64,000 bases of DNA from Thermodesulfovibrio yellowstonii DSM 11347 (lineage in GTDB: Bacteria; Nitrospirota; Thermodesulfovibrionia; Thermodesulfovibrionales; Thermodesulfovibrionaceae). Location: the NCBI RefSeq assembly GCF_000020985.1, contig NC_011296.1, positions 806,001 to 870,000 on the forward strand, written 5' to 3'. Made by a program: the position numbers and the translations under genes. The notes below the pieces were generated by a model. It was not told where the DNA came from, searched no databases, and saw nothing but the letters and a program-made list of their open reading frames with translations. Positions 1-64,000 of the stretch are shown piece after piece. How positions within the stretch are numbered: the first letter of the stretch is position 1; each line of letters starts with the position of its first letter.

Positions 1-803
1 ATTACAGCATCACTTAAAAGTTTTGTATAGAGAAAGGCTTTTTTTCGTCTTTGTTCATTATATTCTTCTATGTATCTAAGTTTTATTCTTAAAATTCCAG
101 CCTGAATCTCATCAAGCCTTGAGTTTAAACCCACTGTTTCATGAATGTATCTACCGGGAGAACCATGATTTCTGAGTATTCTTATTTTTTGTGCTATTTC
201 CGCATTATCTGTTACAACCATCCCACCATCACCAAAACATCCCAGATTTTTGCTTGGATAAAAACTAAAACAACCAACATCTCCAAAACTTCCAATTTTT
301 TTATTGCCAATTCTCGCACCAAATGCCTGCGCAGCATCTTCAACTACTTTTAAACTATATTTTTGAGCAATTTCATTAATTTTCAACATATCTGCCGGTG
401 CACCAAATATATGAACTGGAATAATAGCTTTTGTGTGTGGTGTGATTTTTTCTTCAATTTTTTCAGGGTCAATATTATAAGTATCCTTTTCAATATCAAC
501 AAAAACAGGTTTTGCTCCTACATAAAGGATAGCCTCAACTGTTGCAAAAAAAGTAAAGGGAGTTGTTATTACTTCATCTCCTTTTCCAATATTTAAAGCT
601 TTGAGGGCTAAATGAAGGGCGTCTGTTCCTGATGCGACTCCAATGGCTTCAGATACTCCAAGATACGATTTAACTTCTTCTTCAAAAGTTTTTACATTTT
701 CACCCAGTATATAATGAGAGCTTTCAAGAATCTCATTTATACATTTTAGTATTTCCTCTTTGATGTTTCCATATTGTGCCTGTAGGTCAATAAATGGTTT
801 CAT
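1..803 (-). CDS. DegT/DnrJ/EryC1-family PLP aminotransferase (3' end outside window)
   Basis: I translated this from the minus strand; it runs off the left edge, so only about 267 N-terminal residues are visible. The protein is a fold-type I PLP aminotransferase of the DegT/DnrJ/EryC1/StrS family, which transfers amino groups to keto-sugars for polysaccharide or LPS sugars. Visible marks are the SGTDAL phosphate-binding stretch near residues 59-64, the Asp in VEDAAQ (about D156) that contacts the PLP pyridine nitrogen, and the PLP-lysine motif FYPSKN (about K185) followed by GDGG. The ATG has a GGAGGG ribosome site overlapping the end of the upstream oxidoreductase gene, with a 5-bp gap between the genes. 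The pairing with a Gfo/Idh oxidoreductase suggests an amino-sugar pathway; the exact substrate cannot be told. Confidence 0.9.
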   Translation of the reverse strand, partial: MKPFIDLQAQYGNIKEEILKCINEILESSHYILGENVKTFEEEVKSYLGVSEAIGVASGTDALHLALKALNIGKGDEVITTPFTFFATVEAILYVGAKPVFVDIEKDTYNIDPEKIEEKITPHTKAIIPVHIFGAPADMLKINEIAQKYSLKVVEDAAQAFGARIGNKKIGSFGDVGCFSFYPSKNLGCFGDGGMVVTDNAEIAQKIRILRNHGSPGRYIHETVGLNSRLDEIQAGILRIKLRYIEEYNEQRRKKAFLYTKLLSDAV

Positions 804-808
804 AAATC

Positions 809-1738
809 TTATTTCCCTCCGTTTATCTTATCTATTACTTCTATCACTTCAATTATTTCCTCAGGGGATGGTGCATATTGAGAAAGCTTTTTTTGTTTTA
901 CAGAATTTAAAAAATCTCTTATTTCCTCATATAGAGGCTGGGAATCTTTATTTTTTATAAGAATTTCAGTAACTTTCCCTGTATTGTCAACCTCTGTTAA
1001 TGTCTTATTTATCAAATCTGCATATAAAACATTATTCTGCTGAACAATGGATATTCTTCTATTGAAAACAGAAGAAATCCTGCTTGCTGTAAGATGAGCT
1101 TTAACATTACAATTAGTATCAACAAACTCCATCCATACATTAGCATAATCAATCTTTGAAGTTACCATGTTCTGTTTGAAGGCTTTTAAATCCTTTAATT
1201 TAAAATTTCCTAAGTTTTTAAGTAACATCCATATTAAATCAATGTCATGTATCATAAGGTCATAGGTAACGTCAGTATCAGTTGCTCTGCCAAGAAAAGG
1301 AGATACTCTCTCTGCCTCAATAAAAACAGGATTTTTTAGATGTTCAACAAGAGTTTTTATTACAGGATTGTATCTTTCTATTAATCCAGCTTGAATTATT
1401 ACATTCTTTTTTCTTGCTTCATTGAGAAGTTTTTCTGCAAAAACAGGTTTTTCGGTTAAAGGTTTTTCTATAAAAATAGCTTTCCCTTCATTTATTAATT
1501 CTATTCCTATATCAAAATGAGTAATGGTTGGAGTTACAACGAAAAATATTTGAGCTGGTTTTAATAAATCTTTATAGTCAGAGCAATATTTTAAGTTATA
1601 CTGCTGCGCAATTTCTTTAGCTTTTACAATATCTTTATCTGCAATACCAACAATCTCAACATCAGGCATTTGAGCAAGTAATTTAATATGTCGTTGACCA
1701 AAATATCCTGCACCAATAACTGCGACTTTAAACTTCAT
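809..1738 (-). CDS. Gfo/Idh/MocA-family NAD(P)-dependent oxidoreductase
   Basis: This 309-residue protein has an N-terminal Rossmann domain (GAGYFGQRH, residues 9-17) and the family's EKP motif (residues 91-93), where the lysine takes part in catalysis or cofactor binding. A later MIHDIDL segment supplies the usual Asp/His region. Family members oxidise or reduce sugars or nucleotide-sugars; together with the downstream DegT aminotransferase this suggests a 3-keto then 3-amino sugar pathway such as WlbA/WlbE-type chemistry, which is inference. The start overlaps the end of the siroheme gene by 11 bp, so the genes are translationally coupled in one minus-strand operon. Confidence 0.88.
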   Translation of the reverse strand: MKFKVAVIGAGYFGQRHIKLLAQMPDVEIVGIADKDIVKAKEIAQQYNLKYCSDYKDLLKPAQIFFVVTPTITHFDIGIELINEGKAIFIEKPLTEKPVFAEKLLNEARKKNVIIQAGLIERYNPVIKTLVEHLKNPVFIEAERVSPFLGRATDTDVTYDLMIHDIDLIWMLLKNLGNFKLKDLKAFKQNMVTSKIDYANVWMEFVDTNCNVKAHLTASRISSVFNRRISIVQQNNVLYADLINKTLTEVDNTGKVTEILIKNKDSQPLYEEIRDFLNSVKQKKLSQYAPSPEEIIEVIEVIDKINGGK

Positions 1739-2363
1739 CTATTATTTTTTCAATCTCCTTTTTAGCTTCTTTAAAACCATACTGTTTCAAAATTGACACA
1801 ATTTTCTTTGATGCAATTTTCCTAAAAATTGTCTGTCTTCTTTTAATATCAGGGATTGTCTTCTGAATTTCCTTCCTAAGTTTTTTAAGATATTTTAAAT
1901 ATAATGCAAATTCTCTGCCATATAATTTTGAGATTTCGTCCCTTATAATTCTACTCAATGCTGGAAACTCAGTTGAAACAGCAATGGTTAAGTCTCCTTT
2001 ATGGAGAATTGCTGGAACATTATAGAGTAACCCGTTAGTATTCAGATTAGATTGCCCGCTAACACAATTTACCAAGAATTTAGCATCTTTTGTTATCTGA
2101 GCATTTAATTTTTCATTTGATGTAGCAGCTATTACTAAAAAAGCATCTTTAATGTTTTCTTTTTTGTATTCAGTTTTTATGTAATCTATTTTCCCTTTTT
2201 GAACTATTTCTTTGAGGTTGTTACTAATTTCAGGACTTATTAATGTTATGTTAGCTCCGTATTTAAGCAGAGCTTTTATCTTTCTTTCAGCAACAGTTCC
2301 GCCACCAATAACAACACATTTTTTACCTTTTATGTCTGCAAGAATGGGGAAAAGCTTAGCCAT
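1728..2363 (-). CDS. Precorrin-2 dehydrogenase / sirohydrochlorin ferrochelatase (siroheme synthase N-domain)
   Basis: This is a 211-residue stand-alone homologue of Met8 and of the N-terminal part of CysG. It oxidises precorrin-2 with NAD+ to sirohydrochlorin and may insert iron, giving siroheme for sulfite or nitrite reductases. The dinucleotide-binding loop VVIGGGTVAERK lies near residues 17-28, and the family's conserved AISTEFPAL-type segment appears as AVSTEFPALS near residue 130. There is no fused SUMT methyltransferase, as is usual for the short form. It abuts bamD upstream (no gap) and overlaps the oxidoreductase downstream. In a sulfate reducer siroheme is needed in quantity for dissimilatory sulfite reductase, which would fit, but that is context only. 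Confidence 0.9.
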   Translation of the reverse strand: MAKLFPILADIKGKKCVVIGGGTVAERKIKALLKYGANITLISPEISNNLKEIVQKGKIDYIKTEYKKENIKDAFLVIAATSNEKLNAQITKDAKFLVNCVSGQSNLNTNGLLYNVPAILHKGDLTIAVSTEFPALSRIIRDEISKLYGREFALYLKYLKKLRKEIQKTIPDIKRRQTIFRKIASKKIVSILKQYGFKEAKKEIEKIIDEV

Positions 2364-3110
2364 TTATTGAAATCTGAATCCTTCTGCCTTTTTTGCAAAC
2401 TGGCTATCTGGAAATTTTTCTTTTAAAAGTTTTAAATATTGCTTTGCTTTGTCTAACATATTAAGATTTTTGTATGAATCTACAAGCAAATAAAGAGTTT
2501 CATCCAGATTTTTGAAATCTGGATAGTTTTTAACAATTCCTTCAAATCTTCCAATAGCAGCCGTGTAAGAACCTTTTTTATGATAAAACTTGCCAATTAT
2601 AAGCTCCCCTTCTGCTATAATATTTCTACATTTTTGAATTCTTAAAGGAAGAATATCCCCATAGGGATGTCTTGGATACATTTTTTCAAGTTTTAAAAAT
2701 TCATTTAGTGCTTTTTGGGCTGTTCCAGCACCTCTTTCAGGTCCTTCTATTTGTCTAAAATATGCCATTCCAATACTATATTGGGCATAGGGAGCATAAG
2801 TAGATTCAGGGTAAAGCTCTATAAACCTTCTATATTCAGTAATTGCCAGCTCAGGTTCATCTTCTTTTAAATATGAATCAGCTATCTTAAGCTGGGCAAG
2901 AGGTGCATATTCCTTAGCTGATTCCCTGTTTTTTATTTCAAGGAGAAGCTTTCTTGCTTCTTCATACTCTTTTTTACTGACAAGTTCATCAGCTTTTTTT
3001 AAATAAACAACGGGATCAAACTCTTCTTTTTTAACAGCTTCTTTCCCACCACAACTGAGAAGCAGAGAAACAATAGCAGTAATGATAAGAAATTTAAACA
3101 AAATTTTCAT
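2364..3110 (-). CDS. bamD: BamD-like outer membrane assembly lipoprotein (TPR)
   Basis: This 248-residue protein has a lipoprotein signal peptide ending in the lipobox LLSC (lipidated C20), followed by several tetratricopeptide repeats (for example KADELVSKKEYEEARKLL and the AITEYRRFIELYPESTYA segment). This order and length match BamD/YfiO, the essential partner of BamA in folding beta-barrel proteins into the outer membrane. It heads the minus-strand operon with the siroheme gene immediately after it. A YbgF/CpoB-type TPR lipoprotein is the main alternative, but the YPES and YP-H motifs and the length favour BamD. Confidence 0.85.
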   Translation of the reverse strand: MKILFKFLIITAIVSLLLSCGGKEAVKKEEFDPVVYLKKADELVSKKEYEEARKLLLEIKNRESAKEYAPLAQLKIADSYLKEDEPELAITEYRRFIELYPESTYAPYAQYSIGMAYFRQIEGPERGAGTAQKALNEFLKLEKMYPRHPYGDILPLRIQKCRNIIAEGELIIGKFYHKKGSYTAAIGRFEGIVKNYPDFKNLDETLYLLVDSYKNLNMLDKAKQYLKLLKEKFPDSQFAKKAEGFRFQ

Positions 3111-3267
3111 AACATTTATTAAAACCTTAAATATTCAGTTTAGTCAAGCAGTCTTTCTTTACAAATTTTTCATCTGTCTTGGAGGGATTCGATATGTTCA
3201 ACTCTTGTATTGTTCCACTATTTTATCTCCGCAGATGAGATGTTGCTTAACTGATTTCAGAAATTTT

Positions 3268-3774
3268 TTATTTAAATTTGAAATTCAACCTTCTTAACAT
3301 CTCAAATGTATCTATATATTCTATTCTAAAATCCCTACAAATATTTGGGATAGGTATCTCCTTTTTAACATCGGGTTTATAGACTTCATGTGTGACTATT
3401 ATATTTCTGTTACTTAAAGCATATGCAACAAGCCATGCATCTGCATTTTCAGCATCATAAAATTCTTTTTTGGCTTCTTGAGTAAATTGTGAATGATTTT
3501 CTGCCCATTCTATAACTCTTCTATAACTTGTTAGAATAAAATCGTCATCTGTTGATTTAAACCATTCAAAAAAACTTCCCTTTGCCCATTTAGATAACTC
3601 ATCTTTACCTCTCAGGAGTTCATTTTTAACTCTATCAATGCTGATTAATTTACCTTTTTCAGCAAATTCTGATAATGCTTTCCAAAAAGGTGGAGCAATA
3701 TCAAAAGCATAATAGCGTCTTGCTGCTTCTATGAATACATTTGCATCTAAAAGGTAAGTTTCTTCTCTATCCAC
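3268..3774 (-). CDS. DUF4411-family PIN-domain toxin
   Basis: This 168-residue protein has a PIN-like nuclease fold: LLDANVFIEA near the N-terminus gives the first acidic residue, and later acidic positions lie in ENADAWLVAYAL and the region after IIVTHE. DUF4411 proteins are PIN-type RNases found next to XRE/ImmA-type genes as toxin-antitoxin pairs. Its start lies inside the end of the upstream antitoxin gene (28-bp overlap), so the two are co-translated with the antitoxin first. Its target is unknown; tRNA or mRNA cleavage would be expected from the fold. Confidence 0.85.
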   Translation of the reverse strand: MDREETYLLDANVFIEAARRYYAFDIAPPFWKALSEFAEKGKLISIDRVKNELLRGKDELSKWAKGSFFEWFKSTDDDFILTSYRRVIEWAENHSQFTQEAKKEFYDAENADAWLVAYALSNRNIIVTHEVYKPDVKKEIPIPNICRDFRIEYIDTFEMLRRLNFKFK

Positions 3775-4907
3775 TCAGTTTTTCCTTCAAATAATTTCTT
3801 CGTAAATTTCTCGTAAATCTCACCATATAATCCTGTTAATTTATAGGCTTCTCTATATAAAAGAGCCCCTTCTTTAACAGCGAGGTATACAATTTGACCA
3901 AATTTTTTTCCCACCCTTTGTAACTGCACCAAATAAAAATCCCCACCTTTATACTTAATTCTTTCTTTATTTAAATAGTATTTATAGAAATTCAAAAATT
4001 GTTCTTTATTAATCAAATTTATATCTAATGCTCTGCGTGCTATAACCAATTCACTAACTTTGAAATGCTTTGCAAGTTTCTGATATTTATCTTCATCATC
4101 CTTATAGGTTTCCCATATATCCCTAATAGCATTTTGAGGAACTAAAAATTCTGCAGCAACACGGTCACAAAATTGTTCAGTTTTATCATCTGCTGGAAGC
4201 AACTCTCTTAAGTCAAAAATAGCACTTTTGCCAAGCCAGACATGCACCAATTCATGAGCAAGAGTAAAAATTTGTGCTGCTCTGGCATCTTGTCCATTTA
4301 TGAAAACAAACGGAGCAAGTTTATCAGTAATAACAAATCCCCTGAACTCCTGAACATCCAGTTTCCTGCGAGTATTATTACCAACTATTCCATTAATAAT
4401 CACAAAAATACCTATCTCTTCTACAGCTTCTTTAAAATAATTGAATGCATGTTGCCATGTATTGAAAACCGCTGCCCAATTTTCTTTTAAACCTAATCTA
4501 TTTTTGATTTTAGCTGATACATCGTTAATGTCATCTTCCAGACTAACCGTTCCTACAAAATCAAGGGGTTCATTACCTGTTTGTAAAAAGTATTCTTTAA
4601 TCCAATCCTGTCTTTGTTTAATAATGTGAATTGTATCAATCAGTTCAGGGCTTAATTTCCTTTGTTCTCCTTTTGTTCTAAAAAATGGAATTGTGATTTC
4701 ATCTTCAGGTAGAGCGCGAGTGAAAAACATTCCGAATGGTATATAAAGCATCTTAGCAAGCTGTTCTGCCTGCTTAATGGTAGGTTTATCTTCATCATTA
4801 AGCCATTTATCAATTTTGGGAAATTTTTTCTTTATAATATCCAGGTTTAGCCCGCTTCTATTAATTGCCCATATTAAAATTTCTTTATTAATATCTATTT
4901 TGCTCAT
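3747..4907 (-). CDS. XRE-ImmA/IrrE metallopeptidase antitoxin
   Basis: This 386-residue protein has an N-terminal helix-turn-helix region (about residues 1-60, with KWLNDEDKPTIKQAEQLAKMLYIP) and an ImmA/IrrE zinc-peptidase domain with the HExxH motif in LAHELVHVW, followed by the later Glu in EQFCDRVAAEFLVP. This fusion occurs next to DUF4411 PIN toxins and acts as antitoxin and autorepressor. The gene precedes and overlaps the toxin gene, the usual type II order. There is no other gene for about 90 bp upstream, so its promoter should lie in 4908-4999, where autoregulation would act. Confidence 0.87.
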   Translation of the reverse strand: MSKIDINKEILIWAINRSGLNLDIIKKKFPKIDKWLNDEDKPTIKQAEQLAKMLYIPFGMFFTRALPEDEITIPFFRTKGEQRKLSPELIDTIHIIKQRQDWIKEYFLQTGNEPLDFVGTVSLEDDINDVSAKIKNRLGLKENWAAVFNTWQHAFNYFKEAVEEIGIFVIINGIVGNNTRRKLDVQEFRGFVITDKLAPFVFINGQDARAAQIFTLAHELVHVWLGKSAIFDLRELLPADDKTEQFCDRVAAEFLVPQNAIRDIWETYKDDEDKYQKLAKHFKVSELVIARRALDINLINKEQFLNFYKYYLNKERIKYKGGDFYLVQLQRVGKKFGQIVYLAVKEGALLYREAYKLTGLYGEIYEKFTKKLFEGKTEWIEKKLTF

Positions 4908-4999
4908 AAATTTCCTTCCTTATTTTACAACTTTTTTCCCCATTGAACAAGCATTTAAATTGAAGATTCTCATGATAATTTTCAAAATCAAACTTTTTA

Positions 5000-5557
5000 T
5001 TATCTATGAGGGTTTTTAATACTCACCTCTTTAATCTTTACCTCATACCGTGTTAGCCTTATGACATCTTTTTCTAATAATTCAATAATTTGTTCTTTTT
5101 TCAATTGAGGACTTATTTTGTCAATGTTAGCAATGCCTAATTCATCTTTATAGTCTTTGATTTTTTCGGCTATATCAAGTTTTAATTTCATAACTTCTAA
5201 TTGTTTCATTTCTTTATCATATTCCCAATCTCTAATTATTTTTATAAATTCAACAAATGCCTTTGCAGCGGCTGGAAACCCTATTGCAATGCCTAAAGCC
5301 AATTCAATTGATAAAGGAGAATGTAAATGAATATGATAAACCTTTAATTTATCGGCTTCTGACAAAGGGCGAGTGAATCTCCTATAAAAATAATCAGAAA
5401 CATAGATATTTTCAAATGTCTTAAGGTTTTCAAGATTATAAGGGGCAAGAAGCGCTAATCTATCATGAAGATAAACAAGGTCTTTAAGAAAAGTGGCTAT
5501 ATCTTCTAAATCATGAAGACACTTTTCCTCACATTCTATAATTAGTCGTGTAGTCAT
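5000..5557 (-). CDS. Unknown protein with one hydrophobic helix and coiled coil
   Basis: I do not recognise this 185-residue protein. I chose the ATG at 5557 because a GGAGG site sits 8 nt before it; the longer ORF start would place that site inside the gene. The protein has an acidic N-terminal half, a strongly hydrophobic stretch near residues 84-108 (LALGIAIGFPAAAKAF), then a charged helix rich in Lys/Glu likely to form a coiled coil. It lies between the toxin-antitoxin pair and the broken PrrC/RloC-like ATPase gene, on the same strand, so it may be a defence accessory or effector; that is inference from position only. Confidence 0.7.
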   Translation of the reverse strand: MTTRLIIECEEKCLHDLEDIATFLKDLVYLHDRLALLAPYNLENLKTFENIYVSDYFYRRFTRPLSEADKLKVYHIHLHSPLSIELALGIAIGFPAAAKAFVEFIKIIRDWEYDKEMKQLEVMKLKLDIAEKIKDYKDELGIANIDKISPQLKKEQIIELLEKDVIRLTRYEVKIKEVSIKNPHR

Positions 5558-5635
5558 AACCAAAACCTCCAAGATTTAATCCTAAATTTTAAACAACATC
5601 TGTCCTGATAACATTTTATTTCAATTTGCAAAATA

Positions 5636-7449
5636 TTAATTTATCAATGACTCACACAAAGCATTATAATGTTCTCTATCTTTATTCTGTAATTGAGTTA
5701 AAATTGTTATTACACAAGTTTCTACTTCATTGATATCAGGGAATTTTTGTATATGCTCTGGATTTTCTTCATGTGAATATTCATCCAAAACTTTGAGTGT
5801 AGATTTTTTTGTTGTTTCTTCACAATTAGTAAAAAATTTGTTACATTTATCTTTAAATTTTTTACCATCAGGGTACTTATAAAATAAATACGCTTCTATA
5901 AATCGTCTGGCTATATTGGGTAGAAGATAAAGTAATTCAAAACTTGATTTATCTTCTAATCCTTTAAAATCTTCAAGAATGCTGAATAAATAATTGTATT
6001 CAGATTTAAATCTTTTCAGAATAACAGGCAGATTTTCAATTATTGAGCATCTTTGGTTATTAATGCATACCTTCTTTATTAAATAAAAATTTTCTTTTTG
6101 CTCTTTAGTTTGTCTGTTTATTGTCCCTACAGGATCACTTTTAATCAAATCTTTTATTAAATTAAAAAAATCAAAATTGTGGGTTGTAATAAATAATTGT
6201 TTACAATTCAAAACTTTTTCGCTTAAAAAACCATATACTTTGAAAGTATGATTACTATCCAAACTTGACACCGGATCATCAATAAATATTATTGAATCAT
6301 TAATATTAAAACTGGTTTCCTCTAATTTAGTTATGAAGTAGATTAAAGCTATAATGTTTTTCTCACCTGTACTTAAATTTTTAGCAATATTTTCATTTCT
6401 ATAAATTTGATAAGTGCCATCATTCAGTGCTTTTAAATAAAGCTGATCATCTGAGAAGAAAGTTTTTAAATATTTATTAATTTTATCTGCTCCAATATTT
6501 GATCTAATTATTTCATTTTTAAATTTATCAATTTCTTTAGTAATTAATTCCATTTCTATATTTTTATTAGTTAACTCTTTAGTTAACTTCTCTATTTCTA
6601 TTTTCTTATTAAGATAATCCAAGTCGTGAATCGCCAATGCAGAATAGTGATTAAGTAATTCTTGTTTAATCTTATTTTTTTCTTCAGATAGTCCTTGAAT
6701 TTTTTTGTTATTTTGATTTATTAAATTATTTACTTCTTTCAGTATGCTATCTATCTCATCTTCAATATTTCCTAAAGATATCTTATCAATAACATCAAAT
6801 GGCTTATTTCTTTTTTCTTTTAATTTCTTAAGCAAATAAGTTATCTTTTCTTCTTTGATAGATTCTATACATTTCTTCAACTCTTCTTTCTTTATTCTAT
6901 AATTATCATGGAATTCCTCATAAAACCTTGCTTCGTCAGGAAGTTCAATTTTTTGTAAGTTATTTTTATATTCATTTATTTCTTTCTCAAGCAGATTTAT
7001 CTCGTCTATTAATTCATTAAATTCTTTTGAAAAATGCTTGTTTAATCTATCAAAAAGATCAGCGGGTAAATTGTTCCCACAAAATTGACACTGTTTCTCG
7101 TTTTTATGTAAATCAATACCCTCTCTGACCCAATTATTCAACTTAGGGTTATCTCTTAATTTTTGTATTACTCGTTGTACGGATATTTTTTTATTCAGTA
7201 CATTATTAGTCCTATTGGTTAATTCATTTACTTTTAAATGAACTGTAATGTTATCAATAGTTTTGTATTCTCTTTCATTTCTATAAGTATTTAATTTAGT
7301 CTCTAAATCCTTATCATTTAATATATATTTTTTGTAATTCTCACCTAAAATATTTATTTTATTTCCGAGTAAGGTTTTATCAAACTCTCGTTGATTAGTA
7401 ATATTAAGAATTTTTCTTATCTCCGAAGCTTTATTTGTTAAAGATTGTA
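5636..7449 (-). pseudogene. 3' part of a split PrrC/RloC-like AAA ATPase gene
   Basis: An open frame runs unbroken from the IS3 end at 7449 to a stop at 5636, about 603 codons. An internal ATG would make a 501-residue product, but the frame clearly extends upstream into the IS junction. It encodes the middle and C-terminus of an AAA_13 (RloC/PrrC-like) protein: a CQFCGN zinc-hook-like motif, long coiled coil, the ABC signature LSTGEKN, Walker B IIFIDDPVSSLD and the switch His in ITTHNFD. The C-terminal part has LPNIARRFIEAY and later YSHEEN, giving an R-x3-E then H arrangement as in anticodon nucleases. The Walker A half is missing here and lies at 12471-12825 on the other strand. Confidence 0.85.
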
Positions 7450-7498
7450 CTGCACCCCATTTTTGAGGACACTTTTAAGTCTTCCAATTTGTAGAGCC

Positions 7499-8329
7499 TT
7501 ATGCAACATTTCTTTTCTGCTCCATGTAGTATTTTAACTCATACTCCTCTGGTGATAAATATCCTAAAGCACTGTGCACATAAAGCCTGTTGTAACAATT
7601 CGTTATCCAGTCCTCTATCATCTCTCTGGCTTCATCAAGGCTCCTAAACTCATTGAGCCATATCAATTCCTCTTTTATCGTTCTTATTACCCTCTCAGTG
7701 TCAGCATTTCCCTTAGGATTGTCATAAGATGTAAATATTTGCTCTACTCCAAGCACTGCCATTTCCCTCATAAAAGCCCTGGATGTGGGCTGACTGCCGT
7801 TGTCACTTACAAGCTTTAATCCACTGCCTCTTATCCTGTCTTGAAATTCAGCCTGTAATGCCTTATCTAATGCAGCCATCCATTCAGCCGTCCTTGCCCT
7901 TAATGAAACCTCCAAGCCCACTATTTTCTTCGTATACCAGTCAAGTACCACTATTAAATATGCCCATCCAATACAAGGTATCATAAATTTAGTCATGTCA
8001 ATTCCCCAGATTTCTTTCGGTCTGTTCGCCCTGGGCTTTCTACCCTCAGATTTCCTTTTAGCCCTGTGAACTATCTGGCTGACAAGTAATCCATGCTCTT
8101 TCATTATCTTTCTTACTGTCTTATGATTAACAAAAACTCCTTCTCTGTGTCTCAGCCAGGCAGTCACCCTCCGGTATCCCCAAAAAGGATGTTCTGCTTT
8201 TATAGCTTTTATTTTTAGTACTAACTCTAAAACATTTTTTATTCGCTTCGGTTTTTCAGCCTCCCTGGATTTAACAAAACTATAATACCTGCTTCTTGAC
8301 AATCCCAATGCTTTACAAGACTCTTTCAC
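7499..8329 (-). CDS. IS3-family transposase OrfB (copy 1, N-terminus frameshifted)
   Basis: This frame encodes an rve-type DDE integrase core: first Asp in WGIDMTKF, second Asp in SDNGSQP and the Glu in [12 protein letters not shown]. The HPFWGYRRV helper region and the [10 protein letters not shown] end are also typical. Compared with copy 2 it starts late (GTG at 8329): one inserted T (CAATTTACGC here against CAATTACTC in copy 2) breaks the reading frame that should join OrfA to OrfB. The copy is therefore probably unable to make the fused transposase. Its central part differs clearly from copy 2 while both ends of the element are nearly identical. Confidence 0.9.
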   Translation of the reverse strand: MKESCKALGLSRSRYYSFVKSREAEKPKRIKNVLELVLKIKAIKAEHPFWGYRRVTAWLRHREGVFVNHKTVRKIMKEHGLLVSQIVHRAKRKSEGRKPRANRPKEIWGIDMTKFMIPCIGWAYLIVVLDWYTKKIVGLEVSLRARTAEWMAALDKALQAEFQDRIRGSGLKLVSDNGSQPTSRAFMREMAVLGVEQIFTSYDNPKGNADTERVIRTIKEELIWLNEFRSLDEAREMIEDWITNCYNRLYVHSALGYLSPEEYELKYYMEQKRNVA

Positions 8330-8365
8330 TGTATAGCCTTCTTTGCGTAAATTGCTTAACCAATT

Positions 8366-8653
8366 CTATTTTCTCCCTAACAGTTCTTCTGTTTTTTTTA
8401 ATATCTCTATCTGGATTGCCTGTTTCCCTATGATTCTCTGAAGCTTGTCTATCTCTGCTTTGTAAATGCTTTCATCAGCACTGCCACTGTTAAGTGCTTT
8501 TTTACCACCTTCCAAAAATTTGTCTCTCCAGCGATAATAAAGTCCTTGACTTATTTTGTGCTCCCTGCAGATGTCAGCTACTGATTTGACTCCTTTAATT
8601 CCTTCCAAAACTATCGCCATTTTTTCTTCTGCTGTCCACTTCCTTTGTTTCAT
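8366..8653 (-). CDS. IS3-family transposase OrfA (copy 1)
   Basis: This 95-residue protein has an N-terminal helix-turn-helix (SVADICREHKISQGLYYRWRD) and a C-terminal leucine-rich helix (IDKLQRIIGKQAIQIEILKK), as in InsE/OrfA proteins that bind the IS ends. It differs from the copy 2 protein at a single residue (Lys for Arg in SIYKAE). An A8 run near its 3' end is the probable slippery site for -1 frameshifting into orfB. An 8-bp inverted repeat (8680-8699) lies between the IS end and this gene. Confidence 0.92.
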   Translation of the reverse strand: MKQRKWTAEEKMAIVLEGIKGVKSVADICREHKISQGLYYRWRDKFLEGGKKALNSGSADESIYKAEIDKLQRIIGKQAIQIEILKKTEELLGRK

Positions 8654-8679
8654 TTATACTGCCCCCTATAAAGTCTTTT

Positions 8680-8699
8680 CTTTCTGCTTATGCAGAAAG
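8680..8699 (-). other. Hairpin upstream of IS3 orfA (copy 1)
   Basis: A perfect inverted repeat, CTTTCTGC-TTAT-GCAGAAAG, lies just inside the IS left end. The same hairpin occurs in copy 2. Such structures in IS leaders often limit translation from read-through transcripts; that role is inferred. Confidence 0.6.
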
Positions 8700-8753
8700 T
8701 TTAACCTCTACTAATTGACTGTGTCCACTATTTAAGGGGTTCAGTATACCCTT

Positions 8754-8819
8754 TCTGTCACCCTGAGGCGTAAGCCGAAGGGTCTCCTCATGAGGAGATT
8801 CCTCACTACGTTCGGAATG
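8754..8819. repeat. Palindromic REP-like repeat interrupted by IS110
   Basis: The stretch contains nested palindromes: ACCCT...AGGGT around GGCGTAAGCC, then the perfect 16-bp palindrome TCTCCTCATGAGGAGA, then ATTCC...GGAAT. It is GC-richer than its surroundings. Its last arm (CGTTCGGAATG) is cut by the IS110 element, and the likely continuation (ATGACAGAAAAGG) lies at 10076, beyond the element. Related pieces occur at 10079-10200 and 62036-62076. Confidence 0.7.
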
Positions 8820-8834
8820 TTCCGTGTTCTTTTG

Positions 8835-9827
8835 TCAAGTGCTTTTTACCAAACTGGGATTGAATTCTTTCCCACTTCTCAATACTCCAAAACACTGCCT
8901 GAGCAACTTATGCCCCACTGCCACCAATGCCAACTTCTTTGACTTCCCTTTTTTCAATAATCTCTCATATAATCCCTTGCAATATACATTCACCCTTATC
9001 GCTGACAGTGTACACATATAAAAAACCTTCCTCACATAACTGTTGCCCCTCTTCATTATGCTTCCCCTCCCCCTCACTGTATCTCCACTCTCATACGGCG
9101 AGGGACATATCCCTACAAAACTCCCTACTTCCTTCGCTCTGCTAAACCCCTCAAATCCCCTAAGCATTGATACTACTACACTTATCGCTCTGTCACTTAT
9201 CCCAGGTATGCTCTCAAGTAATTCCCACTGCTTCTTAAATTTTTCCCTGCAAAGCTTCTGTATTTCTTTCTCTACTTTTTTCATGCTACTGCTCAGTGCC
9301 TTTATTATCCCATCATAATACCTTAGCACTTTCTTGATGCCCTCCATAGGAACATGGCTCAATGCCTCCCTCTGATTCTTAACCATGTTTATCTGCTTCT
9401 GAAAATCATCAAGTAACCTCAACCGAGTTTCTATTTGCTTCTGAGCCTCTGTCTTAGGTCTATATAGCTTCCCATCAAAAAATTGCCTCCCATACTCAGC
9501 TATCACTATGGAGTCTACTTTGTCTGTCTTTGCTCTCTTGCCCTTTGCCTCAAAAAATTTCCTCATTGAATAAGGATTAATCACTCCTACATTATATCCA
9601 CTCTCATACAGATAATGAGCCAATCTCAGATGATAGACCCCTGTATGCTCCATAACAATTAGTAACTCCGATTTTTTTATCTCTTTCAAATGCCTATTCA
9701 ATTCCTTCTCAAATTCCTCTGGACAATATAAACTCTTAAATGTTACTGTAGTGTCTCCATTGAGTATCGCTGCATTAAGATACTTCTTTGATACATCAAT
9801 GCCTATAAAAACTTTGTAAGTGCTCAT
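8835..9827 (-). CDS. IS110-family DEDD transposase
   Basis: This 330-residue protein has an N-terminal RuvC-like DEDD domain (GIDVSKKYL with the first Asp, Glu in VMEHTG, the Asp pair in KTDKVDS) and a C-terminal Transposase_20 domain (LLESIPGI and the GRGSIMKRGNS segment, which carries the catalytic Ser). I chose the ATG at 9827, preceded by a GGAGGGG site, because the protein from there matches the usual MSTYKVFIGIDVSK start. The longer frame up to 10046 would translate the structured non-coding region. The enzyme would work with a bridge RNA made from 9830-10060. Confidence 0.92.
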   Translation of the reverse strand: MSTYKVFIGIDVSKKYLNAAILNGDTTVTFKSLYCPEEFEKELNRHLKEIKKSELLIVMEHTGVYHLRLAHYLYESGYNVGVINPYSMRKFFEAKGKRAKTDKVDSIVIAEYGRQFFDGKLYRPKTEAQKQIETRLRLLDDFQKQINMVKNQREALSHVPMEGIKKVLRYYDGIIKALSSSMKKVEKEIQKLCREKFKKQWELLESIPGISDRAISVVVSMLRGFEGFSRAKEVGSFVGICPSPYESGDTVRGRGSIMKRGNSYVRKVFYMCTLSAIRVNVYCKGLYERLLKKGKSKKLALVAVGHKLLRQCFGVLRSGKEFNPSLVKST

Positions 9828-9829
9828 TA

Positions 9830-10062
9830 TAAACCCCTCCTTATTAGTATATTGATTTTTTAGGAGGACTTCCTTTAACCTATCATCGTGGTAAGTAATA
9901 CAGGTTCCAGACCTGATGTTCCCGTTCAGGTTCAGGAATCGCAAGGAGAGGGAGCAACATTCCGAACGGTCTTGCATGACCAATGACAACTCGCTCTTCC
10001 TCTCCTTCACTTTTACTCCTCCTCTATAATTGTAAACCATCACCACGATCTTTAACCTCCAT
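9830..10062 (-). ncRNA. Candidate IS110 bridge RNA
   Basis: This 230-bp non-coding stretch lies between the IS left end and the transposase start, where IS110-group bridge RNAs are encoded. On the minus strand it contains stems such as CAGGT-CTGGA-ACCTG and long purine/pyrimidine complementary arms. It also contains CGTTCGGAATGTT (complement of 9956-9968), which is identical to the plus strand at 8809-8821 across the element's own insertion junction, as expected for a target-binding loop. The identification comes from position, structure and this 13-nt match; no covariance model was run. Confidence 0.6.
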
Positions 10063-10078
10063 TATTTAATATACGATG

Positions 10079-10205
10079 ACAGAAAAGGCATACCTCGGAA
10101 TGGCAGAAAAGATACCGCTTCTTCCGGGATGATAGACAGGGGTGTTATTCCAAGCGAAGCAGCCCTAAGCCGTAGGCGAAGGGTCTGCGAGGTATGATAA
10201 CCACC
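10079..10205. repeat. REP-like palindromic repeat remnants
   Basis: The 127-bp stretch between the IS110 end and the MoaE-like gene contains GC-rich broken palindromes: CTCGGAATGGCAG, CTTCTTCCGGGATGA and GTTATTCCAAGCGAAGC, then CCCTAAGCCGTAGGCGAAGGG. The GAAGGGTCT piece and the arrangement resemble 8754-8819. No coding frame of note was seen. Confidence 0.55.
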
Positions 10206-10261
10206 TTCTATGCCAAAAAATATCTTAACCAAAAAAGAGATTTTTGTTAAACTAAATTATT

Positions 10262-10612
10262 ATGATAGACAACTGGCTCAGAGAAATCAAAGAAAATCCT
10301 CAAAGTAAATCTGCTGGTATGATACTTATTCATAACGGAATCGTTAGAGAAACTTCAAAGGATGGAAAACCTGTTAAGGGTATGAAACTTTCCTATGATG
10401 CTAAAAAACTCAATGAAATAATTCATGATATAAAAACAAAACAAGGTATTGTGGATGTTAGAGTATGGATAAATGAAGGAGAGCTAAAAGTTGGAGATGA
10501 TATAATGATAGTGCTTGTGGCTGGGAGACTGCGCACAGATGTTTTTCCAGCTTTGCAAGAACTTGTTGGAAAGATTAAAAATGAGGTTGTAAATGAAGAA
10601 GAAATTTTTTAA
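10262..10612 (+). CDS. Divergent MoaE-like protein (molybdopterin synthase large subunit family)
   Basis: This 116-residue protein shows the MoaE pattern: GMILIHNGIVRETSKDG near residues 19-35 (with R29), then VDVRVWINEGELKVGDDIMIVLVAGRLRTDVFPALQELVGKIKNEV. MoaE transfers sulfur from MoaD to make molybdopterin. The C-terminal WKKE-like motif carrying the catalytic lysines is absent (the protein ends EEEIF), and the usual His-Arg after the last strand is GRLR. It may be a non-catalytic or altered relative. Its end overlaps the M48 protease start by 20 bp, so the two are co-translated. Confidence 0.75.
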   Translation: MIDNWLREIKENPQSKSAGMILIHNGIVRETSKDGKPVKGMKLSYDAKKLNEIIHDIKTKQGIVDVRVWINEGELKVGDDIMIVLVAGRLRTDVFPALQELVGKIKNEVVNEEEIF

Positions 10613-11876
10613 AGTTTTCATCATAGCTTTAATCTCTCTTTTATCCCTGTCATGTGTTGCTGAAATTGACCCAATCTCTGGCAAAAAAACCTATACTCTG
10701 CTTTCTACCAAACAAGAAATTGAGATAGGACAGAAAGTTGTTCCATCCGGGATAAACGAAAACGAAGGTTTGTATCCTGACAGAGAAGTTCAAAATTACA
10801 TCAGACAACTCGGAGCAAGGATTGCGGCTGTCACTCCAAGAAAGGTGGAGTATCAGTTTTATATTGTAAACTCGCCAGAAATCAATGCTTTTGCATTGCC
10901 CGGAGGTCCTGTGTTCATTACCAGAGGAATAATACTCAAAATGGAAAGAGAAAGCGAACTTGTTGGTGTTTTAGCCCATGAACTTGGACACATAAATGCA
11001 AGGCATCATGCTAAATTTCTTGAAAAGAGTTTCGGTATGAATGCTCTTGTAAGCATTCTTGGGATAGCTTTACAAGGCAGTAACTATGCCTCAGCAGTCA
11101 TGACAGTCGCTCAAATTTCCGCAGGATTACTTCAATTGAAATTTAGCCGTGACCAAGAAAACGAAGCTGATGCACTGGGAGTAAGATTTGCCTATCAGTC
11201 AGGATATGATCCTTGGGGTCTTGTGACAATGTTTGAAAAATTCAAAACTCTTGAAAGGGGTATGTCTGTTGAGTGGCTAAGCACCCATCCTTTGCCAGAT
11301 ACAAGAATAAAAAATGTCCAACAAATGATAGCTCAGCAGTATCCAGATTCTCAAAGACTAAAACAAAATAGCAATGAGTTTAATAGAGTTCATGAAATCC
11401 TAAAATCAACTAAAGAATCCTATGATATGGTTGAGGAAGCTAAAAAATACATTAAATCACGCAATTACACTCAAGCATTAAATCTTCTTGACAGAGCAAT
11501 AGCAAGATACGGAAGCAATTATGCCTATACTTACAGAGCCTTAGTAAATCTAAATTTAAAAAAATACAATGAAGCCATTTCTGATGCTGACAGAGCTATT
11601 TCCCTTGACAGTCTCTATTTTAGACCAATGTTAATAAAAGGCGTAGCTCAAAACCAAATAGGGCAGTGGAATGCGAGCATAAACACTCTTGAAAAAGCTA
11701 AGAATCTCATAAATGATAATGCAGACCTTTATTATTACTTAGGAGTAAACTATCAGGCAGTAGGCAACAGAACAAAGGCAATTGACAATCTTTCCACAGC
11801 ACTTCAGCTTACAGACGGCAAACGTGGGTGGGAAGCTGATGCTCAAAGAAGATTAAAAGCATTAAGAGGTTACTGA
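10593..11876 (+). CDS. M48 metalloprotease lipoprotein with TPR tail (BepA-like)
   Basis: This 427-residue protein has a lipoprotein signal (lipobox LSLSC, C21) and an M48 zinc-protease domain with HELGH (H129, E130, H133) and a third-ligand Glu in DQENEADALG. About 150 C-terminal residues form tetratricopeptide repeats (AKKYIKSRNYTQALNLL, LYYYLGVNYQAVGN). The layout matches BepA/YfgC, a periplasmic protease and chaperone that handles misassembled beta-barrels at the BAM complex. It overlaps the MoaE-like gene upstream and is followed 12 bp later by acylphosphatase. Confidence 0.88.
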   Translation: MKKKFFKVFIIALISLLSLSCVAEIDPISGKKTYTLLSTKQEIEIGQKVVPSGINENEGLYPDREVQNYIRQLGARIAAVTPRKVEYQFYIVNSPEINAFALPGGPVFITRGIILKMERESELVGVLAHELGHINARHHAKFLEKSFGMNALVSILGIALQGSNYASAVMTVAQISAGLLQLKFSRDQENEADALGVRFAYQSGYDPWGLVTMFEKFKTLERGMSVEWLSTHPLPDTRIKNVQQMIAQQYPDSQRLKQNSNEFNRVHEILKSTKESYDMVEEAKKYIKSRNYTQALNLLDRAIARYGSNYAYTYRALVNLNLKKYNEAISDADRAISLDSLYFRPMLIKGVAQNQIGQWNASINTLEKAKNLINDNADLYYYLGVNYQAVGNRTKAIDNLSTALQLTDGKRGWEADAQRRLKALRGY

Positions 11877-11888
11877 GGGAGCTAAAAA

Positions 11889-12167
11889 ATGAAAAGAGCG
11901 CATCTTTTTATAAGTGGCAGAGTTCAGGGAGTTTTTTACAGAGCTTTTACAGAAGAGATTGCTCTATCTCTCAGATTAAATGGTTGGGTTAGAAATCTGA
12001 GAGATGGAAGAGTTGAAGCAGTATTTGAAGGAGAAGAAGAGAAAATCTCTATTGCTATACAACGTTGCAAAGAAGGTCCACCTCATGCCAGAGTTGACAA
12101 TATTGAAATAATATGGGAAGAGCCTGAAGGTTTAAAAGGATTTGAGATAAAAAGGACTGCTTCCTGA
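11889..12167 (+). CDS. acyP: Acylphosphatase
   Basis: This 92-residue protein matches acylphosphatases over its whole length. It has the phosphate-cradle motif GRVQGVFYR with catalytic R18 and the GWVRNLRDG motif with N36. The enzyme hydrolyses carboxyl-phosphate bonds such as acetyl-phosphate or 1,3-bisphosphoglycerate. The start has a GGGAGC-like ribosome site 7 nt upstream. It is the last gene of the small MoaE-like, M48, AcyP operon. Confidence 0.93.
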   Translation: MKRAHLFISGRVQGVFYRAFTEEIALSLRLNGWVRNLRDGRVEAVFEGEEEKISIAIQRCKEGPPHARVDNIEIIWEEPEGLKGFEIKRTAS

Positions 12168-12470
12168 TCTAATGATGGCAGTCTTAAAAAAGTGAAGTTC
12201 AGGTTTAAGAAATCAGCAGGAATTCAATGTAGAGATAAACACTCAAATATTTCAAATTAATATCAAGATTACTTCTCATCATTATTCCCCCACCTGGAGT
12301 ATTTAGAAATATTTGAAAAAATTTTTGACAGCGAGTATAATGTCTCCAAGCAAAATTTTGATGTTAAAATAAGCGAAAATGAAGTGGACAAATAATTGAA
12401 AGAAATACAAAAGGACTGGTGAAGGAGGTGTATATGAGAGAAAAATAAAAGAATAAGGAGGAGAATTAGC
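12168..12470. other. Gap with a decayed reading frame
   Basis: These 303 bp hold no recognised gene. On the plus strand a 44-codon frame without an ATG (12261-12395; it reads FPHLEYLEIFEKIF and ends SENEVDK) has coding-like composition and may be the tail of a truncated gene. A GGAGG followed by a 4-codon ATG frame sits at about 12424-12450, and the AAGGAGGAG site for the split ATPase gene lies at about 12456-12464. I cannot name the source of the relic. Confidence 0.4.
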
Positions 12471-12825
12471 ATGTTCAAAAAAATTGAAAACATTAAAAAT
12501 CTTGGAACTTATTCAGGGTTTTCATGGAATAGCCAATTCTGTGAAGTTTTTAAAAGATATAATTTTATTTATGGTTGGAATTACTCTGGCAAAACAACTC
12601 TTTCAAGACTCTTTCATTGTTTAGAGATAAAAAAAACTCATCCAGATTACCCCCACCTTCAATTTACTATTGAAACTAATAACGGAAAAATTACAGAAAG
12701 AGATATAGAAAATAATAATCTTTCAATCAGAGTATTTAATGAAGAATTCGTTGAAGATAATTTCAAATGGAATGATGAAAATCATAGAGTAAATCCTGTC
12801 TTAATTCTTGGTAAAGAATCCTATA
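12471..12825 (+). pseudogene. 5' part of the split PrrC/RloC-like AAA ATPase gene
   Basis: It starts at ATG 12471 with a strong AAGGAGGAG site and codes for about 118 residues before running into the IS3 copy 2 left end. It contains the Walker A loop YGWNYSGKTTLSR (about residues 37-49) and the AAA_13-type segment RVFNEEFVEDNF followed by VLILGKES, where RloC/PrrC-like proteins lead into the coiled coil. The remaining roughly 600 codons lie at 5636-7449 on the opposite strand, next to IS3 copy 1. Joining the two halves gives a protein of about 720 residues with Walker A, zinc hook, signature, Walker B and C-terminal domain in normal order. The few translated IS codons at the 3' end of the open frame are not native. 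Confidence 0.85.
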
Positions 12826-12870
12826 CTGAACCCCTTAAATAGTGGACACAGTCAATTAGTAGAGGTTAAA

Positions 12871-12890
12871 CTTTCTGCATAAGCAGAAAG
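12871..12890 (+). other. Hairpin upstream of IS3 orfA (copy 2)
   Basis: Perfect 8-bp inverted repeat CTTTCTGC-ATAA-GCAGAAAG between the IS left end and orfA, the same structure as in copy 1. Confidence 0.6.
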
Positions 12891-12916
12891 AAAAGACTTT
12901 ATAGGGGGCAGTATAA

Positions 12917-13204
12917 ATGAAACAAAGGAAATGGACAGCAGAGGAAAAAATGGCGATAGTTTTGGAAGGAATTAAAGGAGTCAAATCTGTAGCTGACATC
13001 TGTAGGGAACATAAAATCAGTCAAGGACTTTATTATCGCTGGAGAGACAAATTTTTGGAAGGTGGTAAAAAAGCACTTAACAGTGGTAGTGCTGATGAAA
13101 GCATTTACAGAGCAGAGATAGACAAGCTTCAGAGAATCATAGGGAAACAGGCAATCCAGATAGAGATATTAAAAAAAACAGAAGAACTGTTAGGGAGAAA
13201 ATAG
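12917..13204 (+). CDS. IS3-family transposase OrfA (copy 2)
   Basis: This is a 95-residue helix-turn-helix and leucine-zipper protein that binds the IS ends. The run of eight A residues at 13171-13178 (TTAAAAAAAAC) lies in the overlap with the orfB frame, which is open through it in the -1 phase. This is the layout for programmed -1 frameshifting that makes the OrfAB transposase in IS3 elements. An AGGGGG ribosome site precedes the ATG. Confidence 0.93.
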   Translation: MKQRKWTAEEKMAIVLEGIKGVKSVADICREHKISQGLYYRWRDKFLEGGKKALNSGSADESIYRAEIDKLQRIIGKQAIQIEILKKTEELLGRK

Positions 13205-13206
13205 AA

Positions 13207-14067
13207 TTGGTTAAGCAATTACTCAAAGAAGGCTATACAGTGAAAGAGTCTTGTAAAGCATCGGGATTATCAAGAAGCAGGTATTATAGTTTTATTAATC
13301 TCAGAGAGATTGAAAAACCGAAGAAAATAAATGAGATAGAGATATTAGAGAAAATAAAAGCTATAAAAAGTGAGCATCCATTTTGGGGATACAGGAGAGT
13401 GACAGCATGGTTAAGGCACAGGGAAGGAGTTCTGATTAATCATAAGACAGTAAGCAAGATAATGAAGGAGCATAGCTTACTTGCAAGCCAGACAGTTCAT
13501 AAAGCTAAGAGGAAAGCTGAGGGGAGAAAGCCCAGAACTCAAAGACCGAAAGAAATCTGGGGAATTGACATGACCAAATTTATGATACCTTGTATTGGAT
13601 GGGCATATTTAGTAGTGGTGCTTGACTGGTATACTAAGAAAATAGTGGGTTGGGAGATATCATTAAGGGGAAGGACAGCTGAATGGAAGTCTGCATTGGA
13701 TAAGGGATTGGTTTCTGAATTTAAAGAAGGAGTAAGAGGCAGAGGATTAAAGCTTGTTAGTGATAATGGCAGTCAACCAACAAGCCGAGCATTTATGAAG
13801 GAAATGGCAGTGCTTGGAATAGAGCAAATATTTACATCTTATGACAATCCTAAAGGGAATGCTGACACTGAGAGGGTAATAAGGACGATAAAAGAGGAAT
13901 TGATATGGCTAAATGAGTTTAGAAGCCTTGATGAAGCCAGAGAAAGGATAGAGGACTGGATAACGAATTGTTACAACAAGCTTTATGTGCACAGTGCTTT
14001 AGGATATTTATCACCAGAGGAGTATGAGTTAAAATACTACAGGGAGCAGCAGAGAAATGTTGCATGA
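13207..14067 (+). CDS. IS3-family transposase OrfB (copy 2)
   Basis: This 286-residue frame opens at a TTG and is in the -1 phase relative to orfA, so it is probably made mainly as an OrfAB fusion. It has the DDE catalytic residues in [15 protein letters not shown] and [13 protein letters not shown]. The first 60 codons and the middle differ from copy 1 at many residues (for example [14 protein letters not shown]), whereas the last 90 residues are nearly identical, so the pair looks like a mosaic. No internal stop or frameshift is seen. Confidence 0.93.
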
Positions 14068-14150
14068 GGCTCTACAAATTGGAAGATTTAAAAGTGTCCT
14101 CAAAAATGGGGTGCAGTACAATCTTGGTATATTATAGGAGGAGGTGTTTT

Positions 14151-14678
14151 ATGGATGAAAAAAAGATAAACAATAAAATTATGAGAATAATTGTTGGAGA
14201 CATAACAGAAAGAAATACAGATGCTATAGTAAATGCTGCGAATAATTATCTTAAACATGGAGGAGGGGTTGCTGGAGCAATTGTGCGAAAAGGAGGGTAT
14301 ATAATACAGGAAGAAAGTGATAGAATAGGTTTTGTTCCAACAGGCTCAGCAGCAATAACATCTGCTGGCTCTTTGAAGACAAAATATGTTATCCATGCTG
14401 TAGGACCTAAATGGGGTGAAGGAGATGAAGAGAATAAATTGAAAAGTGCTGTATTGAGTAGTCTCAGAAAAGCAGAAGAATACCAATTGAAAAGCATTTC
14501 TTTTCCTGCCATAAGCTCTGGTATTTATGGATGTCCAAAAAGCATGGTAGCTAAGATTCTTGTTACAACAGTAGCTGAATATTTAAAGAGTCAGTCAACT
14601 TCCCTTGAAACTATAGAATTTTGCCTTTTTGATGAAGAGACTTATCGCTACTTTAAACAAGAGTTTGATAAAATATAA
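14151..14678 (+). CDS. Macro-domain protein (ADP-ribose binding or hydrolysing)
   Basis: I chose the ATG at 14151, with an AGGAGGAGG site just before it, giving 175 residues; the longer frame begins inside the IS3 element and is an artefact. The macro fold is clear: [32 protein letters not shown] at the N-terminus and [14 protein letters not shown] further on, the two ADP-ribose phosphate-binding loops. Members of this MacroD-like group remove ADP-ribose from proteins or nucleic acids or hydrolyse O-acetyl-ADP-ribose. The gene is followed 5 bp later by tRNA-Thr. Its promoter may lie in the IS end. Confidence 0.88.
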
Positions 14679-14683
14679 AGAAA

Positions 14684-14755
14684 GCCGGGATAGCTCAGCG
14701 GTAGAGCAGTCGATTCGTAATCGACCGGTCGTGGGTTCAAATCCCATTCCCGGCT
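14684..14755 (+). tRNA. tRNA-Thr (CGT anticodon)
   Basis: The cloverleaf folds: acceptor GCCGGGA/TCCCGGC, D-arm GCTCAGCGGTAGAGC, anticodon stem GTCGA/TCGAC around loop TTCGTAA (anticodon CGT), and T-arm GTGGG-TTCAAAT-CCCAT. CCA is not encoded. The anticodon arm closely resembles tRNA-Thr of other bacteria. The 3' end touches the stop codon of the convergent gene downstream. Confidence 0.96.
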
Positions 14756-14756
14756 T

Positions 14757-15251
14757 TTAATTTGTGTGTCTATCTGCTACTTTTGAAGCTCCGAAGGAAT
14801 CAGGTTTAGTTACTGCTATATAACCCGAACCTATAATCATTTTTATGACTTCTTTTACCAAACTTCTTGTTGCTCCATTTTTCCCCACATCAAGATGTAT
14901 CTCTACTGGTAAACGGGAAACACCATTTTCAGAAAGCTTTTTTTTCAAAGCTTCAGCAATTTCCAAACTTAAAGAGGCTTCGGTAAATATTCTTAATTTT
15001 AAATTGTCCATTTTTTCATATTTAAGTTTTCTATAGAAATATCTACCCCCTGAACCTTTACGATGAATTATTATTGCTGTCACAAATATGGTCTCTTCTC
15101 CGGGGAAAGAATCACTGCCTACAATCAGGCTATATTTTTTGTCTGGTTCTTCTTTGACAAATTCTATTATTTTCTCAAAGACTTGCTCAAAAGATACAGA
15201 ACCAAACGTTGGACTATTAAAAACTGATTTTATTAACGACTCAGCTTCCAT
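14757..15251 (-). CDS. YkuK/DUF458 family protein, RNase H-like fold
   Basis: This 164-residue protein belongs to the DUF458 (YkuK) family: YSLIVGSDSFPGEETIFVTAIIIHRKGSGGRYFYRK at residues 40-75, then LPVEIHLDVGKNGATRSLVKEVIKMIIGSGY and the C-terminal TKPDSFGASKVADR. The family is predicted to have an RNase H-like fold with acidic residues (here in GSDS, HLDVG and KVADRHT), but its biochemical role is not established. Its stop codon overlaps the 3' flank of the convergent tRNA-Thr. Confidence 0.85.
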   Translation of the reverse strand: MEAESLIKSVFNSPTFGSVSFEQVFEKIIEFVKEEPDKKYSLIVGSDSFPGEETIFVTAIIIHRKGSGGRYFYRKLKYEKMDNLKLRIFTEASLSLEIAEALKKKLSENGVSRLPVEIHLDVGKNGATRSLVKEVIKMIIGSGYIAVTKPDSFGASKVADRHTN

Positions 15252-15310
15252 TTATTTTTATCTTACCAAATTTTAATAAAATTAACATAATCAACAGAGA
15301 AGTTTACTAA

Positions 15311-15340
15311 TTGACATATTTTAATCTACAATGCTATAAA
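15311..15340 (+). promoter_or_regulatory. Sigma-70-type promoter for tRNA-Gly
   Basis: TTGACA at 15311 and TATAAA at 15335 are separated by 18 bp and lie 16 bp before the tRNA 5' end, a good fit to the consensus. Confidence 0.75.
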
Positions 15341-15355
15341 AATTTATAGCACTTT

Positions 15356-15427
15356 GCGGGCGTAACTCAGCGGGAGAGTGTCAGCTTCCCAAGCTGAAGG
15401 TCGCGGGTTCGAATCCCGTCGCCCGCT
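15356..15427 (+). tRNA. tRNA-Gly (CCC anticodon)
   Basis: Acceptor stem GCGGGCG/CGCCCGC, D-arm ACTCAGCGGGAGAGT, anticodon stem TCAGC/GCTGA around loop TTCCCAA (anticodon CCC), and T-arm CGGG-TTCGAAT-CCCG. CCA is not encoded. The trmI gene starts 20 bp downstream and probably shares the transcript. Confidence 0.96.
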
Positions 15428-15446
15428 TTTTTATTGGAGGTTAAGT

Positions 15447-16232
15447 TTGTCAATATTCAAAGAAGAAGATTTAGCACTCCTCATAGATTCAAAAGGTAGA
15501 AAGTATCTTGTTAGTTTAAAAAAAGATGCCACCTTTTCCTTTCATAAAGGATACGTGCAATTTAATGATATTATTGGTAAAAATGACGGACTTAAAGTTT
15601 TCTCTTCTATGGGAGAAAAACTTTATGTTTTTAAACCTACTCTTGAAGAATATATACTTAAAATGAAAAGAGGTGCTCAGATTATCTATCCGAAGGATAT
15701 ATCAAGAATTATAACTCTTCTTGATATTTTTCCAGGAGCAAAAGTTTTTGAAGCAGGAACAGGTTCTGGAGCACTGACTTTATATCTTTTAAGAGCAGTG
15801 GGCGAAAGCGGGAAAATAGTATCTTATGAGAAGAGAAAAGATTTCCATGAAACAGCAAAAGTAAATATTGAAAAATTTATGAAGAACAAATCATACGGAG
15901 AATTAACCCTTGAAAATAAAGATATTTCTGAAGGAATAGATGAAAAGGATTTTGACAGAGTAATTCTTGACCTTACAGAACCATGGCTTTTTCTTGATAA
16001 AGTTATAGATGTTTTGAAACCAGGAGGCATTATTGGCTGCTATCTCACAACAGTTCTTCAGATTTATAGTTTAATGGAAGAGTTTGATAAAAAATTTTAT
16101 GACCGCCTCTATAAAATTGGTATATTTGAACTTCTTGAAAGAAAGTGGGAAAAAGAAGGTTTAAGCCTGAGGCCTGCATTAAGAATGGTGGCACATACAG
16201 GATTTATTGTTGCTTTTAGAAAACTGTCGTGA
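15447..16232 (+). CDS. trmI: tRNA (adenine-58-N1)-methyltransferase TrmI
   Basis: I chose the TTG at 15447, with GGAGG 6 nt before it; the longer frame begins within tRNA-Gly. The 261-residue protein has a small N-terminal domain, then a Rossmann methyltransferase domain with the SAM motif VFEAGTGSGALTLYLLRAVG, the YEKR acidic turn, and DLTEPWLFLDKVIDVLKPGG, a TrmI hallmark. The enzyme methylates A58 (and A57 in some species) in the T-loop of tRNA and matters for thermal stability of tRNA. Its last 4 bp overlap the radical SAM gene. Confidence 0.92.
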   Translation: MSIFKEEDLALLIDSKGRKYLVSLKKDATFSFHKGYVQFNDIIGKNDGLKVFSSMGEKLYVFKPTLEEYILKMKRGAQIIYPKDISRIITLLDIFPGAKVFEAGTGSGALTLYLLRAVGESGKIVSYEKRKDFHETAKVNIEKFMKNKSYGELTLENKDISEGIDEKDFDRVILDLTEPWLFLDKVIDVLKPGGIIGCYLTTVLQIYSLMEEFDKKFYDRLYKIGIFELLERKWEKEGLSLRPALRMVAHTGFIVAFRKLS

Positions 16233-17533
16233 CTTACAGAGTTTTACTCATTAATCCATGGATTTATGATTTTGCTGCCTATAATTTCTGGGCAAGACCT
16301 CTTGGCTTACTCAAAGTTGCTGAGTTTTTAAGTCAATTTAATCTAAAACTTTTTTTCATTGACTGCTGTGACTCATTTATAGTTAAAAAATATGGAACTG
16401 GAAAGTATAGTTATCAGATTGTTGAAAAGCCTGATATTCTCAGAAATATTCCCAAAAAATATAAAAGATATGGAATTAGTCTTGATGAGTTCATAGATAA
16501 ACTAAAAGAGATTTCTCATGTAGATTTGATTTTAATTACATCAATAATGGCTTATTGGTGGTATGGAGTAAATGAAGTTGTAAATATCATCAGGGAAAAG
16601 TTCCCTAATATTCCAATAGTTATCGGAGGAATTTATGCAACACTTTATAAGGAACATGCAAAGGAAAAAATAAATGCTGATTCTATATATACAGGACAGA
16701 TAGAAGATAGACTGATTGATAATATCAGTAATTTCGGAATCAAACTTAAAAGAGTCAGAGAACAATCTAAATTCTGGTGGCAGTTAGGTTTTTACAATAA
16801 AATACCCTATGCTCCCATATTAACTTCTACTGGATGTCCGTTTAGATGTCACTATTGTGCATCTTCCCTCATATATAAATCATTTGAGCAAAGAAAAATA
16901 GAAGAAGTTATCAATGAAATAGAAGAACTCTATAATATGGGTGTAAGAGATTTTGCTTTTTATGATGACGCATTGCTTTATAAATCTGAAACACACTTAG
17001 AGCCCTTACTTAGAGAAATAATCAAGAGAAACTTTCAATTGAGGTTTCATACTCCAAATGGACTTCATGCAAGATTTATTAATAAAAATGTTGCTCAATT
17101 GATGAAAAAAGCTGGATTTAAAACATTGAGATTGAGCCTTGAGACCGTAAATATTAAAAGACAGATTGAAACAGGTGGAAAGGTAACTAATGAAGAACTT
17201 GAAAAAGCAGTTTTTTATCTTAAGGAAGCAGGATTTTTATCTCAAGATATAGGTGTTTATATAATGTATGGATTGCCAGAACAAAGCCTTGATGAAGTAA
17301 GAGTTGGGGTTGATTTTCTGAAAAAACTAAAAGTTAGAATACATTTAACAGAGTTTTCTCCTATAAAAGGAACTTATTACTGGGATGAACTTGTCAAAAA
17401 AGGAGTTATCCCTGATGATTTGGATCCTCTTTTAACCAATAATACAATTTTTTCAGAACTTTTTTCTGGATATTCAAAAGAAGAATTACAAAGATTAAAA
17501 ATTGAAGTAAATCAATTTAATTTGCTATTATAA
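16229..17533 (+). CDS. B12-binding-type radical SAM protein
   Basis: This 434-residue protein starts at GTG 16229, overlapping the trmI stop (GTGA). The N-terminal 150 residues resemble a cobalamin-binding domain (LINPWIYDF, IVIGGIYATLYKEHA), although the full DxHxxG motif is not evident. The radical SAM core carries CPFRCHYC, the C-x3-C-x2-C site for the 4Fe-4S cluster, with GTG-like and LSLETVN segments. Many relatives are methyltransferases or lipid/tRNA modifying enzymes, but I cannot assign the substrate. Co-translation with trmI is visible; a shared role in tRNA modification is a guess. Confidence 0.82.
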   Translation: MTYRVLLINPWIYDFAAYNFWARPLGLLKVAEFLSQFNLKLFFIDCCDSFIVKKYGTGKYSYQIVEKPDILRNIPKKYKRYGISLDEFIDKLKEISHVDLILITSIMAYWWYGVNEVVNIIREKFPNIPIVIGGIYATLYKEHAKEKINADSIYTGQIEDRLIDNISNFGIKLKRVREQSKFWWQLGFYNKIPYAPILTSTGCPFRCHYCASSLIYKSFEQRKIEEVINEIEELYNMGVRDFAFYDDALLYKSETHLEPLLREIIKRNFQLRFHTPNGLHARFINKNVAQLMKKAGFKTLRLSLETVNIKRQIETGGKVTNEELEKAVFYLKEAGFLSQDIGVYIMYGLPEQSLDEVRVGVDFLKKLKVRIHLTEFSPIKGTYYWDELVKKGVIPDDLDPLLTNNTIFSELFSGYSKEELQRLKIEVNQFNLLL

Positions 17534-17557
17534 TCCAGCATTTTGTGGAGGTTAAAT

Positions 17558-17662
17558 ATGGTTAGAAAATCAAAAATGATAAGCATGGAACGAAGATTTA
17601 AAATTTTAATTAAAAAAATACAACAAACACTTCACCCATCACTTCTTGAAAGAGCAAAATAA
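17558..17662 (+). CDS. Possible 34-residue small protein
   Basis: A short frame with a well-placed GGAGG site 7 nt before ATG 17558 encodes a basic peptide (MVRKSKMISMERRFKILIKK at its start, ending HPSLLERAK). It overlaps the TTG start of the futalosine hydrolase gene by 17 bp, so it could be a leader whose translation couples to that gene. I see no known family. It could be chance, though the strong ribosome site and overlap argue for translation. Confidence 0.4.
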   Translation: MVRKSKMISMERRFKILIKKIQQTLHPSLLERAK

Positions 17663-18329
17663 ATTGATAGCACTGTTTTTTGCAACTCCGATTGAGTGTG
17701 AGATAATTTTTGATAGATTAAAGAATAAATCAAGTTTTGTTTTAAAAAAAGTTTCTTTTATAAAGGGTAAAATACAAAAGCATGAAATACTCTTATGTAT
17801 ATCAGGAATCGGGAAAATAAATGCTTCAATTGCATCAATCCTTGCATTTGAAAACTTTCCCATAAATAAAGCAATTATCTCAGGAATAGCGGGAGCGTAT
17901 CCATCCTCTGGACTTGATATTGGTGATATTGCCGTTGCTGAAAAGGAGATAGAAGCAGATCAAGGGCTATTAATCAATTGTGAAACTGGTGAAAATTCTT
18001 TTCTTTTTATGGATTATCAGGAATTTCCCCTTCATATACCTACTTCATTACAAAATTATAAAAAAGGAACATTTCTCACTGTTTCAGCCTGCACTGGAAA
18101 TCTAAAAAGAGCAAATTTTCTTGAGAAAAAATTCGGTGCTATATGTGAAAATATGGAAGGCGCTGCTATAGCAAAAGTTGGTCAACTTTATAATATTCCT
18201 GTTACTGAGATAAGAAGTATTAGCAACATAGTTACTGATAGAACTGAACTTTTAATAACTAAAGAAGTTAAAAATGCTGCGGAGATAGTTCAGAAATTTA
18301 TACTTGAGAACCCTCTTCTTTTTGAATAG
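17646..18329 (+). CDS. mqnB: Futalosine hydrolase
   Basis: This 227-residue nucleosidase-family protein starts at TTG 17646. It shows ATPIECEIIFDRL near the start, the SGIGKINASIASILA and ISGIAGAYPSSGLDIGDIAVA segments and the C-terminal ENMEGAAIAKVGQLYNIPVTEIRSISN, which is the signature of MqnB. The enzyme cleaves futalosine to dehypoxanthine futalosine in the alternative menaquinone pathway. No other mqn gene is in the window. The end overlaps the convergent TPR gene by 32 bp. Confidence 0.88.
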   Translation: MKEQNKLIALFFATPIECEIIFDRLKNKSSFVLKKVSFIKGKIQKHEILLCISGIGKINASIASILAFENFPINKAIISGIAGAYPSSGLDIGDIAVAEKEIEADQGLLINCETGENSFLFMDYQEFPLHIPTSLQNYKKGTFLTVSACTGNLKRANFLEKKFGAICENMEGAAIAKVGQLYNIPVTEIRSISNIVTDRTELLITKEVKNAAEIVQKFILENPLLFE

Positions 18330-18804
18330 ATTTAATCTGAGCAATAATTTTTTGAACGCTTTCTTTTAATTTTCCGTAATCATCTCCTGAAACACCAAGA
18401 AATGCTTCATAGTGTTTCAATGCGTCGGTTTTTTTATTTAGTCTATAATATGTTACTGCAATATTATAGTGTGTTTCAGGATTTTCAGGGTCTCTTTCAA
18501 GTGCTTGCAAAAAAAATTGTTCTGCCTTTTCATATTCAGCCTTATTTAAATAAACAAGCCCCATGTTTGCGTAAGCTAAGGCAAAAGAAGTGTCAATTTC
18601 AATTGCTTTTTGGAATTTTTCTACAGCTTCATTAAATTTATCAAGATAAAAAAGTGCAAGACCATAATTATTGTAGAGTTCAGGAGATTGATAGTTTTCA
18701 TTTAATAACTCATCATAAATTTTACAGGCTTCTTCAAACTCTCTATATCTAAGAAGTAGATTTGCTTCTTCCAGTTTTTCTTCAAAGTTGATTTTATTTT
18801 CCAT
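18298..18804 (-). CDS. TPR-repeat protein
   Basis: This 168-residue protein is made of about four tetratricopeptide repeats (LLLRYREFEEACKIYDELL, NYGLALFYLDKFNEAVEKF, NMGLVYLNKAEYEKAEQFF, NIAVTYYRLNKKTDALKHY). There is no signal peptide, so it is probably cytoplasmic. Such proteins act as interaction scaffolds; the partner is unknown. It lies 20 bp downstream of the receiver-like gene on the same strand. Confidence 0.85.
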   Translation of the reverse strand: MENKINFEEKLEEANLLLRYREFEEACKIYDELLNENYQSPELYNNYGLALFYLDKFNEAVEKFQKAIEIDTSFALAYANMGLVYLNKAEYEKAEQFFLQALERDPENPETHYNIAVTYYRLNKKTDALKHYEAFLGVSGDDYGKLKESVQKIIAQIKSIQKEEGSQV

Positions 18805-18824
18805 AGCAAAAAATTATAGCAAAA

Positions 18825-19238
18825 TTACTGAGGCTTTGTATACATATACCATGGTTTTTCAGATGGTCTTTCTATTCCGCATATTTTTGCAACGGCATCA
18901 ACCATTTGATTTGCATTAAAGGGTCTTATAATAACATTATCAACCATTCTGTCCTGAATAAGTTTTAATATTTCCTGCTTTGGAGTATCAGCTGAAATTA
19001 TAAGAAGAATTTTTATTTTGGATTTGTCTCTAATTGTCTGCAAAAAAGGAATTGAACTTTCATTATCAATTTTTGAATCTATTACTATTCCACAAAAATC
19101 TGTTTCTCCTGCAAAAAGTTTCTCAACTTGATAGATATGGTCAAAATATTGAGCAGAAACAACCGGAAGGTCTTTTAATGCCCAGTTAATAGTGTTTTTG
19201 ATGTCCTGTTGCACGCATACAATAATTTTTTTCTTCAT
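18825..19238 (-). CDS. Receiver-like protein (degenerate response regulator)
   Basis: This 137-residue single-domain protein has the alpha/beta pattern of a CheY-type receiver: GIVIDSKID carries a candidate phospho-acceptor Asp, ILLIISADTP the Ser/Thr strand, and NVIIRPFNA the strand where the invariant Lys should be, here Arg. The N-terminal acidic pair is missing (CVQQD). It may bind a partner without phosphorylation. It overlaps the start of the trmB gene by 4 bp (19235-19238). Confidence 0.7.
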   Translation of the reverse strand: MKKKIIVCVQQDIKNTINWALKDLPVVSAQYFDHIYQVEKLFAGETDFCGIVIDSKIDNESSIPFLQTIRDKSKIKILLIISADTPKQEILKLIQDRMVDNVIIRPFNANQMVDAVAKICGIERPSEKPWYMYTKPQ

Positions 19239-20137
19239 AATGCCTCCACAAATAAATTAGCTAAAAAATTTAATGTCTTCTGCACACCTTCAGTTTTTAA
19301 AATTTCACTGAATTGAGATACATCTATTATAAAGTATTCATCTTTCTTTTTAGCAGTTATAAGAAAAGCCTGAAGAAAATCCTTTTCTGAAAGAACTACT
19401 TCTATAGCATAATCCTGATTTCTTTTCCATACAGAAAAACACTTTAAATATAAGCCCTCTTCAATCTTAAATTCCTTATGAGATATTGCATTAATATTCA
19501 ATTCTTTATTGAATACTTTTACAGGAAACAACTCCTTCACCTCCGTAATTTTTTTGACTTCTATAAGTGCTGGTTCTTTTTCTTTTTTAAGAACAATATC
19601 CCATATACTTTTGCCCATTGAAAGCCATTTTTTTTCATATTTTGTTAAGGGCTCATTGATAGAGGGATTTGAAATACTGGTGGAAAAGCATTTCAGAAAA
19701 TTACTCTCTTGTAAGGTAAACTCAACAAAGGGATAATCATCTGTTCTTATCTTAATTTCACCATTGGGAATGAGTTTTTTTGCATAAATAAAAAGATTCT
19801 CTCTTTTTGTAAGTCTTTTTTCAACATGAGATTTTTTAAACCAAGGGTCTGGATAGTTCATTATTATCATTTTGACGCTTTTGTCTTTGAACAAAAGCTG
19901 AAATGCCCAGTAAGCATCAAGCCGTGTACAATAAATATTATTGATTTCTCTGAGTTTACATTTTTTTAAAAGTTTGTTAACAGGTATCCATGATTTTTCA
20001 ATTCCGAAAAATATCTCCTCTCTGTTTCTCTCAGCAAGTGCGATTAAAAAATCCCCTGAACCAAAACCGATTTCAACTATAAAGTTATCAAGATTAAGAG
20101 GTTTCTGAGCTTTTCTATAATCAATATAGGTTTGCAT
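19235..20137 (-). CDS. trmB: tRNA (guanine-46-N7)-methyltransferase with C-terminal extension
   Basis: The N-terminal 200 residues are TrmB: the SAM motif VEIGFGSGDFLIALA, FFGIEKSW, and the family signature NYPDPWFKKSHVEKRL. The enzyme makes m7G46 in tRNA variable loops. The protein is 300 residues, about 90 longer than E. coli TrmB. The extra C-terminal part (after about 205) has no motif I recognise, but long forms are known in thermophiles such as Aquifex. It begins 3 bp after the site-2 protease gene in the same operon. Confidence 0.92.
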   Translation of the reverse strand: MQTYIDYRKAQKPLNLDNFIVEIGFGSGDFLIALAERNREEIFFGIEKSWIPVNKLLKKCKLREINNIYCTRLDAYWAFQLLFKDKSVKMIIMNYPDPWFKKSHVEKRLTKRENLFIYAKKLIPNGEIKIRTDDYPFVEFTLQESNFLKCFSTSISNPSINEPLTKYEKKWLSMGKSIWDIVLKKEKEPALIEVKKITEVKELFPVKVFNKELNINAISHKEFKIEEGLYLKCFSVWKRNQDYAIEVVLSEKDFLQAFLITAKKKDEYFIIDVSQFSEILKTEGVQKTLNFLANLFVEAL

Positions 20138-20140
20138 AAA

Positions 20141-20968
20141 CTAAAAGTTGAAAGGTGTAGGAGTAAAGGTCAATAGGAAAATAATAAAAGACAATATTCC
20201 TACAATTCTTCTACTTAATGATAATCTACTTTCCCATACTAATATAGGTGGATGGTCTACACCTAAAAAGACAAGCAATAATGCCCATACAAGCCATCCA
20301 TACCAGTAAAAGACTCCTAAAGCAGCGATAAAAAAAAGCATTGTTCGTGAGATATAGAAATGCCATTTTCCAAATAATGCATATGCAATATGACCGCCGT
20401 CAAGTTGTCCTACAGGTAAAAGATTCATTGAAGTTACAAATAGTCCTATCCATCCAGCAAAGGCAACAGAATGAAGAAGAACATCCTGACCTGCCGGAAT
20501 ATTGCCAAGAGTAAACTTAACAAGTAAAGAAAAAAGAATAGAGTCTCCAAGCATGAACATATCTTCTCCATAAGTTAAAGGAATGATTTTTGACATTTTA
20601 AGCCCTATGATGCAAGCAATTAGAGATAAAATAAAGCCTACTATCGGACCTGTTGCTCCTATGTCAATAAGTGCTTTTCTTGTAAGAATAGGTGATTTCA
20701 TCTTTATAAAAGCTCCGAAAGTTCCTATTATTGAAGGAGCAGGAATAAAATATGGCAATGTTGCTTTTGTTCTGTGAGCTTTTGATGCAAAGTAATGACC
20801 CATCTCATGTCCAAGTAAAATTGTCATTATACTTATTGAAAATGGATAACCTTCCCATAGCCTCATTGGCTCTTTAAACAGATTAATCCCCTGCTGAAGT
20901 GCTCCTGCAAAAAGAGTTGTAAAAATAGTCATAATAAAAAGAATCAAAGGAATTAAATATTTTTTCAC
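20141..20968 (-). CDS. Site-2 protease family membrane metalloprotease (M50)
   Basis: This 275-residue polytopic membrane protein has the zinc motif HEMGH in LLGHEMGHYFASK, and the third ligand Asp in LLPVGQLDGGHIAYALFG. This is the short, PDZ-free group of M50 proteases found in many thermophiles and chloroplasts (EGY-like). The enzyme would cleave transmembrane segments of regulatory proteins inside the membrane; the substrate is unknown. The gene abuts rimO (shared base) and trmB. Confidence 0.88.
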   Translation of the reverse strand: MKKYLIPLILFIMTIFTTLFAGALQQGINLFKEPMRLWEGYPFSISIMTILLGHEMGHYFASKAHRTKATLPYFIPAPSIIGTFGAFIKMKSPILTRKALIDIGATGPIVGFILSLIACIIGLKMSKIIPLTYGEDMFMLGDSILFSLLVKFTLGNIPAGQDVLLHSVAFAGWIGLFVTSMNLLPVGQLDGGHIAYALFGKWHFYISRTMLFFIAALGVFYWYGWLVWALLLVFLGVDHPPILVWESRLSLSRRIVGILSFIIFLLTFTPTPFNF

Positions 20969-22245
20969 TAAACAATAACTCCTTTCACATCGTATTCATA
21001 GCCTTCAGTTATAAGTATAGTTACTTTTTCTCCTGCTTTCAAATCTGCTGTATTTTCTAATATTACCACACCATCTATTTCTGGAGCATGACAATAAAGC
21101 CTTGCTATTGCAATATCAGCATCAATATAATCTATCAATGCCTCATATTTTTTCCCAATAAGTGCTCGGTTTTTTTCAAGAGATATAACTGCCTGTCTTG
21201 CCATAATCTCATTATATCTTCTATTTTTAACATTTTCAGGAATCTGTCCCTTTAAACTATAAGCCTTAGTTCCTTCCTCTTTTGAGTATTTAAATACTCC
21301 AAGCCTGTCAAACTGAACTTCTTCTATAAAGTCAACAAGTCTTTGAAACTCTTCTTCTGTTTCTGTAGGAAAGCCAACAATAAAAGTGCTTCTTAAGGTA
21401 ACTTCCGGTATTGCTTGTCTAATTTGTTTTATCTTTTTTAGATACTCCTTTTTTGTTCCTCTCCTTCCCATTAATCGGAGAATTCTTTCTTCACTGTGTT
21501 GCATAGGAATATCAAGATATTTGACGATTTTTTCTTCATCAGCAATTGTTTCTATTAAATTTTCATCAATATCAGATGGATAAAGATAAAGAAGCCTTAT
21601 CCAGAAATCTCCTTTTATAGAACATAAATCTTTAAGAAGTCTTTTCAAAGTATATCCTTTCAAATCTTTACCATACTGTGTGATATCCTGAGCAACCAAA
21701 ATAAACTCTTTTATTCCTGAATGAACAAAATTCTCTACTTCTTTAAGTATCTCTTCAGGATTTAAACTTCTAAAAGGACCACGAACATCTGGAATTATAC
21801 AGAAACTGCATCTTCTGCTACATCCCTCAGCAATTTTTATATATCTATAGCTTGGTGGTTCTACAGTATATTGAAAATTTTGAGATATAAAATTAGAGTT
21901 TTTGCTGAATTGTTTAATATAGTCTATTATTTTATCCTTTTCGTCAACACCGAAAACTGCATCAATTTCAGGTATCTCTTTTTCCAATTCTTTTCCATAT
22001 CTTTTTGAAAGACATCCAAAAACAATAAGTTTTCTGTCAATTTTAAACTTTGCTGCTGTTAAAATTTCATCAATTGATTCTTCTTTTGCATCATTTATAA
22101 AACAGCAGGTATTTATGAAAACAAAATCTGCTTTTTTAAACTCCTCCACATAATAAAATCCTTCTTTTGTTAATGCATCAATTAAATGGCGTGAGTCTAC
22201 AGTGTTTTTGGGACATCCGAGAGTGATTACTGTAAAATTTTTCAT
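20968..22245 (-). CDS. rimO: Ribosomal protein S12 methylthiotransferase RimO
   Basis: I placed the start at ATG 22245, overlapping the thiL stop by one base, because TLGCPKN is then near the N-terminus as in other RimO proteins; a TTG six codons upstream is possible. The 425-residue protein has the MTTase domain with three Cys (TLGCPKN, INTCCF, FGCLSKR), the radical SAM cluster site CSRRCSFC and a C-terminal TRAM domain (YEALIDYI onwards). It adds a methylthio group to Asp88 of S12. The VRGPFRS and QHSEERIL segments separate it from MiaB. Confidence 0.93.
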   Translation of the reverse strand: MKNFTVITLGCPKNTVDSRHLIDALTKEGFYYVEEFKKADFVFINTCCFINDAKEESIDEILTAAKFKIDRKLIVFGCLSKRYGKELEKEIPEIDAVFGVDEKDKIIDYIKQFSKNSNFISQNFQYTVEPPSYRYIKIAEGCSRRCSFCIIPDVRGPFRSLNPEEILKEVENFVHSGIKEFILVAQDITQYGKDLKGYTLKRLLKDLCSIKGDFWIRLLYLYPSDIDENLIETIADEEKIVKYLDIPMQHSEERILRLMGRRGTKKEYLKKIKQIRQAIPEVTLRSTFIVGFPTETEEEFQRLVDFIEEVQFDRLGVFKYSKEEGTKAYSLKGQIPENVKNRRYNEIMARQAVISLEKNRALIGKKYEALIDYIDADIAIARLYCHAPEIDGVVILENTADLKAGEKVTILITEGYEYDVKGVIV

Positions 22246-23246
22246 TATTGAAAATGCTGCCAACCTTCTGGCTTTGTAGGAATTTTGCCTCTCTGAGGAT
22301 CTATCAGATATATACCTTTTTCTTCAACTATTCTCCCCACAGGAATCAAACCAAACTCTTTAGCATCCTGCCTATCAGATATAACAAGAAGCTCATAATC
22401 CTCACCACCAGAGAGTATGGGGTTCATAGGTTCAATATTTAAATAATCTGCAATTTTTGTAATCGCTGGATGAATAGGAAGTTGATCTAAATAAATTTCT
22501 GCTCCAACCTTATTTTCCTCACAAAGTCTATGTAAATCAATAAGCAATCCATCACTTATATCCATCATAGCCTTTGCAATATGTTTGAATTTATCAGGTT
22601 TTCTTGCAATAGGCATAAGGTGTCTCTCTAAAATTTCATTGATGCCCTTAAATTTTAAGAGTCTATCAGGATATTCCTTGCAATTTTTGAAATTTCTAAT
22701 TGATTTTATAAATCTTTTTTCATCATCAGAAAGATTGTTTAGAAGATTTAAACCAGCTGATGAAAGACCAAGGTAAGACGTTATGAAAATTAAATCGCCT
22801 GCCTGTGCACCTTTCCTTAAAATAGGTTTTTCAGCCTCTCCAACTGCAAAACCTGAAAGAACTATATTTTTACTTCTTGAGAGGTCACCACCAATTAAAA
22901 ATCCACCATAATGTTTTAATGCATCTTCAATTCCATCAAATAATTCCTTAAAATCTTGGTCCGATACAGTTTCTGGAACTCCTGCAGAAAATAAAAAACC
23001 CTTAAAATCTCCCCCCATTGCATAGATATCACTCACATTTACAGAAACAATCTTGAATCCAAGATGATAAAAAGATGTATAGCTCAGCTCAAAATGAACA
23101 TCCTCAATCATTAAATCAGTAGTAAGAATCGCAGAACTTTTAAGATTTAAAACTGCTGCATCATCTCCTATTCCGATCCCAATATCTTCAGGCAATGAAA
23201 ATCTATCTCTTATTTCTTTTACAAGGGTAAGTTCATCTTTTTTCAT
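22245..23246 (-). CDS. thiL: Thiamine-monophosphate kinase
   Basis: This 333-residue PurM-like ATP enzyme has GIGDDAAVL near residues 24-32, LTTDLMIEDVHFEL, the NVSDIYAMGG motif and LIGGDLSRS and MMDISDGL later, all ThiL hallmarks. The enzyme phosphorylates thiamine monophosphate to thiamine pyrophosphate. It sits 8 bp downstream of lon and overlaps rimO by one base. Confidence 0.94.
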   Translation of the reverse strand: MKKDELTLVKEIRDRFSLPEDIGIGIGDDAAVLNLKSSAILTTDLMIEDVHFELSYTSFYHLGFKIVSVNVSDIYAMGGDFKGFLFSAGVPETVSDQDFKELFDGIEDALKHYGGFLIGGDLSRSKNIVLSGFAVGEAEKPILRKGAQAGDLIFITSYLGLSSAGLNLLNNLSDDEKRFIKSIRNFKNCKEYPDRLLKFKGINEILERHLMPIARKPDKFKHIAKAMMDISDGLLIDLHRLCEENKVGAEIYLDQLPIHPAITKIADYLNIEPMNPILSGGEDYELLVISDRQDAKEFGLIPVGRIVEEKGIYLIDPQRGKIPTKPEGWQHFQ

Positions 23247-23254
23247 AAATACAA

Positions 23255-25669
23255 TTAGACAGTTACAACTTGCTTTTTGTCAATCTTTGTTTTTATTTTT
23301 GAGAATATGTGTTTTAAAACCTGATCCATTGATTCTGCAAGGATAAATTTCATTCCTTCCTTTACATATTTCGGTAATTCCTCAAGGTCTTTTTTATTTC
23401 TTTTAGGTATGATAACTGTTTTTATACCCATTCTTTTTGCAGCAAGCACTTTTTCTTTAAGTCCTCCAATTGGTAGAACCCTTCCTCTTAAAGTAATCTC
23501 TCCTGTCATTGCAACATCTTTTCTCAAAGGTTTTCCTGTGAAAACAGAGGCAATTGCTGATGCCATTGTTATTCCTGCTGAAGGACCATCCTTAGGAATA
23601 GCACCTGCAGGAACATGTATATGTAAATCCATTGTACTGAAGAGTTTTTCATCAATTTTTAGTTCTTTAGCCTTTGATTTTACATAGCTTAAAGCAGCTT
23701 GTGCAGACTCTTTCATAACCTCACCGAGTTGTCCCGTAAGAATGAGATTTCCTTTCCCTTTCATGATAGTTGCTTCAACATATATTACATCGCCGCCAGC
23801 TTCAGTCCAAGCAAGACCTGTGGCAACTCCGACCTCTTCTTTTTTAAGTTCTTCCTCTGGAAGATATTTAGGAGCACCAATAAATTTAGAAACTTTTTGG
23901 GGGGTAATATAAAATTTTTTCTTTTTTCCCTCCGTAATAAATTTAGCTACTTTTCTACATAGATTAGCTATTTCTCTTTCAAGATTTCTTACTCCTGCTT
24001 CCCTTGTGTAATGAGTAATTATATATTTTATGGCTTTATCGCTAATCTTCATAATTGAATAATTAAGCCCGTGTTCTTCAAGTTGTTTTGGAATTAGATA
24101 TTTTTTTGCAATCTGAAGCTTTTCTTCTTCAGTGTATCCTGAAAGATATATTATTTCCATTCTATCTCTTAGAGCTGAAGGAATGGTATCAGCAATATTA
24201 CCAGTGCATACAAACATAACATTGCTTAAATCAAATGGAACAGCAAGGTAATGGTCAACAAAACTGTTATTTTGCTCAGGGTCAAGGACTTCCAAAAGTG
24301 CAGAAGAAGGATCACCTCTGAAATCCATTCCAAGTTTGTCTATTTCATCAAGCATAAATACAGGATTATTTGTTCCTGCCTGTCTTATACCCTGAATTAT
24401 TCTGCCAGGAAGTGCTCCAACATATGTTCTTCTGTGTCCTCTAATTTCTGCTTCATCTCTTACTCCTCCAAGAGATATTCTCACAAATTCTCTACCAAGA
24501 GCTTTTGCAATAGAGCGGCCTAAGGAGGTTTTGCCAACCCCTGGAGGACCAATAAAGCAGAGAATTGGTCCCTTCATTTTTTCCTTTAATTTTCTTACAC
24601 TCAGATATTCAAGTATTCTTTCTTTGACTTTTTCAAGATCATAGTGGTCTTTGTCGAGGACTTCTTTAGCTGCTTTTATATCAAGTCTATCTTCTGTTGA
24701 ACGGGACCATGGCAGTTCAGTCAACCATTCAAGATATGTTCTGACAACTGCTGATTCAGCTGCCTCAGGGTGCATTCTTTCAAGTCTTTTAAGTTGTTTT
24801 TCGGCTTCTTCTTTTACTTTTTGAGGCATTTTTGCTTCTTCAATTTTTTTTCTAAATTCGTTTATCTCTTCTGCTTTTTCATCAATGTCTCCAAGCTCTT
24901 TCTGAATAGCTTTAAGCTGCTCTCTCAGAAAATACTCTCTCTGTGTTTTATCTATTTCATCTCTTGCCTCTTTTTTAATTTTTTGCTGGATTGTGAGCAA
25001 CTGAATTTCCCTATTAAGAATTTCTCTTATTTTATTTAACCTTTCAAAAGGATCTGTAATTTCAAGAATTTGCTGTGCTTCAGAGCTTTTTAATCCGAGA
25101 TTAGAAGCAATAAGGTCAGCAAGCCTTCCCGGCTCATCAATATTTTCAATTATCACCATTGCATCAGGTGGTATATTTTTCCCAAGTGAAATTGCCTTTT
25201 CAAGTTGCTCTTTTACTGTTCTTACCAATGCTTCATGTTCAAGAGTAAATTCTTTTAGTTGAATATCTTCAATTTTTTCTATTTTTGCAAGATAAAAACC
25301 TTCAAACTGTGAAAACTCTAATGCCTTTGCTTTTGAAAGTCCTTGAACAAGTATTTTAAGCCTTCCATCAGGCAATCTCAGCATTCTCATAATCATGCAA
25401 ACTGTCCCTATATTGTAAAGGTCTTGAGGTTCGGGAGTTTCTATATTGAAATCTTTCTGAGTAAGTAAAAGAATGAGTCTGTTAGTATTTAAGGAATGTT
25501 CAACAGCTTTAACAGAAATATCTCTTCCAACAAATAGCGGAATTATCATGTAAGGGAAAATAACTATGTCTCTTACAGCCAGAATTGGAAGCTGTTCTGG
25601 TATTTCTATTTCTTTATTTTCTTGTTTTTCATTGGTTTGTTCTTTATCTTCCTTTTTTATTTCATCCAT
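23255..25669 (-). CDS. lon: ATP-dependent Lon protease
   Basis: This 804-residue LonA protein has the N-terminal LON substrate domain ([23 protein letters not shown]), a long coiled-coil region, the AAA+ module with Walker [10 protein letters not shown] and Walker [10 protein letters not shown], and the C-terminal Ser-Lys protease domain: catalytic Ser in PKDGPSAG (about S697) and Lys in GGLKEK (about K740). It degrades misfolded and regulatory proteins in the cytoplasm. The ATG has a GGGGGC ribosome site. The gene heads a minus-strand run lon-thiL-rimO-M50-trmB. No HrcA (CIRCE) site was seen upstream. Confidence 0.97.
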
Positions 25670-25753
25670 TTTTGCCCCCTGAAAAAATTTTTCAATCTTT
25701 AGTTTAATTTTAACAGTTTTTTCTAAATTTTTGATATTTTTAAAAAAGATTTT

Positions 25754-26623
25754 TTAGTTGATGTAAAAGTTTGAGAGTTTTTCCTGTAGAAATTTTACAA
25801 ACTCAGAAGAAATTTCCCTGTCTTTCAAGGCAAATTCAACTATTGTTTTTAAATAGCCAAGCTTTTCTCCTGCATCGTATCTTTTACCCTTAAGAATATA
25901 TCCATATATTGCAGTTTCCTCTAAAAGCGATTTTAAAGCATCGGTTAATTGAATTTCTCCGCTTTTACCTGGTTGAAGATTTTCAAGATATTTGAATATC
26001 TGAGGAGTTAATATATATCTGCCAATTATTGCAAGTCGTGAAGGACTAAAAGATGCTTCGGGCTTTTCTACTAAGTCGTCAATAATGTAATAACCATTAA
26101 CTGTTTTTCCAGAAACTATGCCATATCTTGAAACTTCACTTAGAGGAACTTCCTCAAGAGCTATTACAGGAGCTTTTTTTGCTTCATAAATTTTCATCAT
26201 TTCATTCAAAATAGAGTATTCAGGGTCTATTAAATCATCACTGAGAATTACTATAAAAGCTTCATCTTTGACAAATGGTTTAGCACAGAGGATAGCATCT
26301 CCAAGTCCTTTAGGTTCTTTCTGTCTAATATATGCAAAATTGAGATTTTCAAAACAGTTTATTTTGTCTAAAAGTTCATACTTTCCAGCAGTTTTGAGTC
26401 TTTCTTCCAATTCATAAGCTTTGTCAAAATGGTCTTCAATAGCTCTTTTATGTTTACCTGTGATAAATAAAAATTCTTCAATTCCTGCTTTTACTGCTTC
26501 CTCAACCGCATATTGAATAAGCGGTTTATCTATTATAGGAAGCATTTCTTTCGGTGAAGCCTTTGTTGCGGGAAGAAATCTTGTTCCAAGCCCTGCTACA
26601 GGAAGGACAGCCTTTTTAATCAT
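25754..26623 (-). CDS. galU: UTP-glucose-1-phosphate uridylyltransferase
   Basis: I chose ATG 26623, preceded by GGAGGG at 4 nt, giving 289 residues; the longer frame starts at a TTG with that site inside it. The nucleotidyltransferase signature GLGTRFLPATKASPKEMLP lies near residues 12-30, with VEKP and GEIQLTDAL further on, as in GalU. It makes UDP-glucose for envelope sugars. It is separated from lon by about 80 bp of AT-rich sequence. Confidence 0.95.
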   Translation of the reverse strand: MIKKAVLPVAGLGTRFLPATKASPKEMLPIIDKPLIQYAVEEAVKAGIEEFLFITGKHKRAIEDHFDKAYELEERLKTAGKYELLDKINCFENLNFAYIRQKEPKGLGDAILCAKPFVKDEAFIVILSDDLIDPEYSILNEMMKIYEAKKAPVIALEEVPLSEVSRYGIVSGKTVNGYYIIDDLVEKPEASFSPSRLAIIGRYILTPQIFKYLENLQPGKSGEIQLTDALKSLLEETAIYGYILKGKRYDAGEKLGYLKTIVEFALKDREISSEFVKFLQEKLSNFYIN

Positions 26624-26646
26624 TATGCCCTCCAAAATAAAAATAA

Positions 26647-26732
26647 TGCCGGAGACGAGACTCGAACTCGTACGGAGGGAACCCTCCGAGGGATTTTAAG
26701 TCCCTTGCGTCTACCAGTTCCGCCACTCCGGC
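26647..26732 (-). tRNA. tRNA-Leu (TAA anticodon)
   Basis: On the minus strand this is a class II tRNA of 86 nt: acceptor GCCGGAG/CTCCGGC, anticodon stem AGGGA/TCCCT around loop CTTAAAA (anticodon TAA), long variable arm CGGAGGGTTCCCTCCG, and T-arm CGAG-TTCGAGT-CTCG. CCA is not encoded. Confidence 0.95.
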
Positions 26733-26761
26733 TTTATTTAAGATACAAAAAAAATCAAACT

Positions 26762-28414
26762 TTATTCAAGTATTGCACCTTTGTCAGCTGAACTAACATT
26801 ACGGGCATATCTCAGAAGATATCCTTTTTCTATTTTTTGTTTTGGAGGTTTCCAGTTTTTAAGCCTCTTTTTAATTTCGCTTTCTGAAATAAGAATTTCA
26901 ATTTTCCTTTTTGGTATATCAATAAGAATTTTATCACCATCTTTAACAATAGCAATCGGACCACCACGAGCTGCTTCTGGTGATACATGTCCAATGCATG
27001 GTCCTCTGGTACCACCTGAAAATCTTCCATCTGTAATCAAGGCAACGGATTCATTAAGTCCCATTCCTGTGATTGCGCTTGTTGGAGAAAGCATTTCTCT
27101 CATGCCAGGACCGCCAGAAGGTCCTTCATATCTTATTATGATTACATCACCTTCTTTAATTTTTCCATCAAGAATTGCTTTCATAGCATTTTCTTCAGAA
27201 TCAAAGCATCTGGCAATTCCTTCAAATTTAAGCATTTTTGAAGAAACAGCAGTTTGCTTTACAACAGCTCCATCTGGTGCAAGATTTCCTTTAAGGATAG
27301 CAACTCCTCCTTCTTTGTGATAAGCTTTTTTGATTGAACGAATTACATTTTCATCGTAAATTTCTGCTTTTTGAGCAATTTCTTTTATATCAATACCTGA
27401 AACTGTCGGATTTGAATAAATTTTATCTTTAAGTCTTTTAAGAACCGCTGGGATTCCTCCAGCTTTATAAAGGTCTTCCATGTAGTGTTCACCTGAAGGA
27501 ATTATATTCACAAGATGTGGCGTTTTTCTGCTTATTTCATCAAATACTTCAAGTGGAAGATTTATGCCTGCTTCATTGGCAATTGCCTTTATGTGAAGCA
27601 CGGTATTTGTAGAGCCACCAAGTGCCATATCAACTGCGATAGCATTATAAAAAGCTTCTTTTGTAAGTATCTGACGTGCATTGATTTTTTTTCTAACAAG
27701 TTCAACAATCTTTACTCCTGTTTCAAAGGCAAGTCTTCTTTTTTCAGACATAACAGCAGGAGTTGCAGCAGTTCCTGGCAAACTCATACCAAGAGCTTCA
27801 GTAACACATGCCATTGTATTTGCAGTATACATTCCCTGACAGGAGCCTGCTCCAGGACAGGCACAAAGTTCAAGTGCTTCAAGGTCTTTTTCTGTTAAAA
27901 CTCCTTTTTTGAATTTTCCAATAGCCTCAAAGGTATCAGAAGTAAGATTTCTTCTCTGCCCCTTATAGTAACCTGCGAGCATCGGACCTGCTGTAAGTAC
28001 AATTGCAGGGATATCAAGCCTTGCTGCAGCCATAAGCATTCCGGGAGTAATTTTATCACAGTTCGTAAGAAGAACAATTCCATCAAATTGATGTGCCTCA
28101 ACAATGCATTCAATTATATCTGCGATCAATTCTCTTGATGGCAAAGAATACTTCATTCCTTTATGTCCCATTGCTATTCCATCACAAATACCGGGAATAC
28201 CAAAGAAAAATGGATAGCCTCCTCCGGTATGGATTCCTTTTTCTATAAATCTCTCAAGTTCTTTCATTGAAATATGTCCGGGTATTATATCTGTAAAACT
28301 CGTAGCCACCCCTATGAATGGTTTATTCATTTCGGATTTTGGAATTCCTGTTGCGAAAAGAAGAGCCCTGTGAGGAGTTCTTTCAAGACCTTTTTTAATG
28401 CTGTCGCTTCTCAC
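26762..28414 (-). CDS. ilvD: Dihydroxy-acid dehydratase
   Basis: This 550-residue protein has the IlvD/Edd family marks: [13 protein letters not shown] (cluster Cys), [18 protein letters not shown] (second cluster Cys), [11 protein letters not shown] and [20 protein letters not shown]. The enzyme dehydrates 2,3-dihydroxy-isovalerate and -methylvalerate in valine, leucine and isoleucine synthesis and needs an Fe-S cluster. The length and sequence favour IlvD over phosphogluconate dehydratase. It overlaps the DUF465 gene by 4 bp. Confidence 0.96.
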
Positions 28415-28650
28415 TTAGTTGCCTCCTTTGAGAGCTTAGTTTTGTATTGTCTTATGATTTCAGCCATTTTATCTTTCTTATAAAGTTTCTCTTTCTGCAT
28501 TCTTTTTTTCTCAACTTCTTCTTCAGGAGTTAAATAAGGTTTTTTGTTCATTTCATCAAGAATACTATCAAGATGCCTGTGTTCTTCATAAAGCTTGCGA
28601 AATTCTTCATTTTCTCTTTTTAGAACTTCAATGATTTCTTCTTCTCTCAT
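28411..28650 (-). CDS. DUF465/YdcH-like coiled-coil protein
   Basis: This 79-residue, highly charged helical protein matches the DUF465 (YdcH) pattern: [46 protein letters not shown]. The function is not known. An AGGAGGTG site precedes the start. It is co-translated with ilvD through an ATGA-type overlap. Confidence 0.85.
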
Positions 28651-28728
28651 GGAACACCTCCTAAGGAATGTTTTTTAAATTTTACAACAAATAAGAAAAA
28701 ATTGGTAAAAAAATTTTTTGATATATGG

Positions 28729-28734
28729 TATAAT
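28729..28734 (+). promoter_or_regulatory. Probable -10 box for the porin gene
   Basis: TATAAT at 28729-28734, 34 bp before the porin ATG, in an AT-rich context. A weak TTGGTA lies 21 bp upstream, too far for a normal -35, so only the -10 is convincing. Confidence 0.45.
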
Positions 28735-28767
28735 TCTTTTCATTTTTTAAAATTTTTGGAGGTGGGT

Positions 28768-30171
28768 ATGAAGCAACTCTTCAGGTTTCTATTATTTTTC
28801 GGCTTTTTTATTAGTTTTTTTTCTGTTTCCTTTGCTACTGAGAATGAACCAGGTGCTTCTGTAAGACTAAGGCAGGAAATCTGGGATAATGTAGTCTCTC
28901 TCGGAACAGCTCGTGATGCTCAACCTGACAGAAACTTTTTTAGACTAAGAATTCAGCTATGGGACAATGTAAAGTTTAATGATAATTTAAGTGCCTATGC
29001 AAGAATAGCGACTGAGCCAAAATATTATGATGGTCCTTATGAATTACCCCTTGACAATAGAACAAATTTTAAAAATCTTGACCAGGATGAGGTGCTGATT
29101 GATAATTTATATATTGATATTAAAAAACCTTTTGATATACCAATAAATTTCCGCATAGGTAGGCAGGATTTTCTTGGTAAAGACATGTATGGAGAAGGAT
29201 TTCTAATTCTTGATGGTACGCCAGGTGATGGTTCAAGAACCTTTTATTTTAATGCATTAAAGGCTACGGTTTTGATTGCTGAGGGACAATCTGTTGATAT
29301 TGTGTATGTCTCAGACCCTAAAACAGACCAATATCTGTCAAGCCTTCATCCAGCATATTACGATAGTGGCACTGCAGGTCGTACATATATAGAGCATAAA
29401 AAAAGGCTTACTGCTTCAAATGAGAGGGGATTCTGGGTCTATGGAAGGAATAAAATATTTGAATGGTTGAATATAGAACCTTACTACATCTATAAAAAAG
29501 AAGAGGAGTATATTGAAATTGATGAAAAATATATCAATACCTTCGGTATAAGAACAGTTTTCAAAGTAAATGACTTTACGCTAAGAGGCGAAATAGCCCG
29601 ACAGATAGGAAAATATGATGATGGTGGAAAGAAAATAAGAGGAGTTGGAGGATATGCTTTTGCAGGTTATGGTTTTAAAAACTCGCCACTTACACCAAAC
29701 GTAGAAGTAGGTTATGTATATCTATCGGGCGATAAAACAGTTTCTAACGATAAGGATGAAGGATTTAATCCTTTATTTTCAAGAGCACCGCAGTGGAATG
29801 AGCTTTTGATCTATACCTTAATTCCTGAAACTTCAGGTAAAGGTGGTCCAATTCCTGGGTACTGGACAAACATGAAAGCATTGGTAGCAAATTTAAAAAT
29901 TTATCCATTTAAGAATGCTGATATAAAATTGTCTTATCAGCATTTATGGGCTGATGAGCAAATTCAAAGCAGTAGCATAAATTCAACGTATCAAAATATG
30001 TTTTCATATAATGGCAAAAACAGAGGTGACCTCTGGGCAGTTATAGGAAACTATAAATTCAATAAAAATCTTGATGGAATGCTTCAGATTGAGTATTTTG
30101 AACCCGGTGATTTTTATAAAGATGCTAAAAATGCCACTTTCATAAGATGGCAGCTTCAGTATAAACTATAA
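28768..30171 (+). CDS. Outer-membrane beta-barrel porin (alginate-export/OprB-like)
   Basis: I chose ATG 28768 (GGAGG 6 nt upstream), giving 467 residues with a clear signal peptide (MKQLFRFLLFFGFFISFFSVSFA). The mature protein starts with SVRLRQEIWDN and shows repeated alternating aromatic strands (NFFRLRIQLWDNVKF, PINFRIGRQDFLG, TLRGEIARQIGKY) and ends in QLQYKL with a terminal Leu, as in barrels. The GRQDFLG segment recalls alginate-export-like porins. The substrate is unknown. The downstream secreted protein gene follows by 14 bp. Confidence 0.8.
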   Translation: MKQLFRFLLFFGFFISFFSVSFATENEPGASVRLRQEIWDNVVSLGTARDAQPDRNFFRLRIQLWDNVKFNDNLSAYARIATEPKYYDGPYELPLDNRTNFKNLDQDEVLIDNLYIDIKKPFDIPINFRIGRQDFLGKDMYGEGFLILDGTPGDGSRTFYFNALKATVLIAEGQSVDIVYVSDPKTDQYLSSLHPAYYDSGTAGRTYIEHKKRLTASNERGFWVYGRNKIFEWLNIEPYYIYKKEEEYIEIDEKYINTFGIRTVFKVNDFTLRGEIARQIGKYDDGGKKIRGVGGYAFAGYGFKNSPLTPNVEVGYVYLSGDKTVSNDKDEGFNPLFSRAPQWNELLIYTLIPETSGKGGPIPGYWTNMKALVANLKIYPFKNADIKLSYQHLWADEQIQSSSINSTYQNMFSYNGKNRGDLWAVIGNYKFNKNLDGMLQIEYFEPGDFYKDAKNATFIRWQLQYKL

Positions 30172-30185
30172 GAGAGGTTTAACTA

Positions 30186-30974
30186 ATGAGGATGAGAGAA
30201 AAATTAAAATATTTCATAGTTTTCCTCATCCTCTTTTTTCCTATTTCCATCTCCCATGCATGGGATTGTAAAACCCATGCCTATATTGCAAAAAAAGCTG
30301 GGATTAGAATTCCTGAGGCAGCATGTATGCCTGACATTATTAGAGATGAAAACTATGATTTGCTTGCACCTTTTCATTATCATGATGCTTCACCTGATAC
30401 CGTAGTTACTCCTGAATATATAGATAAATTTGGTATCAAAGAGGCTTTTCTTTTAGTAGATGGTAAAAATTTTAGAATTTCAGTTCCTCATCCTGCAGGA
30501 GTGCTTTACTGGAAAATAGTTCAGATTTATGAAAAAATGAAATCTCTTGACAGAACAAAACCTGACAATGTTCTTGCTTATGAATACTATCTTGTTAGCA
30601 TAGCCCATTATATAGGAGACCTTTCTCAGCCTCTTCATAATTTTCCTTATGGAGACTCACCTGCAAGTGATGGAAAAATGTATGAAAAGGAGGGCTATTT
30701 TAATAGGGAATATCATATAAAATTTGATGAAGCTTTTAGCCATTATTTAAATACATCCGCAGATATCCACATTAAAATAGATAATGCAATAAAACAGATA
30801 AAGTTAAGTTCCAAAGAAGATTTGAAAAAGGAAATCTCTGAGATAGCAAATTCAGCAATAAAAATAGCTAACAAATGCTATAATGAAAACAGATTGCCCA
30901 ACGAAGAAGAACTTATAAAACAAATATCATGGTCTATTTCTCTGCTCAGGGCAGTTATCATATCAACGAATTAA
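30186..30974 (+). CDS. Secreted zinc phospholipase C / S1-P1 nuclease-fold protein
   Basis: This 262-residue protein has a signal peptide ending SHA, so that the mature chain begins with Trp (W26), the N-terminal zinc ligand used by phospholipase C and S1/P1 nuclease. Other ligand regions are visible: THAYIAKKAG, HYHDAS, and AHYIGDLSQPLHNF (His and Asp ligands). The enzyme would act in the periplasm or outside the cell on phospholipids or nucleic acids; which one cannot be told. The 3' end overlaps the convergent DUF2400 gene by 17 bp. Confidence 0.78.
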   Translation: MRMREKLKYFIVFLILFFPISISHAWDCKTHAYIAKKAGIRIPEAACMPDIIRDENYDLLAPFHYHDASPDTVVTPEYIDKFGIKEAFLLVDGKNFRISVPHPAGVLYWKIVQIYEKMKSLDRTKPDNVLAYEYYLVSIAHYIGDLSQPLHNFPYGDSPASDGKMYEKEGYFNREYHIKFDEAFSHYLNTSADIHIKIDNAIKQIKLSSKEDLKKEISEIANSAIKIANKCYNENRLPNEEELIKQISWSISLLRAVIISTN

Positions 30975-31731
30975 TATCACCGTGACAGAGAACAAAGTCA
31001 TATTTTAATGGGTCTTCTGGCTCTATTTTCTTTAAATATTCGGTAATTTCCATAGCAGTTTTTATACTCTGAGTGTTTCTTTTGGTAAAGCCCAATTTTT
31101 TTGAAACTCTCCATATATGCACATCAAGAGGAATAATAAGTTCAGATGGTTTAATTGTATTCCATAGAGCAAAATCAATATCCCTTTTCCTTACCATCCA
31201 TCTGAGAAAAAGATTAATTCTCTTGCAGGGACTTCCTTTCAATGGGTCTGGGAAAAAGTGAAGTAATCCTTTGGTTTTAATATTTTTTCCATATATAGGT
31301 TTCAAATTTACCTTAAATGCTGATTGAACAAAGTTAGAAATTTTTTGAATATGACTGTCCGATTGAAAATAATATTCCAGAGATTTTATTGGAGACTGCT
31401 GAATCAACTTTTTAAGAATGAAAAGAAAGGCAACAACATCATAAACACTACTGAATCTGTATTTAATCTCTAATTTTTTCATTAAAGAAGAAGGGTTGAA
31501 ATTTAATATAAACTCTGAAGGATGCTGTCCCATGATATTAAAAAGTCCTTCAAGAAAATTACAAAAAGATTTTATATTTCCATAGGCAAAAAAAGAGGCA
31601 ATTATTCCTGCTATTTCTATGTCTAAAGGATTTTTATATCTCTTAGGAAATCTTATAGGGTCTCTCTCTACAGTAGATTGGAAGTCAAAAGAATTATATA
31701 ATCTTTCCAATTTATCTATTATTTTATCCAT
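30958..31731 (-). CDS. DUF2400 / TIGR02757 family protein
   Basis: This 257-residue protein follows the TIGR02757 pattern: DPIRFPKRYKNPLDIEIAGIIASFFAYG, then HFFPDPLKGSPCKRINLFLRWMVRKRDIDFALW and LIIPLDVHIWRVSKKLGFTKR. The fold is related to HhH-GPD DNA glycosylases but no activity has been shown that I know of. The C-terminal Cys-rich end found in relatives is short here (ends HGDINSLI). Confidence 0.85.
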   Translation of the reverse strand: MDKIIDKLERLYNSFDFQSTVERDPIRFPKRYKNPLDIEIAGIIASFFAYGNIKSFCNFLEGLFNIMGQHPSEFILNFNPSSLMKKLEIKYRFSSVYDVVAFLFILKKLIQQSPIKSLEYYFQSDSHIQKISNFVQSAFKVNLKPIYGKNIKTKGLLHFFPDPLKGSPCKRINLFLRWMVRKRDIDFALWNTIKPSELIIPLDVHIWRVSKKLGFTKRNTQSIKTAMEITEYLKKIEPEDPLKYDFVLCHGDINSLI

Positions 31732-31813
31732 GTCATATTTTTGATTATTTTCAAATCTTTATGCAATAATAAAATCTAATCTTTTAACTTAAATAAAGAG
31801 TTCGGAGGTTTTT

Positions 31814-33079
31814 ATGGGAATGACAATTGCAGAAAAAATTCTTGCTGCCCATGCTGGTAAAAAGGAAGTCACACCAGGTGAAATAATAAATGCGAAGGTA
31901 GATATAGTTTTAGCCAACGATATTACAGCTCCAATTGCTATAAAAGAGTTTGAAAAGCTTGGCGTTAAAGATGTGTTTGATAGAGAACGCATAGCCCTTG
32001 TGCCTGACCATTTTACTCCTCAAAAGGATATAAAAGCTGCTGAACAGTGTAAAATGCTTAGAGAATTTGCGCAAAAATATAAAATCAAACACTATTTTGA
32101 AATTGGCAGAGTAGGAATAGAACATGCCCTTCTTCCAGAAGAAGGCATAGTGCTTCCTGGTGACCTTGTAATCGGAGCAGACAGTCACACTTGCACCTAT
32201 GGTGCTTTAGGTGCTTTTGCAACTGGCGTGGGCTCTACGGATGCGGCAATAGCAATGGCAACAGGTGAATGCTGGTTTAAAGTTCCTGAGACAATAAAAT
32301 TTATATATTACGGGAAACTTCAAAAATGGGTTAGTGGGAAAGACTTAATCTTATATACAATTGGTGATATTGGAGTTGACGGAGCCTCCTATATGGCAAT
32401 GGAATTTATAGGAGAAGTAATTGACAATATGCCAATGAGCGGAAGATTTAGTATGTGTAATATGGCAATTGAGGCGGGAGCAAAAGCCGGTATAATTGTT
32501 CCTGACAAGATTACAGAGGAATATGTCAAACTACGTGCAAAAAGACCTTATAAAATCTATAATTCAGACCAAGATGCAAAATACTTTGAAATAAAAGAAT
32601 ATGACTGTTCAAGAATTCCTCCAGTGGTTGCCTGCCCTCATCTTCCTTCTAATGTCAAACCTGCAAATGAGCTTTCTCATATAAAAATAGACCAGGTGGT
32701 AATAGGTTCATGCACCAATGGAAGGCTTGAAGACTTAAGAGAAGCAGCAATGGTTTTGAAGGGCAGAAAGGTGCATCCTGAAGTAAGAATGATAATCATC
32801 CCAGCAACACAAAAAATCTATATGCAAGCATTAAAAGAAGGTTTAATTGAAATATTCATAGATGCCCAGGCAGTAGTTTCACCTCCTACTTGCGGTCCAT
32901 GCCTCGGAGGGCATATGGGCATTCTTGCAAAAGGCGAAAGAGCTATTGCAACAACTAACAGAAACTTTGTTGGCAGAATGGGACATCCTGAGAGTGAAGT
33001 ATATCTCAGCAATCCAGCAGTTGCTGCTGCAAGCGGAGTGCTTGGGAGAATTGGAACACCTGAAGAATTAGGGCTTTAG
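31814..33079 (+). CDS. leuC: 3-isopropylmalate dehydratase large subunit (LeuC, HACN type)
   Basis: This 421-residue aconitase-family protein is the short LeuC type of archaea and thermophiles: it has [52 protein letters not shown], the cluster Cys in GSCTNGR and the [10 protein letters not shown] pair. It isomerises 2- to 3-isopropylmalate in leucine synthesis; some relatives act on homoaconitate or citramalate. The start has GGAGG 6 nt upstream. The small subunit leuD is not next to it in this window. The end overlaps ybeY by 12 bp. Confidence 0.93.
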
Positions 33080-33547
33080 ATTAGATAGAATCTTTTGCTC
33101 TAATTTACGCATTTTTCTTGCTTCGCTGTCAGATACTTCATGGTCATAGCCGAGGAGATGAAGGATACCATGTGCTAAAATTCTATCAAGTTCTTGCCAG
33201 AATGTTTTATTATATTGCTTTGCTTGTGAGAAAACTTTTTTAGGATTAATAATAATTTCGCCAAGAAATAAATTGCCAGAAGGTTCGTTTTCTAAATAGG
33301 GGAAAGATAAAATATCAGTAACAGAATTTTTGCCTCTGTATTTAGAATTGAGCTCTTTCATTTTTTGATCTCCGACAAATATTACAGATATTAACAGAAA
33401 GGCTGGATTTTTAACGGTTATTTTAGATAGTTTTTTATCTTTGGTTTCATATAAAAAACTAACTATTTTTTTTATTCTGCTTATTACTTTTTTTGATGCA
33501 ACTCTAATTTTTCTCTGTCTATTGATAACTTCAACAGAAATTCTCAT
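33068..33547 (-). CDS. ybeY: Endoribonuclease YbeY
   Basis: This 159-residue protein has the UPF0054 zinc motif: [11 protein letters not shown], that is H-x3-H-x5-H near the C-terminus, preceded by [10 protein letters not shown]. YbeY takes part in 16S rRNA 3'-end maturation and ribosome quality control. Its ATG overlaps the stop of the HD-hydrolase gene (ATGA). The order phoH, HD hydrolase, ybeY is a common bacterial cluster. Confidence 0.95.
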
Positions 33548-35055
33548 ACTATTTTTTCCTTTGCAGGTTCTGGATAGGAAATTCTTCTGTGAAATATTCC
33601 TGCAAGAATGTATTCAAACTTCTTTTTTATCTCACTTAAATCTTTCAGAGTGATTTCACATTCATCAAGTTGTCCATCAAGAAAGATATTTTTAATTATT
33701 TTATCTACAAGTCCTGAAATTCTTGCTGGTGTTGGATCATCAAGAGTTCTTGAAGCAGCTTCTACAGCATCTGCAAGCATAATAAGTGCTGCAAGCTTTG
33801 TTTGTGGTTTTGGACCCGGATATCTGTAATCCTGTTCAGATGGAGGAGTTTCCATTTCCTTTAAAGCTTTTTGATAAAAATATGTAACAAGCGTGGTTCC
33901 ATGATGTTGTTGAATTACATCTTTAACTATTTCGGGTAAATTGAACTCTTCCGCAAGTTCAACTCCGTCTTTTACATGAGCAATTATAATCATACTGCTT
34001 AGATGAGGATTAAGCTTTTCATGCTTACTTATACAACCTGTCTGATTTTCAACAAAATACTCTGGCATTCTTATTTTGCCTATATCATGATAATAAGAAG
34101 CAACTTTTGCAATCAAAGGGTTAACTCCAACTACTTCTGAAGCAGCTTCTGCAAGACTTCCTACTATCATGCTATGATGATAAGTTCCAGGTGCTTCAAC
34201 TGAAAGTTGCTTCATCAATGGATGGTCAATATCAAGTAATTCTACCAAACTTACAGGGGTTGTCACATTAAACAATCTTTCTATAGCAGGTAAACACAAA
34301 AAACACAATGCTGATACTGTAAATCCATTTATAACTGAAAAAACAACGGCAAAATATAGTGAATGTAAATCAAAAAATCCCATTATAAGAAGAATAGCAC
34401 TTGAACTAAATATATTTGCCAATGCTATATATATTCCTGCATTTATGATATCAGTCCTTTTTTTACATTTAAGAAGGCTGAATGCACCGATAAGGCATCC
34501 GATAAAAACATAAAGAGGTATTAGAGAGGTTTTTAACCATATACCAGCCATAAGGCTAAGAATTAAAGAAAATGTTATAGCGGTATGAAAGTCAAATATT
34601 AATACTACAATTACAGGTCCTAGGGCAAGAGGTATTCCAAATGTGTGCATAACTATGCTTTCAACTCCTAATCCTTTAGAAAACACTAAAAATATATGTT
34701 CAAATCCTCTTGAAATAATCAGTGTGAAAACTATAAGGCTTGCAAGCAAAGCCATCATTTTTTTCTTTTTAAGATAGGCTGGTTTGTACCTTTTTAAATC
34801 TCTATAGAAAAATATAAGAAGAAGAAAAATAACAATAAAACTTCCAAAGAATGAAGATATGCCAGATTTAAAATCATGAAGCAAGAAGGCATTTAAAAGT
34901 GATAAAATTATAAGATAAGGTAAAGTCTCTCTTTCAATAAGTATTTTTCTTTCTTTTCCATTTTGATGTGTTTTGAATTTTTCAATAAATTTTCTTAGAT
35001 AAGACCTATCTGGAGTAGTAGGCTTAAGTTGGGGGTTGTCTTTCATGTTTTTCAT
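33544..35055 (-). CDS. Membrane HD-domain phosphohydrolase (PgpH-like)
   Basis: This 503-residue protein has multiple transmembrane helices in its first 270 residues and a cytoplasmic HD domain: YHHSMIVGSLAEAA, then ASYYHDIGKI (HD motif) and later KDGVELAEEF. It matches the 7TM-HD group, whose PgpH members hydrolyse cyclic di-AMP; the extracellular HDED domain of full PgpH is missing. A c-di-AMP role is therefore likely but not certain. It overlaps phoH by 32 bp. Confidence 0.85.
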   Translation of the reverse strand: MKNMKDNPQLKPTTPDRSYLRKFIEKFKTHQNGKERKILIERETLPYLIILSLLNAFLLHDFKSGISSFFGSFIVIFLLLIFFYRDLKRYKPAYLKKKKMMALLASLIVFTLIISRGFEHIFLVFSKGLGVESIVMHTFGIPLALGPVIVVLIFDFHTAITFSLILSLMAGIWLKTSLIPLYVFIGCLIGAFSLLKCKKRTDIINAGIYIALANIFSSSAILLIMGFFDLHSLYFAVVFSVINGFTVSALCFLCLPAIERLFNVTTPVSLVELLDIDHPLMKQLSVEAPGTYHHSMIVGSLAEAASEVVGVNPLIAKVASYYHDIGKIRMPEYFVENQTGCISKHEKLNPHLSSMIIIAHVKDGVELAEEFNLPEIVKDVIQQHHGTTLVTYFYQKALKEMETPPSEQDYRYPGPKPQTKLAALIMLADAVEAASRTLDDPTPARISGLVDKIIKNIFLDGQLDECEITLKDLSEIKKKFEYILAGIFHRRISYPEPAKEKIV

Positions 35056-35929
35056 AGGCTTTTATAATCTCCTGAACAAGTCTATGTCTTACTACATCTT
35101 TTTCAGTGAAATAAATAATTTTTATTCCTTGTACATCTTTAAGAATTTTTAAAGCTTCAACTAGCCCTGATATTTTTTGAGGTGGAAGGTCTATCTGTGT
35201 AATATCTCCGGTAATAACTGTTTTTGAACCAAAACCAAGTCTTGTCAAATACATTTTCATCTGCTCTGTTGTTGTATTCTGAGCTTCATCAAGGATTATA
35301 AAGGCATCATTGAGAGTTCTACCTCTCATAAATGCAAGGGGTGCAATCTCAATAGCTCCCTTTTCAATAAGTTTGGAAGCTCTGTCCAGGTCAAGCATAT
35401 CATAGAGTGCGTCATAAAGCGGTCTAAGATATGGGCTCACTTTTTCCTCTATAGCACCTGGAAGAAATCCTAATTTTTCTCCTGCCTCAACAGCAGGCCT
35501 TACAAGAACTATTCTGGAGACTTGTCTTGTTAGTAAAAAGTGAATTGCCATAGCCATTGCAAGATAAGTTTTCCCAGTTCCTGCAGGACCTATTCCAAAG
35601 ACTATGTCATACTTCAACATAGCTTCCATATATGCTTTTTGCATTTCTGTTTTAGGAATGATAACTCTTTTTTTTGAAGGAATGGGGATTCCTCCTTTAA
35701 AAAGACTCAGTATGGATACAGGCTTGCCTTCTTTAAGTCCTTGAATAGAATGAATAATATCTTCAGGCTTTATGATATATCCTTCTCTATTAACTGTTCT
35801 TATTTCTTCTATTATTTTTTCTACCTTTTCAATATCTCTTTCATCTTCTCCTTGAATAATTAGTTTGTTTCCTCTAACATTTAAAGTTACATTCAGAGCA
35901 TCTTCTATTAACTGAAAGATTTTATCCAA
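35024..35929 (-). CDS. PhoH-family ATPase
   Basis: This PhoH/YbeZ protein has Walker A GPAGTGKTYLA, LVRPAVEAGEKLGFLPG and the Walker B region FIILDEAQNTTTEQMKMYLTR. It is a predicted RNA-linked ATPase that works with YbeY. The first canonical start is TTG 35929, but the frame stays open to 36007 without ATG, GTG or TTG, and the extra residues (ARIIELDEE, then FIHGG) look like the conserved PhoH N-terminus. A GGAGG at 35993-35997 sits 6 nt before ATC 35986. The true start may therefore be a rare ATC, ATA or ATT codon. Confidence 0.88.
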   Translation of the reverse strand: MDKIFQLIEDALNVTLNVRGNKLIIQGEDERDIEKVEKIIEEIRTVNREGYIIKPEDIIHSIQGLKEGKPVSILSLFKGGIPIPSKKRVIIPKTEMQKAYMEAMLKYDIVFGIGPAGTGKTYLAMAMAIHFLLTRQVSRIVLVRPAVEAGEKLGFLPGAIEEKVSPYLRPLYDALYDMLDLDRASKLIEKGAIEIAPLAFMRGRTLNDAFIILDEAQNTTTEQMKMYLTRLGFGSKTVITGDITQIDLPPQKISGLVEALKILKDVQGIKIIYFTEKDVVRHRLVQEIIKAYEKHERQPPT

Positions 35930-35988
35930 TCCCCCATGGATAAATGGATATTCTCTTTCTTCATCAAGTTCAATTATACGTGCGATGG

Positions 35989-36606
35989 CTATCCTCCTTT
36001 TGAATGTTTACTTATTTTAATTATAAAGTTTTCAAAACCCTTTGACTTAAGAATTTCTGAAGCTTTTTGAGCATCAGTAAATCGTCTGTAATAACCTGTT
36101 CTAATTTTGTATAAATTTTCTTTGAGAAGTTGAGCATTAATTCCTGCTTCTTTAAGTTTTTTCATTAAAATTTCTGCATTTTCAATTTCATTAAAAGCGC
36201 CTATCTGAAGTGTATACATAGCTTTTCTATAAGTTAGTTTTTTTGAGATATGTTTTTCTACCTTTGAGGTTTTTGGTAACTCTTTATTTTCTTTAACTTC
36301 ACTTTTTTCCATTGCTTCCACTTCTTTGATTATTTTTACATTTTCTTTTTCTGATTCCTTTTCTGAACTTTCAGGTTGATTTTGTTGAATAGTATTATCC
36401 TGTTTTTTTGCAAGCTGGGACTCAAAGGTAGATGGTAGAACTGTTTTTTCAGGCTCAATAGTTTTTTGAACATAAACTTCTTTTGCTGGTACTGTAATAT
36501 AACCAATTGTATAGCCAACTAAGACTCCAATAATTGCTATACTGAAAACTATTAAAAAAAATGTTTTTTTATGTATCACTATAAGTTCCTCACCCTTTTT
36601 TTTCAT
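35989..36606 (-). CDS. Membrane-anchored SPOR-domain protein
   Basis: This 205-residue protein has one N-terminal membrane helix (FFLIVFSIAIIGVLVGYTIGYI, about residues 16-35), a charged linker rich in Glu and Lys, and a C-terminal SPOR domain (YTLQIGAFNEIENAEILMKKLKEAGINAQLL, RTGYYRRFTDAQKASEIL). SPOR domains bind glycan strands lacking stem peptides at division sites, so the protein probably acts in septal peptidoglycan. It overlaps queA by 4 bp and its stop lies just before the phoH region. Confidence 0.87.
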   Translation of the reverse strand: MKKKGEELIVIHKKTFFLIVFSIAIIGVLVGYTIGYITVPAKEVYVQKTIEPEKTVLPSTFESQLAKKQDNTIQQNQPESSEKESEKENVKIIKEVEAMEKSEVKENKELPKTSKVEKHISKKLTYRKAMYTLQIGAFNEIENAEILMKKLKEAGINAQLLKENLYKIRTGYYRRFTDAQKASEILKSKGFENFIIKISKHSKGG

Positions 36607-37640
36607 ATGATTAACATAGCATCACCATATGAAAAAAATCTATATCCTTTTTCAATAGCTTCTCTGTAAGCTTTTTTCACTTTTTGCATTTCACAGAAAG
36701 CATAAACCATGGCAAGAGGAGTTGACTTTGGTAAATGAAAATTTGTAATTAATGCATCAACAATTTTAAAAGAAAATTCTGGATAAATAAAAATATCTGT
36801 GCTACCCTTTATTTTATAATTATCAGACCCCCTATCTTCATATTTGCCTGAAGCATATCCTTCTAATGCTCTTGTTGTTGTTGTACCAACTGAAAAAATT
36901 CTTTTACCAGCCTTTTTAATTGCGTATATTTCTTCTATAAGAGTCTTGTCTATCTCAAAATATTCGGGATCCATTTTATGTTCCTGCAATTTGTCCACTT
37001 TTATTGGTTTGAAAGTTCCTACTCCAACATGAAGAGTTATTTCTCTTAATTTAACACCTTTACTTATGATAGTTTCCAAGAGTTCCTTTGTGAAATGAAG
37101 TCCTGCTGTAGGAGCTGCAATAGAACCATTCATTTTTGCATAAACTGTCTGATAGTCTTGTCTATCACTCTGGATAGGTTTCCTTTTAATATAAGGAGGT
37201 AAGGGCATAAACCCTTTTTCATTGATGAGATTCCTCACTTTAGGAGAGGTCATATTCTTGAAAACAATATATCTTCCGTCACAATTATTTCTGAGTTCAG
37301 CTATAAACTCATCAATAAAAACTTCTCCTTCATAGCTTCCTTTAGTCATTACTTCCCAGACAACGTTTTGAGATGAACATTTTTTTTCTTTAATTAAAAG
37401 AATTTCTATTTTTCCTCCTGAAGGCTTTTCCGCGATTAGTCTTGCAGGGATAACTTTTGTGTTATTAATAATAAGAATATCACCTTCATTTAAATATTCA
37501 ACAATTTCATAAAATATTCTATGCTCTATTTCCCCAGTGTTTTTGTGTAAAACAAGAAGACGAGATTTATCTCTTTCTGATAAGGGTTTCTGGGCAATTA
37601 AATCTGTAGGCAGAGTATAATTAAGTTCAGTTATTTTCAT
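36603..37640 (-). CDS. queA: S-adenosylmethionine:tRNA ribosyltransferase-isomerase
   Basis: This 345-residue protein is QueA over its whole length: DLIAQKPLSERDKSRLLVL, INNTKVIPARL, NGSIAAPTAGLHFT, HVGVGTFKPI and DALITNFHLPKSTPLAMV. It moves the ribosyl part of SAM to preQ1 in tRNA to form epoxyqueuosine. The next step is made by QueH, encoded three genes upstream in the same operon. It overlaps the SpoIID gene by 14 bp. Confidence 0.96.
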   Translation of the reverse strand: MKITELNYTLPTDLIAQKPLSERDKSRLLVLHKNTGEIEHRIFYEIVEYLNEGDILIINNTKVIPARLIAEKPSGGKIEILLIKEKKCSSQNVVWEVMTKGSYEGEVFIDEFIAELRNNCDGRYIVFKNMTSPKVRNLINEKGFMPLPPYIKRKPIQSDRQDYQTVYAKMNGSIAAPTAGLHFTKELLETIISKGVKLREITLHVGVGTFKPIKVDKLQEHKMDPEYFEIDKTLIEEIYAIKKAGKRIFSVGTTTTRALEGYASGKYEDRGSDNYKIKGSTDIFIYPEFSFKIVDALITNFHLPKSTPLAMVYAFCEMQKVKKAYREAIEKGYRFFSYGDAMLII

Positions 37641-38622
37641 TGATTATGTTTATTTCCGTCCCTGGATAAAAATATTGAAGAATTTCCTTATAATTCTTTC
37701 CCTCTTGTGCCATCTGAAACGCGCACCATTGACACATTCCAACTCCATGACCATATCCTTTTCCTTCAAACACTATACCATCATCTTCAATTCTAATAGA
37801 TGTAATCATTGTACTTGGCAGTGCTGTCCACTGAAGAAGTCTTCTGAGTTCCGTTGCTTTTACTAATTTTTTGTTTTTACCATCACTGAATTCAAGTTCT
37901 TTTACTCTTCCGGTAGTGGTGTAACTTGCTATTTTAACATAAGATATCTTTGTCATTGATAAAACCTTTTCAAGGATTTCAAAAGAAATTTTTTTCTCCC
38001 ATAAAGTATAAGGTGATGGTGTTGATGGGACTTCTACTGACTTTAAATATGGATATTCTTTTCCAAAAACTTCCTTTGGCTCTTCTGTTTTTTCTACACT
38101 ACAGGCATGATAAAAAGCCATTACTGGCTCTCCATTATAACTAAGTATCTGTCCTTTTGTTTCTCTGACAGCTTTTTCTACCTCTTCTGTTCCTTCATCT
38201 TCTTTGTAAACCTGATGAAATACTGAGGATGTTACATCGTAAAAATTTTTTGTTCTGTTGCGAAGAATATGGGCAACTGCATAAGTCCTTGCCAAAACTG
38301 CTTGTGCTTTCAAGGCTTCTTCTGGCCAATGAATCCCAACCTCTGATGCAACAACTCCTTTTACATAGTCTTCAAGTTGAATTACATTTATGAGAAAATA
38401 TCCTTCATTTCCTTTCCATATCTCTATCTCACCATGATAAGCTGAACCGTTCACAATGGTTTTTGCTGCAACTTTTTTTATTTTTTCTAATTCATTTGAA
38501 GATGGCCTTTTATCTCCTAAAAGAACTCTTATAAAAGAATTGCTATTTTTATCCATTGCATAGGTTTGCAAACTAAAAATTAGAGTAATCAGGATTGGTA
38601 AAATTAATCTCATCTCTTTCAT
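37627..38622 (-). CDS. SpoIID/LytB-domain protein (amidase enhancer family)
   Basis: This 331-residue exported protein has a signal peptide (LILPILITLIFSLQTYA) and a SpoIID domain: LEDYVKGVVASEVGIHWPEEALKAQAVLARTYAV, then MAFYHACSVEKTEEP and the C-terminal GYGHGVGMCQWCAFQMA. SpoIID in Bacillus is a lytic transglycosylase; non-sporulating bacteria have homologues of unclear role in peptidoglycan remodelling. The usual MSQWGA is MCQWCA here. It is near a SPOR protein gene, fitting a cell-wall role. Confidence 0.88.
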   Translation of the reverse strand: MKEMRLILPILITLIFSLQTYAMDKNSNSFIRVLLGDKRPSSNELEKIKKVAAKTIVNGSAYHGEIEIWKGNEGYFLINVIQLEDYVKGVVASEVGIHWPEEALKAQAVLARTYAVAHILRNRTKNFYDVTSSVFHQVYKEDEGTEEVEKAVRETKGQILSYNGEPVMAFYHACSVEKTEEPKEVFGKEYPYLKSVEVPSTPSPYTLWEKKISFEILEKVLSMTKISYVKIASYTTTGRVKELEFSDGKNKKLVKATELRRLLQWTALPSTMITSIRIEDDGIVFEGKGYGHGVGMCQWCAFQMAQEGKNYKEILQYFYPGTEINIINENN

Positions 38623-38834
38623 TTCCTGCTTAGAAGATAAAATATCAGACTAATTATAATACTTAAGAGTATTGATGTGCCAAGAGGGAAATAAAATATA
38701 AAATTTTTTCTCTCAATTACAATATCTCCTGGGAGCCTGCCAATAAAAGGGATTTTGCCAGTTAACATGAGAATTAAACCGATTATAATTGTAATTATTC
38801 CAATAAGAATTAAAAATTTTCCAATCTCATTCAT
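38619..38834 (-). CDS. DUF2905 family small membrane protein
   Basis: This 71-residue protein has two hydrophobic helices with the conserved GKIPFIGRLPGDIVIER between them, the DUF2905 signature. The function is unknown. It overlaps both neighbours (8 bp with queH and 4 bp with the SpoIID gene), so it is translated within the operon. Confidence 0.9.
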   Translation of the reverse strand: MNEIGKFLILIGIITIIIGLILMLTGKIPFIGRLPGDIVIERKNFIFYFPLGTSILLSIIISLIFYLLSRK

Positions 38835-39372
38835 AATCTATTTTCTTTAAATATCTTTCAGCCTCTGAATATATGCATCCACAGTATTTCTGTCTGTAAA
38901 GTTCAATCTCTTGAGCAGTATTCATTGCTTTTCTGAATCCTTTTCTAAAGTCTTCTGCAATAAAATTGATGTTATAGTTTTTGCTTATTTGCATTCCTAT
39001 TTTTATTATTTTATCAAACTTTTGATATGGGCTTACTAATAGGGTGGTTGTAAAATCTGTAATTCCAATTACTTTAGCTTTTTCAGCAGTTTTTTCAAGT
39101 CTTATTCTATAACATATTTCACATCTTTCCTTTTCTCTTCCTGAAACCAGTTTTAAAAACTTATAAAACTCACTATAATCAGCATCATAAATAACTTCAA
39201 GATTCCATAATTTTTGTAGTTTTTTCAAAGAGTCAAGTCGCAGTTGATATTCTGTATATGGATGAATATTGGGATTATACCAAAATAAAACCACATCAAA
39301 TCCTTTATTTTTAAGAACTTCATAAGGATAAATAGCACAGTTACTGCAACATGTGTGAAGCAGTATTCTCAT
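38827..39372 (-). CDS. queH: Epoxyqueuosine reductase QueH
   Basis: This 181-residue protein is QueH (formerly DUF208): HTCCSNCAIYP with adjacent cysteines near residues 7-12, NPNIHPYTEYQLR, ERCEICYRIRLEKTA and the final CGCIYSE. These cysteines bind a 4Fe-4S cluster and an extra iron. It reduces epoxyqueuosine to queuosine, replacing QueG. It abuts ruvB by one base. Confidence 0.93.
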   Translation of the reverse strand: MRILLHTCCSNCAIYPYEVLKNKGFDVVLFWYNPNIHPYTEYQLRLDSLKKLQKLWNLEVIYDADYSEFYKFLKLVSGREKERCEICYRIRLEKTAEKAKVIGITDFTTTLLVSPYQKFDKIIKIGMQISKNYNINFIAEDFRKGFRKAMNTAQEIELYRQKYCGCIYSEAERYLKKIDYE

Positions 39373-40349
39373 TAAAACAACCTTTCAGGTATTTTTCTTT
39401 TTAAAACCTCATAGGCAAACCTGGTAGCCACTCTTCCCCTTGCTGTTCTTTCAATAAATCCTTCCTGCATGAGATAGGGTTCATATACATCTTCAATTGT
39501 ATCTTTATCTTCTCTTAATGATGCTGCTATTGATTCAATACCTGCAGGTCCGCCATTAAACTTCTCAATTATTGTAAGAAGAATTTTTCTATCCATATCA
39601 TCAAGCCCATAGTCATCAACATCCATGGCAATCAGTGCTTCCTGTGCTATTTGTAAATCTATAATATCTTTATCCTTAACCTGAGCAAAGTCTCTTATTC
39701 TTTTAAGTAATCTATTTGCTACTCTCGGAGTTCCACGAGATCTCCTCGCAATCTCCGTAGCGGCGTTTTCTTCTATCAAAATTCCGAGAATTCTTGCTGA
39801 CCTTTTTACAATTTCTTTGAGTTCTTCTGAATTGTAAAACTCTAATCTGAAAACAACTCCGAAACGATCTCTTAGTGGTGATGTAATAAGTCCTGTTCTT
39901 GTTGTTGCACCAATAAGCGTGAATCTCGGAAGGTTTATTTTTATTGAGCGAGCAGAAGGTCCTTGACCAACGATTATATCAAGGGTAAAATCTTCCATTG
40001 CAGGATACAATATCTCCTCAACCATTCTTGGAAGTCTGTGAATTTCGTCAATAAATAAGATATCTCTGTCAGAAAGATTTGTGAGAATTGCTGCAACATC
40101 ACCTGCCCGTTCAAGAACAGGTCCTGATGTGCTTTTAATATTCACTCCAAGTTCATTTGCTATAACTGTTGCAAGGGTTGTTTTTCCAAGCCCAGGAGGA
40201 CCGCAGAAAAGGACATGATCAAGGGGTTCCTGCCTTATAAGTGCAGCCTTGATAAAAACTTCAATATTATCTTTAATTTTTTTCTGCCCTATAAATTCTT
40301 TTAAACTCTTGGGTCTCAGTGTAATATCTAAAAGCTCGTTATTTTCCAT
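39372..40349 (-). CDS. ruvB: Holliday junction helicase motor subunit RuvB
   Basis: This 325-residue AAA+ protein has Walker [11 protein letters not shown] (residues 49-58), Walker [11 protein letters not shown], sensor 1 IGATTRTG and the arginine-finger region SPLRDRFG, plus the C-terminal winged-helix domain. It drives branch migration with RuvA. It overlaps ruvA by 11 bp. Confidence 0.97.
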
Positions 40350-40911
40350 CTTTTCCAGCTAATATACTCAAAGACTCCCTAATTATTGTTGCTTCATCTT
40401 TTTCATTATTATAAATTTTATCCAAAACTTCTTTTGCTTCAAGTCTTTTATACCCAAGATTTAAAAGAGCTGACAAAATATCATCATATTTCTGGTCTTT
40501 TTCATATTGCAAAGAAGGCAAAATACCTCTCAATTCAAGAAGAATTCTTTGAGCAGTTTTTTTACCAATTCCAGGAATTTTGCTTAGTGATTTTATATCT
40601 TCGTGGTCAATTATTTTGTAAAGAGTTTCTCTATCATAGGTTGAAAGAATATTGATTGCCATTTTTGGACCAATGCCTGCAATTTTTATTAGTTCCTCAA
40701 AAAGGTCTCTCTCTGAGCTTTCTAAAAATCCATAAATTTCAATGGATTCTTCTTTTACAATTAGAGATGTAAAAATCTGAGTTTCTTCATCTCTGTTAAT
40801 ATATCTGGACACTCTGATTGGTATTTTAACTGAATAACCGATCCCACCTGTTTGAATAACAATCTTATCCGGTTTAACTGTAATAACTTTCCCTTTTATG
40901 AAATCAAGCAT
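40339..40911 (-). CDS. ruvA: Holliday junction helicase subunit RuvA
   Basis: This 190-residue protein has the N-terminal OB domain ([26 protein letters not shown]), two helix-hairpin-helix motifs ([27 protein letters not shown]) and the C-terminal domain that contacts RuvB. It heads the long minus-strand operon down to ybeY. The ruvC gene is not adjacent. Confidence 0.96.
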
Positions 40912-41046
40912 TTATTTATTTTAACACTTTTAACTGATTTCGCATACATTTACTTCTATAACGTAATTAAAAATGTGAATATGCAAAAGTAGTATATTTT
41001 GTTTTTTGATATCGTAGAATTTTAACTACCAGAAATTGCCTGAATA

Positions 41047-41076
41047 TTGACAAACAAAAGCGAAAATGGCTATTAT
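41047..41076 (+). promoter_or_regulatory. Sigma-70-type promoter for the mla operon
   Basis: TTGACA at 41047 and TATTAT at 41071 with an 18-bp spacer. The expected transcription start falls only about 5 bp before the mlaE ATG, so the message may be nearly leaderless; no clear ribosome site is visible. Confidence 0.65.
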
Positions 41077-41087
41077 TTAAAACTTCA

Positions 41088-41858
41088 ATGATTTCATTTA
41101 TAAAATTCATTGGTAGATACTCAATAGAGCTTTTTGTGTTTCTTGGAAAAATGTTTATTTTCCTTGTAGATTCAATTTATTACATTTTTATACCTCCATT
41201 TAAGTTCCGTAATTTTCTCAGACAAGTAAGATTTTTCGGCAATAAATCAATGATTGTAGTAATTTTTACAGGTGCTTTTAGTGGTATGGTTTTAGCTCTT
41301 CAGGGATACTATGCATTAAATAAATTCGGAGCAGAAGCATTGCTCGGTCCTGTTGTTGCACTTTCTCTTATAAGAGAGTTGGGTCCTGTTCTCTGTGCAT
41401 TAATGGTTACCGGAAGAGCTGGTTCTGCGGTGACAGCAGAGATTGGAATCATGCGAATTACTGAACAGATTGATGCTCTTACTGTAATGGCAGTTAATCC
41501 CATGAAATATGTAGTTGTGCCGAATATTCTTGCTGGTATAGTTGCTTTTCCTCTTTTAACAGCAGTTTTTGATGTTATAGGTATTTATGGTGGATATCTT
41601 GTTTCTGTTCATGCATTGGGACTTAGTGAAGGAACATATTTTTCACAGATGGAGCTTTATGTTGACATGGAAGATATAAGAATTGGGCTTTATAAATCAT
41701 TGAGTTTTGGACTGCTTGTAACCTGGATTTGCACATTCATGGGATATACCTCAGGTTACGGTGCAAGAGGTGTAAGCAGAGCAACAACTAACGCTGTTGT
41801 GCTTTCCTCTGTTGTTATTCTCCTCTGGGATTATATGCTTGGAGCATTTCTTTTATGA
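41088..41858 (+). CDS. mlaE: MlaE-type lipid ABC transporter permease
   Basis: This 256-residue membrane protein matches MlaE along its whole length: FTGAFSGMVLALQGYYAL, LIRELGPVLCALMVTGRAGSAVTAEIGIMRITEQIDAL, TWICTFMGYTSGYGARGVSRATTNAV. It is the inner-membrane permease for phospholipid movement between inner and outer membranes. It starts the operon mlaE-mlaF-mlaD-tolC-mlaC and overlaps mlaF by 4 bp. Confidence 0.95.
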   Translation: MISFIKFIGRYSIELFVFLGKMFIFLVDSIYYIFIPPFKFRNFLRQVRFFGNKSMIVVIFTGAFSGMVLALQGYYALNKFGAEALLGPVVALSLIRELGPVLCALMVTGRAGSAVTAEIGIMRITEQIDALTVMAVNPMKYVVVPNILAGIVAFPLLTAVFDVIGIYGGYLVSVHALGLSEGTYFSQMELYVDMEDIRIGLYKSLSFGLLVTWICTFMGYTSGYGARGVSRATTNAVVLSSVVILLWDYMLGAFLL

Positions 41859-42610
41859 TTGAAATAAAAGAACTTTACAAATCTTTTGGAAAACAGCAAG
41901 TATTAAAAGGTGTTAGTTTGGTTATAAATGAAGGAGAGGTAACTGCTGTAATTGGAAGAAGTGGAGGCGGGAAATCTGTTCTTCTTAAACACATTGTTGG
42001 ATTACTAAAGCCAGACAGAGGAAGTATATTTATAAAGGGACAGGATATAACAAAGCTAAAAGGAATCAAGCTTGATGAAATAAGAGCAGATATTGGAGTA
42101 GTTTTTCAGGGAGGTGCACTTTTTGATTCAATGACTGTTTATGACAATGTTGCATTTCCTCTTGCAGAGAAAACTAAACTAAATAAAAAAGAGATTTATG
42201 AAAGAGTTATAAAAGCACTAAGTGATGTTGGACTTCAGGGGATGGAGTATAAATATCCCGCAGAACTCAGTGGAGGAATGCGTAAAAGAGTTGCTCTCGC
42301 AAGAGCATTAATAGCTCATCCAAAAATAATTTTGTTTGATGAGCCCACAACAGGTCTTGATCCTATTCTGGTTCGGTCTATTCATAAACTTATAAGAGAT
42401 ACTCAGAAACAGTACGGCTTTACTGGGTTGATAATAAGTCATGAAATTCCTGAAATATTTGAGATTTCAGATAGAGTTGCGATGCTTCATAATGGAAAAA
42501 TTGTTGAAGTAGGAACGCCAGAGGAAATTCAAAAAAGTGATAATATTGTTGTAAAAAATTTTATAATGGGAATAGAAAACGGAGGGAATAATGAAGAAAG
42601 AACATCTTGA
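41855..42610 (+). CDS. mlaF: MlaF-type ABC transporter ATPase
   Basis: This 251-residue ATPase has Walker A GRSGGGKSVLLKH, the Q-loop VFQGGALFDSMTV, signature LSGGMRKRVALARAL, Walker B IILFDEPTTGLDPI and the His switch ISHEI. The GALFDSMTVYDNVAFPL segment is typical of MlaF. It overlaps mlaD by 20 bp. Confidence 0.96.
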   Translation: MIEIKELYKSFGKQQVLKGVSLVINEGEVTAVIGRSGGGKSVLLKHIVGLLKPDRGSIFIKGQDITKLKGIKLDEIRADIGVVFQGGALFDSMTVYDNVAFPLAEKTKLNKKEIYERVIKALSDVGLQGMEYKYPAELSGGMRKRVALARALIAHPKIILFDEPTTGLDPILVRSIHKLIRDTQKQYGFTGLIISHEIPEIFEISDRVAMLHNGKIVEVGTPEEIQKSDNIVVKNFIMGIENGGNNEERTS

Positions 42611-43034
42611 AATATTAGTTGGAGTATTTGTTTTAATTGGAATTCTTTCGCTCGGATATCTTTCTTTCAGGCTTGGTAAGATTGATATGTTTAAGACAGG
42701 TTACTATACTGTTTATGCAGAGTTTGACAAGGTAGGAGGGATTAAAAAAGGATCTGTCGTAGAAATTGCTGGAGTTCCTGTAGGATCTGTTGAAAAAGTA
42801 ACTCTTAATAATAAATACCAGGCAGTGGTTGAATTGAAGATACTAAGTTCAATTAAGCTTCCAGATGATTCAATTGCTTCAATTAGGACAAAGGGATTAA
42901 TTGGCGAAAAATATGTTCAGATTACTCCAGGAGGCTCTGAACAATATATTGCTCAGAATGGCAAAATTAGGGAAACAGAATCATCAGTAGATATAGAGGA
43001 GGTATTGTCAAAATATGTGTTCGGTAAAATTTAG
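42591..43034 (+). CDS. mlaD: MCE-domain lipid-binding protein MlaD
   Basis: This 147-residue protein has one N-terminal membrane helix (ILVGVFVLIGILSLGYLSF) and a single MCE domain (YTVYAEFDKVGGIKKGSVVEIAGVPVGSVEKVTL, IRTKGLIGEKYVQITPGG). It forms the periplasmic hexamer ring that carries lipid from MlaE. A GAGGAGG site for the next gene is inside its 3' end, and the overlap is 20 bp. Confidence 0.95.
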   Translation: MKKEHLEILVGVFVLIGILSLGYLSFRLGKIDMFKTGYYTVYAEFDKVGGIKKGSVVEIAGVPVGSVEKVTLNNKYQAVVELKILSSIKLPDDSIASIRTKGLIGEKYVQITPGGSEQYIAQNGKIRETESSVDIEEVLSKYVFGKI

Positions 43035-44376
43035 AGGTTTGATTTTTATCTTTATAGTTTTTATTTCATCAGTTTGTTTTGCAGAAGACAGGATAGTTCT
43101 TGACCTTAAAGGATGTATTGAAAGAGTTGTTAGATTTCACCCAGAGCTTGGAGAATTTAAACAGGATGTTGAAATTTATAAAGCAAAACTTACTGAGGCT
43201 CAAGCTGCAGTATTTCCCCAGATTGAATTAATGGCTTTAGGTGGTCCGTCTCCGAAAGCAGAAAAAGAGGCAATATCTCCAGAGATAAGAACAGATGTTA
43301 AATCAACTACAATTAATGGTATTTTTGGAATGCTCACGATGCAGGTATTGCAGCCAATTTATACCTTTGGCAAGCTTTCAGGATATAAAACTGCTGCAGA
43401 AGGAGGAATTAAAGTTTCAGAAGCAGAACTTGAAAAAAAGCGTTCAGAGATTATTTTGAAAACCAAGGAGCTTTATTGGAGTCTTTCTCTGATAAGAGAA
43501 TTAAGAAATTTGGCAAATGAGATTAAAGATGAACTTGAGAAAGCAATAAAACGCACAGAAGAAGATTTAAAAAAAGATATTCCACCTGCTGATGAGCTTA
43601 CTCTTTATAAACTTAAAACCTATTTTGGCGAAGTTAAAAGAAATTTAAATGAGATTGATAAGAATGAAGCAATAATAATAGAAGCTTTAAGATTTATGGC
43701 AGGACTTTCAGGTAAAAGGATTGAGATAATTACAGAACCCTTAAAGTATGAAGAATCATATATGAAACCAGATGAATTAATTGCTAAAGCTTTTATTTTA
43801 AGACCTGAGATGATTCAGATAAGAGAAGGACTTAAGGCAAGACAATCCTTAATTGATGTTGAAAAAAGTAATCTTTATCCACAGATTTTTTTCTTAGTTA
43901 AGGGTTCTTTAGCGGGAGCAACCAACAGAGACAGAATTCATAATCCGTATATTTATGACCCTCTTAATGATTCTATGCTTGCAGCTGTGCTTGGGATGAA
44001 ACTCAATATAGATTTCGGAATAACAAAGGGTAAGATAAGAGAAGCAGAGATTGAGTATCAAAAAATAGTTGAAAAGAAAAAACTTGCTGAAAACGGTATC
44101 CCTGTTCAAATTATGAAAGCATACATTGAGCTACAGGAAGCATCAAAGAGTGCTAAGGATATGGAAGAAGCTTATCAAAATGCAAAAAAATGGCTTGTAA
44201 CTGCAGATGCAAATATTGATATGGGTATTGGAGAGACAAAGGATTTAGCTGATGCTGTGCTTGCGTATGCAACTACAAGAATAAATCATTTAAAAGCACT
44301 TTACAACCAAAAAATGGCTTTGGCAAACTTAGTTCAGGCATCAGGACTTGATAAAGATGAAAGGGAGGTTAAATAG
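43015..44376 (+). CDS. TolC-family outer-membrane protein in the Mla operon
   Basis: This 453-residue protein has a signal peptide (LIFIFIVFISSVCFA) and the OEP/TolC domain: two long coiled-coil halves with PQIELMA, MQVLQPIYTFGKLSGYKTAAEGGI and LYPQIFFLVKGSL strands, and a second half ending LKALYNQKMALANLVQASG. TolC-like proteins form trimeric channels through the outer membrane. Finding one inside mlaEFD-mlaC suggests lipid or other cargo passes directly from the MCE protein to this channel rather than to MlaA; that is inference. Confidence 0.87.
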   Translation: MCSVKFRGLIFIFIVFISSVCFAEDRIVLDLKGCIERVVRFHPELGEFKQDVEIYKAKLTEAQAAVFPQIELMALGGPSPKAEKEAISPEIRTDVKSTTINGIFGMLTMQVLQPIYTFGKLSGYKTAAEGGIKVSEAELEKKRSEIILKTKELYWSLSLIRELRNLANEIKDELEKAIKRTEEDLKKDIPPADELTLYKLKTYFGEVKRNLNEIDKNEAIIIEALRFMAGLSGKRIEIITEPLKYEESYMKPDELIAKAFILRPEMIQIREGLKARQSLIDVEKSNLYPQIFFLVKGSLAGATNRDRIHNPYIYDPLNDSMLAAVLGMKLNIDFGITKGKIREAEIEYQKIVEKKKLAENGIPVQIMKAYIELQEASKSAKDMEEAYQNAKKWLVTADANIDMGIGETKDLADAVLAYATTRINHLKALYNQKMALANLVQASGLDKDEREVK

Positions 44377-44377
44377 A

Positions 44378-44986
44378 ATGAAAAAATTGATACTGATTTT
44401 ATTAATTCTTGTATTTACAATCTCAGGTGCTTTCGCTGTTGTTTCTCCGAAAGAGCAGATTAAAAAGACTGTTGATAAGGTAATAAGCATTCTCAAAGAC
44501 CCTAAATATAAAGGCAAAAATAAAACCCAGCAAAGAAGATTAGCTTTAAGAACAGAAATAGGAAAAGTTTTTGATTTTGAGGAAATGTCAAAGCGCTCAT
44601 TAGGAGTTTACTGGAAAGATAGAACACCTCAGGAGAAAAAAGAGTTTATTGAGCTTTATAAAGATCTGCTTGAAAGGTCTTACATTGATAAAATTGAATC
44701 ATATACTGATGAAGAGGTAATTTATACAGATGAAAAAGTTGAAAATAGTAAATATGCTGAAGTAAAAACAAAGATAATAACAAAGGACAAAAAGGAGATT
44801 CCGATTGATTACAGGCTTTATTTTGCGGGAAAAGAATGGAAAGTTTATGATATTGTTATAGAAGGAGTTAGTCTTGTAAGTAATTACCGTTCTCAATTCA
44901 ATAAAATTATTAGAAATCATTCCTATCAAGAACTTGTAAAAAGGATGAAAACAAAACAAACAGAGGAACTAATGAGGGAAAAATAA
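44378..44986 (+). CDS. mlaC: MlaC-like periplasmic lipid carrier (Ttg2D family)
   Basis: I chose ATG 44378 with GGGAGG 8 nt before it, one base after the tolC-like stop; the protein is then 202 residues with a signal peptide (MKKLILILLILVFTISGAFA). It shows MlaC features: SPKEQIKKTVDKVISILKD, FDFEEMSKRSLGVYWKDRTPQEKKEFIELYKDLLERSYIDKI and WKVYDIVIEGVSLVSNYRSQF. It shuttles phospholipid across the periplasm. Confidence 0.94.
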   Translation: MKKLILILLILVFTISGAFAVVSPKEQIKKTVDKVISILKDPKYKGKNKTQQRRLALRTEIGKVFDFEEMSKRSLGVYWKDRTPQEKKEFIELYKDLLERSYIDKIESYTDEEVIYTDEKVENSKYAEVKTKIITKDKKEIPIDYRLYFAGKEWKVYDIVIEGVSLVSNYRSQFNKIIRNHSYQELVKRMKTKQTEELMREK

Positions 44987-45484
44987 ATGTTTACAATCCT
45001 TTTAGTTGGAAAATCTTCTTTTATATCAAACTATTTGAATAGTTTAAATAAAAACAAATTTTCGGTTAAATTTTTTCCAAATATTGATGAAACATTGCAG
45101 AATATTGACCGTTATGAACCTAAATTAATACTTTTAGTCGCAGATCAAGAAGAGACAGATTTATTGGATTTTTGTAAAAAGATAAGAGAAAAATACTCTC
45201 TTTTATTGCCAATTTTACTGGTTGTAGATTTTTATTCTTTTGTTAATCTTAATCAATTTAAAAACTTAGGAGTAGATTTTATAATTAAACCATTTACTCA
45301 GGAAGAATTTAATGCAAAAATAGAGTCTTTTCTATCTGAACAGGAAAAAACTGTAGAGCATATTTATGAAAAAGAAAGTGAAATTATTGATAAACTTAGA
45401 CCTTATATAAGAGAGGAAGTTAGAGCGGAGATGCAAACTATTTTAAAACAAATTCTGGAGGGCATGGAGCAGAAGCATGTTTAA
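44987..45484 (+). CDS. Receiver-like protein with helical tail
   Basis: This 165-residue protein begins immediately after mlaC. Residues 1-115 have a receiver-like alpha/beta pattern (FTILLVGKSSFISNYL, LILLVADQEETDLLDF, LPILLVVDFYS, GVDFIIKPFTQEEF), with the KPF strand present but without the usual N-terminal acidic pair. The tail (YEKESEIIDKLRPYIREEVRAEMQTILKQ) is a charged helix. It may be a degenerate response regulator or a scaffold; no output domain is seen. It overlaps valS by 8 bp. Confidence 0.7.
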   Translation: MFTILLVGKSSFISNYLNSLNKNKFSVKFFPNIDETLQNIDRYEPKLILLVADQEETDLLDFCKKIREKYSLLLPILLVVDFYSFVNLNQFKNLGVDFIIKPFTQEEFNAKIESFLSEQEKTVEHIYEKESEIIDKLRPYIREEVRAEMQTILKQILEGMEQKHV

Positions 45485-48308
45485 GAAAGAGTTATCAATT
45501 AGTGAAATCTATAAACCTCAGGAGATTGAAAAAAAACTTTACAGTTTCTGGGAAGAAAAAGGATTTTTTAAACCAGACTCTGATTCTGAAAAGCCTTCTT
45601 ATTGTATAGTAATTCCACCTCCAAATGTGACAGGAACTCTTCATATGGGGCATGCTTTAAATGCTACGCTTCAGGATATTCTTATAAGATGGAAAAGAAT
45701 GCTTGGATATGCAGCATTATGGATTCCGGGAACTGATCATGCGGGGATTGCTACTCAGAATGTTGTGGAAAGGCAATTACTTCAAGAAGGTATTGATAGA
45801 TATCAATTAGGAAGAACAGCCTTTCTTGAAAGAGTATGGCAGTGGAAAGAATCCTGTGGAGGTAGAATAATAGAACAACTTAAAAGAATAGGCGCATCAT
45901 GTGACTGGTCTCGTCTTCGTTTTACAATGGATGAAGGGCTTAGTCAGGCTGTTAAAGAAGTTTTTCTAAGACTCTTTGAAGAGGGATTGATATACAGGGA
46001 TTTAAGGCTCATAAACTGGTGTCCGAGATGTCATACCGCGCTTTCTGATCTTGAAGTAGAACACGAGGAATTAGAAGGCAAACTATACTATATTAAATAT
46101 CCTCTGAAAGAAGACCCTGAAAAATTCATCACAGTGGCAACAACGCGTCCTGAAACCATGCTTGGTGACACAGCAGTTGCAGTTAATCCAGAGGATAAAA
46201 GGTATAAAAATCTTATTGGTAAAGTATTAATACTACCATTGATAAATAGAGAGATTCCTGTAATTGCAGATAGTGCTGTAGATATGGAATTTGGAACAGG
46301 TGCTGTTAAAGTAACACCGTCTCATGATTTTAATGATGCTGAGATGGCTCAAAGACATAATCTTCCTTATGTTTGTGTAATTAATGAAGAAGGCAGGATG
46401 ACAGAGGAGGCTGGAAAATATAAAGGACTTGAAAGGTATGATGCGAGAAACAAAATTATCAATGATTTAACAGAGCTTGGTCTTCTTGAAAAAACAGAAA
46501 AACACAAACATGCTGTTGGGCATTGCTACAGATGTAAAACAGTTATAGAGCCTTTTCAGACAGTTCAATGGTATGTCAAGATAAAACCCTTAGCTGAAGA
46601 GGCGGTTAGAGTTGTAGAGGAAGGGAAAATCAAGTTTATCCCAGAAGGTTGGGTTAACAATTACTATGCATGGATGCGTGATATTAAAGACTGGTGTATT
46701 TCAAGACAGCTATGGTGGGGGCACAGAATTCCTGTATGGTATTGTGCAGAATGTAAAACCATTGATGGCAAAGAGCAAGGTGATTTAATAGAAATTTTGT
46801 TTTATAAACCTATTACTCTTAATGGAAAGGAAATATGGGGAGGCAGTTTCAATGAATTGAAAAAACTCGGGGTTTCAAAGGAAGAGATTGAACAAAGGGC
46901 TAAAATGATAAAAATACCGAAAGAGATTAAACATTTTGCAAATAGAGAAGAACCAAAAACTTGTCCTTATTGCGGAAGTAAAGAATTGATACAAGATCCT
47001 GATGTTCTTGATACATGGTTTTCCTCTGCATTATGGCCATTTTCAACGCTCGGTTGGCCTGAGGAAACAGAAGATTTAAAACGATTTTATCCAACAAATG
47101 TTCTTGTAACAGGGTTTGACATAATATTTTTCTGGGTTGCAAGAATGATTATGATGGGTATGAAGTTTATGAAAGATGTACCATTTAGGGATGTTTATAT
47201 ACATGCTCTTGTAAGGGACTCCAAGGGACAGAAGATGAGTAAATCAAAGGGCAATGTTATAGACCCGATTGTGATGATAGAAAAATATGGAGCAGATGCT
47301 TTCAGATTCACATTGGCAGCATTTGCAGCTCAGGGAAGAGACATCAAATTTTCAGAAGAAAGAGTTGAAGGATACAGACATTTTATAAATAAAATCTGGA
47401 ATGCAATGAAGTTTATAATGAGTTTTGCTCATTTAAGAACAAAAGAAGAAGTCAAATTAGAAGACGTCAAATCATTGAAAGACAGATGGATTTTGTCCAA
47501 ACTCTCAGATGCTATATATGAAACAAACAGAGCACTTGATGCTTATAGATTTAATGATGCTGCAGGAACTGTTTATCAGTTTTTATGGCATGAATTTTGT
47601 GACTGGTATATAGAGCTAAGCAAAGTTGTTCTATATTCTGATACAGAGGAAAAAGACGAAACAGTTAATTGTCTTTTCTATGTTTTTGAAAACATCCTTA
47701 AACTTCTTCATCCTTTCATGCCATATGTTACAGAGGAGATATGGCTTAATATTTTGGGAAAGGAAAAATCTTTAATGATTTCACTATATCCTACTCATGA
47801 TTTGATAAACAAAGATGAAGAAGCAATAGATAAGATGGAACATATAATTGAGGCAATTTCAGGAATACGAAGCATTCGTGGAGAATTAAATATCGCGCCT
47901 TCTTTAAATGTTGATGTTTATATAAAATCTTTAACTCCTCAAGCAGAAAATATTTTAAATGAGGGATATCAGTTTATTTTGAAACTTGCAAAAGCAAAAA
48001 GTTTGAAAATACAAAAAGATCTTAGCAGAGCAAAAGGCTCTGCTGTATCAGTTAAGAAAAATTTTGAAATATATATACCAATTAAAGGATTGATTGACAT
48101 AGAACAGGAGAAAAAAAGACTTTTAAAAGAACTTCAAAAGACAGAACAAGATATTAATTTTCTCAATAAAAAGCTGATGAATGAGGATTTTATAAAAAAC
48201 GCTCCTGAGGACGTTGTAAAAAAGGATAAAGAAAAATATGAGGGACTTCTCGTAAAACATGATAAAATAAAAGAAAATCTTTCAGTTATTGAAGAATTAA
48301 AAAATTAG
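45477..48308 (+). CDS. valS: Valyl-tRNA synthetase
   Basis: This 943-residue class I synthetase has the HIGH-type HMGHAL motif, the editing domain with TTRPETMLGDTAVAV, zinc-binding Cys pairs (CPRC, CAEC, CPYC), the DTWFSSALWPFSTLGWP segment, KMSKS in GQKMSKSKGNVIDP, and a C-terminal coiled coil (LIDIEQEKKRLLKELQKTEQDI). It charges tRNA-Val. Length and order are normal for the family. Confidence 0.98.
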   Translation: MFKKELSISEIYKPQEIEKKLYSFWEEKGFFKPDSDSEKPSYCIVIPPPNVTGTLHMGHALNATLQDILIRWKRMLGYAALWIPGTDHAGIATQNVVERQLLQEGIDRYQLGRTAFLERVWQWKESCGGRIIEQLKRIGASCDWSRLRFTMDEGLSQAVKEVFLRLFEEGLIYRDLRLINWCPRCHTALSDLEVEHEELEGKLYYIKYPLKEDPEKFITVATTRPETMLGDTAVAVNPEDKRYKNLIGKVLILPLINREIPVIADSAVDMEFGTGAVKVTPSHDFNDAEMAQRHNLPYVCVINEEGRMTEEAGKYKGLERYDARNKIINDLTELGLLEKTEKHKHAVGHCYRCKTVIEPFQTVQWYVKIKPLAEEAVRVVEEGKIKFIPEGWVNNYYAWMRDIKDWCISRQLWWGHRIPVWYCAECKTIDGKEQGDLIEILFYKPITLNGKEIWGGSFNELKKLGVSKEEIEQRAKMIKIPKEIKHFANREEPKTCPYCGSKELIQDPDVLDTWFSSALWPFSTLGWPEETEDLKRFYPTNVLVTGFDIIFFWVARMIMMGMKFMKDVPFRDVYIHALVRDSKGQKMSKSKGNVIDPIVMIEKYGADAFRFTLAAFAAQGRDIKFSEERVEGYRHFINKIWNAMKFIMSFAHLRTKEEVKLEDVKSLKDRWILSKLSDAIYETNRALDAYRFNDAAGTVYQFLWHEFCDWYIELSKVVLYSDTEEKDETVNCLFYVFENILKLLHPFMPYVTEEIWLNILGKEKSLMISLYPTHDLINKDEEAIDKMEHIIEAISGIRSIRGELNIAPSLNVDVYIKSLTPQAENILNEGYQFILKLAKAKSLKIQKDLSRAKGSAVSVKKNFEIYIPIKGLIDIEQEKKRLLKELQKTEQDINFLNKKLMNEDFIKNAPEDVVKKDKEKYEGLLVKHDKIKENLSVIEELKN

Positions 48309-48317
48309 GGGGAAACA

Positions 48318-48797
48318 ATGGAAGAAAAGCTTGATATTGAAGGGCAGAGCCTTGATATAGTTGAAGCTGAGTTTTTAAATGTAAAACAAAGCACGATTAG
48401 AGCTGTTGAGGCTGGTACAGCAGAATTGCAGCAGGTTTGTGCATTAAGTATTGATTCTGAAAAAGCTGAGATTACTCAGGGAGCAATCGGATTTGTGAAA
48501 TCTAATGAGTTGAATATGAATCAGTGTATAAGCGGAGTTTCAACAGGAGAAAAAACAGAGATTAATTTTTCACTATGTCCTTTTGCTCTTAGTAGGGATA
48601 AAGCAGAAATAAAAAGGTCAGCAACAGGTCTCATAATAGGTAGTAATGTAGAAGTTAAAAACTCCGCAAGTGTAATTGTGATAGGTAAGAATATAGAAGG
48701 AAACATTACAACACTTTTTGACTGGAAAAGCGCTCTTGCAGTTACTGCAGTTGCAGGAGGCATTTACGGACTTTTAAGACTTTTTCTTAAAAAATAA
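48318..48797 (+). CDS. Small beta-helix-like protein with C-terminal membrane anchor
   Basis: I do not recognise this 159-residue protein. Residues 10-125 are made of short pseudo-repeats of about 14-18 residues with alternating hydrophobic positions (KAEITQGAIGFVKS, TEINFSLCPFALSRD, AEIKRSATGLIIGS, VEVKNSASVIVIGK), as in a right-handed beta helix. A hydrophobic segment near the C-terminus (ALAVTAVAGGIYGLLRLF) ends in two lysines, suggesting a tail anchor. It has a GGGGG ribosome site and abuts nadC by one base. Confidence 0.7.
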   Translation: MEEKLDIEGQSLDIVEAEFLNVKQSTIRAVEAGTAELQQVCALSIDSEKAEITQGAIGFVKSNELNMNQCISGVSTGEKTEINFSLCPFALSRDKAEIKRSATGLIIGSNVEVKNSASVIVIGKNIEGNITTLFDWKSALAVTAVAGGIYGLLRLFLKK

Positions 48798-49654
48798 TGT
48801 TTAATCCTTTGATTGATGAGCTTTTTAAACTTTCAATAATAGAAGATATTGGAAATGGAGATATAACCTCTCAGCTTATTATACCTGAAGATTGTAAAGC
48901 ATTAGCTCAGATAATATGCAAGGAGGATATTATTCTTGCAGGCATGCCTTTTGTAAAAAGATTTTTTACTATTCTATCTTCATACTTTGGATTCCAACCT
49001 GAGCAAATATATTTTGAGGAATACTATAAAGATGGTGATTTTATTAAAAAATCCAATGTCATAGCTTCTGTTAAAGGAAATACGAGGTTACTGCTTGCAG
49101 GTGAGAGGATTGCTTTGAATCTTTTACAGAGGCTTTCAGGTATTGCTACATTTACAAGAGAGTTTGTAAAAAAAGTAGAAGATTTACCAGTAAAAATTCT
49201 TGATACAAGAAAAACAACTCCTGGATTAAGATTTATGGAAAAATACGCAGTAAAAATTGGTGGAGGTATTAATCATCGGTTTGCACTTTATGATGCAGTT
49301 TTAATAAAAGATAATCATATAAAAGTTGTAGGATCTGTTAGAGAGGCTGTGATAAAAGCTAAAAATCAATGTATACATCAAAAAGTAGAGGTAGAGGTAA
49401 AAAATCTTAAAGAACTTGAAGAAGCAATTTCTGCAGAAGCAGATATAATCATGCTTGACAATATGAATATTGAAGAAATGAAAAAAGCGGTAGAGATTGC
49501 AAATGGAAGAGTTTTACTTGAAGCATCAGGTGGTGTAAATCTTGAAAATATTAGAAATATCGCATTAACAGGTGTTGATTTTATATCAATTGGTGCATTA
49601 ACTCATTCAGCTACTGCTGTTGATATTAGCATGAAGATAAGGGAGGTTTTATGA
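48797..49654 (+). CDS. nadC: Nicotinate-nucleotide pyrophosphorylase (carboxylating)
   Basis: This 285-residue protein has the NadC marks: EDIGNGDITSQLII near the start, LLAGERIALNLLQRLSGIAT, LDTRKTTPGLRFMEKYAVKIGGGINHR and IMLDNMNIEEMKKAV. It makes nicotinate mononucleotide from quinolinate and PRPP in NAD synthesis. It overlaps purM by 4 bp. Confidence 0.96.
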   Translation: MFNPLIDELFKLSIIEDIGNGDITSQLIIPEDCKALAQIICKEDIILAGMPFVKRFFTILSSYFGFQPEQIYFEEYYKDGDFIKKSNVIASVKGNTRLLLAGERIALNLLQRLSGIATFTREFVKKVEDLPVKILDTRKTTPGLRFMEKYAVKIGGGINHRFALYDAVLIKDNHIKVVGSVREAVIKAKNQCIHQKVEVEVKNLKELEEAISAEADIIMLDNMNIEEMKKAVEIANGRVLLEASGGVNLENIRNIALTGVDFISIGALTHSATAVDISMKIREVL

Positions 49655-50682
49655 GTATTACATATAAAAAAGCAGGAGTTGATATTGATGAAGCAGATAA
49701 ATTTGTCAGCATGATTTCTCCTATTGTTAAAACGACATTTCGTAAAGAAGTTCTCACTGAAATAGGACTTTTTGCAGGATTATTTAAATTTGATGTAAAA
49801 AAATATAAAGAACCAGTGTTGGTTAGTGGAACAGATGGAGTTGGAACAAAGCTCAAAATAGCCTTTGAAGCAGATAAACACGATACAGTTGGAATAGACC
49901 TTGTTGCCATGTGTGTGAATGATATTTTAACAGTTGGTGCAGAACCCTTGTTTTTCCTTGATTACTTCGCAACTGGAAAACTTAATGCAGCAAAAGCTAC
50001 GGAAGTTATAAAAGGTATTGTTCAAGGTTGTAAAGAAGCTGGTTGTGCTCTTATAGGAGGGGAGACTGCAGAATTACCGAGGTTTTATAAAAAAAATGAA
50101 TATGACCTTGCAGGATTTGCTGTAGGTGTAGTTGATAGAAAAGAAATAATTGATGGTTCTTCAATAAAAGAAGGAGACGTTTTCATAGGTGTAGCATCTT
50201 CAGGGCTTCATAGCAATGGTTTTTCTCTTGCAAGAAAAGTCCTTTTTGATATAGGCAAATTGAGAATTGATCAGTATATACCTGAATTAAACTGTATCCT
50301 TGCAAAGGAACTACTTAAACCAACAGAAATTTATGTTAAAGCATATTTTGCCCTTAAAGATAAAGTCAAAGTTAAAGGTATGGCACATATAACTGGTGGA
50401 GGTATCCCCGGAAATTTATCCAGAATTTTACCTAAAAATATAACAGCAATTTTAGACAAAAATAGCTGGACTGTGCCTTCAATTTTTCATTTAATAAAAA
50501 ACATAGGTAAAATTAATGAAGCAGAGATGTTTAAAGTTTTTAACATGGGAATAGGTTATATTTTTGTTGTTGAACAAAATGAAATTCAAAAATCCTTAGC
50601 CATCTTAAATAAAAAGGGTTACAAAGCCTATTTAATTGGAAAAGCTTCAAAAGGTGGTGAAGATAAAATCACAATAAAATGA
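49651..50682 (+). CDS. purM: Phosphoribosylformylglycinamidine cyclo-ligase
   Basis: This 343-residue protein is PurM: AGVDIDEADKFV, SGTDGVGTKLKIAFE, CVNDILTVGAEPLFFLDYFATGKL, LIGGETAELPRFY and GMAHITGGGIPGNLSRILP. It makes aminoimidazole ribonucleotide in purine synthesis. It overlaps the histidine kinase gene by 4 bp. Confidence 0.97.
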   Translation: MSITYKKAGVDIDEADKFVSMISPIVKTTFRKEVLTEIGLFAGLFKFDVKKYKEPVLVSGTDGVGTKLKIAFEADKHDTVGIDLVAMCVNDILTVGAEPLFFLDYFATGKLNAAKATEVIKGIVQGCKEAGCALIGGETAELPRFYKKNEYDLAGFAVGVVDRKEIIDGSSIKEGDVFIGVASSGLHSNGFSLARKVLFDIGKLRIDQYIPELNCILAKELLKPTEIYVKAYFALKDKVKVKGMAHITGGGIPGNLSRILPKNITAILDKNSWTVPSIFHLIKNIGKINEAEMFKVFNMGIGYIFVVEQNEIQKSLAILNKKGYKAYLIGKASKGGEDKITIK

Positions 50683-51842
50683 AAATATTTCAGAAGGAAA
50701 CGCAGTTAGGTGAAATTTTTTTAAAGTTTATAGATATATATTCAGAATCTGTAATTGTTTTTGAACCTGAAAGATATGAAATATTATATATGAATCAGAA
50801 AGCAAAAGATTTTTTGGAAGGGAATCCAGATTTATCAACATTTTTTCAAGAAGATGAATATTTAAACTTCATAAAATTAATAAAAGATTGTCATAAAGTT
50901 GAAGAAAACAGGGTTATTAGTTTTAAAAGAAATGACAATAAAAAGGGAGTTTTGCTTTTTAGTTTATACCCCGTTGCATATGATGATTACAGGACAGTTT
51001 GTTTTACATTTAAAGATATTACAGAAAAAATTAATAAAAAAGAAGAAAAACGAAGAAAAAATGCTCAACTTATACTACAGGACAAGCTAAAATCTGTAGA
51101 TTTAGTTACATCCAGCATATCTCATGAAATAAACAATATTTGTAATTTTATGGTTAATAATCTGAAAATTACTTTTCAAGCATGGAATGATATTTTTACT
51201 ATAATTAAGGAATATGAAGATGAAAATGGAGAATTTTTGATAGGAGGGATTTCTTCTTCAGAAATAGATAAAGTAATACCTCGACTTATGATTTCAGTAA
51301 TAGATGGGATTAACAGAATTTCCGATACAATTGATGATTTTAGAAAATATGTGAAAGAAGGTTTGAAGTCAGAAACTGCGGTTATTGATATAAATGAGGT
51401 TGTAAGAAGAGTAGTTACAATTCTTAATCATCATATTTTTATTTATACAGAGAACTTTAATTTTAATTTTACTGAAGGATTGCCAAAGATTAAAGGCAAT
51501 ATGCAGAAATTAGAGCAACTAATAATAAATTTACTAATGAATGCATTACAGTCATTACCAAATAGACAGAGAGGAGTTTTTATTTCTACAGGTATGACAT
51601 CAGATAAAGTATATATTGAAATTAATGATGAGGGAGTAGGAATTCCAAAGAATATTATGCCTCATATATATGAACCTTTTTTCTCTACTAAATATTCATC
51701 AGGTGGTTCAGGGCTTGGACTTTATCTTTCCAAATCCATTATAGAAGATTTTGGTGGTGAAATTAATATTCAGTCTGAGGAAAATAGAGGAACAAAAGTA
51801 ACAATTTATCTTCCCTATGTTTTAGAAAATGGAAAATTTTAA
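50679..51842 (+). CDS. PAS-domain histidine kinase
   Basis: This 387-residue kinase has an N-terminal PAS domain (VFEPERYEILYMNQKAKDFL), a dimerisation/phospho-acceptor helix with SSISHEINNICNFM (probable His about 149), and a HATPase_c domain: LIINLLMNALQSLP (N box), INDEGVGIPK (G1), GGSGLGLYLSKSI (G2). No membrane segment is visible, so it is a cytoplasmic sensor. It overlaps the response regulator gene by 14 bp and is the partner of that protein. The ligand is unknown. Confidence 0.92.
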   Translation: MKIFQKETQLGEIFLKFIDIYSESVIVFEPERYEILYMNQKAKDFLEGNPDLSTFFQEDEYLNFIKLIKDCHKVEENRVISFKRNDNKKGVLLFSLYPVAYDDYRTVCFTFKDITEKINKKEEKRRKNAQLILQDKLKSVDLVTSSISHEINNICNFMVNNLKITFQAWNDIFTIIKEYEDENGEFLIGGISSSEIDKVIPRLMISVIDGINRISDTIDDFRKYVKEGLKSETAVIDINEVVRRVVTILNHHIFIYTENFNFNFTEGLPKIKGNMQKLEQLIINLLMNALQSLPNRQRGVFISTGMTSDKVYIEINDEGVGIPKNIMPHIYEPFFSTKYSSGGSGLGLYLSKSIIEDFGGEINIQSEENRGTKVTIYLPYVLENGKF

Positions 51843-53238
51843 TTACAGTGTTGCTATTGTAGATGATGAAAAGGAGGCACTATACTCTTATTCTCTTATT
51901 TTAAAACAGGCAGGGCTTAAAGATGTTGTTTTAATTCAAGATTCCCGTGAAATTCCTATTATTTTAAAAGAAAGAACTTTTTCTATTTTGCTTCTTGACC
52001 TTTCAATGCCGTATATATCAGGTTTTGATTTGCTAAAGTATCTTTCAGTAGAGTATCCAGAAATTCCAGTTATTATAATAACAGCAATAAAAGACATAGA
52101 AACTGCAGTTGAGTGTATGAAAATTGGTGCATGCGATTATCTCGTAAAGCCTATTGAAAAAAATAAGTTAATATCATCTATAAAAAAAGCATTAGAAATG
52201 AATAGGTTAAAAGAAGAAATTTTAGGATTAAAACATAGATTGATTGAAGATAAACTGGAACAAGAAAACGCTTTTTCAGAGATCATAACTGTTAATCAGA
52301 AAATGAGAGGAATTTTTAAATATATTGAAGTAATATCAAAAACTGAACAACCTGTTTTAGTTACAGGAGAAACAGGAACAGGAAAAGAACTCGTTGCAAG
52401 AGCAATACATAAGATAAGTGAAAAAAAGGGAGAATTTGTAGCAGTAAATGTTGCAGGTCTTGATGATACCATGTTTTCAGATACTTTATTCGGTCATAGA
52501 AAAGGGGCATTTACTGGAGCTTTTTCTAATAGGGAGGGATTGATTTCAAGAGCAAAGGGAGGGACCCTGTTTCTTGATGAGATTGGAGATTTATCAGAAG
52601 CTTCTCAGCTTAAGCTTTTAAGGGTTATTCAGGAAAAGGTCTATTATCCTTTGGGGTCTGACCTTCCTAAAAATACTGATGCAAGACTAATCGTTGCAAC
52701 CAATCAGGATATACAGGAAATGGTTAATAGTGGAAAGTTTAGAAAAGATTTATTTTATAGACTTAAAGCTCATCATGTTCATTTACCACCTTTAAGGGAA
52801 AGAAAGGATGATATTCCTGTTTTACTTGAATATTTTATTGAAGAGGCTGCTCTTTCTCTTTCAAAAAAACCTCCTAAATATCCTGAAGAATTGATAATAC
52901 TTTTGATGAATTATCCTTTTCCTGGCAACATAAGAGAATTAAAAATGATAGTTTATGATGCAGTAGCAAGATGTAAATCTAATTTTTTATCCTTGGAGAT
53001 TTTTAAAGATATGATAGATATAAGCAATACAATTGATAAGGAACTTAAAAGTGAGATAGTAAAGTTTTATATTCAGATGAGGTTTCCAGAAAGGCTTCCA
53101 ACCTTAAAAGAGATGGAAGAAATACTTGTTACCGAAGCTTTAAGAAGATCAAAAGGAAATCAGGGTATAGCAGCTTCTATGCTTGGTATAACAAGACAGG
53201 CACTCAACAAAAGACTACACAAAAAAACAACCCCCTGA
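51829..53238 (+). CDS. NtrC-family sigma-54-dependent response regulator
   Basis: This 469-residue activator has a receiver domain (VAIVDDEKEA, phospho-Asp in LLLDLSMPYISG, Lys in YLVKPIEK), a sigma-54 AAA+ domain (Walker A GETGTGKELVARAIH, the GAFTGA loop that contacts sigma-54, GTLFLDEIGDL) and a C-terminal Fis-type helix-turn-helix (GNQGIAASMLGITRQALNKRL). It is encoded with its kinase and lies directly upstream of the formate dehydrogenase genes, which have a sigma-54-like promoter; it is the probable activator of fdhAB. Confidence 0.94.
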   Translation: MENFNYSVAIVDDEKEALYSYSLILKQAGLKDVVLIQDSREIPIILKERTFSILLLDLSMPYISGFDLLKYLSVEYPEIPVIIITAIKDIETAVECMKIGACDYLVKPIEKNKLISSIKKALEMNRLKEEILGLKHRLIEDKLEQENAFSEIITVNQKMRGIFKYIEVISKTEQPVLVTGETGTGKELVARAIHKISEKKGEFVAVNVAGLDDTMFSDTLFGHRKGAFTGAFSNREGLISRAKGGTLFLDEIGDLSEASQLKLLRVIQEKVYYPLGSDLPKNTDARLIVATNQDIQEMVNSGKFRKDLFYRLKAHHVHLPPLRERKDDIPVLLEYFIEEAALSLSKKPPKYPEELIILLMNYPFPGNIRELKMIVYDAVARCKSNFLSLEIFKDMIDISNTIDKELKSEIVKFYIQMRFPERLPTLKEMEEILVTEALRRSKGNQGIAASMLGITRQALNKRLHKKTTP

Positions 53239-53324
53239 AAAAATTTTTTCTATATTTTAGATTAAGCAAAAAAAGTTGCACCCATTTATATTGCTAATTA
53301 ATTGAATAATATTAAAAAATTCTA

Positions 53325-53340
53325 TGGCATGAGAATTGAT
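53325..53340 (+). promoter_or_regulatory. Candidate sigma-54 promoter for fdhAB
   Basis: TGGCAT-N5-TTGAT matches the TGGCAC-N5-TTGCW consensus at GG and TTG with the correct spacing; the -12 C is A here. It lies downstream of the NtrC-type gene and 140 bp before fdhA, so the leader at 53360-53449 would be transcribed from it. Confidence 0.6.
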
Positions 53341-53359
53341 AATCTATAAAATAGATGAA

Positions 53360-53411
53360 CCGATTAAATCTTCCATACAGCCCCCTGAGAAGTTTAATCG
53401 GGAGACAGGGG
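53360..53411 (+). promoter_or_regulatory. Structured fdhA leader: hairpin with possible pseudoknot
   Basis: A perfect 9-bp stem pairs CCGATTAAA (53360-53368) with TTTAATCGG (53393-53401). In its loop CCCCTG (53382-53387) is complementary to CAGGGG (53406-53411) just after the stem, so the RNA can form a pseudoknot or, instead, a rival hairpin. The last GG of CAGGGG also belongs to the terminator stem that follows, so pairing choices would be mutually exclusive. I could not match it to a known riboswitch class by eye. Confidence 0.6.
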
Positions 53412-53449
53412 ATGCTTTTGAGGTGTGTAACTTCAAGGCATCCTTTTTT
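53410..53449 (+). terminator. Intrinsic terminator in the fdhA leader
   Basis: GGATGCTTT-GAGGT pairs with ACTTC-AAGGCATCC around loop GTGTA (14 pairs, two of them wobble, one bulged T), followed by six T at 53444-53449. It lies 30 bp before the fdhA start, on the coding strand, so it is an attenuator candidate rather than the end of the upstream gene, which stops 170 bp earlier. Confidence 0.72.
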
Positions 53450-53479
53450 ATTTAAAAAATTAAACAAGGAGGAGGTCAT

Positions 53480-56400
53480 ATGGAGATTACAAGACGAAGT
53501 TTTTTGAAAATCTCCACAGGTGCTCTGCTTCTTAGCTCGCTGGGACTTAATCTTGAGCCTGCAAAGGCTTATGCTGCTGAGCTGAGAATAAAGGGTGCTA
53601 AGGAGACAACGCATATCTGTCCTTACTGTGGATATGGATGTAGTATTATCGTTTATTCCAAAGAAGGAAAGGTGATTAATGCAGAAGGCGATCCTGATAG
53701 TCCTCTTAATGAAGGTTCTCTTTGTCCAAAAGGAGCTGCAGTTTATCAACTCGTAAACAATCCTAACAGAATTACTGAACCGATGTATCGTGCACCAGGT
53801 GCAACAGAATGGAAGAAGATTTCATGGGAGGAAGCATTAAACAAAATTGCAAGACTGGTCAAGAAAACAAGAGATAAGTATTTTATTACCAAAAATGCTA
53901 AAGGACAGGTTGTAAACAGAGTAGATGCTATCGCTCATGTTGGCTCTGCTGCCCTTGAAAATGAAGAATGCTATTTATTACAAAAATTAATGCGTTCATG
54001 GGGACTTGTTTATATTGAGCATCAGGCTCGTATATGACACTCTCCTACTGTAGCGGCTCTGGCAGAGTCGTTTGGTAGAGGAGCAATGACAAATCACTGG
54101 ATTGATTTTAGAAATGCAGATGTAATTTTAAACATGGGTGGTAATACAGCATCAAATCATCCCATGTCAATGAAATGGATAATGAAAGCCAAAGAACAAA
54201 GAGGTGCTAAACTTGTTGTAGTTGATCCTCGTTTTACACAAACAGCATCAAAAGCAGACCTCTATGTTCCGATTCGTCCAGGAACAGATATTGTATTTCT
54301 TGGTGGTTTAATAAAATACATAATTGACAATAACCTTTACTTTAAAGATTATGTATTAAATTATACGGATGCGTCATTCCTTGTTGATCCAAACTTTAAA
54401 ACAGCTGAAGACCTTGATGGATTATTTTCTGGCTATGATGAGAAGAAGAGAACTTATGACAAATCCACATGGAAATATCAGCTTGATGAAAATGGTATAC
54501 CAAAGAAAGATCCAACGCTTCAGAATCCAAACTGTGTATTTCAGCTTTTAAAGAAACAATACTCAAGATATACAATAGATACAGTTTCTAATATCACAGG
54601 AGCACCAAAAGATAAAATTGAAGAAGCATACAAAATTATTGGTTCTACAGGAAAACCTGACAGAACATGCACAGTCTCTTATGCAATGGGCTGGACCCAG
54701 CATACTGTAGGAACACAGAATATAAGAGCATTTTCAATTGTTCAACTCTTACTCGGCAATATGGGAATGGCTGGTGGTGGAATCAATGCTCAGAGAGGTG
54801 AACCAAATGTTCAGGGTTCAACTGACCATGCTTTGCTTTTCCATCTATGGCCTGGTTATAATCCTTCACCTGTAGCAAGTGATGTTGATTTAAAGACTTA
54901 TATTGAAAAATATACCCCTAAGACAAAAGAGCCAAAGAGTGTTAACTGGTGGGCTAACAGGCCAAAATATGTAATCAGTTACCTTAAAGAGCTTTATGGA
55001 GACAAAGCTACAAAGGAGAATGATTTCTGTTACAGTTATCTTCCAAAGAGAGATGATACACAAAACTGCTCATGGTTAGTGCTTTTTGATGAAATGTATA
55101 AAGGAAATATAAAAGGCTTCTTTGCCTGGGGACAGAACCCAGCTTGTGGTTCCTCAAATGCAGGGAAGGTGAGAAAAGCACTTGCAAAGCTTGAATGGCT
55201 TGTATGCGTGAATCTCTGGGACACAGAAACTTCTTCTTTCTGGAAAGGTCCAGGAATGGATCCCAAGAAGATAAAAACAGAAGTATTCATGCTTCCAGCT
55301 GCTTCATCACTGGAAAAAGAAGGTAGCAGAACAAACTCAAGCAGATTAGGACAGTGGTTATATCAAGCTGTAAAACCTATTGGAAAATGCAAATCCGATG
55401 AAGAGATAATGAATGAGCTTTATTGGAGAGTAAAGAAACTCTATCAAAAAGAAAAAGGAGCCTTTCCTGAGCCAATTATACATCTTACGTGGGATTATGG
55501 AGAAAAAGACCAAGATGGTAAGGTTAAACATATTGATGTTCACAAAGTAGCAAAAGCAATAAATGGATACTTTACAACAGATATACAGGAACATCCAATT
55601 GACAAAAAATCATACAAGAAAGGTCAGCAGGTGCCGAGCTTTATTTTACTTAGGGATGACGGAAGTACAGCCTGTGGTTGCTGGATATATTCAGGCAGTT
55701 ATACAGATGCTGGCAATATGATGGCAAGAAGAGGTAAGGAAGACCCAACAGGGCTTGGGCTTTATCCAAACTGGGCATGGTGCTGGCCCGTAAATAGAAG
55801 AATAATTTACAACCGTGCAAGCTGTGACCCACAGGGCAATCCATGGGATCCAAAGAGAGCAATACTTAAGTGGGATGCAACAAACAAGAAGTGGGTAGGA
55901 GATGTGCCTGACGGACCAGCTCCACCACTTGCAATGGAAGGTGGAAAACTTCCATTCATTATGAAACCTCTTGGAGTCGGAGCTATATTTGGACCAGGAC
56001 TTGCAGATGGTCCATTCCCAACACATTATGAGCCGCTGGAATGTCCTTTCCAGGAAAATCCACTTTACAAGAAAACAAGAATTAATCCGACAGTTAAGAT
56101 ATTTGGTACAGATGCAGATACCTTTGTATATTGTGATACAAGATATCCTTATGTAGGTACTACATACAGAGTAACAGAACACTGGCAGACTGGTGCAATG
56201 ACAAGACATCAGGAGTGGTTGCTTGAACTTCAACCCCAGATATTTGCAGAAATAGACCCTGTACTTGCAAAGGAAAAGGGAATAAAGAGCGGAGACAAAG
56301 TAATTGTATCTTCTGCAAGAGGAAAACTCTGGGCTATAGCTATAGTTACAGACAGATTGCAACCATTTAAAGTAATGGGACAAACCATACACATGGTAGG

Positions 56401-56542
56401 ACTGCCATGGCATTATGGCTGGAGATTCCCGAAAGATGGTTCAGGTGGAGATAGTGCAAATCTGCTTACCCCGACAATTGGTGATGCAAATACCATGATA
56501 CCTGAAACAAAGGCATTCATGGTAAACATAGAGAAGGCATAG
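53480..56542 (+). CDS. fdhA: Periplasmic formate dehydrogenase catalytic subunit, selenoprotein
   Basis: The frame is continuous from ATG 53480 to 56542 if the UGA at 54035-54037 is read as selenocysteine (Sec186), giving 1020 residues. It has a Tat signal (TRRSFLK), the 4Fe-4S motif CPYCGYGC with a fourth Cys in SLCPKGAA, then U-HSPTVAALAESFGRGAMTNHW as in Fdh-G/FdhA, and molybdopterin domains (NMGGNTASNHP, WGQNPACGSSNAG, LELQPQIFAEIDP). It oxidises formate to CO2 with Mo- or W-bis-MGD in the periplasm. A strong AGGAGGAGG site precedes the ATG. Confidence 0.95.
54035..54083 (+). promoter_or_regulatory. Selenocysteine UGA codon and bacterial SECIS element
   Basis: The in-frame UGA is followed within 17-36 nt by a hairpin: CGGCTCT-GGC-AGAGTCG (54054-54070), with an outer CTAC/GTAG pairing (54045-54048 with 54075-54078). 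Position and shape match bacterial SECIS elements bound by SelB, as in fdhF and fdnG. Confidence 0.8.
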
Positions 56543-56552
56543 GAGGTGAAAC

Positions 56553-57284
56553 ATGGCACGTAAAGGATTATTAATAACACCAGATATATGCATAGGATGT
56601 AGAGCCTGTCAGGTTGCATGCAAAGAATGGAATCAGCTTCCTGCAAGTAAGACAAAAAATTACGGAACTTATGAAAATCCACCTGACCTGGATGGAAATA
56701 CATACAACAAAATCAGATTTATAGAGCATAAGGACCCTAAGGGATTTCGCTGGCTTTTTGTAAGTCAACGCTGCATGCATTGTGGAGAGCCTGCTTGTGT
56801 TCAGATATGTCCTGTTGGAGCATTGATGAAAGATAAGGAAACAGGAATTGTTTATTATGACAAAAACAAATGCATAGCCTGTCATGCCTGTAAGTCTGCC
56901 TGCCCCTTTGATGTACCAAGATATGATGACGGTGGAAAGGGTAAGATAGCAAAATGTCATCTTTGCATAGACAGAGTAAAGGCTGGACTTACACCTGCCT
57001 GTGCAAAGACCTGTCCAACAGGAGCAATTAAATATGGAGACAGAGATGCATTGATAAAAGAGGCAAAGGCAAAGGGCTTTAAGCTTTATGGAGAGACAGA
57101 TCTTGGTGGATTGGGTGTAGTATTTGCTCTCAAGGATTCACCAAAGGTCTACAAACTTGCAGAGAATCCGAGAATATCAGAGTCTGTGGCATTCTGGGGT
57201 TCTGTATTAAGAACACTTGTAGGAAGAAGTGGTTCAACTACATCTTCGTTCATCAAATATCTTGCTCAAAAATCTACTGAATAA
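56553..57284 (+). CDS. fdhB: Formate dehydrogenase iron-sulfur subunit
   Basis: This 243-residue ferredoxin-type protein has four 4Fe-4S sites (CIGCRACQVAC near residues 13-23, CMHCGEPACVQIC, CIACHACKSAC, CHLC plus CAKTC). It takes electrons from FdhA. No signal peptide is present, so it is expected to be exported with FdhA. There is no convincing C-terminal membrane helix and no cytochrome subunit gene follows, as in the soluble FdhAB of Desulfovibrio, which donates to cytochromes c. GGAGG precedes the ATG. Confidence 0.95.
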   Translation: MARKGLLITPDICIGCRACQVACKEWNQLPASKTKNYGTYENPPDLDGNTYNKIRFIEHKDPKGFRWLFVSQRCMHCGEPACVQICPVGALMKDKETGIVYYDKNKCIACHACKSACPFDVPRYDDGGKGKIAKCHLCIDRVKAGLTPACAKTCPTGAIKYGDRDALIKEAKAKGFKLYGETDLGGLGVVFALKDSPKVYKLAENPRISESVAFWGSVLRTLVGRSGSTTSSFIKYLAQKSTE

Positions 57285-57296
57285 GTTTTTTAATTA

Positions 57297-57328
57297 AGGG
57301 GAGGATTCGAACCTCCCCTGATTTTTTT
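57297..57328. terminator. Bidirectional intrinsic terminator after fdhB
   Basis: AGGGGAGG-ATTCGAA-CCTCCCCT forms a strong 8-bp stem followed by seven T; a T-run lies on the other side too, so it can stop both fdhB and the convergent radical SAM gene. The loop and inner stem look like a tRNA T-arm on the minus strand. Confidence 0.85.
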
Positions 57329-58307
57329 ATAGTTCTACTATTCTAATTTTTGGACAATTAATGCAAGGTAAAGAAGAATTGCCTGAAAGAAAGTTTTTTC
57401 TGAATTCTTTAAAATTGCGATTTTTTAAAATTAATGGTAGAGGTTTTTCAATTATGTTGCCAAAATACAGATTTTTAACTCCTTCTGCTGGAATTCCCGT
57501 AAATACACAGGGAGAAACATATCCAAGGGAGTTTATAAAAATTGCTCGTTTAGGATTTTCAGAACATATTTCCCCTTTCTTAAATGGATGAGAGATATTA
57601 AAGGATATTGGTAAATTAAGTTTTTTCCCTTCATTTATAACATTGAGAGCTATATTTTTTAATTTATTGAATTCTTCTTCTGTTTTCGGGATAAGAGATT
57701 CATTTTCAATTGATTTATGCGGGATAAAGTCAAGTATGCTTATTATTACATGTTGTATTCCTATTTTACTGAAAATTTCTGGGATTTCTTTTAATTCATC
57801 CAGATTTGATTTAAGGAGCATGTATGCAATGTGAATTTTCGGATTGAAGACTCCTTTTTTTCTTTTCGCTTCATTTAATTTTTCAATTACTTTAAAAACT
57901 TTATCAATTTTTGTTCCTGCCCGTAATATATCATTTCTCTTTATTCCTGTAAGTGAAAAAGCAATTATGTCCATTTGGGTATCAATGATTTTTTCTATAT
58001 GAGATTGTTCTATTAGCATCCCATTTGTGGTTGTTCCAACTTTACATCCAGATTTTTTAGCAACATCTACAAATTTAAAAAAATCTTGATTACAGAAAGG
58101 TTCACCCCATCCTTGAAGATAAATAAGTTTGACTTTTTTAAGATAGGGTATAATGGAAGAAAATTCAAAAAAGCTTAAATTTTTTCCTTTCCATGCTTTT
58201 TTATGTGTTGTATGCGGGCAGTAAAAGCAGGAGGCATTACAGAGTCCCGAGACTTCAATCTGAATCCAATCAAGATAAGGCATTAAAAATTTTTCAATAA
58301 ATCCCAT
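57327..58307 (-). CDS. Radical SAM/SPASM-domain protein
   Basis: This 326-residue protein has the radical SAM cluster motif CNASCFYC (C-x3-C-x2-C) near residues 23-30, the IYLQGWGEPF segment (GGE-type) and a C-terminal SPASM-like set of cysteines (CSENPKRAIFINSLGYVSPCVF, then CINCPK) for extra Fe-S clusters. Such enzymes modify peptides, proteins or cofactors. No obvious peptide substrate gene is next to it. It lies convergent to fdhB and divergent from the HemW-like gene. Confidence 0.83.
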   Translation of the reverse strand: MGFIEKFLMPYLDWIQIEVSGLCNASCFYCPHTTHKKAWKGKNLSFFEFSSIIPYLKKVKLIYLQGWGEPFCNQDFFKFVDVAKKSGCKVGTTTNGMLIEQSHIEKIIDTQMDIIAFSLTGIKRNDILRAGTKIDKVFKVIEKLNEAKRKKGVFNPKIHIAYMLLKSNLDELKEIPEIFSKIGIQHVIISILDFIPHKSIENESLIPKTEEEFNKLKNIALNVINEGKKLNLPISFNISHPFKKGEICSENPKRAIFINSLGYVSPCVFTGIPAEGVKNLYFGNIIEKPLPLILKNRNFKEFRKNFLSGNSSLPCINCPKIRIVEL

Positions 58308-58324
58308 GTAGGTTATTATAAAGT

Positions 58325-59464
58325 ATGGCTATGTTTTTTTCATATCTTTATGTTCATGTGCCTTTCTGTATTAGAAAGTGCAAATATTGTAGTTTCTATT
58401 CATTGCCATATAATAGGGATTTAGAGAAGCTTTATATTAAGGCAATATTAAAAGAAATAGAGATTATGAGAGAGATTCCACATCTTCTTAAAACAATATA
58501 TATAGGTGGAGGCACCCCCTCTTGTTTAGATATTCACAATTTAGAAAAGCTTCTTTTAAATTTAAGAAAAAATTTTAAAACAACTCATAATGTAGAATTT
58601 TCAATTGAGATAAATCCTAAAACCGTTGATATGCAAAAGCTTGATTTAATGAGAGATTTTGGAATTAATAGATTAAGCATTGGAGTGCAGTCATTTAATG
58701 ATAAAGAACTTTTATTTTTAGGAAGGATTCATAACTCAGAAGATGCGATTAATACAGTTAAACTCAGTCTAAATAAAGGATTCAAAAATATTTCAATTGA
58801 TTTAATTTATGGAATTCCCTGTCAGACACTAAAAAACTGGGAGGAAACTTTGAATAAAGCAGTAAACATGGATATCAGACATATTTCGCTATATGAATTA
58901 TCAATTGAACATAATACACAACTTGCAAAGGAGTTTAATTATAAAAAGTTTTCTCTTCTTTCTGAAGATGATGTAACATGCATGTATGAGTTTGCAAATG
59001 ATTTTCTTAAAGATAAAGGATTCAAAAAATATGAAATATCAAATTTTGCCCAAAAAGGATTTCAATGCATTCATAACATTTCATATTGGCTAAGAAAGCC
59101 ATATCTTGGTATAGGTCCTTCATCGCATTCATTTATTGATAATAAAAGATTTCACAATCCCTCAGATTTATTTTCTTATGTAGAGAATTTACTGAATGGT
59201 AATTTTGCATGGATATATGATTATTCTGTTGACAAAGTTGAAGGATTAAAAGAAAAGATTTTTCTTGGTTTGAGGATGAAAGAGGGAATTATTTTAAAAA
59301 AAACCTGCCTACTTAATTTTTTAAAAAATTTTGAAAAAGAAAAATTACTCACTCTGTCAGGTAATAAAGTTAGGCTGACTGATAAAGGGATGATTCTTTC
59401 TAACGAGATTTTTGCCCGGGTATTATTACATATTGAAAATTGTCCTGTCTGTAAACAAGAATGA
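58325..59464 (+). CDS. hemW: HemW-like radical SAM protein
   Basis: This 379-residue protein begins with YLYVHVPFCIRKCKYCSFYS, the radical SAM site of the HemN/HemW family, then TIYIGGGTPSCLD, INRLSIGVQSFNDKEL and DLIYGIPCQTLKNWEETL. The N-terminal extension of true HemN is absent, so it is more likely HemW (haem chaperone) than a coproporphyrinogen dehydrogenase. Its end overlaps the convergent HtrA-like gene by 65 bp. Confidence 0.88.
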   Translation: MAMFFSYLYVHVPFCIRKCKYCSFYSLPYNRDLEKLYIKAILKEIEIMREIPHLLKTIYIGGGTPSCLDIHNLEKLLLNLRKNFKTTHNVEFSIEINPKTVDMQKLDLMRDFGINRLSIGVQSFNDKELLFLGRIHNSEDAINTVKLSLNKGFKNISIDLIYGIPCQTLKNWEETLNKAVNMDIRHISLYELSIEHNTQLAKEFNYKKFSLLSEDDVTCMYEFANDFLKDKGFKKYEISNFAQKGFQCIHNISYWLRKPYLGIGPSSHSFIDNKRFHNPSDLFSYVENLLNGNFAWIYDYSVDKVEGLKEKIFLGLRMKEGIILKKTCLLNFLKNFEKEKLLTLSGNKVRLTDKGMILSNEIFARVLLHIENCPVCKQE

Positions 59465-60569
59465 GCAGATCATTATTTCCTGACTGTTGAAGAATTTCAT
59501 TGAACTCTTTGTAACTATTTATAGATTTTTTATTGATTTCAATAATTATATCTTCATCTTTTAATATTCCTAAGGCTGGACTATCCTCACTGATTTTTTT
59601 AACAAATACCCCTTTTATAGATTTTTTCAGTCTCGTTTTTAAATTTTCAGGAATTTCTGTAATCTCAACGCCTTTTATAGACAATGGGGGAGATGCTTTT
59701 GTTTGTAAAAAATTTTCTGGGGGTTCTTCAAGAATTATTGAGTAGTCTTTTTTTATTCCATCCCTTATTATTTCTAAGTTTATAGTTTCTCCTGCAAATT
59801 TTGTTGAGAGAATATTTTGCAGATCTTTCAATTCTGTAATTTTGAAACTATCTGCTGCAACTATTACGTCTCCTCTTCTTAACTTAGCTTTATCTGCAGG
59901 TCCTCCTTCATATATATTTGTAATTACAACTCCTTCGGAAACAGACATTATTTTCCCAAGTTCAGCAGTAATTGTTTGTCCCTGAAGTCCCAACCACCCA
60001 GGTTTTCTTTTTATCAATTTGTTAATTTCTGAATAAAATGGTTTGATCAATAATACTTCTGAAATACTGCTACTTTCTGTGACAATTCCCAGCGGTGTTA
60101 AATCAAGAGAAAGTAGAAGCGAACCTGCAATTTGTTTACCTTGAATCTCTATTTTATTGTCTTTGAATTTTCCTTTGACTATCAGTATAGAAGGTTCTTC
60201 AAAAATTGTTAAAAGAAAAAACAGTTCATCTTTTGTTTCGGAAAGTTCAAAAACCACAGGCTTAGACTCTTTATTGAGTTTTACTACTGCAAGATTTAAC
60301 TTTGAATCTATGGCAACTATTGAGATATTTGGGACTTTTTCAACAATTTTTGCTGGAAGTATGGCATAATTTTTATCTATTGCAACAGCTATTCCTTCTT
60401 GAAAGGATATTAAAGAATCTGAAAACTTTTGATAGATTGTATCAACTTTACTTTTAATTAATGTGGAAAAATTTTCTTCACAATTAGATTGATTGAATGA
60501 AAATAAAATAAACGAGATTATAAATAAAATTTTAATTATAACTTTGGAATAATTTTTATTTGTAAACAT
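59400..60569 (-). CDS. HtrA-like PDZ protein lacking the catalytic triad
   Basis: This 389-residue exported protein has a signal peptide, a degenerate trypsin-like domain and two PDZ domains (GWLGLQGQTITAEL with VITNIYEGGPADKAKLRRGDVIVAAD; then KGVFVKKISEDSPALGILKDEDIIIEIN). Compared with DegP/HtrA the His strand reads ILPAKIV (no NHV), the Asp strand NLAVVKL (Asn for Asp) and the GNSGGP loop is IAGSLLL. All three catalytic residues therefore appear lost, so it is probably a periplasmic chaperone or adaptor. It overlaps tilS by 34 bp. Confidence 0.78.
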   Translation of the reverse strand: MFTNKNYSKVIIKILFIISFILFSFNQSNCEENFSTLIKSKVDTIYQKFSDSLISFQEGIAVAIDKNYAILPAKIVEKVPNISIVAIDSKLNLAVVKLNKESKPVVFELSETKDELFFLLTIFEEPSILIVKGKFKDNKIEIQGKQIAGSLLLSLDLTPLGIVTESSSISEVLLIKPFYSEINKLIKRKPGWLGLQGQTITAELGKIMSVSEGVVITNIYEGGPADKAKLRRGDVIVAADSFKITELKDLQNILSTKFAGETINLEIIRDGIKKDYSIILEEPPENFLQTKASPPLSIKGVEITEIPENLKTRLKKSIKGVFVKKISEDSPALGILKDEDIIIEINKKSINSYKEFNEILQQSGNNDLLILVYRQDNFQYVIIPGQKSR

Positions 60570-61918
60570 CTCTTTGTATTATCATCAATTTTAAATCTGT
60601 CGTCAAGTCTGTAACCTGCTATGCAAACAATATTTCCATTACTTTCAATTATTGGCACAGTATCTCTTTCATCTCTTGGAATTTTTTCATCAACAAAGAA
60701 ATCCTGAAGCTTTTTCTTTTTACCAAAACCGAAAGGATAAAAGTAATCTCCTGATTTTCTTGCTCTTACAATCAAAGGAAATTTAATTTTATCCATATCA
60801 ATGTAAATTACATTTTTACCATCGCCAAAATTTTGAAGTTCTTCCTTTTTTATTTCTTTCAGGTTTAAAACAATGGAAGATTCTTTAAGATAAATATCCT
60901 GCGGTTCTGTTATTTCATATGTGGAGAGTTTTTTGGGAGGTTCTGATGTTATTATTAAAGTTGAATATCCTTTTATAGCTCTGATGCCTTTTGGAAGATA
61001 TACTCTATCACCTGTTTTACCAGTTTTTATAAGGTTTATAATGTCTTCTATATGGTCAAAAGTTAAACCCTTTAAGCCTTTAACGCTGTCAATTGCGAAT
61101 CTCAAAGCTCTTCTCAAAATGACAATATTCAATACTTCCATTGGATTACAGAAAAGTTCAATTGTTTTATCAGTTTTTCTACTCATAAGTCGCATTAAAG
61201 CCTTTGTTACTGCTACATTTATATAATCATTTTCTTCTCTTATGATATCAGCAGTCTTTGAAATAATTTTTGTAGCCTTTGGAGACACAGTTTTTATAAC
61301 AGGCATTAATGTTTTTCGAATTTTATTTCTTAAGTATTTCATGCTCTCGTTTGATGGATCAATGATATAAGAAATATTTTTTTCTGAGAGGAATCTTTCT
61401 ATTTCTGTTCTTTCAATTTCAATAAGGGGTCTTATTATTTTTTTTCTTACAGGAGGAATTCCGCTTAATCCAGCAGGTCCAGCACCTCTAAGAAGTCTCA
61501 TTATAACCGTTTCAGCTTGATCATCAGCATTATGGGCAACTGCAATTTTGTGAGCATTAATGTTAATGCTTATCTGGTCTAATGCTGCATATCTTAGAAT
61601 CCTTGCTGCTTCTTGAATGCTTATTTTTTCTTTTTTTGCAAAATCTTTTACATTTATTGATTGAACATAAAAAGGGATATTAAGAGATTCGCATAATTTT
61701 TTACAAAATTCAATTTCTTTTGGAACATCATCAGGTCTTAATTCGTGGTCTATATATGCTGCTGAGATTTTTAGCTTGTATGAAGATTTAAGTATGTTTA
61801 AAATCTGAAGAAGACAGACAGAATCAGGTCCGCCTGATAAACCCACAAGAACATGGTCTCCAACTGAAAGCATGTTATATTTTTCAATTGTTTGTTTTAC
61901 TTTTTTAATTATATCCAT
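60536..61918 (-). CDS. tilS: tRNA(Ile)-lysidine synthase
   Basis: This 460-residue protein has the PP-loop SGGPDS (residues 28-33), the TilS segments IDHELRPD, AVAHNADDQAETVIMRLLRGAGPAGLSGIPP and IRPLIEIERTEIERFL, and the C-terminal TilS domain (KSGDYFYPFGFGKKKKLQDFFVDEKIPRDERD). It converts C34 of tRNA-Ile(CAU) to lysidine, which is essential for reading AUA. Confidence 0.95.
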   Translation of the reverse strand: MDIIKKVKQTIEKYNMLSVGDHVLVGLSGGPDSVCLLQILNILKSSYKLKISAAYIDHELRPDDVPKEIEFCKKLCESLNIPFYVQSINVKDFAKKEKISIQEAARILRYAALDQISININAHKIAVAHNADDQAETVIMRLLRGAGPAGLSGIPPVRKKIIRPLIEIERTEIERFLSEKNISYIIDPSNESMKYLRNKIRKTLMPVIKTVSPKATKIISKTADIIREENDYINVAVTKALMRLMSRKTDKTIELFCNPMEVLNIVILRRALRFAIDSVKGLKGLTFDHIEDIINLIKTGKTGDRVYLPKGIRAIKGYSTLIITSEPPKKLSTYEITEPQDIYLKESSIVLNLKEIKKEELQNFGDGKNVIYIDMDKIKFPLIVRARKSGDYFYPFGFGKKKKLQDFFVDEKIPRDERDTVPIIESNGNIVCIAGYRLDDRFKIDDNTKRCLQIKIIPKL

Positions 61919-62158
61919 TTATTAATTTTAACAGATTTTTAATTATGTAGAAGTGTCTTTACAAATTATTTTCTTGATTTTTTTGAAACATTTATTTTTA
62001 AACTAATTGAAAATGAGGCTGTTCAATTAGTAACGGTCATTCCGATCGAGGAATAACAGAAATCAAGGATGACAGTTAAATGAATAGGACTTGTAGTTTA
62101 TTGATTTTAAGTAAATTGCAAGTTTTTAAACAGTCTCTGAAAATAAACTGGAGGAAAA
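61919..62158. repeat. Intergenic region with REP-like palindrome
   Basis: A 240-bp gap. At 62036-62076 the sequence GTCATTCCGATCGAGGAAT...AAGGATGACAG has inverted ends (GTCAT with ATGAC) and inner ATTCC/GGAAT arms, like the repeats near IS110 but more decayed. A GGAGG site for the next gene lies at 62150-62154. No other gene was seen. Confidence 0.5.
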
Positions 62159-62890
62159 ATGAAAAGGACAAGCTTTTTAGGGATATTTTTAATTATCAGT
62201 TTGTTATCTTGTAATTTAACTACCAATCCATGCACAAATATAAAGGAAAAGGAACTAAAAGAAACTTTAAAAATTGATTTTGATAGCATAGTTGAAAAAA
62301 ATGAAATTAAAGGAACGAATCTCTGTCAGATTGTAATTCAAAGAAATGGTGTATTCAATATTTTTTATGCATATCCCGATGGAAAGACTTTTATATTCGG
62401 AGATATCTATAAAAATGGTATATTTTTAAGCAAAGCAACATTGGAAAGAATACAGGAAAAGGCTTTCAAGAATTTTCAAACAGAGATTGATAAAGTAGTT
62501 GTTTTTTCTTATAAACCAGAAGGTGCTAATAAGTATATCTATATGATTACTGATCCAGATTGTCCATTCTGTGAAAAGGCAAAACAAGAAGTGAAACAGT
62601 GGGCGGATTTAAAAAAGGTTGAGATAAAGGTTATATTTTTACCTCTTGAAACTCTTCATCCTCATGCAAAAGACAAGGCTATAAGAGCAGTCTGCGCAGG
62701 AATGAAATATGATGACTACTTGAATTCAAAATGGGTAGGGCAGCTATGCAATGATGGAACTAAAAAAATACAAGATTCAATTGCTTTGATGAAAAAGATT
62801 AATGTAAATGGAACGCCTTCTTTTATTTCTTTTAATGGTAAGCGAATAGTGGGGTTTTCACCTGAAGGACTTGATGCTATCATAAACTAA
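62159..62890 (+). CDS. DsbC-like thiol:disulfide isomerase, lipoprotein
   Basis: This 243-residue protein has a lipoprotein signal (lipobox LLSC, C18) and a thioredoxin-fold domain with CPFC in TDPDCPFCEKAKQE, the LETLHPHAKDKAIRAVCA helix and the cis-Pro loop VNGTPSFISFNGKRI. The N-terminal half is a DsbC/G-like dimer domain. It would repair disulfides in the periplasm, tethered to a membrane; unusual for DsbC, which is soluble in E. coli. The end overlaps the LysR gene by 11 bp. Confidence 0.85.
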   Translation: MKRTSFLGIFLIISLLSCNLTTNPCTNIKEKELKETLKIDFDSIVEKNEIKGTNLCQIVIQRNGVFNIFYAYPDGKTFIFGDIYKNGIFLSKATLERIQEKAFKNFQTEIDKVVVFSYKPEGANKYIYMITDPDCPFCEKAKQEVKQWADLKKVEIKVIFLPLETLHPHAKDKAIRAVCAGMKYDDYLNSKWVGQLCNDGTKKIQDSIALMKKINVNGTPSFISFNGKRIVGFSPEGLDAIIN

Positions 62891-63770
62891 ATGCATTTTC
62901 TTTTAGAAATTCATAGAAAAGTTTGTATATATACGGTAAACTCCGTGTTGTATGAGTAGCTATATAGAAAATTCTATTCATTTTGTAGTTTTTTATTTTT
63001 ACTATTTTTAGTTTTTTGTATTCCAATTCATCTTTAATTGAATGGATTGAAAGGATGGAAATTCCCAAACCATTTTTTATTGCCTCTTTTACAGCATCTG
63101 TGCTGCTTAATGTGCAGACTATATTTAGTTTCTCTATATCTATTCCCATCTCTCCAAGCCATTTTTCCATTTCTTTTCTTGTTCCTGAACCTTCTTCCCT
63201 CGTTATAAAAGGATATTTCAGTATTTCCTCAGGTTCTATAAAGGATTCTTTTATAAGATTAGGGCTGACAATTACAAGTTCATCATCCATAAAGGGAAAA
63301 TAATCAATTTTTGATTTACGAAGTTTTGTTCCTACAATACCTAACAAAATTTGTCCTGAAAGCAAACTTTCTATAACTGATTTTGAATCTGAGATATCTA
63401 TTTGAATTGAGATCTGAGGATAAATGTTTTTAAAAGATGACATCAATTTGGGCAAAATATATGTTCCGGGAATACTGCTTGCTGCAATGTATAGATTTCC
63501 CGATGGTGTAGATTTTATTTTTTGTAAAACTTCTTTTAGATTCTCAACCTTTTCTACAACTCCCTGTGCATTTTCATAAAGTATTTCTGCTTCTGTTGTA
63601 GGTATGATAACTTTACCAAATCTATCAAACAATTTACAGTCTAATTCTTCTTCAAGGGTTTTTATATGTTCACTTATTGTGGGTTGTGTTAAAAACAATT
63701 CTTTGGCAGCCTTTGAAAAACTTTTATTTTTAAATACAGAAATGAAAATTTTAAGTTGATGAATATCCAT
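62880..63770 (-). CDS. LysR-type transcriptional regulator (CysL/CbbR-like)
   Basis: I chose the ATG at 63770 (MDIHQLKIF), the normal LysR start, giving 296 residues; three more codons upstream are possible. The winged helix-turn-helix is SFSKAAKELFLTQPTISEHIKTLEEELDCKLFDR, and the C-terminal effector domain begins GNLYIAASSIPGTYILP, as in CysL/CbbR-like regulators of sulfur or carbon metabolism. The target is unknown; the divergent gene at 63838 is a candidate. Confidence 0.9.
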   Translation of the reverse strand: MDIHQLKIFISVFKNKSFSKAAKELFLTQPTISEHIKTLEEELDCKLFDRFGKVIIPTTEAEILYENAQGVVEKVENLKEVLQKIKSTPSGNLYIAASSIPGTYILPKLMSSFKNIYPQISIQIDISDSKSVIESLLSGQILLGIVGTKLRKSKIDYFPFMDDELVIVSPNLIKESFIEPEEILKYPFITREEGSGTRKEMEKWLGEMGIDIEKLNIVCTLSSTDAVKEAIKNGLGISILSIHSIKDELEYKKLKIVKIKNYKMNRIFYIATHTTRSLPYIYKLFYEFLKENAFSL

Positions 63771-63837
63771 AGACAACATTTTAACAAAATCTATAATAAA
63801 TTTGACAGATTTTGATTTTTTTGATATCCTTTTTTTA

Positions 63838-64000
63838 ATGAAAAAATTAATATTTTTTTTAATTTTTATTTTAGCTTTTAGTTCTAATGTTTACGCATTT
63901 GATAGAAAAGGATTTTCACCAACCGCTCCATTCTCAGTAATTTCTACTTTTTCTGCAGAATCCCCAAAGCAAAATCAAGTGGCAATTGATTTTAATTTTG
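63838..64000 (+). CDS. Start of an exported protein (continues past window)
   Basis: ATG 63838 opens a frame that runs to the window end, 54 codons visible. It has a signal peptide (MKKLIFFLIFILAFSSNVYA) followed by FDRKGFSPTAPFSVISTFSAE and a strand-like end (NQVAIDFNF), which could begin a beta-barrel. It is divergent from the LysR gene, with 67 bp between the two starts, and may be regulated by it. Confidence 0.65.
   Translation, partial: MKKLIFFLIFILAFSSNVYAFDRKGFSPTAPFSVISTFSAESPKQNQVAIDFNF

What the first reader, a model, noticed from the sequence alone, without database searches (positions are those of the whole stretch)
53360..53449. Possible novel cis-regulatory RNA before formate dehydrogenase
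The leader holds a perfect 9-bp stem, a loop segment CCCCTG complementary to CAGGGG after the stem (pseudoknot or competing hairpin), and then a strong intrinsic terminator whose first bases overlap CAGGGG. Formation of the CCCCTG-CAGGGG pairing would compete with the base of the terminator and so favour read-through into fdhA. Candidate ligands would be molybdenum/tungsten cofactor, formate-related metabolites or selenium status. The linker across the 9-bp stem is only 4 nt, so the mutually exclusive form may be more likely than a full pseudoknot.
Basis: partly seen in the sequence, partly recalled or inferred. Interest (0 to 1): 0.7.

Follow-up and report, generated by a model that had tools for sequence, protein, structure and literature searches.

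The report
Conserved attenuator RNA before formate dehydrogenase
In every Thermodesulfovibrio genome that holds the gene, the selenium-containing formate dehydrogenase mRNA starts with the same small hairpin RNA followed at once by a transcription stop signal, so the gene is probably made only when an unknown signal switches the stop off.

Summary
The window matches Thermodesulfovibrio (2,003,803-bp genome). The leader (53352-53449) precedes the selenocysteine fdhA in 14 of 14 congeneric loci. It holds a near-invariant hairpin (CCGAUUAAA/UUUAAUCGG, loop UUCCAUACAGCCCCCUGA), a G-run 4-7 nt after it, and an intrinsic terminator that overlaps the G-run. Core identity is 83-98% where fourfold-degenerate fdhA sites are only 42-57% identical. 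The terminator has about ten pairs with compensatory changes. Its T-run lies 34-39 nt before the start codon (75 in one species), so it must sit in the fdhA 5' UTR. Conservation begins 13-18 nt after a conserved sigma-54-like promoter box, next to a linked histidine kinase and NtrC-type regulator. There is no Rfam match. The element was not found outside the genus and is absent from a cysteine-type fdhA paralogue.

Best reading: a new, genus-restricted candidate attenuator, default OFF, turned ON when the C-rich loop captures the G-run. The loop/G-run pairing is conserved but not proven by covariation, because the C-run never varies. The ligand or protein is unknown. Leader-peptide, Moco-riboswitch, SECIS and antisense-sRNA explanations were tested and are not favoured.

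The parts
53266..53279 (+). conserved dyad GCAA-N6-TTGC(ACCC), probable binding site (UAS) for the adjacent NtrC-type regulator
   Evidence: present with small changes in all 13 genus loci lined up; function inferred
53325..53340 (+). sigma-54-like promoter TGGCATGAGAATTGAT (-24/-12; consensus TGGCACG-N4-TTGCW)
   Evidence: GG and TTG at fixed spacing in all loci; C of the -12 GC replaced by A/T in most; rpoN present in the genome; activator gene adjacent
53352..53359 (+). conserved 5' end of the leader (U)AGAUGAA, at the predicted transcript start
   Evidence: A3-A6 invariant in 14 species; begins 13-18 nt after the -12 TG
53360..53368 (+). 5' arm of hairpin P1, CCGATTAAA
   Evidence: 7 of 13 P1 pairs never vary; first pair C-G to U-A in G014
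53370..53373 (+). inner extension of P1, CTTC, pairs with 53389-53392
   Evidence: forms in most species with alternative bulge positions
53374..53388 (+). conserved loop CATACAGCCCCCTGA with mini-hairpin CAG[CCCC]CTG; holds CCCCTG 53382-53387
   Evidence: loop identity to G000 80-100% in 13 species against 44-57% at fourfold fdhA sites; A-T to T-A exchange in G008/G013
53389..53401 (+). 3' arm of P1, GAAG + TTTAATCGG
53406..53411 (+). CAGGGG, partner of the loop C-run and outer base of the terminator
   Evidence: run of at least 3 G in 13 of 14 species (GGAG in G009) at 4-7 nt after P1; GGGG in about 1% of 17-nt stretches of the window
53410..53449 (+). intrinsic terminator: hairpin GGATGC...GCATCC and TTTTTT
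   Evidence: predicted in all 14; several terminator pairs kept through changes on both sides; -7.6 to -17.4 kcal/mol at 65 C
53468..53475 (+). Shine-Dalgarno GGAGGAGG of fdhA
   Evidence: conserved
53480..56542 (+). fdhA, formate dehydrogenase catalytic subunit with in-frame TGA (Sec186)
   Evidence: SECIS-like hairpin after the TGA
56553..57284 (+). fdhB, 4Fe-4S subunit
51829..53238 (+). NtrC-type sigma-54-dependent response regulator (receiver + AAA + Fis HTH), linked to the leader in the genus
50679..51842 (+). histidine kinase with PAS domain, partner of the regulator

Best explanation
The element is a cis-acting transcription-attenuation leader of the sigma-54-driven fdhAB mRNA. Transcription starts at about 53351 (inferred). 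The nascent RNA folds hairpin P1, which displays a conserved C-rich loop. By default the terminator at 53410-53449 forms and stops transcription before fdhA. When an unknown effector (metabolite, metal cofactor or RNA-binding protein) binds the conserved P1 loop, the loop C-run holds the G-run just 3' of P1 (pseudoknot), the base of the terminator cannot close, and polymerase reads through. Shown by sequence comparison: the conserved hairpin, the conserved terminator inside the fdhA 5' UTR, and the overlap of G-run and terminator. Inferred: the pseudoknot as antiterminator, the ON polarity and the existence of an effector.
For: Leader in 14 of 14 genus loci with the gene, one strong copy per genome. 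Core 83-98% identical while fourfold fdhA sites are 42-57% identical, so it is under strong purifying selection. Terminator pairs keep complementarity through double changes. T-run only 34-39 nt from the ATG in 13 of 14, which leaves little room for another promoter. G-run overlaps the terminator base in every species, and blocking it costs 3-10 kcal/mol at 65 C. In G000, G002, G008 and G010 the outer two Gs have no C partner in the terminator, yet they are conserved. Conservation starts at the predicted sigma-54 transcription start. No trans-encoded complement conserved in the genus.
Against: The pseudoknot has no compensatory change because all five loop Cs are invariant; shuffle controls do not exceed chance for covariation. 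G009 has GGAG and G013 only GGG, so the pairing is weak there. The 4-7 nt linker is short for crossing a 9-13 bp stem. The duplex (-3 to -10 kcal/mol at 65 C) is weaker than most of the terminators. All evidence comes from one genus. There is no expression, start-site or termination data.
Confidence: 0.58

Rival explanations
1. Protein-controlled attenuator: a dedicated RNA-binding protein, not a small molecule, reads the P1 loop, either as antiterminator (ON) or by masking the C-run (OFF).
For: Near-invariant loop and stem sequence, single copy per genome, narrow phylogenetic range and one target operon fit a lineage-specific protein-RNA pair as well as a riboswitch; the conserved part is small for an aptamer.
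Against: No candidate RNA-binding protein gene is linked: neighbours are a kinase, a DNA-binding regulator, fdhB and a radical-SAM gene.
Confidence: 0.3
2. Small-molecule riboswitch for a formate-dehydrogenase-related ligand (Mo/W cofactor, selenium status, formate or C1 metabolite).
For: Associated with the Sec enzyme; the Cys-type paralogue in G008 lacks the leader and the regulator genes. No known Moco RNA in this genome, so cofactor control would otherwise be missing. The overlap of pseudoknot and terminator resembles ON-type pseudoknot riboswitches.
Against: Only one target gene; no cofactor, transport or selenium gene carries it. The G008 contrast is a single case.
Confidence: 0.25
3. 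Leader-peptide attenuation: an ORF starting at ATG 53355 is open for at least 33 codons in all 14 species, and ribosome stalling decides the fold.
For: ATG invariant and frame open in all 14.
Against: Variable columns by codon position are 4, 9 and 4 of 16 for positions 1, 2 and 3, the reverse of coding; no Shine-Dalgarno; predicted start 3-5 nt upstream; no repeated regulatory codon; openness within the nearly invariant core is not independent evidence.
Confidence: 0.06
4. DNA operator: P1 is an inverted-repeat binding site for a transcription factor, and the terminator simply ends leakage from the upstream operon.
For: P1 is a perfect inverted repeat with conserved primary sequence.
Against: The spacer is as conserved as the arms; the C-to-T/G-to-A double change in G014 keeps the pair but alters the operator; the terminator is downstream of the promoter and 34-39 nt from the ATG, so any fdhA transcript must cross it; a separate dyad already lies upstream of the sigma-54-like box.
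Confidence: 0.1
5. SECIS-like SelB-binding hairpin that senses selenocysteyl-tRNA.
For: The gene encodes a selenoprotein; the Cys paralogue lacks the leader; P1 has a bulged U near the loop in this species.
Against: The fdhA SECIS-like hairpin after the UGA has a short G-rich apical loop (GGC/GGG), unlike the C-rich leader loop; the bulge changes side among species.
Confidence: 0.05

Closest known systems
Pseudoknot riboswitches with overlapping terminators (preQ1-I, fluoride/crcB), from general knowledge
   Same: Small hairpin-pseudoknot whose 3' strand is also the base of an intrinsic terminator; ligand-stabilised pseudoknot would give ON
   Different: No sequence or covariance match to any Rfam family; longer A/U-rich stem; short linker; no ligand known
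Moco/Tuco riboswitch RF01055 (Regulski et al. 2008, cited in PMC9971707)
   Same: Cofactor class used by the regulated enzyme
   Different: Much larger (135 positions); no match in the window or the genome
SECIS elements / SECIS-like leader of E. coli selAB (from memory)
   Same: Hairpin in a selenoprotein-related mRNA
   Different: Different loop, no conserved bulged U, located in a 5' UTR with a terminator
Sec/Cys isoenzyme switching by selenium, e.g. Methanococcus maripaludis (PMC11097638)
   Same: G008 has a Sec and a Cys formate dehydrogenase, only the Sec one with the leader
   Different: One genome only; mechanism and response to selenium unknown here

Membership tests
Transcription-attenuation leader (general kind) | Intrinsic terminator between promoter and start codon of the controlled gene | tested here: met
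   Covarying terminator in 14 species, T-run 34-75 nt before ATG, downstream of the conserved promoter-like box
Transcription-attenuation leader (general kind) | Alternative structure that excludes the terminator | tested here: inconclusive
   C-run/G-run complementarity kept and overlaps the terminator in all, but no compensatory changes
Transcription-attenuation leader (general kind) | Signal-dependent change in read-through | not testable with these tools
   needs transcription assays
Riboswitch | Direct ligand binding by the RNA | not testable with these tools
   needs in-line probing
Moco RNA RF01055 | Match to the covariance model | tested here: not met
Any Rfam 15 family | Gathering-score match | tested here: not met
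   (window and 14 genus loci); best sub-threshold hits at E 4-6
Leader-peptide attenuator | Coding-type substitution pattern in a short ORF with SD | tested here: not met
   codon-position counts
SECIS element | Apical loop as in the gene's own SECIS-like hairpin and a conserved bulged U | tested here: not met
Target of a trans-encoded antisense sRNA | Complement of the loop elsewhere in the genomes | tested here: not met
   no conserved second site in 16 genus genomes, 17 nt with up to 2 mismatches

The most novel reading that the evidence does not exclude
A new riboswitch class, confined to Thermodesulfovibrio, that senses selenium status or the Mo/W cofactor and permits transcription of the selenocysteine formate dehydrogenase only when the enzyme can be completed.
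Probability: 0.15. Interest if true: 0.85.

Novelty: new member of a known kind. Interest (0 to 1): 0.52.

Why it matters
It appears to be an undescribed RNA switch family controlling a selenium- and probably Mo/W-dependent CO2/formate enzyme in thermophilic sulfate reducers. If it responds to selenium or the cofactor it would show how cells avoid making a costly metalloenzyme they cannot finish. The fixed architecture and a hairpin that is only marginally stable at 65 C make it a tractable thermophile model for pseudoknot-controlled termination.

Tried and rejected
Rfam scan of window, leader and relatives: no match. Covariance search outside the genus: only weak hits, E 0.005-0.01 per genome; the hit in G023 lies inside a long ORF, those in G150 and G254 lack the conserved loop. 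Viral contigs with the 15-nt loop: 31 exact hits, about chance, none scoring well with the model. L083 inverted repeat upstream of fdhA (E 0.19): no terminator, taken as chance. Conserved peptide in the leader: rejected by codon positions. Antisense sRNA: none. First pair count used a frame-shifted structure string and was repeated correctly. Literature: no paper found describing this leader.

Full report
What is there. The window lies in a 2,003,803-bp single-contig genome; the size and relatives fit Thermodesulfovibrio yellowstonii (species name from memory; congeners named). The gene at 53480-56542 is a formate dehydrogenase alpha subunit with an in-frame TGA read as selenocysteine 186, followed by fdhB. 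Upstream lie a PAS histidine kinase and an NtrC-type response regulator.

Conservation. The locus was found in 14 of 16 congeneric genomes, and all 14 carry the leader; the two without the locus are 66-72% complete. Aligned without gaps over 63 positions, the core is near-invariant: AUGAACCGAUUAAAUYUUCCAUACAGCCCCCUGA..AAGUUUAAUCGG. In the pairwise comparisons printed, core identity is 83-98% while fourfold-degenerate sites of the same fdhA genes are 42-57% identical. Each genome has one strong copy. No convincing match occurs among the other genomes of a 396-genome phylum sample or in 91 other loci fetched with fdhA, which include Thermodesulfobacterium, Desulfobulbales and other Nitrospirota. 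One outgroup (L022) has the regulator next to fdhA but no such leader. The element is therefore, on present data, a genus-level innovation.

Structure. P1 is supported by one compensatory exchange (C-G to U-A in G014) and otherwise by invariance. The inner helix varies but stays mostly paired. The loop can form CAG[CCCC]CUG, whose middle pair is exchanged A-U to U-A in G008/G013. The terminator is well supported: RNAalifold lists 11 pairs with changes on both sides over the whole leader, eight of them in the terminator. The loop/G-run pairing is conserved as CCCC/GGGG in 12 of 14, CCC/GGG in G013 and CCUG/CAGG in G009; the pair count shows lower agreement for two species (G001, G007) because their G-run is shifted by one base. 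It has no compensatory change, so it is a conserved complementarity, not a proven helix.

Logic of the switch. The promoter-like box TGGCAT-N5-TTG is conserved (13 loci by pattern; G001 has AGGCAA..TTGC), and sequence conservation resumes 13-18 nt after its -12 TG, where a sigma-54 transcript should begin. rpoN is present. The terminator's T-run starts 34-39 nt before the ATG in 13 species and 75 nt in G003. With this little room the fdhA transcript must start upstream and cross the terminator. At 65 C the terminator (-7.6 to -17.4 kcal/mol) is more stable than P1 (-2.7 to -6.2), so the default state should be termination. Blocking the G-run weakens the terminator by 3-10 kcal/mol in all 14. 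In four species the outer two Gs have no partner in the terminator but are kept, which points to a second role such as pairing with the loop. These are model energies without pseudoknot terms and without ions or protein.

What it is not. It is no Rfam family. The Moco riboswitch is absent from the genome. A leader ORF is open in all species, but substitutions concentrate on second codon positions and spare third positions, so the sequence is not conserved as protein. It does not resemble the gene's own SECIS-like hairpin. No antisense partner is conserved.

Hint at the signal. In G008 a second, cysteine-type fdhA (L033) lacks the leader and the kinase-regulator pair, while the Sec copy has both. 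This suits a selenium- or cofactor-related signal, but it is one genome and the second contig could be a binning artefact.

Verdict. Real, conserved, and very probably a transcription attenuator; it is not described in the sources searched. Pseudoknot mechanism likely but unproven; effector unknown. It is a new family of a known kind.

Noticed in passing
L047, L063, L067, L071, L072, L075, L078 (last ~90 nt before fdhA): Desulfobulbales-type fdhA genes share a different conserved leader: GGTYCGGTT..TGCCGGGTTTCACACTTYTT..CCTCACTTGTGATAAACAAG-AAAGGAG, with a hairpin before a T-rich stretch and a second hairpin beside the Shine-Dalgarno; possibly another fdhA attenuator.
   Followed up: no
L033 (CALDSV010000040.1) 3001-6075: Second fdhA in the G008 genome with cysteine in place of selenocysteine, without leader, kinase or regulator upstream in the held sequence.
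   Followed up: partly
window 53266-53279: Dyad GCAA-N6-TTGC(ACCC) conserved upstream of the sigma-54-like promoter, probable site of the adjacent NtrC-type regulator.
   Followed up: partly
window 50679-53238: Kinase/NtrC-type regulator pair upstream of fdhAB; regulator present in all genus loci whose sequence reaches it, kinase in all that reach far enough; an adjacent regulator also occurs in L022 from another family.
   Followed up: partly
L083 2359-2410: Inverted repeat CCGCTTAAA..TTTAAGCGG upstream of another Nitrospirota fdhA, similar to P1 arms with one pair exchanged, but without a terminator.
   Followed up: partly
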